Of a stretch of 24,690 bases of DNA, positions 1 through 24,690 are shown in pieces (within the stretch, counting starts at the first letter, position 1; the number at the start of each line of letters is the position of its first letter). The position numbers and the translations under genes were made by a program. Source of the stretch: a virus; IMG/VR virus record IMGVR_UViG_3300021956_000076, positions 1 to 24,690 of that record. The stretch is one strand, 5' to 3'. The notes beneath the pieces were generated by a model that had not been told where the DNA came from, searched no databases, and worked only from the letters and a program-made list of their open reading frames with translations.

Positions 1-1
1 G

Positions 2-613
2 TTCATCCTTCAGTCCTACGACTGCGCTTTCACCGAGAAGACGACCGGCGACCCGACCGCATGCACGGTCTGGGGCATCTTCACCCATGAGGGCGAGCGC
101 AACGCCATGCTCATCGACGCATGGGACGAGCATCTGTCCTACCCGGAGCTGCGCGCCCGCGTCATCAAGGACTGGGCGACCGAGTACGGCGGCATGACCA
201 AGGACTCGCCCTACAGCCGGGCTCGGCGGGCCGACCGGATGCTGGTCGAGGCCAAGGCCAGCGGCCAGAGCCTGCTTCAGGACATGCGCCTCGCCCGCGT
301 CCCGGTCATTGGCTACAATCCGGGCAAGGCCGACAAGATCAGCCGAGCCCATCAGGCGGCTCCCACGCTTGAGCTGGGATTGCTCTGGATACCAGAGTCG
401 ACTAAGAATAAGGGACATCCGGTGAGCTGGGCCGGAACCTTTCTTCGGCAACTGTCGAAGTTCCCGGTCGCGGAGCATGATGACTATGTGGACACCTTCA
501 CGCAGGCGGTCATCTACCTCAAGAATGAAAAGTGGTTCGATCTGCCGCAAGCCCGCGAGATCGACGAGCGCCGCCCGGCCAAGCGCAAGCATGTCAATCC
601 CTATGCAGTGTGA
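2..613 (+). CDS. Terminase large subunit, C-terminal nuclease part (5' truncated)
   Basis: The reading frame is open from base 2, so this is the last 203 residues of a gene that starts before the window. It matches the RNase H-like nuclease half of phage large terminases, which cuts concatemeric DNA during packaging at the portal. The stretch QSYDCAFTEK at residues 4-13 carries the first acidic metal ligand position (D7), and the late HDDYVDTFTQA stretch (about residues 159-169) carries the final acidic cluster typical of the family. The ATPase half lies outside the window. The first internal ATG at 107 is not the start, because conserved sequence precedes it. The portal gene two places downstream supports the call. 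Confidence 0.88.
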   Translation, partial: FILQSYDCAFTEKTTGDPTACTVWGIFTHEGERNAMLIDAWDEHLSYPELRARVIKDWATEYGGMTKDSPYSRARRADRMLVEAKASGQSLLQDMRLARVPVIGYNPGKADKISRAHQAAPTLELGLLWIPESTKNKGHPVSWAGTFLRQLSKFPVAEHDDYVDTFTQAVIYLKNEKWFDLPQAREIDERRPAKRKHVNPYAV

Positions 614-621
614 GTGCTATC

Positions 622-3600
622 ATGGCTGATCGTCCCTTCAATCTAGGCATTGACCCGGCTGACGTTCAGGCGCGGCTCCAGCAGCTATTGCAGCCCGGCT
701 ACGCTCGCGGTGGGCTCAGGGAAGCCATCGCAGAGATGGAAGGCCCCGAAGCGCAGGGGGCAAGCAGCCCCAGTTTTGAAGGCATGGGCGAGGCCCTGAG
801 CGGCATCGGCGCTGGCATCAGCGACATCTACAGCACTCCCGAGGCTGACCTGTCGGCGTACATGCAAGCGCCAGAAGCTTCCGTGCGCCGTGACATCACG
901 CCTGCGATGCTTGGCGCTGCTCTCAACCCCGAAGCGCAAGGCGCATCGAGCCCGAGCCTTGAGGGCGTCGGCGAGGTGCTGCACTCGATGGGCGAAGATC
1001 CTGCTGCGCTGATCGGTGGCATGCTGCCGGGGATTGGCAATGCGCTTGCTGCCGCCGATGTCGCCAAGCTCAAAGACAAGATTGAGGTTCTGCGCGCTGC
1101 TGGCGCAGTCGAAGAGGCCAGCAAGCTCCAGCGCTTCCTGCCGCTCGCTGCTGCCGGTGTCGTCATGCCGTTTGGCGGCGGTGCTGCTGCCCGTGGCGCT
1201 GTGAAGGCGTCTGAGAAGGCTGCGGTGCGCGAACTGTCACCGCTCGGCTTCTACAGCCACGGCGCTGAGACGGCGCTTGGCCTGCCGCAAGCAAAGGGAA
1301 CGCCGGAGCAATTTGCTGCGATGCTTCAGAAGTATGGCGTGAAGCCTGCCGAGATGGAGGGCTTTGGTGAAGCGTTCGCTGGTCGCCCCAGCGTGACCCG
1401 CGAGGAGATTGCTGCGCACTTTAGGGAGAGGATGCCGCAGGTTGAAGAGACGGTGTTGGGTGCGCCTAATAAAGATTTGCAAAAAGCTTGGGAAAAAATT
1501 GATCGTCTTTCAAATGAACTATACGATCTTGGAATTACAGAGCATACGCCTATTGCTAGAGGAACATATAACCCAGATTTCTATCCTGCTGAATATCAAG
1601 GCACAATTAAAGAACTTGCTGATGCGCACAAATATGTGCGTGATCAAGAAAGCCTTGGCAGAACTATGGCGGCCAACCCCACCAAATTCGGCCAATACAC
1701 CCTCCCCGGCGGCGAGAACTACCGCGAGGTGTTGTTGAAGCTGCCTGAAAAAAGCTTTGGCCGCGATGACCCTAGAGTCATGCAAGAAGCTTTGATGGCG
1801 TACAATGAAAAAGATATTCCAAGGCTTACAGATGGCCAGTGGAAAATGCTTCAAGCGCGCGCCGCCCGCAGAAATGGTGAAGCGTTAGAACAGCCGTTCC
1901 AGTCTTCCCACTGGGACGATCCCAACGTCCTCGCGCATCTTCGCATGGCTGACCGCACCGGCCCGAACGGTGAGAAGATCTTGCATGTTGAGGAAATCCA
2001 GTCCGACTGGGGGCAGAAGGGGAAGAAGGAGGGGTTTGTTACAAAATACAAACCCGAAGACATAAAAGAAATTGATCCAGCTAATATTACTAGCGAACGC
2101 AGGCGTAATGAGTTTTGGAATTTTGAAACGCCAACTGGGGCTATAGATGTTCCGAGGAATAGCCGTTGGCCAACGATGGAAGCTGCAAGGCAGCATATTC
2201 TTGATAATAAGAAGCCAACCGGTATTCCAACCGCCCCCTACGTCACCAACACGCAGGCATGGACCGACCTCGCCCTCAAGCGCGCTCTGCGTGAGGCGGC
2301 TGAAGGCGGCTATGACAAGCTCGTCTGGACGCCGGGTGTCGAGCAGGCGAAACGGTATGATTTGAGTAAGCAGATTAGCCGAATCGGTTATCAACCTGAA
2401 ACAGGAATGCTCTACGCTGTTGATACGAATGGCGTTCGTGTGCCGCAGTTGGCCAATAAATCGTACAAGCCTGAAGAACTTCCCGGCGTCATAGGCAAGG
2501 AAGCGGCTGAAAAGCTTCTTTCTACTGAACAGGACCGACTTGGCTATCACCTTCTTGTAGGCAACGACTTGTCTATGGGCGGCGAAGGCATGAAGGGCTA
2601 CTACGACAAGATCGTGCCGAACCAGTTGAGCAAGCTGGTGAAGAAGCTTGATCCCGAGGCGAAGATTGGGCGCGAAACTCTTAGTACAAGTCCGATCACG
2701 CCAGAGCAATTGATGGATCAAAGGACAATCCCTGACCGCAATCAGGTCGATTTTCATTCCCTCACCATCACCCCCAAGATGCGCGAGGCGATCTTGAGCG
2801 GCCAGACAGCGTTTGCTGAAGGCGGCTCCGTCCAAAACTCCGGCGCAACCGAGGCGGCGGATCTTGATACGCTCTACCAGAAGTACGCCGACCCCGGCTA
2901 TGCGTTTGGCGGAATGTTCAATGATTTGTTTGAAGGCACAAAAAACATACGCAAAAAATGGTTTGACAACCCATATGCAACTCCAGCTTTTACAGATTCC
3001 CAAGCCACACAGGATGAGCAACCCGCAACAAATGAAGATAAAGGACTGACCCAGCTTGCAGCCAATTACGGCGAAGGCGCTGGTGGTCAGGCTGAGACAA
3101 TTCCTTCCACTGTTGGAAGCGAAACGGAACAGCCGTATCTTGGCGGCAACCTCATCATGACTGAAGAGGAAAACAAGCAATATGATGATCTGATCAATTC
3201 GCAGCAGGGTGAGCCGCCATCGTTTGGCCCTGACAACATCCCGCTCCCAACGAGAAAACCAACATATTTGCAGAGCTTCGACTACAGCCAGTATGCCAAT
3301 CCGCTTGCGGCTCGGTACGCCTTTTTGTCAAAGGCGTTGAACCCAACGATTGCCGCTGCTGCTATGGGCAACTTCCAAGTTGAGAGTGGCAACAACCCAA
3401 ACCAGCTTCAGACTTCAAGCGGGGCATTAACGGGCAAGCCACTTTATACAAAAGAGAAAGGCTTTGAAAACCTTCCGACCGGATATGGATCTGCGCAATG
3501 GGGAACCACGAGGCTCACGAATTTAGGGGCTAACGACCCCAACAAGCTGGGGCTCTATGACTTCGCCGACCGTTACGGGCTCGACCCAAATACGACCGAA

Positions 3601-4674
3601 GGTCAGGACAGGTTTCTCGTTTACGAACTGACGACAAACCCTGAGTATCGCAACGTCTACAAAAACCTGTTGAAGTCAGGAAACAATGTTGCTGGCGCAA
3701 CCTACATTTTTGGAAGCGGGTATGAAGCGCCAAAGAATCTCAGCGCAAGCCTCAAGCAGCGCCAACAAGATGCGCTGATGTACCAGAATCTTTACACCAA
3801 TGGTCTGGACAAATTGACTGACGCCCAGCGTCAGCGAATTGCAGACACGCAAAAGAATATCTTGGACCCGTACTTCAACAAGTTGGCCGAGGATAAGGCT
3901 GCGCTTGAAAAAGAGCAGTATAATAAATGGTTTGAAGATCAGAAGTCCGCTTTCTTCAAGCGCACTGACGAAATAAACGCCAAGGCGGAAGCCGATGCGA
4001 AGGCCAAGGCTGACGCCGAGGCGGCAGAAAGGGCTCGCGTTCAGGATCAAGTTGCTCAAAACAACAACGATCTTGGCGACGTGGGGTTCAATCCTGTCGT
4101 CGATACATCGGTCAATGATCGTATCATGGCAGACTCCAATGCCTTGCTTGACCAGTCGGTTCAGAGCGGACTGAACTACAACTATCAAGACCCATTTGGT
4201 CTTCTTTCAAGCGGCTTGTCGCAATATGTGCTGCCGGAAACTTACAGCAGTAGCGGAAGGCCCGGCGGCGGAAATGATGGAACTGGAACCCAGCTGTCTA
4301 TTTCTCCAGATTTTCCAAGTTGGTACACGGAGCCATTTGCCGAAGGCGGAAGCGTTGGCTTCAAGCCCATGTTTGATGGCGACAGCGAGATGCTTCAGGC
4401 CCGCGCCAAGCAGTTGGCGAGGCAGGCTTACGAAAATCCGAAGAGCCTTTCGGCCAACGAGCGCAAGGAATGGAATGAGCTTGCGGGCAAATATAACCTT
4501 CCTCCGTCAGCCGGAAGTCAAAATACATATGAAGAACAGACAGAAGAAACGATGAGCGGCTTGCAAAAAGGTTTAAGTTCGCGTCAAAAAGAGAGAGAAT
4601 ATGCAAAGGGTGGGCTCGTCTATGATCCTGCTGAAATTGATGCGATTGCCGCTCAAATCCGTGGAGCCATCTAA
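622..4674 (+). CDS. Large multi-domain virion or polyvalent protein with lysozyme-like domain
   Basis: A 1350-residue protein. I start it at ATG 622, 9 bases after the terminase stop; the open frame continues upstream into terminase sequence and has no better start. Domains in order: an Ala/Gly-rich head with a duplicated PEAQGASSPS motif (about residues 43-52 and 104-113); a module at about 205-730 with the blocks GTPEQFAAMLQKYGVKPAE, GGENYREVLLKLP, HVEEIQSDWGQKGKKEGF, RYDLSKQ and GGEGMKGYYDKIVP, which I recognise from large polyvalent proteins of phages and prophages; a lysozyme-like domain at about 885-1060 with MGNFQVESG (likely catalytic E921) and GSAQWG; and an Ala/Glu/Lys coiled coil at about 1089-1148. 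Five GG motifs (Y27, F731, Y760, F1239, Y1327) sit at domain borders. Likely role (inference): a virion protein ejected or used to breach the wall. The function of the 205-730 module is unknown to me. Confidence 0.75.
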   Translation: MADRPFNLGIDPADVQARLQQLLQPGYARGGLREAIAEMEGPEAQGASSPSFEGMGEALSGIGAGISDIYSTPEADLSAYMQAPEASVRRDITPAMLGAALNPEAQGASSPSLEGVGEVLHSMGEDPAALIGGMLPGIGNALAAADVAKLKDKIEVLRAAGAVEEASKLQRFLPLAAAGVVMPFGGGAAARGAVKASEKAAVRELSPLGFYSHGAETALGLPQAKGTPEQFAAMLQKYGVKPAEMEGFGEAFAGRPSVTREEIAAHFRERMPQVEETVLGAPNKDLQKAWEKIDRLSNELYDLGITEHTPIARGTYNPDFYPAEYQGTIKELADAHKYVRDQESLGRTMAANPTKFGQYTLPGGENYREVLLKLPEKSFGRDDPRVMQEALMAYNEKDIPRLTDGQWKMLQARAARRNGEALEQPFQSSHWDDPNVLAHLRMADRTGPNGEKILHVEEIQSDWGQKGKKEGFVTKYKPEDIKEIDPANITSERRRNEFWNFETPTGAIDVPRNSRWPTMEAARQHILDNKKPTGIPTAPYVTNTQAWTDLALKRALREAAEGGYDKLVWTPGVEQAKRYDLSKQISRIGYQPETGMLYAVDTNGVRVPQLANKSYKPEELPGVIGKEAAEKLLSTEQDRLGYHLLVGNDLSMGGEGMKGYYDKIVPNQLSKLVKKLDPEAKIGRETLSTSPITPEQLMDQRTIPDRNQVDFHSLTITPKMREAILSGQTAFAEGGSVQNSGATEAADLDTLYQKYADPGYAFGGMFNDLFEGTKNIRKKWFDNPYATPAFTDSQATQDEQPATNEDKGLTQLAANYGEGAGGQAETIPSTVGSETEQPYLGGNLIMTEEENKQYDDLINSQQGEPPSFGPDNIPLPTRKPTYLQSFDYSQYANPLAARYAFLSKALNPTIAAAAMGNFQVESGNNPNQLQTSSGALTGKPLYTKEKGFENLPTGYGSAQWGTTRLTNLGANDPNKLGLYDFADRYGLDPNTTEGQDRFLVYELTTNPEYRNVYKNLLKSGNNVAGATYIFGSGYEAPKNLSASLKQRQQDALMYQNLYTNGLDKLTDAQRQRIADTQKNILDPYFNKLAEDKAALEKEQYNKWFEDQKSAFFKRTDEINAKAEADAKAKADAEAAERARVQDQVAQNNNDLGDVGFNPVVDTSVNDRIMADSNALLDQSVQSGLNYNYQDPFGLLSSGLSQYVLPETYSSSGRPGGGNDGTGTQLSISPDFPSWYTEPFAEGGSVGFKPMFDGDSEMLQARAKQLARQAYENPKSLSANERKEWNELAGKYNLPPSAGSQNTYEEQTEETMSGLQKGLSSRQKEREYAKGGLVYDPAEIDAIAAQIRGAI

Positions 4675-7292
4675 TGCCTGAGACCATGAACGAAGACGAC
4701 GATCTTCCGCAGGGCGATGTTGTACGCCTTGAAGATGAGTTCAATGAGGTTGAGGACACGCCCGATGGCGGCGCAATCATTCACCTCGACAATGAGGTGG
4801 ACGAGAAGGTTCACCTTGAGCATTTCGCCAACATTGTTGACGAGGTTGACCCAACCATGTTGCGGGAAGCCGTCAGCGATCTCATGGACAAGATCGAAAA
4901 AGACAAGGAGGCTCGCGAAAAGCGTGACAAGCAGTACGAAGAGGGCCTGCGCCGCACTGGTTTGGGTGACGATGCCCCCGGTGGCGCACAGTTTCAGGGC
5001 GCAAACAAGGTTGTTCATCCATTGCTGGTGGAATCATGCGTAGATTTCTCTGCGCGCTTCATGAAAGAAGTGTTCCCGCCTAGTGGACCTGTGAAAAGCA
5101 AGGTGCTTGGCGTTCAGGACAACGAGAAGATCGCCAAGGGTCGCCGCAAGGCCGACTTTATGAACTGGCAAACGACTGAGCAGATGGTTGAGTTCCGTGG
5201 TGAACTGGAACAGCTCAGCACCCAGCTTCCGCTTGGCGGTGGCCAGTACATGAAGTTCATGTGGAACGCTCAGTGGAAGCGTCCCATGTCCGAGTTCATC
5301 CCGATTGACGATGTGTATTTGCCGTTTGCCGCCACCAACTTCTACTCGGCTGAGCGCAAAACGCATGTTCAGTACGTCACCGAGATGGAATATAACCGTC
5401 GCGTCAAATCTGGAATGTATCGTGACGTTGATGTTGGGGCTCCAGATGACCCTGATTTCAGCCAAAGCACCAAGGCAAACGATAAAATTGAAGGCAGAAC
5501 CGACACTTCGTATAACGAAGACGGTTTACGCACCATTTTTGAGATTTATACGCATCTCGACTTTGGCAATGGCGTAGAACCGTACATTATCAGCATCGAC
5601 AAAAGCAGCCGCAAAGCTCTCAATCTCTATCGAAATTGGGAACCTGACGATGAAATGCGCAAAGAACTGGAGTGGATCGTCGAGTTCCCCTTCATTCCTT
5701 GGCGCGGCGCTTATCCAATTGGCCTGACGCATATGATTGGTGGCCTTTCCGGGGCCGCTACAGGCGCTTTGCGCGCTTTGTTGGACTCTGCGCACATCCA
5801 GAACATTCCGACGCTTCTGAAGCTCAAGGGAGGCCCCGGCGGCCAATCTCTGAACATCCAGCCCACTGAGGTCATCGAGATCGAGGGCAGCGGGATGGTC
5901 GATGATGTGCGGAAAATCGCCATGCCGGTGCCGTTCAACGGCCCAAGCCCGGTTCTTTTCCAGCTTCTCGGTTTCTTGGTCGATGCCGGAAAGGGCGTTG
6001 TTCAGACAACCTTTGAAAAACTGTCGGATCAGAACCCAAATCAGCCGGTCGGCACCACAATGGCGCTGATTGAGCAAGGAATGGTGGTTTTCAGCTCCAT
6101 TCACTCGCGTTTGCATGGGTCAATGGCCCGGTGCTTCAAGATTTTGCACCGCATCAACTCGGCATATCTGACTATTGAAGACATTGAGGCGCAGGCTTCG
6201 GGTCTTGAAATTGATCCATCTGATTTTGACGGGCCGTTGGACGTAATTCCGGTCAGCGATCCCGCCATTTTCAGCGACACCCAGCGTTTTGCCCAGACGC
6301 AGGCCATCATGCAGCGCGCTCAGGCGATGCCGCAGATGTACGACGCCCGAAAGGTCGAAGAACGCTTCCTTCGCGACATGAAGGTGCCGGAAAACGAGGT
6401 CTTGCAGCCAAAACCGGGCAGCGAAGACATGGACCCGGTGTCGGAGAACGTCGCCGCAACGATGGGAAGGCCAATCTTTGTGATCCCAAAACAGGATCAC
6501 ATGGCGCATATCATGACGCACATGGCGTTTTTGAAGTCACCGCTGTTTGGGGCGAACCCGGTCATCACTCAGACGTTTCTTTACCCGATGGCTATTCATC
6601 TACGAGACCACTTGCTCAACTATTATTTGGTTGAGGCCCATAATGCGGTCGATATGGCGCATCGCGAGAATCTGATTCAACAGGAAGCGTCTGAACAGGT
6701 GAAAGTCATCCTTCAGGTGCAACAGTTCATCGAACAGCAGCTTGGTCAGTTTGGTCAGGAGCTTGCGCAGATCAGCCAGCAGGCCCAGCAGTTTGCTCCG
6801 CAGCCTCCAATGCCGCCTGACAACAGCATGCAGATTGCGCAGCTCAATGCCCAGATACAGGGTCAGGCGCTTCAGCAGCGCGCTCAATCTGATCAGGCGC
6901 GCATGCAGATCGAACAGGCCAAGATGCAGCAGGACGCGGCCATCAAACAGGCCGAGATTGCCGCTCGCGGCCAGCAGTCGGCGCAGGACGTTGCCATCAA
7001 GCAGGCTCAGTTGGCCAACGACGACAAGCGGTCTCAGCTTGAATTGGCGCGTGAGCAAATGCGCCAGCAGACCGAGGCTCAGATGCGCGAGAAACAGCAG
7101 CAACTGGAGCTTGCCCGCGAGCAGATGCGCCAGAGCGGCGACGACCAGCGTACCGCAGCGGACCTCACTGTCCGCGAGCGCATGAACACTGCCGACAACA
7201 GAACCGCAATGGATCTGGCTCAGCTTGAAATTGCGACCGGGGAAAAGTTCTCGGTTACGACAGGAACGGGCGTCAATCCCGGCGCACGGTGA
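4674..7292 (+). CDS. Portal protein
   Basis: An 872-residue protein whose ATG shares a base with the preceding stop (TAATG), implying coupled translation. The position between terminase and scaffold/capsid and the length fit the large portal proteins of podovirus-like phages, the dodecameric ring through which DNA enters and leaves the head. The N-terminus (about residues 1-75) is acidic; the stretch around GANKVVHPLLVESCVDFSA (about 107-125) resembles the start of the portal core in related aquatic phages. From about residue 670 to 850 the protein becomes Gln/Ala/Met-rich and coiled-coil-like, with LELAREQMRQ present twice (near bases 7036 and 7102). Such tails are known as the barrel or crown region of large portals. 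Identification rests on context and remembered family resemblance; confidence is good for portal, low for subfamily. Confidence 0.8.
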   Translation: MPETMNEDDDLPQGDVVRLEDEFNEVEDTPDGGAIIHLDNEVDEKVHLEHFANIVDEVDPTMLREAVSDLMDKIEKDKEAREKRDKQYEEGLRRTGLGDDAPGGAQFQGANKVVHPLLVESCVDFSARFMKEVFPPSGPVKSKVLGVQDNEKIAKGRRKADFMNWQTTEQMVEFRGELEQLSTQLPLGGGQYMKFMWNAQWKRPMSEFIPIDDVYLPFAATNFYSAERKTHVQYVTEMEYNRRVKSGMYRDVDVGAPDDPDFSQSTKANDKIEGRTDTSYNEDGLRTIFEIYTHLDFGNGVEPYIISIDKSSRKALNLYRNWEPDDEMRKELEWIVEFPFIPWRGAYPIGLTHMIGGLSGAATGALRALLDSAHIQNIPTLLKLKGGPGGQSLNIQPTEVIEIEGSGMVDDVRKIAMPVPFNGPSPVLFQLLGFLVDAGKGVVQTTFEKLSDQNPNQPVGTTMALIEQGMVVFSSIHSRLHGSMARCFKILHRINSAYLTIEDIEAQASGLEIDPSDFDGPLDVIPVSDPAIFSDTQRFAQTQAIMQRAQAMPQMYDARKVEERFLRDMKVPENEVLQPKPGSEDMDPVSENVAATMGRPIFVIPKQDHMAHIMTHMAFLKSPLFGANPVITQTFLYPMAIHLRDHLLNYYLVEAHNAVDMAHRENLIQQEASEQVKVILQVQQFIEQQLGQFGQELAQISQQAQQFAPQPPMPPDNSMQIAQLNAQIQGQALQQRAQSDQARMQIEQAKMQQDAAIKQAEIAARGQQSAQDVAIKQAQLANDDKRSQLELAREQMRQQTEAQMREKQQQLELAREQMRQSGDDQRTAADLTVRERMNTADNRTAMDLAQLEIATGEKFSVTTGTGVNPGAR

Positions 7293-7304
7293 TAGGAGAC
7301 TACA

Positions 7305-7451
7305 ATGGGTGACAAGCCTACAACCGGAACTGTGTCGCTGAATGATGGCGCTGTTCGTCAGAAGCATCGTCTTGCTGCTGGTTTGCCTGTGAATGGCCAG
7401 ACGCTTCCTCCGGCCCCCAAGGGTTCCAAGGATACGAAGACCGGCGCATGA
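7305..7451 (+). CDS. Small hypothetical phage protein (48 aa)
   Basis: A short gene starting at ATG 7305, 12 bases after the portal stop, with a good AGGAG ribosome site at 7294-7298. It encodes 48 residues beginning MGDKPTTGTVSLNDG and ending KGSKDTKTGA: hydrophilic, Lys/Thr/Gly/Pro-rich, probably unstructured. Its stop overlaps the next start in an ATGA. I do not recognise the family. The position after the portal and the good ribosome site make it a likely real gene. Confidence 0.6.
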   Translation: MGDKPTTGTVSLNDGAVRQKHRLAAGLPVNGQTLPPAPKGSKDTKTGA

Positions 7452-7645
7452 ACTTTGAAACCCTACTTCTGAATCGTCTCAAGGCTGCTCAGCAAGAAGT
7501 GGCTCTTGAAGCCTTGAGACGACCACAGACACGAGACGCATTCGAGTACGGGTGTCGCGTGGGCATCATAGAAGGCTATGAGGCCGCAATAAATGTACTC
7601 TTAAACCTGATCAACGAGGAAAAGTATGGAGATAAAGACCTCTGA
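7448..7645 (+). CDS. Small conserved phage protein of unknown function (65 aa)
   Basis: A 65-residue protein starting at the ATG of an ATGA overlap (7448-7451) with the preceding gene; it overlaps the GroES-like gene by 20 bases. The sequence is amphipathic and probably all-helical, with an N-terminal NFETLLLNRLKAAQ, a central ALRRPQTRDAFEYGCRVGII and a C-terminal helix ending in Glu/Lys. Small proteins of this pattern (a helix, an LRRP-like turn, then YG..xGI) are common beside portal genes in uncultured aquatic phages, from memory. No function can be assigned; it may be a minor head component or head-assembly factor. Confidence 0.65.
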   Translation: MNFETLLLNRLKAAQQEVALEALRRPQTRDAFEYGCRVGIIEGYEAAINVLLNLINEEKYGDKDL

Positions 7646-8039
7646 GAACGCATTGGCGGAAGCTTTTCCAGCAGTAGATGCTGGCATCCGGCCTTTCGGT
7701 AGCCGCGTTCTGGTCCAGATTCGGACACCCCGTAAAATATCCAAGGGCGGCATCATAATTGACCTTGGTACGCAAGAAACTGAAAAGTGGAACACTCAGG
7801 TCGCCAAGGTGATCTCTGTTGGTCCGCTGGCATTCAAGAACCGGACAACTATGGAGCCGTGGCCGGAAGGCGCTTGGTGCAAGCCCGGTGATTTCGTTCG
7901 TGTCGCCAAATATGGCGGCGACCGTTGGGAAATCGCGTATGGCGACATTGGCGAGAAAGCCATGTTCGTGATCTTCAATGATCTGGACATCATTGGCGAC
8001 GTAACCGGCGATCCTCTTGCTGTGAAAGCATTCATCTGA
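7626..8039 (+). CDS. GroES-like co-chaperonin (Cpn10 family)
   Basis: A 137-residue protein with a GAGG ribosome site just before ATG 7626, inside the end of the preceding gene. After an N-terminal extension of about 20 residues it shows the Cpn10 pattern: RPFGSRVLVQ at the first strand, KISKGGIII in the place of the mobile loop that contacts GroEL, VAKVISVGP, then GDFVRVAKYGG and a closing FNDLDIIG. Cpn10 proteins cap the GroEL cage; phage versions (T4 gp31 is the precedent) help fold the major capsid protein. No GroEL is in the window, so the host chaperonin is the likely partner. Its place between portal and scaffold in the head operon fits that role. The extended N-terminus and C-terminal tail make it longer than the usual ~95 residues. 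Confidence 0.85.
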   Translation: MEIKTSENALAEAFPAVDAGIRPFGSRVLVQIRTPRKISKGGIIIDLGTQETEKWNTQVAKVISVGPLAFKNRTTMEPWPEGAWCKPGDFVRVAKYGGDRWEIAYGDIGEKAMFVIFNDLDIIGDVTGDPLAVKAFI

Positions 8040-8052
8040 AAGGAGATGAGCT

Positions 8053-8976
8053 ATGGGTGGAGTTCTTAAAGAAGACGACGAAGACGACATTGGCGGCAAT
8101 GAAGAAGTTGTCATTGTCGAAACTGAAGCCGATGAAGATGATGACGGCGGTGATGATCGCGTCGTTGCTACATCGGACGATGACCATGAGGACGAACGCG
8201 AATCTATTCGTGAGCGCCGCAGGAAAGAAAAGCAGGAACGTAAAGAGCGCCGCGAGGGCGCAATCAAACGTGACAAGCTTGAGCTTGATTTTCTACGCAA
8301 GCGAAATGACGATCTTGAGCGCCGAATATCGGCTCAGGAGCAACGCGCTTACCAATCTGATCTGAACGGAATCGACGCTCAGATTAACAAAGCCGTCAAC
8401 GACGCCCAGCTTGCTGAGCGTGTGATCGCCAAAGCTGTAGAGTCTGGGAATGGCAACGATGTAACGCAGGCAATGCGTTATCGCGATCAGGCTCTTGCCA
8501 AGCTCAACCAGCTTAATATGGCGAAACAACAAGCCGAACGCCGTCCAGTTGTTCAAGCCCCACAGCTTGATGACATGGCGATGCACCATGCCAAGGAGTT
8601 TCTAAAGGACCATCCTTGGTATGATGCGCAGGGCCGTGACGAAGAATCGGCAATTGTTCTGGCTATTGACAATGCGCTTTCGAAGGACGGGTACGACCCG
8701 AAATCGGAGGAGTATTGGGACGAGTTGCGTAATCGCGCCGCTCGCCGCCTGCCTGAGCGTTTTGGCAAACAGTCATCGGGTCGGTCTGAACGGACCCCTC
8801 GCGGTGGCCCAGCCGTTGGTTCCGGTCGGGAACATGCCCCGGCCAGCACCCGCAAAGAAATCCAGATTAGCCCTGAGCGCAAAGCCGCACTCATCGAAGC
8901 TGGAGTATGGGACGATCCTGTTCTGCGCATGAAATACGCCAAGCGTTACGCAGAATATGACCGGAATAACAGGTAA
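8053..8976 (+). CDS. Capsid scaffolding-like protein
   Basis: A 307-residue protein with AAGGAG upstream of ATG 8053. The first ~55 residues are dominated by Asp/Glu, followed by a highly charged Arg/Lys/Glu coiled coil (about 56-110) and a second helical stretch. The later block HAKEFLKDHPWYDAQG and IDNALSKDGYDPKSEEYWDE is a pattern I know from scaffold proteins of aquatic podophages. The C-terminus is basic. Scaffold proteins co-assemble with the capsid protein and leave before packaging; an acidic start, a coiled coil and a basic end that binds the shell are usual. Position two genes before the decoration and capsid genes supports the call. Confidence 0.75.
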   Translation: MGGVLKEDDEDDIGGNEEVVIVETEADEDDDGGDDRVVATSDDDHEDERESIRERRRKEKQERKERREGAIKRDKLELDFLRKRNDDLERRISAQEQRAYQSDLNGIDAQINKAVNDAQLAERVIAKAVESGNGNDVTQAMRYRDQALAKLNQLNMAKQQAERRPVVQAPQLDDMAMHHAKEFLKDHPWYDAQGRDEESAIVLAIDNALSKDGYDPKSEEYWDELRNRAARRLPERFGKQSSGRSERTPRGGPAVGSGREHAPASTRKEIQISPERKAALIEAGVWDDPVLRMKYAKRYAEYDRNNR

Positions 8977-8995
8977 GGAAAGACCTTGCCTTTAT
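8972..8995 (+). terminator. Possible weak terminator hairpin over the scaffold stop codon
   Basis: GGTAAGG (8972-8978) can pair with CCTTGCC (8984-8990) around the loop AAAGA, with one T-G wobble, and is followed by TTTAT. The stem straddles the scaffold stop codon. It is short, so termination would be partial at best. The same bases overlap a candidate promoter. Confidence 0.3.
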
Positions 8996-9013
8996 CTGAA
9001 ACAACTATAGAAT
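8986..9013 (+). promoter_or_regulatory. Candidate sigma70-type promoter before the pre-capsid gene
   Basis: TTGCCT at 8986-8991 and TAGAAT at 9008-9013, within TATAGAAT, are separated by 16 bases in the 65-base gap before the gene at 9042. This would give extra transcription of the decoration and major capsid genes. Pattern match only. Confidence 0.4.
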
Positions 9014-9041
9014 ATGTCCTAATCGCTGAAAGGAGCGAGAC

Positions 9042-9572
9042 ATGAGCGACGAGCGTTTTAAGAAACCCGCTGGGGAAAGCCGCGTAAGCCGTGCGATGCA
9101 AGATCGCGCCGTGAGTGAAAATCGCGAAATTTCCGATGATGAGCGGGTGGCGATGTTCCGTCAGCAGTTCTTCCAGTCCTCTCTACCGGACTTGCCACAA
9201 ATACCCGGCTGGCACATGTGCTGGCTTACGACGACCAACCCTCGTGATTCCATCCAGACCCGCATTCGTCTGGGTTACGAGCCCGTGAAGCCAGAAGATG
9301 TTGCTGGCTGGGAATATGCCACCCTGAAGACAGGTGATTGGCAGGGCTTCATTGGGGTGAACGAAATGCTTGCTTTCAAGCTGCCTATGTCTCTTTACGA
9401 GAAGTATATGCAGGAAGCGCACCATGATGCGCCTTTGCGTGAGGAAGAGAAACTTACCGATACCGCAGAGTTCCTTGAGCAGCAGGCCAAAAGTTCTAAG
9501 TCGCGTCTGACAATGGGTGATGGCAACATGGAGATAGGGCAACGCAGGGAAGCTCTCTTTGATCTTTCCTAA
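9042..9572 (+). CDS. Phage structural-region protein of unknown function (176 aa)
   Basis: A 176-residue protein with a strong AAAGGAG site 7 bases before ATG 9042. The N-terminal ~50 residues are polar and charged; the middle holds PQIPGWHMCWLTTTNPRDSI and RIRLGYEPVKPEDVAGWEY, a pattern that recurs in proteins placed between scaffold and capsid genes in aquatic phages (from memory). The C-terminal third is helical and charged. No enzyme motif, signal peptide or membrane segment is seen. The position suggests a head-assembly or minor capsid role, but nothing in the sequence proves it. Confidence 0.7.
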   Translation: MSDERFKKPAGESRVSRAMQDRAVSENREISDDERVAMFRQQFFQSSLPDLPQIPGWHMCWLTTTNPRDSIQTRIRLGYEPVKPEDVAGWEYATLKTGDWQGFIGVNEMLAFKLPMSLYEKYMQEAHHDAPLREEEKLTDTAEFLEQQAKSSKSRLTMGDGNMEIGQRREALFDLS

Positions 9573-9599
9573 TCACCCCTCGTTCCACTAGGAGCTACT

Positions 9600-10199
9600 A
9601 TGTCTTCGACTAGCGCACCTTATGGCTTTCGCCCGTCTTTCCACAACAGTGGTCAGATGCGTCCGAAGGCTTATGTGATCGCCAGCGCCTATGCTGTGTC
9701 GATCTTCTCTGGCGACCCCGTAAAGCTCATCAGCGACGGCACGATTCAGCTTGGCACTTCCGATGGCACCCGTTCGGGCACCACCGATGGCGTCACGCTG
9801 CTCGGCATCTTTGCTGGTGTTGAATATCTCGACGCAACCGGCAAGCCCACCATCTCGCCGTTCTGGCCGGGCGGCACCACTGGCACGAACATCACGGCTT
9901 GGGTCTACGACGATCCCGAGACGTTGTTTGACGTCCAGTACGCCAATCCGGGCACGGCTGGTACGGATTCCGTTCAGACTGCCGTTGGCGCTGAATGCGA
10001 CTTCCGTGTTGCTTCGCCGGGCGGCTCTACCTCTACGGGTATCAGCAGCACCTACCTCACCGCCACGCAGTCCACTTCTGGCCAGTTCCAGATTACTGGT
10101 TTTGCGTATTCCATCACTGACTCCTTGACCGATGCTTATGTAAACGTCACCGTTCGCTTGAACGAGGCCGCTTACAAAGCTCCTGTCAACGCCATCTAA
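9600..10199 (+). CDS. Probable capsid decoration or stabilising protein
   Basis: A 199-residue protein with TAGGAG before ATG 9600. It opens with TSAPYGFRPSFHNSGQMRP, then GDPVKLISDGTIQL, LLGIFAGVEYLDATGKP and FWPGGT, a pattern I know from small beta-rich proteins encoded directly before the major capsid protein in many uncultured aquatic phages. It is rich in Gly, Ser and Thr, with alternating hydrophobic strands and no helices of note. In that position lambda-like phages place a head decoration protein (gpD-type) that cements the expanded shell; this is an analogy, not a shown homology. It is separated from the capsid gene by only 15 bases. Confidence 0.65.
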   Translation: MSSTSAPYGFRPSFHNSGQMRPKAYVIASAYAVSIFSGDPVKLISDGTIQLGTSDGTRSGTTDGVTLLGIFAGVEYLDATGKPTISPFWPGGTTGTNITAWVYDDPETLFDVQYANPGTAGTDSVQTAVGAECDFRVASPGGSTSTGISSTYLTATQSTSGQFQITGFAYSITDSLTDAYVNVTVRLNEAAYKAPVNAI

Positions 10200-10214
10200 G
10201 GGAGGCTCTGAGCT

Positions 10215-11129
10215 ATGGCTACTCCTATGCGTAGTACCGACTTTCGGTCGGTTGTTGAGCCCATCCTGAACGAAGTGTTCGATGGTGTGTATGATCAGCG
10301 TTCTGACGAATGGAACATGGTCTTCCGTGAGCAGAAGGGCATTCCCCGCAACTACCATGAAGAGCCCGTTCTGTACGGCTTTGGTGCTGCGCCGGAACTC
10401 CCCGATGGCATGGCGGTCAGCTACCAGTCTGGTGGCGTTCTGTTCCTCCAGCGCTATCTCTACAAGGTCTACGGTCTTGCCTTCGCGCTGACCAAGGTTC
10501 TTGTTGAGGACGGCGACCACATTCGTATTGGCCAGACCTACGCGAAGCATCTCGCGCAGTCCCTGATCGAGACGAAGGAGACGCTTTCTGCCAACGTCCT
10601 CAACCGCGCCTTCAACGGTGCGTATGTCGGCGGCGACGGCGTGTCTCTGATCGCCACGAACCACCCCATCGTCAGCGGCACTTTCAGCAACCAGCTCACG
10701 ACTGCTGCTGCTCTGTCGCAGACTTCTCTGGAGCAGATTCTGGTTCAGATCCGCAACGCTGTTGACAACAACGGCAAGCGCATCCGCCTGAATCCGACCC
10801 AGATCGTCACCGGCCCGTCTAACGTGTTTCAGGCTGAAGTTCTGCTGAAGAGCGTTCTTCGCACTGGCACCGCAGATAATGACATTAATCCTATCAAATC
10901 AATGGGATTGCTGGCTAAGGGTCAGGCGAATCTTTCGCGTATCACCTCGACCACCGCTTGGTGGGTCCAGACCGATGCGCCGGAAGGTCTGAAGTTGCTG
11001 ATGCGCCGTAAGCTTGAAAAGAGCATGGAGGGCGATTTTGAAACCGACTCCATGCGCTATAAGGCTACAGAGCGTTATACTGTCGGTTGGACTGATCCTC
11101 GCGGCCTCTTTGGTACGCCCGGCGTCTGA
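10215..11129 (+). CDS. Major capsid protein
   Basis: A 304-residue protein with a GGGAGG site before ATG 10215. Features expected of an HK97-fold major head subunit of the Mu gpT-like kind: an N-terminal helix (about 8-25), a central strand-rich core with YGLAFALTKVLVEDGDH, the helical ETLSANVLNRAFNG spine, ATNHPIVSGTFSN, and a C-terminal part with WWVQTDAPEGLKLLMRRK and RYTVGWTDPRGLFG. Length is near 300 as usual for the group. It lies after the scaffold and decoration genes and is followed at once by a strong terminator, as is common for the most highly expressed virion gene. No maturation protease is seen nearby. Confidence 0.87.
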   Translation: MATPMRSTDFRSVVEPILNEVFDGVYDQRSDEWNMVFREQKGIPRNYHEEPVLYGFGAAPELPDGMAVSYQSGGVLFLQRYLYKVYGLAFALTKVLVEDGDHIRIGQTYAKHLAQSLIETKETLSANVLNRAFNGAYVGGDGVSLIATNHPIVSGTFSNQLTTAAALSQTSLEQILVQIRNAVDNNGKRIRLNPTQIVTGPSNVFQAEVLLKSVLRTGTADNDINPIKSMGLLAKGQANLSRITSTTAWWVQTDAPEGLKLLMRRKLEKSMEGDFETDSMRYKATERYTVGWTDPRGLFGTPGV

Positions 11130-11136
11130 CGACACC

Positions 11137-11176
11137 GCCCCCGCTCAGATCCTCCCCCTGAGCGGGGGCACTTCTT
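11137..11176 (+). terminator. Strong hairpin terminator after the major capsid gene
   Basis: A perfect 12-bp stem: 11137-11148 (GCCCCCGCTCAG) pairs with 11158-11169 (CTGAGCGGGGGC) around a 9-base loop. It begins 7 bases after the capsid stop. The downstream ACTTCTT is a poor U-tract, so it may terminate only partly or protect the 3' end of the capsid mRNA. Confidence 0.75.
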
Positions 11177-11257
11177 ACCGGGTAATCCGGTGCATCAGAC
11201 AGCCCCGGCTGACGACATGCAGACTGATGCGCCTATCTCGCATGTGAGGATACTAAA
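11170..11257 (+). promoter_or_regulatory. Structured leader before the 127-aa protein
   Basis: These 88 bases hold no supported gene. Several inverted repeats are visible: ACCGG/CCGGT at 11177-11191, GCATCAG (11192-11198) with CTGATGC (11224-11230), and ACATGC (11215-11220) with GCATGT (11240-11245). The last two interleave and so exclude each other as simple stems. The next gene's ribosome site (GTGAGGA) follows directly. A regulatory leader is possible but unproven; I see no convincing promoter. Confidence 0.3.
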
Positions 11258-11641
11258 ATGGCTTCAACGACTTTCTCCGGCCCCGTCACCTCGACGAATG
11301 GCTTTATCGGCGCTGTGACTGGCAACGTAACCGGCAATGTCAGCGGTGTTACAACCGCGACCAATCAGAGCCTTTCCGGCGCTGGCGCGGTTAACATCAC
11401 AACCGGTCTGACATCTTTGACGACGACTGGCGCTTCGCAGGCTCTGACGCTTGCTGATGGTGCAGTTGGTCAGATCAAAATCATTGTTCATACGGTTGAT
11501 GGCGGTAGTGCCGTTCTCACGCCTACGACGAAGATCGGCTTCTCCACGGTCACGTTCACCGCTGTGGGTGATTCGGTTGCCCTTATCTATACCGCCACTG
11601 GTTGGGCGATCTTCGGCTCTCGCGGCGTGACGATTGCTTAA
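11258..11641 (+). CDS. Small beta-rich structural protein, capsid- or fibre-like (127 aa)
   Basis: A 127-residue protein starting at ATG 11258 after a GAGGA site. It opens with TSTNGFIGAVTGNVTGNVSG, the Gly-Asn-Val-Thr repeat seen in phage fibre and decoration proteins that form trimeric beta-helices, and ends with a strand-rich block (KIIVHTVDGGSAVLTP, then TAVGDSVALIYTATGWAIFG). It is almost free of charged residues and resembles proteins that follow the major capsid gene in aquatic phages. It is bracketed by two hairpin terminators, so it appears to be set apart as its own expression unit. A head fibre or decoration protein is the best inference; a tail-fibre piece is the alternative. Confidence 0.65.
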   Translation: MASTTFSGPVTSTNGFIGAVTGNVTGNVSGVTTATNQSLSGAGAVNITTGLTSLTTTGASQALTLADGAVGQIKIIVHTVDGGSAVLTPTTKIGFSTVTFTAVGDSVALIYTATGWAIFGSRGVTIA

Positions 11642-11644
11642 TTT

Positions 11645-11669
11645 GAATGAGGGCTTCGGCCCTCATTTT
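11645..11669 (+). terminator. Intrinsic terminator with TTCG tetraloop
   Basis: AATGAGGGC (11646-11654) pairs with GCCCTCATT (11659-11667) around a stable TTCG loop; a G-T pair extends the stem and T residues follow. It starts 4 bases after the stop codon. This is the cleanest terminator in the window. Confidence 0.85.
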
Positions 11670-11683
11670 CACAGGAGGTAGAT

Positions 11684-12094
11684 ATGGCTGATGCAGTAGC
11701 TACACAGACGCTGCTCGACGGCGAGCGTCTTGTCATTCAGAAGTTCACGAACATCTCGGATGGAACTGGTGAAACCGCCGTCAACAAGATCATCCCGGCA
11801 AACCTTGCCCCCAACGCCTTTGGCCTTGCTTGCAATGGCGTGAAGATCAATCGCATCTGGGCAACGACGCATGGCATGGAAGTTCGTATTCTCTGGGATG
11901 CAACCACTGACGTCTTTGCGTGGATGCTCCCGCAAAACACTAACTATTTCATGGACTTTTCTGATTTTGGCGGGTTGCAAAACAACGCTGGGGCCGGAAA
12001 TACCGGGAACGTAGCGTTCACAACTATTGATGCCAGTTCTGGCGATATGTACACTATCGTCATTGAAGGCATCAAAACCTATGCAACGGCTTAA
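11684..12094 (+). CDS. Phage structural-region protein of unknown function (136 aa)
   Basis: A 136-residue protein with a near-ideal AGGAGG site 7 bases before ATG 11684. It contains VNKIIPANLAPNAFGL, then VKINRIWATTHGMEVRILWDATTDVFAW and FSDFGGLQNNAG, a pattern that I recall from small proteins following capsid genes in uncultured aquatic phages. It is beta-rich with few charges and no export signal. The terminator just upstream (11645-11669) means it either needs read-through or is expressed at a lower level than the capsid set. A minor virion protein is the likeliest role; the exact one is unknown. Confidence 0.68.
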   Translation: MADAVATQTLLDGERLVIQKFTNISDGTGETAVNKIIPANLAPNAFGLACNGVKINRIWATTHGMEVRILWDATTDVFAWMLPQNTNYFMDFSDFGGLQNNAGAGNTGNVAFTTIDASSGDMYTIVIEGIKTYATA

Positions 12095-12106
12095 AGGAGA
12101 AGAACA

Positions 12107-13411
12107 ATGACGGTTGGTAAAGTCAGCAACTTCAATTTTTCCTCAGCCGGTAAAACGGTTGGTCGTTGCAATGATAGCATGACCAAAATGGCCAGCGGTG
12201 GGTATTACTCCAAAGGCGGCATCAAGGAAGCCGAGACTGGCGAAATGTATCCCAGCCGTCGCGCTATGATGAAGCATGAGTCGATGGAAACGCCGCGCAT
12301 GCAGCGCGATGAGGTCATGCAGAGCCGCACCGTGAAAGCCCCTCCTGCCGTGATGGCTGCCGCCCGTCAGATGCCACCGGCCAAGGCTCCAATGCGCCGC
12401 CAGATGCCTGTTGCTCCCAATGCGCCAATGATTCAGGCTGGCGCTATGAAGAAGGGCGGCTTCGTCAAGGGCGGCTCCGGCATGGTCAAGACGGAAGGCA
12501 CCCTTGGCATTAAGGGAAACAAAAATCCCGGCGAGCGTAATGGCAAACCTACGACCGCCACAAAAACGGGGAATGTCCGCTTCAAGAAGGGCGGCGAAGT
12601 CAACTGTTATGCTGACGGCGGTCCTGCTGCTCCAATCGAGGCGCAAAAAACTGGCGCACTGAACCAGATGGCTGCGCAGCAGAGGCTTACGCCCAGCCAG
12701 ATAGCTCGTCAGCAGGCTATGGCGGCTCAGGCGGCTGGACAGCCGTTGTCGCAGGCGCAGCAGCAAGCAAATTTGCAGAGCGCAATGACTGCTTCGCAGC
12801 AGCCGGGGTATAACCCCAATATGCAGCAGCAGAATTTGAGCGGCGTTCCGCTCGGTCAGCTTGGTCAACAGCTCACACCAAGCCAGATTGCCCGGCAGCA
12901 AGCTATGGCGGCTCAAGCGGCTGGACAACCTTTTTCGCAAGCTCAGCAGCAGGCAAACTTGCAGCAGGCGATGACAAATTCGCAAATGATGCAGAAGCAA
13001 TCGCAGTTGGACGCTCAAGCACTGGCGGGTAGGCAGACCATGCTTGCCGGTAGCCAGCTCATGCTTCCGGGTGTAGGCGCTCCTATGCAAATAACACCTC
13101 AGATGCAGCAGCAGATGATGGCACAGTATGAAGCCGTTCGTGCTGGCCAAGGAATGCCCGGTGGATTGCAGCAAGCTCCCCAGCAGGGGCTTGGTCAGGC
13201 ATTTGGTGGCCCGCAGCCAATGCCAACCCAGCAGGGCATGCAGCAGCAATATAACCCGTTCCAACAGGGTCAGTCTGGCCAAATGGGTCAGGCGTTGCCT
13301 CAGCAGGGTACGCCTCAGCAGGCCCGGATGGGTATAGGTCTGGGTCAGGCGCTGCCTCAGCAGAGCATGCAGCAGCCCCCGATGCGCATGGGCATGGGGA
13401 AATTTTCATGA
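12107..13411 (+). CDS. Gln/Met-rich low-complexity protein with Lys-Gly-Gly motifs
   Basis: A 434-residue protein with AAAGGAG before ATG 12107. Residues 1-185 are basic and Met-rich, with repeated Gly pairs: MASGGYYSKGGIK, KKGGFVKGGSG and KKGGEVNCYADGG. Residues ~185-434 are dominated by Gln, Ala, Met, Pro and Gly and contain a 37-residue unit twice (LTPSQIARQQAMAAQAAGQP start). No catalytic motif is visible. The di-glycine motifs echo those of the large protein at 622-4674, hinting that both belong to the same compartment of the particle. An internal head or connector-associated protein is an inference. It ends in an ATGA overlap with the next gene. Confidence 0.65.
   Translation: MTVGKVSNFNFSSAGKTVGRCNDSMTKMASGGYYSKGGIKEAETGEMYPSRRAMMKHESMETPRMQRDEVMQSRTVKAPPAVMAAARQMPPAKAPMRRQMPVAPNAPMIQAGAMKKGGFVKGGSGMVKTEGTLGIKGNKNPGERNGKPTTATKTGNVRFKKGGEVNCYADGGPAAPIEAQKTGALNQMAAQQRLTPSQIARQQAMAAQAAGQPLSQAQQQANLQSAMTASQQPGYNPNMQQQNLSGVPLGQLGQQLTPSQIARQQAMAAQAAGQPFSQAQQQANLQQAMTNSQMMQKQSQLDAQALAGRQTMLAGSQLMLPGVGAPMQITPQMQQQMMAQYEAVRAGQGMPGGLQQAPQQGLGQAFGGPQPMPTQQGMQQQYNPFQQGQSGQMGQALPQQGTPQQARMGIGLGQALPQQSMQQPPMRMGMGKFS
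12686..12796 (+). repeat. Direct repeat, copy 1, in the Gln-rich gene
   Basis: Encodes a 37-residue unit beginning LTPSQIARQQAMAAQ. Its partner at 12872-12982 keeps the protein sequence closely, while many third codon positions differ, so the duplication is not recent. The offset is exactly 186 bases (62 residues). Confidence 0.85.
12872..12982 (+). repeat. Direct repeat, copy 2, in the Gln-rich gene
   Basis: Second copy of the unit at 12686-12796. Protein changes include L to F after GQP and S to Q before AMT. Selection on the protein appears to have kept the unit. Confidence 0.85.
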
Positions 13412-13578
13412 AAAGCAAGAAAATCCCCAAAGCCGGAGCCTACAAGGTTCCCAAGGTGATGAAAGAGTTCAAGGCCGGAGAACTGCATTCAGGCAGCAAA
13501 TCCGGTCCTGAAGTGAAGAGCCGAAAGCAGGCTCTTGCTATTGCCCTTTCAGAAGCTCGGAAAGCCGCGAAGAAGTAG
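13408..13578 (+). CDS. Small basic protein, DUF6496-like (56 aa)
   Basis: A 56-residue protein starting at the ATG of an ATGA overlap (13408-13411). It has the pattern KVPKVMKEFKAGELHSGS, then GPEVKSRKQALAIALSEA, which I recall as a small conserved family of phages and bacteria (DUF6496, from memory). Nearly a quarter of the residues are Lys and it ends ARKAAKK, so nucleic-acid binding is conceivable. The 3' end lies in a hairpin. Function unknown; its coupling to the basic Gln-rich gene suggests a shared role, perhaps inside the head. Confidence 0.7.
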   Translation: MKSKKIPKAGAYKVPKVMKEFKAGELHSGSKSGPEVKSRKQALAIALSEARKAAKK

Positions 13579-13591
13579 TTTTGCTTCGCGG
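13565..13591 (+). terminator. Hairpin over the stop codon of the small basic gene
   Basis: CCGCGAAG (13565-13572) pairs perfectly with CTTCGCGG (13584-13591) around an 11-base loop that contains the stop codon. No T-run follows, so factor-independent termination would be weak; it could instead act on RNA stability. Its 3' arm overlaps the -35 region of the next promoter. Confidence 0.45.
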
Positions 13592-13607
13592 TGCTTCCGT
13601 CTATAAT
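13579..13607 (+). promoter_or_regulatory. Candidate promoter for the tail gene block
   Basis: A perfect TATAAT at 13602-13607 lies 38 bases before the gene at 13645. Upstream, TTTTGC at 13579-13584 (17-base spacer) or TTGCTT at 13581-13586 (15-base spacer) could serve as the -35. It sits at the head-to-tail gene border, where a new transcript would make sense. Confidence 0.5.
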
Positions 13608-13644
13608 AGGCAAGCGGCCATCTTAACTGCGAGGCTGGATTATC

Positions 13645-14729
13645 ATGGCTGTTTCTGGAACTGTAAGCACCACGCAATTCAACACGATGAAGGTGATCGA
13701 CCACGCCTTCCGTCGCTGTCGAATGTTGCCGCAACAAGTCACTTCCGAAATGATTTCGATAGCGAAGGACAACCTTTATCTGTTGTTGTCTTCGCTCGGC
13801 AGCATTGGCGTTCCGCTCTGGTGCATCGAGAAGGAGATCTTGCCCCTCTACATAGGGCAGGCCGTCGCAACCCCTTCAAAAGGCACGATGGACATTCTCA
13901 ACGCCAACTATCGTTGGCTCACCCGCCAGAATGGGCCGGTACAATACAGTTCTGCTGGTGGCATCGTTGAATATGCGTTTGACAGCGATCTTGATACGTC
14001 TTGCGCGCAAACATCTGCAAATGGCAACATTGAAATTTCGTTCATTGGGTCAGACCCAATCCTTGACCCTCAGCCTGCCGTTCAAGTGACGACCGTTGGC
14101 GTAATGATGGCCACAACAGGAACATTTACGTTGAATTTTGAATGGTCAAATGATGGCGTCACATGGACTTCATGTTTTGCTCCGGGCGCAACGGTATACA
14201 CCGCTGGTCGGTGGCAGTGGTACGATATTGATGGGACAGTCCCCGTCAATTACTTTCGCATGCGAGAGACGGGCGGCAACACCCTCAACGTGGTGGAGTT
14301 CTACGCCTCAAACAACCCAACCGAAATTCCTCTGGCTCGTATGAACCGCGACGATTGGACAAACTTCCCAAACAAGACGTTTCAGGGCCGTCCTCTTCAG
14401 TATTGGTTCGACCGTCAGCGCGATTATCCCACCATGCAAATGTGGCCTGTGACCGATTCAAACAGCATGTTCGGGCAGTTCGTGATCTGGAAACAGCGGT
14501 ACATCATGGACGTTGGAACAGTCACAGATGAACTAGACATTCCCCAAAGATGGTATGAAGCCGTTGTTTGGCAACTTTCATGGCGGCTTGCTATGGAACT
14601 TCCAGATTTTGACATGTCGCTTCTTCCGTCAATCAAACAGACGGCGGATGAGGCTTTGAAAATCGCGCACGACGAAGAGCGCGACAACTCACCCATCTAC
14701 TTCACCCCTAACATCTCGCCATACACACG

Positions 14730-14733
<4 letters not shown>
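13645..14733 (+). CDS. Head-tail adaptor-like protein with beta-sandwich insertion
   Basis: A 362-residue protein; ATG 13645 follows GCGAGG and matches the start of the conserved N-terminal helix. Two flanking parts, residues 1-99 (KVIDHAFRRCRMLPQQVTSEM) and about 226-362 (EIPLARMNRDDWTNFPNK, RPLQYWFDRQ, PQRWYEAVVWQLSWRLAMELP), together resemble the adaptor or tail-tube-A-like proteins that aquatic podophages encode between capsid and tail genes. Between them, residues 100-225 form a strand-rich domain with FEWSNDGVTWTSC, YFRMRE and VVEFYASN, much like a discoidin (F5/8 type C) or galactose-binding sandwich. If so, the connector carries an outward-facing binding module. The adaptor call is from context and remembered pattern. 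Confidence 0.6.
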
Positions 14734-16777
<2,044 letters not shown>

Positions 16778-16788
16778 AGGGGAGAGCT

Positions 16789-17001
16789 ATGGGTATTGTG
16801 TATCTTGAAGACGGCCGTCTGGCAGATCAGTTTCAGATTGGCGCGGAGCCATATGTTCTCAGCGATGCGCTTGTCATGCGCCCAGAGGAATATGGAAAAC
16901 TGACGCCAGATGAGATTGCCGCAATGAAGCAGGCTCGTTATGACAATTGGTACGCCATTGTGACAGCGCCTCCTGTCGAGATGCCCGCAGACGCGCCATA
17001 G
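16789..17001 (+). CDS. Small phage protein of unknown function (70 aa)
   Basis: A 70-residue protein. I choose ATG 16789, which follows AAGGGGAGAG, over in-frame upstream starts inside the fibre gene. It reads MGIVYLEDGRLADQFQIGAEPYVLSDALVM... by parts, then a helix with TPDEIAAMKQARYDNW and a Pro-rich end. Short, acidic, no membrane segment. It sits between two fibre or adhesin genes, where phages often place fibre-assembly chaperones or attachment proteins, but I see no motif for either. Confidence 0.68.
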   Translation: MGIVYLEDGRLADQFQIGAEPYVLSDALVMRPEEYGKLTPDEIAAMKQARYDNWYAIVTAPPVEMPADAP

Positions 17002-17010
17002 GAGTAATCG

Positions 17011-20000
17011 ATGGCAGATCGTTATTTTGTTCCGGGCGGCACCAATAGCTTCAGTTTGACTTCTAATTGGTCGGCTAGCCCTACGCTCACACCAACTGGT
17101 GCATCAGTGCCGGGCAGTGGCGACAATGCTTTTTTTACATCTGCCACTACGTACACTGTCATTAGTGCATCAGGACCAACCGTTTTTGATTTCAATGTGT
17201 CCGCTGGAACTGTGACGTTTAATCTTACTGGCTCAACTACCATATTGGGTTCTTTCAATGTCTCAACGCCTATAAGTTGGTCAGGTTCCAATATAACCAT
17301 TCAGGCCAACTCAGCCACAACGCGAACTATTCGATGCGGCGGATCAACGATTGAAGCAAACGTCACTGTGGCGGATGGTGGGTTTGGGAATACATATCAA
17401 TTGGTTGACAACTTTGTATGCGGGACATCGCGTACATTCACCTATAGCGGTGGCGGCACTCTTGATCTAAATGGATTCACGTTAACCTGTGGGCTGTTCA
17501 ACAGCTCAAACTCAACAACGAGAACCATAGCATTTGGGACAAGCAAAATAATATGCACCGGCTCTGGGAATGTATGGAATTTGGCTACTATTACCGGGCT
17601 GACTATTACCGGCACTCCGCAAGTTGACCTTACTTATAGTGGTCTTACCAATATAACTATTTCTTTAGGCGCATTGCCAGAAGCAAGTAGCGTATCATTT
17701 GCAATCAAAGCTGGAGGCTATGGTCTTTCGTTTGGCGGCACTACTGTTAAAAATCTAGATTTTACAGGATTTGCGGGAAGTGTCACGAGTGCGGCCCTTA
17801 CAATCTATGGAAACGTAACTCTAAGCACTTCTGCAATGTCATGGAGTACAACAGGAACGCAAACATTTGCGGCAACTTCAGGCACTCAGTTAATTACATC
17901 AAATGGAAGAACATTTGATACATCGATAAACATTAACAGCGTTGGAGTAACTGTAAAACTTGCCGATGCTATGACTACAGGTTCATCCAGAACCTTGACC
18001 CTTACCACAGGAACTTTTGATCTTAACAATCAGACAGCAACTGTAGGGTTTTTCAATGCTAACAACTCTAATACCCGCACAATCGCATTCGGAACTGGAA
18101 ATTTTTCGCTTAGTGCAGCGGGCGGCACACCGTGGAATACCAGCACCATAACAGGTCTTACCGTAACAGGAACTCCTGTTGTCAATTACCCATATACTGG
18201 CGCTACTTTAACAGTGATAAGTCCCGGTACTTTATCTGAGGCAAATTCTATTTCGTTTAATTTTACTGGAGGAACCTACGCTCTCACGTTGACGGCTGGA
18301 CATTCGTTCAGAAGTCTAAATTTTGTGAATAGCGGAACAACAGGATACGGCGGGGCACTTGGAACTGTCGCAACTGATCGAAACATTTATGGCAGCATAA
18401 CTTTTTCCAGCAATATGACGATGGGAACATCCACTCTGGGTTTTGTCTTTAAGGCAACATCTGGAACGCAAACATTGACCATGAACGGGATAACGCTGGC
18501 GCAGCAAACTGCGATCAACAATCCCGGCGCAACCCTTTTTCTTGCTGATGCAGTAACGATAGTCTCTACTCGATCCTTTGGATTGATTAATGGTAGCATT
18601 GACGGAAACAACAAGACAATCAGCGGCGGCACATTTGTGCAAATGCTGACTGGTTCCGTAACTATGAAAAATTTGTCCACCGCTATGACATTCACGCATT
18701 CCAGCGGCACCCTCACTCAAATTGGAAATAATACGACTGGACCGTATACCTTAACTGCTGGAACGCTTGATCTTGGAAGCTATCAGTTAAATTGCACGAC
18801 ATTCGATTCCAACAACGTAAATACCAGAACGCTCGCATTTGGAACTGGCAACATCACTTGCACTGCAACAAGCGGAACTGTATGGACAACTGCAACTGTA
18901 ACTGCATTGACCATTACGGGAACACCTGTTGTTAATGTGACAAGTTCTGGCCTGTCGGCCATAACTGTTGCCGCAGGCGTATTGACGGAAGCGCAGTCAA
19001 TATCATTCAATTTCACTGGCGGAACATATACACTAACTTATAGTGGTAGCGGAAATAATATGAATTTTACAAGTTTCGGTGGCGCGTTCCTTCTTGGCGC
19101 AGCTAGTACAATTTATGGGAATTGGACCATCCCTACTGGTTCAACAATGACGACAAGCGCATCTGCGGTTCTTTGCACATTTGGCGCTACTTCAGGAACC
19201 AAAACCATCAAGACAAGTGGGGTTGCGCTCAATTTTCCCGTCACCTTCAATGGTGCTGGCGGAACTTGGCAGTTGCAAGATAACCTGACGGTCGGCTCTT
19301 CAACCACCGTTTCGACCAGAACAACATCGCATACGCAAGGAACACTTGATCTCAACAATTTTCAATTAATATCGGGCTTGTGGAATGGTGGTTCAGGGCT
19401 CACAAGAACATTAGCTTTTGGAACATCTGGCTCTGTAAAAGTTATTGGAAGTGGTTCAATAATTCAAAATAATTTATGCACTACGGCAGCTGCTTTTAGT
19501 TATACCGGAACATCTTTGTTTTACATTTCAAACAATAGCGCAACTGCGTCAACTATAGCTGTTGGGGCACCAACAGAAGCTGTAAGCATGAATTATTTGG
19601 TAGATGTTGGAACTTACGCAATAACAATGTTTAGTGGTGGCTCTGCCGTAAAAAATTTAGATTTTACCGGTTTTAGCGGCACTTTTTCAGGTGCATGGAA
19701 TGCTTTATCCGTGTATGGCAATTTGACTTTCTCTGCAACTGCTGGCGCTCCTGCTGCCTCCGGTAACTTGGTGACATTTAGGGCGACATCTGGAACGCAG
19801 CTTTTTACATCTAACGGAAAAACACTTGATTTCCCCATAACAGTAAATGGGGTTGGCGGTACAGTTAAACTTGCCGATGCGTTGACGATGGGAGCCACTC
19901 GCGCACTAACCCTCACCAATGGTACATTCGACGGCAATAGCAAAACCATCTCTGGTGCATCATCTTTCACGATGGTGACGGGTTCTGTCACCGCTAAAAA

Positions 20001-20700
20001 CATCAGCACTGCGCTGGCATTTACTCATACTAGTGGGACGTTGACGCAAGGCGCGAACAACTCAATCGGAGCCTACACCATAACCGCAGGAACGCTTGAT
20101 CTTGCGGGTTTCACTTTCACAACCACATCATTCGTTACTGCGGTTGGAACTAAAAACCTGACATTCAATGGCGGCACATTAACGGTCACTGACGCGACGA
20201 CCACTGCTTTCAATAATGCCCAGCCAACTGGATTTACGACAACAGCAGGAACAGGGACCGGCAAAATCAGTATGACTGCCGCTACTGCCAAGACGTTTGT
20301 TGGCGGCGGTTCAACTTTCAACTGCACTCTATCCAATGACGGTGCTGGCGCGTTGACGATCAGCGGTAGCAACACCTTCACCACTATCGCCAATGGCGTT
20401 CAACCAACAGCGTTCACCTTTACGTCAAGCACAACTCAGACTGTCACCAACTGGACTGTCAGCGGCATCGCAGGCAATCTGGTGACAATCACAAGTACGG
20501 TGGCTGGCACGGCAGCAACGCTGTCAAAGGCATCAGGCACGGTATCTTCTGACTACCTCAGCTTGAAGGACAGTGCTGCAACCGGTGGTGCGACTTGGTA
20601 TGCAGGCGCAAACTCAACCAATGTCAGTGGCAACTCTGGGTGGATATTTACTGCGCCTCCGGTTATCACTGCTGGCGGCAACTTCTTCTTCATGTTCTGA
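17011..20700 (+). CDS. Giant Ser/Thr/Gly-rich repeat protein, probable virion adhesin
   Basis: A 1229-residue protein with TAGGAG before ATG 17011. Residues 1-148 form an N-terminal domain beginning ADRYFVPGGTNSFSLTSNW, with ASVPGSGDNAFF, a pattern I recall at the start of large phage surface proteins. Residues 149-1026 are a two-level repeat: units of about 185-194 residues starting GT(L/F)DL, arranged U-U-B then U-U-B, where B is 56 residues. Residues 1027-1229 hold a C-terminal module (TVTNWTVSGIAGNLVTI, LSKASGTVSSDYLSLKDSA, GATWYAGANSTNVSGNSGW). Almost no charged residues and strong alternation suggest stacked beta-helix or beta-solenoid. The DNA is visibly more AT-rich than the head genes. 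Host binding is inferred from context next to fibres and a glycosyltransferase. Confidence 0.75.
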   Translation: MADRYFVPGGTNSFSLTSNWSASPTLTPTGASVPGSGDNAFFTSATTYTVISASGPTVFDFNVSAGTVTFNLTGSTTILGSFNVSTPISWSGSNITIQANSATTRTIRCGGSTIEANVTVADGGFGNTYQLVDNFVCGTSRTFTYSGGGTLDLNGFTLTCGLFNSSNSTTRTIAFGTSKIICTGSGNVWNLATITGLTITGTPQVDLTYSGLTNITISLGALPEASSVSFAIKAGGYGLSFGGTTVKNLDFTGFAGSVTSAALTIYGNVTLSTSAMSWSTTGTQTFAATSGTQLITSNGRTFDTSININSVGVTVKLADAMTTGSSRTLTLTTGTFDLNNQTATVGFFNANNSNTRTIAFGTGNFSLSAAGGTPWNTSTITGLTVTGTPVVNYPYTGATLTVISPGTLSEANSISFNFTGGTYALTLTAGHSFRSLNFVNSGTTGYGGALGTVATDRNIYGSITFSSNMTMGTSTLGFVFKATSGTQTLTMNGITLAQQTAINNPGATLFLADAVTIVSTRSFGLINGSIDGNNKTISGGTFVQMLTGSVTMKNLSTAMTFTHSSGTLTQIGNNTTGPYTLTAGTLDLGSYQLNCTTFDSNNVNTRTLAFGTGNITCTATSGTVWTTATVTALTITGTPVVNVTSSGLSAITVAAGVLTEAQSISFNFTGGTYTLTYSGSGNNMNFTSFGGAFLLGAASTIYGNWTIPTGSTMTTSASAVLCTFGATSGTKTIKTSGVALNFPVTFNGAGGTWQLQDNLTVGSSTTVSTRTTSHTQGTLDLNNFQLISGLWNGGSGLTRTLAFGTSGSVKVIGSGSIIQNNLCTTAAAFSYTGTSLFYISNNSATASTIAVGAPTEAVSMNYLVDVGTYAITMFSGGSAVKNLDFTGFSGTFSGAWNALSVYGNLTFSATAGAPAASGNLVTFRATSGTQLFTSNGKTLDFPITVNGVGGTVKLADALTMGATRALTLTNGTFDGNSKTISGASSFTMVTGSVTAKNISTALAFTHTSGTLTQGANNSIGAYTITAGTLDLAGFTFTTTSFVTAVGTKNLTFNGGTLTVTDATTTAFNNAQPTGFTTTAGTGTGKISMTAATAKTFVGGGSTFNCTLSNDGAGALTISGSNTFTTIANGVQPTAFTFTSSTTQTVTNWTVSGIAGNLVTITSTVAGTAATLSKASGTVSSDYLSLKDSAATGGATWYAGANSTNVSGNSGWIFTAPPVITAGGNFFFMF
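17455..18759 (+). repeat. Higher-order repeat, copy 1 (U1-U2-B)
   Basis: U1 starts at 17455, U2 at 18010 and B at 18592. U units are marked by a start like GTLDL, then TRTIAFGT, LTITGTP or LTVTGTP, and ATSGTQ; B contains DGNNKTISG and TGSVTMKNLSTAMTFTH. Confidence 0.85.
18760..20088 (+). repeat. Higher-order repeat, copy 2 (U3-U4-B')
   Basis: U3 starts at 18760, U4 at 19339 and B' at 19921, and a final GTLDL begins at 20089. U2, B and U3 starts lie exactly 1329 bases (443 residues) before U4, B' and the final GTLDL, showing an in-register duplication. Confidence 0.85.
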
Positions 20701-20707
20701 GGGAAAA

Positions 20708-21787
20708 ATGAAAATAGCCGTTTACGCAATCAGCAAAAATGAATCTAAGCTTGTGGAGCGTTTTTGCACTTCTGCAAAAGACGCAGATATTATCCTTATC
20801 GCAGACACCGGGAGCGATGATGATACCGCAGAAGTGGCACGGGGATGTGGCGCGGTTGTTCACCATATTAGCGTTGTCCCTTGGCGTTTTGATACTGCTC
20901 GCAACGCTGCTCTTTCCCTTGTTCCTAGCAATGTGGATGTCTGCATCAGCCTAGACATAGACGAGATTCTTCAGCCGGGATGGCGCAATGAAATTGAGCG
21001 TCTTTGGGTTGACGGAGCCACTCGTCTTGATTTTCTGTTCGACTGCGGGAACGGCATCGTGTTCAGACCACGGCGCATTCACGCTCGGCATGGTTATCGG
21101 TGGCAATACCCTTGCCATGAGCTTTTGGTTCCAGACAACAGATACCCGGAAAAGCCCGTTAGCACGGACATGGTGCTGATACGCCACGACCAAGATCCAA
21201 CCAAGCCTCGCGGACAGTATCTCGACATGCTTGAGCAGGCGGCCAAGGAAGATCCAAGCTGCCCTCGCAGCGCGTTCTACTACGCCCGCGAGCTAAGCTA
21301 CCGCCAACGGTGGGCAGACTGCATATTAGCCTTTCAGCGGTACTTGCATATTCCTGCTGACCTGTGGTGGCACGAAAAAGCGTTCGCCTATCGTGTCATG
21401 GGCAATGCCCACAGCAAGCTTGGCAATCCATATGACGCCGAAAGAAATTTTCATCTGGCGGCTGCTGAAGCCCCCGGCACCCGTGAGCCTTGGTGCAATC
21501 TAGCCATGCTTATGTACACTCAGAACCGATGGGAAGAGTGTTTCGCCTACTCCATGCGGGCGCTGCGGATCACAGAGCCGGATCATGTCCATACGTCAGA
21601 CCCCAACGTGTGGGGTGCGTGGCCTCACGACTTAGCCAGTCTGGCTGCTTGGCACCTCAAACTGCCTGAAATTTGCATCGAACAAGCTCGATTGGCGGTA
21701 GAAAAAGACCCCAATGACGAACGCCTGAAGAAAAATTTGGACTTCGTGACAACCGATCCTGAATCGGTTAAACTTGCCGCAGAATAG
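20708..21787 (+). CDS. Family 2-like glycosyltransferase with C-terminal TPR-like repeats
   Basis: A 359-residue protein; ATG 20708 follows GAGGG and precedes the first conserved strand, so in-frame starts further upstream within the adhesin gene are rejected. The GT-A fold is clear: KIAVYAISKNES at the N-terminus, the nucleotide-sugar motif DTGSDDDT (residues 33-40), WRFDTARNAAL (59-69), and the metal-binding SLDIDE with D83-x-D85-E86. After about residue 185 come helical pairs of TPR type (RSAFYYARELSYRQRWADC, KAFAYRVMGNAHSKLGN, CNLAMLMYTQNRWEEC). It starts 7 bases after the adhesin stop. It may glycosylate fibres of this phage or host surface sugars; the substrate cannot be read from sequence. 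Confidence 0.85.
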   Translation: MKIAVYAISKNESKLVERFCTSAKDADIILIADTGSDDDTAEVARGCGAVVHHISVVPWRFDTARNAALSLVPSNVDVCISLDIDEILQPGWRNEIERLWVDGATRLDFLFDCGNGIVFRPRRIHARHGYRWQYPCHELLVPDNRYPEKPVSTDMVLIRHDQDPTKPRGQYLDMLEQAAKEDPSCPRSAFYYARELSYRQRWADCILAFQRYLHIPADLWWHEKAFAYRVMGNAHSKLGNPYDAERNFHLAAAEAPGTREPWCNLAMLMYTQNRWEECFAYSMRALRITEPDHVHTSDPNVWGAWPHDLASLAAWHLKLPEICIEQARLAVEKDPNDERLKKNLDFVTTDPESVKLAAE

Positions 21788-21796
21788 GGGTTTAGG

Positions 21797-22141
21797 ATGA
21801 TCGAAGAGCTTATCGTCAGGATGTTCAAGGCCCGGAACCAAGCCCATATGCGGCATTGGAGTACGGATTCCTATTCTGAGCACAAGGCTCTTGGACATTA
21901 CTATGATGGCGTCATCGACAAGCTAGACGAGATTGTCGAGGCATATCAGGGCGGCTTTGGCAAGGTAGAGAACTTGCCAGACAGCATTGATGACGCTAAA
22001 AAACTGGTTCAGGAAGAAATGCTTTGGCTGACGAAAAATCGCGAAGAGATCGCCAAAAATATCCCGGCGCTCGAAAATCTGCTTGATGATCTCGCTGGCC
22101 TTCACATGAAGACGCTCTATAAGCTTGAAAATCTGAGGTAG
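21797..22141 (+). CDS. Small Dps/ferritin-like phage protein (DUF5856-like)
   Basis: A 114-residue, all-helical protein. The N-terminal half reads [17 protein letters not shown] (residues 16-32), then [18 protein letters not shown] (35-52), which strongly resembles the first two helices of Dps-type ferritins. By my hand alignment with E. coli Dps from memory, H20, H29, D44 and E48 fall on the ferroxidase ligands H51, H63, D78 and E82, but the D67 position is G33. The second half ([19 protein letters not shown], then a last helix) could complete a short four-helix bundle; Dps is longer, at about 165 residues. I recall a viral family DUF5856 of this type. The gene lies between the glycosyltransferase and a fibre gene. 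Iron binding is untested. Confidence 0.65.
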
Positions 22142-22145
22142 CACG

Positions 22146-24335
22146 ATGGCCGCGACAGGTTACACCCCGATCCAGCTTTATCGCTCAGCAACTGCGAGCG
22201 CGGCTCCTTTAGGGGTAAATCTTGCCAATGGCGAATTGGCTATCAATTACAACACCGCAGATATGGCTCTTTACGCCAAAAATTCTGCCGGAACTGTAAA
22301 GCTTTTGATGAACAATCCTGCTGGGCTGAAATACCCAACAGCGGACGGCACGGCAAATCAGGTAATTAAAACTGACGGTGCGGGAAACCTGTCCTTTGGC
22401 GCAATATCCGGGGTTGTCACAACATTCAGTGCGGGCACGACCGGTCTTACACCAAGCACCGCAACTTCTGGCGCTGTGACGCTTGCCGGAACGCTAGCTG
22501 TCGCCAACGGTGGAACTGGCGGAACAACTGCTGCCACGGCTCGTTCGGGAATTGGCGCTGCCGCATCCGGCGCTAATAGTGACATCACCAGCATCACTGG
22601 CCTTACAACCGCGCTTACAGCGGCTCAGGGCGGAACCGGCAACGCCTCATATACGATTGGCGATCTTCTTTATGCCAGCACTACAACAGCGCTTTCCAAA
22701 CTTGCTGACGTTGCCACTGGCAATTCGCTGATTTCTGGTGGTGTAGGAACAGCCCCTTCTTGGGGCAAGATTGGATTAACCACGCATATATCCGGAACGC
22801 TTGCTGTGGCAAACGGCGGCACTGGAGTAACATCATCTACAGGTTCCGGGAATGTTGTTCTCAGCACAAGCCCTACGCTTGTAACTCCAGTTCTTGGAAC
22901 CCCAACTTCAGTCACGCTTACAAATGCCACTGGTCTACCGCTTTCCACAGGCGTTACCGGGAATCTTCCTGTCTCTAATCTTGGATCTGGCACAGGTGCC
23001 TCATCCACAACATTTTGGCGCGGTGATGGAACATGGGCGACACCCGGTGGCAGCGGTTCTGGTACTGTCAATTCTGGTACAAGTGGTCAGCTTTCTTATT
23101 ACGCATCGACAGGAACGGCTGTTTCTGGCCTCACCACAGGTACTGGCGTCACGACAGCTTTGGGCGTCAACACCGGCTCTGCTGGGGCCTTTGTCGTCAA
23201 TGGTGGCGCTCTTGGAACGCCTTCAAGCGGCACCTTAACTAATGCCACGGGATTACCCCTTTCCACTGGCGTAACGGGAAATCTTGCCGTAACAAATCTT
23301 GGATCTGGAACGGGCGCATCATCATCGACTTTTTGGCGTGGCGATGGAACGTGGGCAACACCGGCTGGTGGTGGTGCGTCAAATTATACGATTAGTAACA
23401 AAACAGCCGCATATACGGTTGTTTCCGGTGATCTTGGCGCAATTATCAACTGCACTAGCGGTACATTTACGGTTTCGTTGACCGCTGCCGCAAGCCTTGG
23501 GTCTGGATTTAACTGCACAATTTGGAATACTGGCACTGGAACTATCACGATTGATCCGTCTGGATCTGAAACAATAGATGGGACAACCACCCGTATCCTG
23601 AGAACATTTGAGGGCTGTGAAATTATCTGCAACGGTACAAATTGGAATACCGGTGCAAAAAAGACAATGTTGCAATATGCAGAAAAAAATTTGTCTGGCG
23701 ACCAATTGCCATCAGCAAGTTCTGCGTCTTCATCTGTGGCTATAGGTAGAGCAGCAACCGCCAGTGCTGTTACTTCTCTATCTATCGGTGCAAACTCTAC
23801 TGCTTCTGGGTCGTATTCAACAGCGATTGGATATTACTCAAATTCAAGCGGCAACAATTCTATGTCGTTTAATGCGTTTGGATATGCAAGAGAAATAAAC
23901 AAATATGGTTTTGGTTCTGGAGCTACTTTTGGAGGATCACAATTTGGCATACTTCCGTTGTGTGTTATTACCACAACATCAACGCCAACATTGTTGACTT
24001 CTGATCTTGGTTCTGCCGGATCGTTAAATCAATTAATAATCCAAGACAATTCCGCTTACACATTTAGTATTCTTGTATCAGCAAGAGAAAAAGCATCTAT
24101 TGGGACAAATGCTGCTGCATGGAAAATTGAGGGTTTAATTCGCAGAGAAGGAAATGCCTCTACTACAACAATTGTTGGAACTCCAACAACTACGGTAATA
24201 AGCAACGTGCCGGGGTGGGCTGTGGCTGTATCTGCTGACACTTCTAATGGGTGTCTTGCAATTACAGTTACTGGTTCTGCAACCTCAATCTATTGGCAAG
24301 CTTTGGCGACAACCGTCGAAGTCACTTACGCATAG
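22146..24335 (+). CDS. Tail fibre protein with YadA-like distal repeats
   Basis: A 729-residue protein starting 4 bases after the previous stop. Residues 1-40 ([19 protein letters not shown], then [20 protein letters not shown]) are the phage-fibre attachment domain common in aquatic phages. The middle has fibre repeats such as [14 protein letters not shown] and a 53-residue unit present twice (about residues 250-302 and 356-408) with [11 protein letters not shown]. Residues about 520-590 contain [22 protein letters not shown] and [13 protein letters not shown], typical of the left-handed parallel beta-roll in YadA-like head domains. The C-terminal ~140 residues are a separate domain, probably the receptor-binding tip. 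DNA from about 23690 on is more AT-rich. It probably acts as a trimer. Confidence 0.8.
22893..23050 (+). repeat. Direct repeat, copy 1, in the tail fibre gene
   Basis: Codes for LGTP(T/S)S..., [15 protein letters not shown] and [11 protein letters not shown]. The matching copy lies exactly 318 bases (106 residues) downstream, with many synonymous differences. Confidence 0.85.
23211..23368 (+). repeat. Direct repeat, copy 2, in the tail fibre gene
   Basis: Second copy of the unit at 22893-23050, in the same frame and without net length change. Such units are widespread in phage fibres and can be gained or lost by recombination. Confidence 0.85.
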
Positions 24336-24343
24336 GGTGCAAC

Positions 24344-24643
24344 ATGGCAATACAGCTTGACCTTCTTCAATCTCAATATGGCGTGTCGTTTTCTGGCGCG
24401 TATTTCCGTATTGTAAATGTCAACATTCTTCGCACAGCAAATATGGACTTTCGTTTTAGGGTCATAATTGATCTTGCGGCCTATGCGACTAATCCGCAAA
24501 ACGAATCTCTTCGTGAAGTTGATATAAGGCGTTATAATTGTTTTATTAGCGAAATAGAAGTTCAGTCCGGTGACACGTTCTTGGCGCGTTGTTATCAATG
24601 GGTCATGGCGCAGCCTGACATGGTTGGAGCGGTGGCAGTGTGA
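24344..24643 (+). CDS. Conserved phage tail-region protein of unknown function (99 aa)
   Basis: A 99-residue protein. ATG 24344 follows AGGGTGC and precedes the conserved MAIQLDLLQSQYGVSFSGAYF; in-frame upstream starts lie inside the fibre gene. Later blocks are FRFRVIIDLAAYA, REVDIRRYNCFI and GDTFLARCYQWVMAQPDM. I recall this pattern from many small proteins encoded after fibre genes in uncultured aquatic phages, where its role is unknown. It looks like a compact alpha/beta fold without membrane segments. Its stop overlaps the next start (TGATG). Confidence 0.72.
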   Translation: MAIQLDLLQSQYGVSFSGAYFRIVNVNILRTANMDFRFRVIIDLAAYATNPQNESLREVDIRRYNCFISEIEVQSGDTFLARCYQWVMAQPDMVGAVAV

Positions 24644-24690
24644 TGGACCAGTCAACTCTCAATATGATCTTTGGCGGCATCCTTGCGGTG
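24643..24690 (+). CDS. Start of a probable small membrane (holin-like) protein, cut by window end
   Basis: The ATG at 24643 overlaps the preceding stop in TGATG, with GGAG about 15 bases upstream. Only 16 residues are in the window (MDQSTLNMIFGGILAV). They run into a hydrophobic segment and resemble short one-helix phage proteins found at the end of tail clusters, some of which are called holin-like. The rest of the gene is needed to judge this. Confidence 0.5.
   Translation, partial: MDQSTLNMIFGGILAV

Follow-up and report, generated by a model that had tools for sequence, protein, structure and literature searches.

The DNA analysed here, IMG/VR virus record IMGVR_UViG_3300021956_000076 (24,690 bp in full length; hereafter the window), is probably a fragment of a viral genome. 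Between the genes for the terminase large subunit (TerL) and the portal protein, it carries an ORF for a large protein, P0001, comprising a conserved module, a phage tail lysozyme domain, a helical stretch, a small C-terminal domain, and five copies of a short tag (Table 1). The portal ATG and the P0001 stop codon share one base, and the protein ends, after tag copy 5, in the tail LVYDPAEIDAIAAQIRGAI. Within the lineage, the corresponding gene is found at one of two sites: between TerL and portal, or immediately 3′ of portal. In many relatives, a member of the Gly/Lys-rich family is found downstream of it.

A preliminary description of this DNA, made from its sequence, had placed a 4-kb gene for a 1350-residue protein between terminase and portal, and the ORF and the matches of its flanking genes bear this out. 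We considered whether misassembly had created the ORF by fusion and rejected this: four relatives (L002, L014, L026, and L019) have a comparable gene between terminase and portal on separate contigs. The same description had proposed a coiled coil; a helical Ala/Lys/Glu-rich stretch is present, but its matches to coiled-coil profiles are weak (TolA-like, E 0.003; EzrA; EnvC), and the NCBIfam search of P0001 returned nothing besides such profiles. Three features set out below did not figure in that description: the build of the gene from cassettes, the recurrence of the tag [FY][AK]xGGxV, and a tentative resemblance of the module to acyltransferases in fold.

Table 1. Positions of the features of the window and of P0001
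Feature	Positions	Strand	Residues of P0001	Basis or remark
Terminase large subunit, C-terminal part	2..613	+		phrog_38 2.6e-23; Pfam Terminase_6C 6.9e-8
P0001, cassette-built, predicted polyvalent protein	622..4674	+		1350 aa ORF; start conserved in relative L002
Tag copy 1, YARGG	700..714	+	27-31	left join of module absence in L002
Module	1219..2811	+	200-730	33-sequence alignment and AlphaFold model; absent from L002
Module conserved core	1681..2649	+	354-676	blocks NYRE, HLR, EEIQSDWGQ, WTDLALKR, GMKGYYD
Tag copy 2, FAEGG	2812..2826	+	731-735	directly 3′ of module; right join of absence in L002
Tag copy 3, YAFGG	2899..2913	+	760-764	left join of lysozyme-cassette absence in L014 and L026
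Phage tail lysozyme domain PF18013	3316..3789	+	899-1056	Pfam and alignment
Candidate catalytic Glu921	3382..3384	+	921	invariant in lysozyme alignment
Ala/Lys/Glu-rich helical stretch, probable coiled coil	3886..4056	+	1089-1145 (about 1072-1184)	
Tag copy 4, FAEGG	4336..4350	+	1239-1243	
Small C-terminal domain	4351..4599	+	1244-1326	present also in L019, which lacks a P0001-type lysozyme
Tag copy 5, YAKGG	4600..4614	+	1327-1331	right join of lysozyme-cassette absence in L014
Portal protein	4674..7292	+		phrog_1216 1.5e-10
Gly/Lys-rich 434-aa protein	12107..13411	+		five loose copies of the same tag type

Cassettes and partner domains in P0001 and its relatives

Comparison with relatives reveals that the P0001 gene is assembled from exchangeable cassettes. 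In particular, at the same terminase-X-portal locus, L002 keeps the lysozyme block and lacks the module (residues ~32-724), while L014 and L026 keep the module and lack the lysozyme block (about residues 765-1324, or part of them). A further relative, L046, jumps from residue 758 to residue 1309. The joins in all four lie at or adjoining tag copies; cassettes are gained and lost at the motif.

The module recurs in other domain contexts. Among 34 module-bearing ORFs, the Pfam partners are ART-PolyVal (10 ORFs), InPase (3), LPD23 (2), PBECR5 (2), and Hydrolase_2 (2), the last being a cell-wall hydrolase domain in the large genes of L017 and L029. The corresponding gene of L030 has a weak SLT match, and in MW202675 a Peptidase M15 stands beside an ART domain, adjoining portal. 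Unrelated wall-degrading folds (Hydrolase_2, SLT, and Peptidase M15) thus recur in or beside module genes.

By its sequence features, P0001 belongs to the known class of polyvalent proteins: it joins a lysozyme and a conserved, enzyme-like module in one polypeptide, its gene sits among the late virion genes in a phage of the terminase-portal kind, and relatives of its module are fused to the network domains ART-PolyVal, InPase, PBECR5, and LPD23. According to Iyer et al. 2017 (PMC5512222), polyvalent proteins occur in phages and mobile elements, are large and multidomain, are encoded with virion genes, join lysozyme-type and host-modifying domains, and are thought to be injected; the likeness to P0001 extends to the partner domains found in its relatives. 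P0001 differs from the proteins described there in that its module is covered by no Pfam model and in that no metallopeptidase was found in it. The preliminary description had recognized that the block pattern of the module recurs in polyvalent proteins and that a wall-opening domain is paired with an uncharacterised activity; both points hold, the former through the fusions to the four network domains and to Hydrolase_2, and the latter as a pairing with an enzyme-like module.

The lysozyme block and the conserved module

The lysozyme block matches PF18013 with an E-value of 1.7e-18 and a score of 67.6 bits, where the curated cut-off is 28.2 (Pfam search of P0001). In an alignment of tail lysins and lysozymes from Bacillus, Staphylococcus, Caulobacter, and Synechococcus phages and two gut phages, the candidate catalytic residue E921 is unchanged across seven diverse sequences, and G916, N917, S922, P926, G956, Q959, W960, R964, and E1002 are also invariant. 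The dN/dS of the block, calculated against two close relatives, is 0.07-0.09. A phmmer search of the block against the PDB gave no meaningful match, and the family call therefore rests on Pfam and the alignment; a plasmid search found no copy of the block. The PF18013 family is related to phi29 gp13 and to the muramidase domain of PrgK, which is homologous to phi29 gp13, has phage tail lysozymes as its closest structural relatives, and contains a glutamate reported as catalytically important (PMC11323569). P0001 shares with this family the domain-level match and the conserved region of the catalytic Glu, and differs in setting: its copy belongs to a polyvalent protein encoded next to portal, not to a tail protein. 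The block is predicted to be a wall-opening muramidase, and the lysozyme-like domain and candidate Glu921 of the preliminary description are upheld.

Neither Pfam nor NCBIfam has a model that matches the module (residues 200-735); its match to PHROG 7348 (3e-12) is to a giant protein that carries an endolysin label. An alignment of 33 homologues contains 43 invariant columns over residues 200-745. In 108 non-redundant sequences, the residues Y367, E369, H439, R441, R445, E458, Q460, S461, D462, W463, Q465, T544, W547, G572, R578, Y579, G656, M657, and Y661 are 94-100% conserved, with the conservation of QSDWGQ and GMKGYYD biased upward by the use of these two blocks as search patterns. The dN/dS of the module is 0.20-0.27. 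Judged by residue conservation, the module looks like an enzyme. Its homologues occur in at least 591 IMG/VR stretches, in 40 loci of bacterial genomes from many phyla, and in Pseudomonas plasmids, where the module lies within a polyvalent protein of about 5000 aa. It is thus a widespread, strongly conserved family for which Pfam has no model, and it may be one of the LPD domains that Iyer et al. named in 2017 and that were never modelled in Pfam.

AlphaFold predicts a coherent fold for the module, with a mean pLDDT of 78 and a pTM of 0.71 in a first model and a pLDDT of 85 in a second. The model agrees with the conserved-block module that the preliminary description had outlined at residues ~205-730, and for which it had proposed structure prediction as a check. 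Foldseek searches of the PDB with the two models returned no significant match; their top hits are dominated by GNAT acetyltransferases and the acetyl-CoA-binding protein ICL2, with best acetyltransferase E-values of 0.065 and 0.14 and no top GNAT below 0.05. The GNAT topology can be mapped onto residues 365-601 as follows: beta2, 365-373; beta3, 436-446; beta4, 452-460; alpha3, 544-561; beta5, 566-569; alpha4, 572-578; and beta6-7, 582-601. A profile-profile comparison (hhalign) of the module with 23 GNATs places alpha3-beta5 in the proposed register, at a p of 0.035, which is not significant beside the 0.042 of a control. A PDB sequence search with the module profile gave a single match, at chance level, and no GNAT profile such as Acetyltransf_1 matched in the window or appeared among the Pfam matches of P0001 at E up to 10. 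The module differs from GNAT acyltransferases by large inserts and by the extra conserved block GMKGYYD, and neither the sequence match nor the structure match is significant. GNAT acyltransferases also occur in some polyvalent proteins. On the models, we consider it roughly an even call whether the module has a GNAT fold.

Distribution of the [FY][AK]xGGxV motif

The core form of the tag, [FY]AxGG, occurs five times in P0001, where shuffles give 0.08, and 62 times in module-bearing relatives against 2.6 expected. These motif counts and those that follow express association rather than probability, since the motif was picked after viewing P0001 and many of the relatives share ancestry. A wider form of the motif occurs 96 times in module-bearing or polyvalent ORFs (6.3 expected), 39 times in the Gly/Lys-rich family (1.7 expected), and once in portal, TerL, MCP, GroES, scaffold-like, and g199-type genes (about 2.4 expected). 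In loci with a portal of the window type, 72 of 77 module ORFs contain the motif, with 193 copies against 13.3 expected. In 37 bacterial-genome contigs that have the same module and no window-type portal, the count does not clearly exceed expectation (16 against 11.5). The 22 viral module loci in which no portal was detected are mixed (35 copies against 4.8 expected); several of them look like fragments of the same lineage, because they carry the same TerL or Gly/Lys-rich gene. An initial reading of the motif as a general feature of polyvalent proteins was dropped, the bacterial and plasmid copies showing no clear excess.

The motif is tied to domain ends. Specifically, it follows within 24 residues the ends of 13 of 18 ART domains and all 8 N[ED]RMxESI ends, against a background of 2.9%, and at the aligned module end G727 and G734 are present in 94-97% of sequences. 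A looser module-end pattern (77 of 146) was left out of the evidence in favour of the aligned module end. The codons of the motif are diverse: F/Y, A/K, and GG are kept while synonymous codons vary, indicating that constraint acts on the peptide.

In six relatives (five near-complete genomes and MW202675, with 391 ORFs in pieces), the motif hardly occurs outside three kinds of gene, namely polyvalent genes, the Gly/Lys-rich gene, and the gene for a predicted DNA-ejection or internal virion protein, and is absent from their portal, capsid, and terminase. The last motif-bearing gene is large and matches DNA-ejection and virion-structural families (phrog_4287, phrog_6121, and phrog_342); in MW202675 it encodes a predicted internal virion protein with an endolysin domain. 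The few remaining matches lie mostly in glycine-rich genes, some of them probably of tail type. The motif is thus a lineage-specific mark, mainly on predicted cargo and ejection proteins. The main text of PMC5512222 makes no mention of a glycine motif or linker between blocks, and a literature search, with most subscription literature outside its scope, found no motif described as a lineage-wide cargo mark.

Proposed packaging and ejection, and alternative readings

To our knowledge, how phages choose the proteins that they load and inject is understood in few systems. A motif that keeps appearing on proteins predicted to be ejected in a single lineage, with no excess where the module occurs elsewhere, makes the question directly testable; were it a true packaging tag, it would also aid the finding of injected effectors in metagenomes.

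We somewhat favour the reading that P0001 is an ejected polyvalent virion protein whose cassettes are bounded by a packaging or docking tag, with a lysozyme that opens the wall and a module that acts inside the host; what we infer is that P0001 is packaged and ejected, that its two blocks have these activities, and that the motif acts as a tag. In this scheme, P0001 would be made late, with portal. The motif [FY][AK]xGGxV would most likely be a short tag for docking or packaging that recruits the protein to the assembling head, where it would be loaded alongside other internal proteins, to leave with the DNA at ejection. The lysozyme block, with Glu921 as its catalytic residue, would locally open the peptidoglycan, and the module (residues 200-730) would enter the cell and act on a host target, most likely as a divergent GNAT-fold acyltransferase. 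An extension of this scheme, in which the motif is a modular packaging code for head cargo that allows effector swaps and the module is a new family of injected acyltransferases, is tentative: possible, and short of probable.

The tag copies fall in low-confidence stretches of the model, at the ends of folded domains, between blocks, and near the N- and C-termini, as would also be expected of cleavage sites at which a protease, either self-encoded or one of head maturation, cuts behind GG and frees each block as an ejected protein; metallopeptidases have been suggested to process polyvalent proteins (PMC5512222). However, a search of nine relatives (53-71 kb) found no Peptidase S78, ClpP-type, or S49 gene, no metallopeptidase domain was matched by Pfam in P0001, and cutting would shred the Gly/Lys-rich protein, in which the motif repeats. 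Cleavage is therefore unlikely, and a packaging or docking tag is the likelier function, because no common prohead protease was found in these nine relatives and the Gly/Lys-rich protein is full of the motif. That every cassette join lies at or adjoining the motif, together with linkers being favoured crossover points, could mean instead that the motif has no signal function and is a flexible linker or a recombination scar spread with the cassettes. The retention of F/Y, A/K, and GG under free synonymous variation, the lack of motif excess where this module lies on bacterial or plasmid contigs, and the occurrence of the motif on predicted ejection proteins argue against this reading, which we regard as unlikely.

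The motif common to both links P0001 to the predicted DNA-ejection and internal virion proteins. This link, the position of the gene between terminase and portal, and the repeated fusion to host-modifying domains also speak against a reading in which P0001 is not a virion protein and instead works late in infection within the cell that makes the phage, say as an accessory lysin or an assembly factor. We consider this reading quite improbable, even though phage-tail-lysozyme domains occur in endolysin-like proteins as well (as in Fontainebleau, beside a holin).

The favoured role, that of an ejected protein with a wall-opening domain, resembles the role of T7 gp16-type internal virion proteins. 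P0001 has no match to the gp16 and ejection families phrog_342, phrog_4287, and phrog_6121, its lytic domain differs, and MW202675 encodes a separate gp16-type protein besides its polyvalent genes. The preliminary description had compared P0001 with T7 gp16 and proposed an ejected or internal virion protein: the comparison stands as a functional likeness and fails as homology, while the proposal gains from the motif that P0001 shares with predicted ejection proteins.

The proposed tag also resembles the capsid targeting sequences of T4 internal proteins and P1 DarB, in which a short signal brings cargo into the head (PMC9958956, PMC9024508). The T4 signal comprises about 10 residues (PMC9958956), and that of DarB is contained in its first 30 residues; BLAST comparison of the P1 Dar proteins found no consensus signal (PMC9024508). 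Tag copy 1 of P0001 is similarly close to the N-terminus; the tag of the P0001 lineage, with its putative packaging role, is instead a recurrent consensus at many domain ends.

Module and tag in other polyvalent proteins

The polyvalent ORF of approximately 5000 aa in Pseudomonas aeruginosa plasmid p382 contains the module (the conserved block of P0001 residues 200-730), LPD23, and seven ART-PolyVal stretches. One polyvalent protein of locus L034 apparently carries the module twice, since the GGEGMK block and the tag ([FY][AK]xGGxV) are each present in two copies. In MW202675, a neighbour gene reads in the order GNAT, tag, Peptidase M15, tag, ART-PolyVal; its product looks like a further cassette protein, with the motif separating its blocks.

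A tagged Gly/Lys-rich neighbour

A GG tag of the same kind as in P0001 is also present in a 434-aa protein of the window, in which a Gly/Lys-rich part is followed by a Gln/Pro-rich part. Many relatives encode a member of its family downstream of the polyvalent gene. The protein could be a partner of tagged cargo, or could itself be cargo.

Other genes of the window

The phage-encoded GroES-like co-chaperonin gene, flanked by portal and capsid genes, is kept in relatives. A protein with collagen-like GPTGPTG repeats is probably a tail or surface fibre, and a repetitive, Ser/Thr/Gly-rich, 1229-aa protein, which has no family match, is a probable beta-rich fibre. Amid the structural genes, one gene encodes TPR repeats fused to a glycosyltransferase family 2-like domain.

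Coordinates of the genes and proteins discussed
Sequence	Position	Feature
Window	7626-8039	GroES-like
Window	12107-13411	Gly/Lys-rich, tagged
Window	15029-16777	Collagen-like repeats
Window	17011-20700	Repetitive, 1229 aa
Window	20573-21787	Glycosyltransferase family 2-like, TPR
L034	2605-9501	Polyvalent protein
L005 (MW202675)	5770-7989	GNAT/M15/ART-PolyVal
L048 (p382)		Polyvalent ORF

Follow-up and report, generated by a model that had tools for sequence, protein, structure and literature searches.

A phage protein family that includes T4 rI.-1 is homologous to Dps mini-ferritins and retains four invariant ferroxidase-type ligands

Analysis of a 24,690-base virus contig (the window, by which the whole stretch of DNA analysed is meant) revealed a small protein of the DUF5856 family, which also contains T4 rI.-1 and is homologous to the Dps mini-ferritins. 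This homology is well supported by profile comparison, by cross-matches between PHROGs and by the structural model of a jumbo-phage member (L288), and four of the five Dps ferroxidase ligands are invariant in the family. It is somewhat more likely than not that the protein is a phage-specific miniature Dps, which would bind metal, be carried in or with the virion and limit damage to phage DNA by iron and peroxide; the homology, the Dps fold of a member and the ligands form the basis of this reading, from which its remaining parts are extrapolated.

The window carries terminase, portal, GroES-like, capsid and fibre-type genes. The gene under study and its two neighbours are arranged as follows:

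20708..21787, plus strand: glycosyltransferase with TPR repeats, upstream neighbour (PHROG 13126, E 1.6e-91)
21797..22141, plus strand: mini-Dps-like protein of 114 aa (DUF5856 / PHROG 858 / T4 rI.-1 family)
22146..24335, plus strand: tail-fibre-like protein, downstream neighbour (PHROG 11393, E 7.7e-08)

The ORF starts with ATG and lies in a tight operon, being separated by 9 nt from the stop codon of the glycosyltransferase gene and by 4 nt from the ATG of the fibre gene. Strong purifying selection acts on it, with dN/dS values of 0.008 and 0.068 against its two nearest relatives (L001 and L002, respectively). Given these low values, the matches to PF19174 and PHROG 858 and the invariance of the ligands, the ORF is not a chance occurrence but a genuine gene. 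Elsewhere in the window, a structural-operon protein bearing a long collagen-like G-P-T-G repeat domain is encoded at 15029-16777, and a phage GroES-like co-chaperonin (Cpn10, PF00166, E 1.8e-7) at 7626-8039, with the portal gene on one side and capsid genes on the other. At 24640-24690 the start of an ORF (MDQSTLNMIFGGILAV...), within which the contig stops, resembles by eye the beginning of a holin.

The window protein matched PF19174 (DUF5856) over the entire profile (positions 1-94 of 94) with an E-value of 1.4e-17 and 64.9 bits, compared with a cut-off of 34.6, and PHROG 858 with an E-value of 1.3e-19. T4 rI.-1, alias MobD.6, matches PF19174 at 5e-33, and DUF5856, PHROG 858 and the rI.-1 family are one and the same. 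Using the window protein as tblastn query, relatives were detected in 1059 of 50,697 phage records; 1403 phage records were obtained by tblastn with T4 rI.-1 and 1410 with the member of phage KpS110 as query. From 294 sources 190 distinct family sequences were collected, the longest of which has 196 aa, and identity to the window protein falls as low as 26%. The set of 188 sequences used below comprises T4 rI.-1 and 187 sequences of at least 105 aa from the loci, three shorter ones being excluded. Family members are named 'starvation-inducible transcriptional regulator' or 'MobD.6' in databases. The member of phage SE_PL is annotated as 'ferritin like protein' and that of phage PP35 as 'putative starvation-induced DNA protecting protein'; thus, a Dps-like nature had already been guessed by annotators. 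DUF5856 was not named in the literature covered by a full-text library search. A cellular origin as a host gene was considered and set aside. Among 398 genomes of one phylum PF19174 was found in two, one of which was the search centre and had been picked because it carries the gene. On genome contigs 53 stretches fitted a pattern and three of them, all in metagenome-assembled genomes, encode a relative. In Bacillus subtilis, which served as a control, the DUF5856 profile gave a match below the cut-off to what is probably a Dps. In a T4-like phage (L280:5998-6382) the family gene is split by a frameshift across two overlapping frames. PADLOC returned no match for the window protein or T4 rI.-1, and a profile-based assignment to defence or counter-defence was rejected on these grounds.

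The positions of the Dps ferroxidase ligands in the window protein were compared with E. coli Dps and with the family:

21845..21847, plus strand: His17, nearly invariant (187/188); some Dps share a His there (HxxHW)
21854..21856, plus strand: His20, position of E. coli Dps His51, invariant (188/188)
21881..21883, plus strand: His29, position of Dps His63, invariant (188/188)
21893..21895, plus strand: Gly33, position of Dps Asp67, acidic in only 8/188, including T4 rI.-1 (Asp)
21926..21928, plus strand: Asp44, position of Dps Asp78, invariant (188/188)
21938..21940, plus strand: Glu48, position of Dps Glu82, invariant (188/188)

His20, His29, Asp44 and Glu48, Trp21 and a glycine at the D67 position had been noted beforehand from the window protein alone, and all were confirmed. 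The His/Asp/Glu set proved to be kept in relatives as well. Part of the sequence set was fetched with patterns containing ligand residues; conservation is complete in every retrieval group, and all four ligands are present in 13 of 13 pattern-free members from phage records. The fifth Dps ligand is absent in 180 of the 188 sequences. Its position, which is the fourth residue past His29, is occupied by Gly in 136, Arg in 22, Asn in 21 and Gln in one, while the eight acidic carriers include T4 rI.-1 and Miller-type phages. T4 rI.-1 thus possesses all five ferroxidase ligands (H51, H63, D67, D78 and E82 in Dps numbering), whereas the window protein has four of them. In 167 members the two histidine ligands stand 9 residues apart; the distance is 12 in 14 members and 13 in seven, so that most members differ from E. 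coli Dps, where it is 12. The HW pair, which had been regarded as kept, did not turn out to be a family feature, since His20 is followed by Trp in 116, Leu in 64 and Phe in eight of the 188 sequences; the family also retains His17. Tyr36 (Tyr in 187/188), Gly52, Tyr108 and Lys109 are nearly invariant too, and none of them corresponds to a Dps ferroxidase ligand.

The relation to Dps is visible only through profile-profile comparison and bridging members. A phmmer search of PDB sequences with the window protein gave nothing convincing (best E 0.025, not a Dps), and PF00210 (ferritin) was not among the eight Pfam families listed for it up to an E-value of 10. When the family profile was used against PDB sequences, the top five matches were Dps-family proteins with E-values of 0.0055-0.023. 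Alignment by hhalign of the family with a set of 29 Dps proteins, made up of the E. coli protein and 28 relatives, resulted in a probability of 87 and a score of 39.3, spanning helices A and B, compared with 16.1 for the reversed family and 20.0 for the best of 59 column permutations. Against 21 bacterioferritins the family scored 15.4 with a probability of 0.7, whereas Dps against bacterioferritin, included as positive control, scored 58.3. The link is therefore to Dps, and a bacterioferritin origin was rejected. In addition, E. coli Dps matches both PHROG 3636 (3.5e-27) and PHROG 858 (0.0087), and PHROG 3636 is matched by 10 of 54 family members (best 8.3e-11).

The structure of the window protein was predicted using an alignment of 54 members (pLDDT 95.1, pTM 0.76). 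The model contains helices at residues 2-22, 26-54, 67-80, 82-86 and 90-112; helix A begins directly, with no N-terminal extension ahead of it. Residues 1-63, which form the A-B hairpin, superposed on Dps in VIA-align at about 2.2 Å, and only those residues did so. Foldseek returned no match at E ≤0.001 for this model; CopM and Dps chains were listed, with a whole-chain rmsd to Dps of about 17-19 Å. Best whole-chain fit in VIA-align was sulerythrin (Z 8.1, rmsd 5.4 over 111 residues), which is described as a domain-swapped four-helix dimer (PMC12833474). No sequence relation to sulerythrin is seen (11% identity). We read the model as a pair of hairpins that have swung away from each other, as they do in domain-swapped subunits, an opened form deduced from alignments of a single-chain prediction. 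In a viral model library one close family model showed the same arrangement (rmsd 1.9), and most of the next entries differed in their overall arrangement (about 17-19 Å). Foldseek also matched the window model weakly to a protein of Pithovirus LCPAC404 (E 1.6e-2), which possibly represents the same fold in a giant virus.

A different picture was obtained for L288, the jumbo-phage member, which has a longer linker between helices B and C. Its model is a closed bundle (pLDDT 95.5, pTM 0.88) for which MsDps2 was the top VIA match (Z 13.5, rmsd 2.5 over 123 residues) and the first 27 of 50 matches were Dps proteins; as a Z of about 13 may reflect a common arrangement among helical bundles, the weight lies on sequence and ligands together. 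For E. coli Dps the values were Z 12.2 and rmsd 2.5 over 121 residues. Dps has a short helix in the B-C connection. The linkers of both models (residues 55-66 in the window protein and 64-82 in L288) are free of helix. Comparison of these two members suggests that the fold is opened by the shortness of the linker in the window branch. Glu48 and Asp97 are 46-50 residues apart in 93 of the 188 sequences and 51-56 in the other 95. Taken together, the designation of the protein as Dps/ferritin-like is supported by the hhalign result and by the closed Dps-type bundle of L288; the expected four-helix bundle is thus predicted for a family member, while the model of the window protein itself consists of two opened hairpins.

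The window protein therefore resembles mini-ferritins such as E. coli Dps, HP-NAP and MsDps2 in the H...H...D...E pattern of helices A and B with four of the five ligands, but with 114 aa it is shorter than E. coli Dps (167 aa) and lacks the basic tail (a feature that not every Dps has), the B-C linker helix and an equivalent of D67. Its net charge is -6 and a positive net charge occurs in only four of the 188 family sequences, so that judged from sequence no Dps-like basic DNA-binding surface is evident. Relative to T4 rI.-1, with which it shares the four ligands, it is devoid of the fifth acidic ligand and of a short N-terminal leader. True Dps genes are also borne by phages, namely of Lactobacillus, gut Gratiaviridae and Streptomyces, and those of Lactobacillus phages and Gratiaviridae are described as oxidative-stress genes (PMC8008677, PMC6669764). 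According to a 2021 survey, Dps-like enzymes had earlier been seen only in seven Lactobacillus phages, to which the survey adds Gratiaviridae and 36 other genomes (PMC8008677). These genes were found by ordinary Dps similarity; the family studied here is not named in the accessible portions of these sources.

A direct pointer to the site of action of the family comes from one distant relative. ORF78 of Dickeya phage LIMEstone1 was identified by mass spectrometry of phage particles as a protein of 13.15 kDa with 28.21% coverage and three unique peptides (PMC3296691). This protein is a DUF5856 member (E 8.8e-29) of 117 aa; its mass was computed as 13.15 kDa, and a coverage of 28.21% equals 33 of its 117 residues. 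The sequence record labels it 'ORF078; confirmed structural protein' and places a putative late promoter immediately before it. ORF80, two genes upstream, is likewise a confirmed structural protein. ORF78 to ORF85 were described as containing a cluster of structural proteins for which no prediction was available, and phage ViI was stated to have structural counterparts of all 12 unknown structural proteins of LIMEstone1 (PMC3296691). The region from ORF78 to ORF85 (L394:2083-6354) encodes five confirmed structural proteins of unknown function, one of which (ORF80) gave a weak TOBE-like match, and is perhaps an internal-protein cassette. For T4, a literature search combining rI.-1 and virion mass spectrometry yielded no report of the rI.-1 protein in virions in the accessible parts of the sources, and neither 'rI.-1' nor 'MobD' is present in the main text of PMC5694885.

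Internal proteins of T4 reach the head via an N-terminal leader of ten residues, of which 4 and 7 are important for targeting and 8 and 10 for processing (PMC9026906). Within T4, ipI, ipII, ipIII and 61.1 are the only sites of the pattern MKx[FY]x[DE]F. Jumbo-phage family members begin with M[KR]KF[ST]xF, with F at positions 4 and 7 (one group begins with MKKFSQI), which resembles the leaders MKT[YF][QK]EF of IPI, IPII and IPIII, although the mature domain differs. T4 rI.-1 and the L279 member start with MKFSDF, and the leader of rI.-1 is one residue shorter than those of the internal proteins. With a looser pattern, which was chosen after leaders had been seen and was counted over nested ATG starts, so that the numbers are descriptive, 13 of 2070 ATG starts matched in large-phage loci compared with 2 of 25,941 in small-phage loci. 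Six of these 13 are family members, and in KpS110 both genes directly upstream of the family gene bear such leaders. Near the jumbo-phage mini-Dps gene, a 504-aa gene (L161:405-1916 and L281:3477-4988, both minus strand) begins with MKNF[KN]DFMNEE, which likewise resembles a T4-internal-protein leader; it has no PHROG match, and its Pfam matches were below the cut-off and confined to L161. The prohead protease PF03420 was above the cut-off in three of 14 records (T4, the L279 record and KpS110), below it in three more and not found in eight, namely four small phages and four large records that are possibly fragments. A leader as family-wide rule was rejected, as it is missing in the window branch, the small-phage branches and the LIMEstone1 and KpS110 members. 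Since the window protein and LIMEstone1 ORF78 lack it, the leader is neither general nor required for presence in the virion.

The surroundings of the gene bear on two other readings. Across 189 distinct loci, the gene directly upstream belongs to a fibre-type cluster in 76 and to a portal cluster (representative PHROG 156) in 50; the fibre-type cluster (cluster 0) was built by single linkage from repetitive proteins and is broad, so that its counts are approximate. Endolysin, lysozyme, terminase/portal and peptidase genes and rI were found adjacent or near as well, and neighbours on the same strand lie within -20 to 60 nt in 162 of 174 cases upstream and 138 of 162 downstream. The mini-Dps gene thus has no constant partner, yet keeps company with virion and lysis genes in the same orientation. 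Loading of tail fibres with iron for passage via siderophore receptors, the first option considered in the preliminary description, fits the position in the window between the glycosyltransferase and the fibre gene. A fibre-specific role is nevertheless unlikely because the neighbour differs between phages, an HxH motif was not found in the two large fibre-like proteins of the window, and none of the 190 distinct sequences showed a fibre fusion; fibre loading was therefore dropped as the main reading and appears very improbable. An accessory function in lysis timing, in which the protein would modulate holin/antiholin-controlled lysis like T4 rI.-1, is suggested by the location of rI.-1 directly beside rI and by the slight delay in the collapse of lysis inhibition upon its over-expression (PMC6832632). 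Moreover, the family gene is next to or one gene away from an endolysin or lysozyme gene in L155 and L156 and adjoins a lysis-inhibition gene in L158. The same review calls the role of rI.-1 undefined, however, and phage RaK2 is described as having a homologue, although neither a T holin nor an RI could be recognised in it (PMC3622015). As virion genes neighbour most of the 189 loci and the LIMEstone1 member sits in the virion, we regard a primary function in lysis timing as unlikely.

More weight has to be given to reuse of the fold, according to which a Dps-derived helical hairpin has a structural or chaperone-like role within the particle and the His/Asp/Glu set holds a structural metal (e.g. 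zinc) or stabilises a dimer without ferroxidase chemistry. The missing fifth ligand of most members, the acidic character of the protein, the opened, domain-swap-like model of the window branch, the virion location of the LIMEstone1 member and the near invariance of the four residues that are not Dps ligands (Tyr36, Gly52, Tyr108 and Lys109) are all in line with this. On the other hand, precisely the four Dps ligands stay invariant even in members that share as little as 26% identity with the window protein, and T4 rI.-1 and its relatives possess the fifth as well; mere reuse of the fold, which had been raised at the outset, is therefore less likely, though it keeps an appreciable minority share of the probability. 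That the protein is a transcriptional regulator, as implied by the PHROG and RefSeq names, is hardly credible for an acidic protein with an all-helical Dps-type fold and Dps homology, and the label most likely derives from Dps naming.

We lean towards the miniature Dps, which has to be weighed against the loss of the fifth ligand in 180 of 188 members, the missing PF00210 match, the unclosed window model, the net charge of -6 and the finding that rI.-1 is frameshifted in laboratory stocks of T4 (PMC8573959) and is therefore dispensable there. In this mechanism, two copies would pair such that His20, His29, Asp44 and Glu48, with His17 nearby, form an inter-subunit metal site of the Dps type, in most members without the fifth ligand; in the short-linker branch including the window protein, pairing may take the form of a domain-swapped dimer, as the model suggests. 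The protein would be made late, from the structural operon, and be carried in or with the virion, which presumably also applies to the phage of the window. There it would bind iron or a similar metal and remove Fe2+ and peroxide near packaged or entering DNA. Protection of phage DNA, one of the roles considered initially, is thus plausible and is strengthened by the distant member confirmed by mass spectrometry as virion protein, while the activity itself is putative. A more far-reaching version, which we offer tentatively and consider possible at best, is that the whole rI.-1/DUF5856 family represents a virion-internal, co-ejected mini-Dps, which would reach the head via the leader in T4-like and jumbo phages and act as a portal- or fibre-side domain-swapped metal-binding dimer in smaller phages, entering with the DNA and, within the first minutes, disarming iron, peroxide or metal-dependent attack. 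If this were true, the effect on T4 lysis inhibition would be a side effect.

With these results a family of unknown function that is present in more than 1000 sequenced phages, including T4, gains a testable chemistry, the binding of metal by an invariant site of the Dps type, as well as a location, the virion, as demonstrated for one member. They also connect rI.-1, a T4 gene that has been hard to explain, with the biology of iron and peroxide and suggest that some phages may carry a mini-ferritin in their particle.
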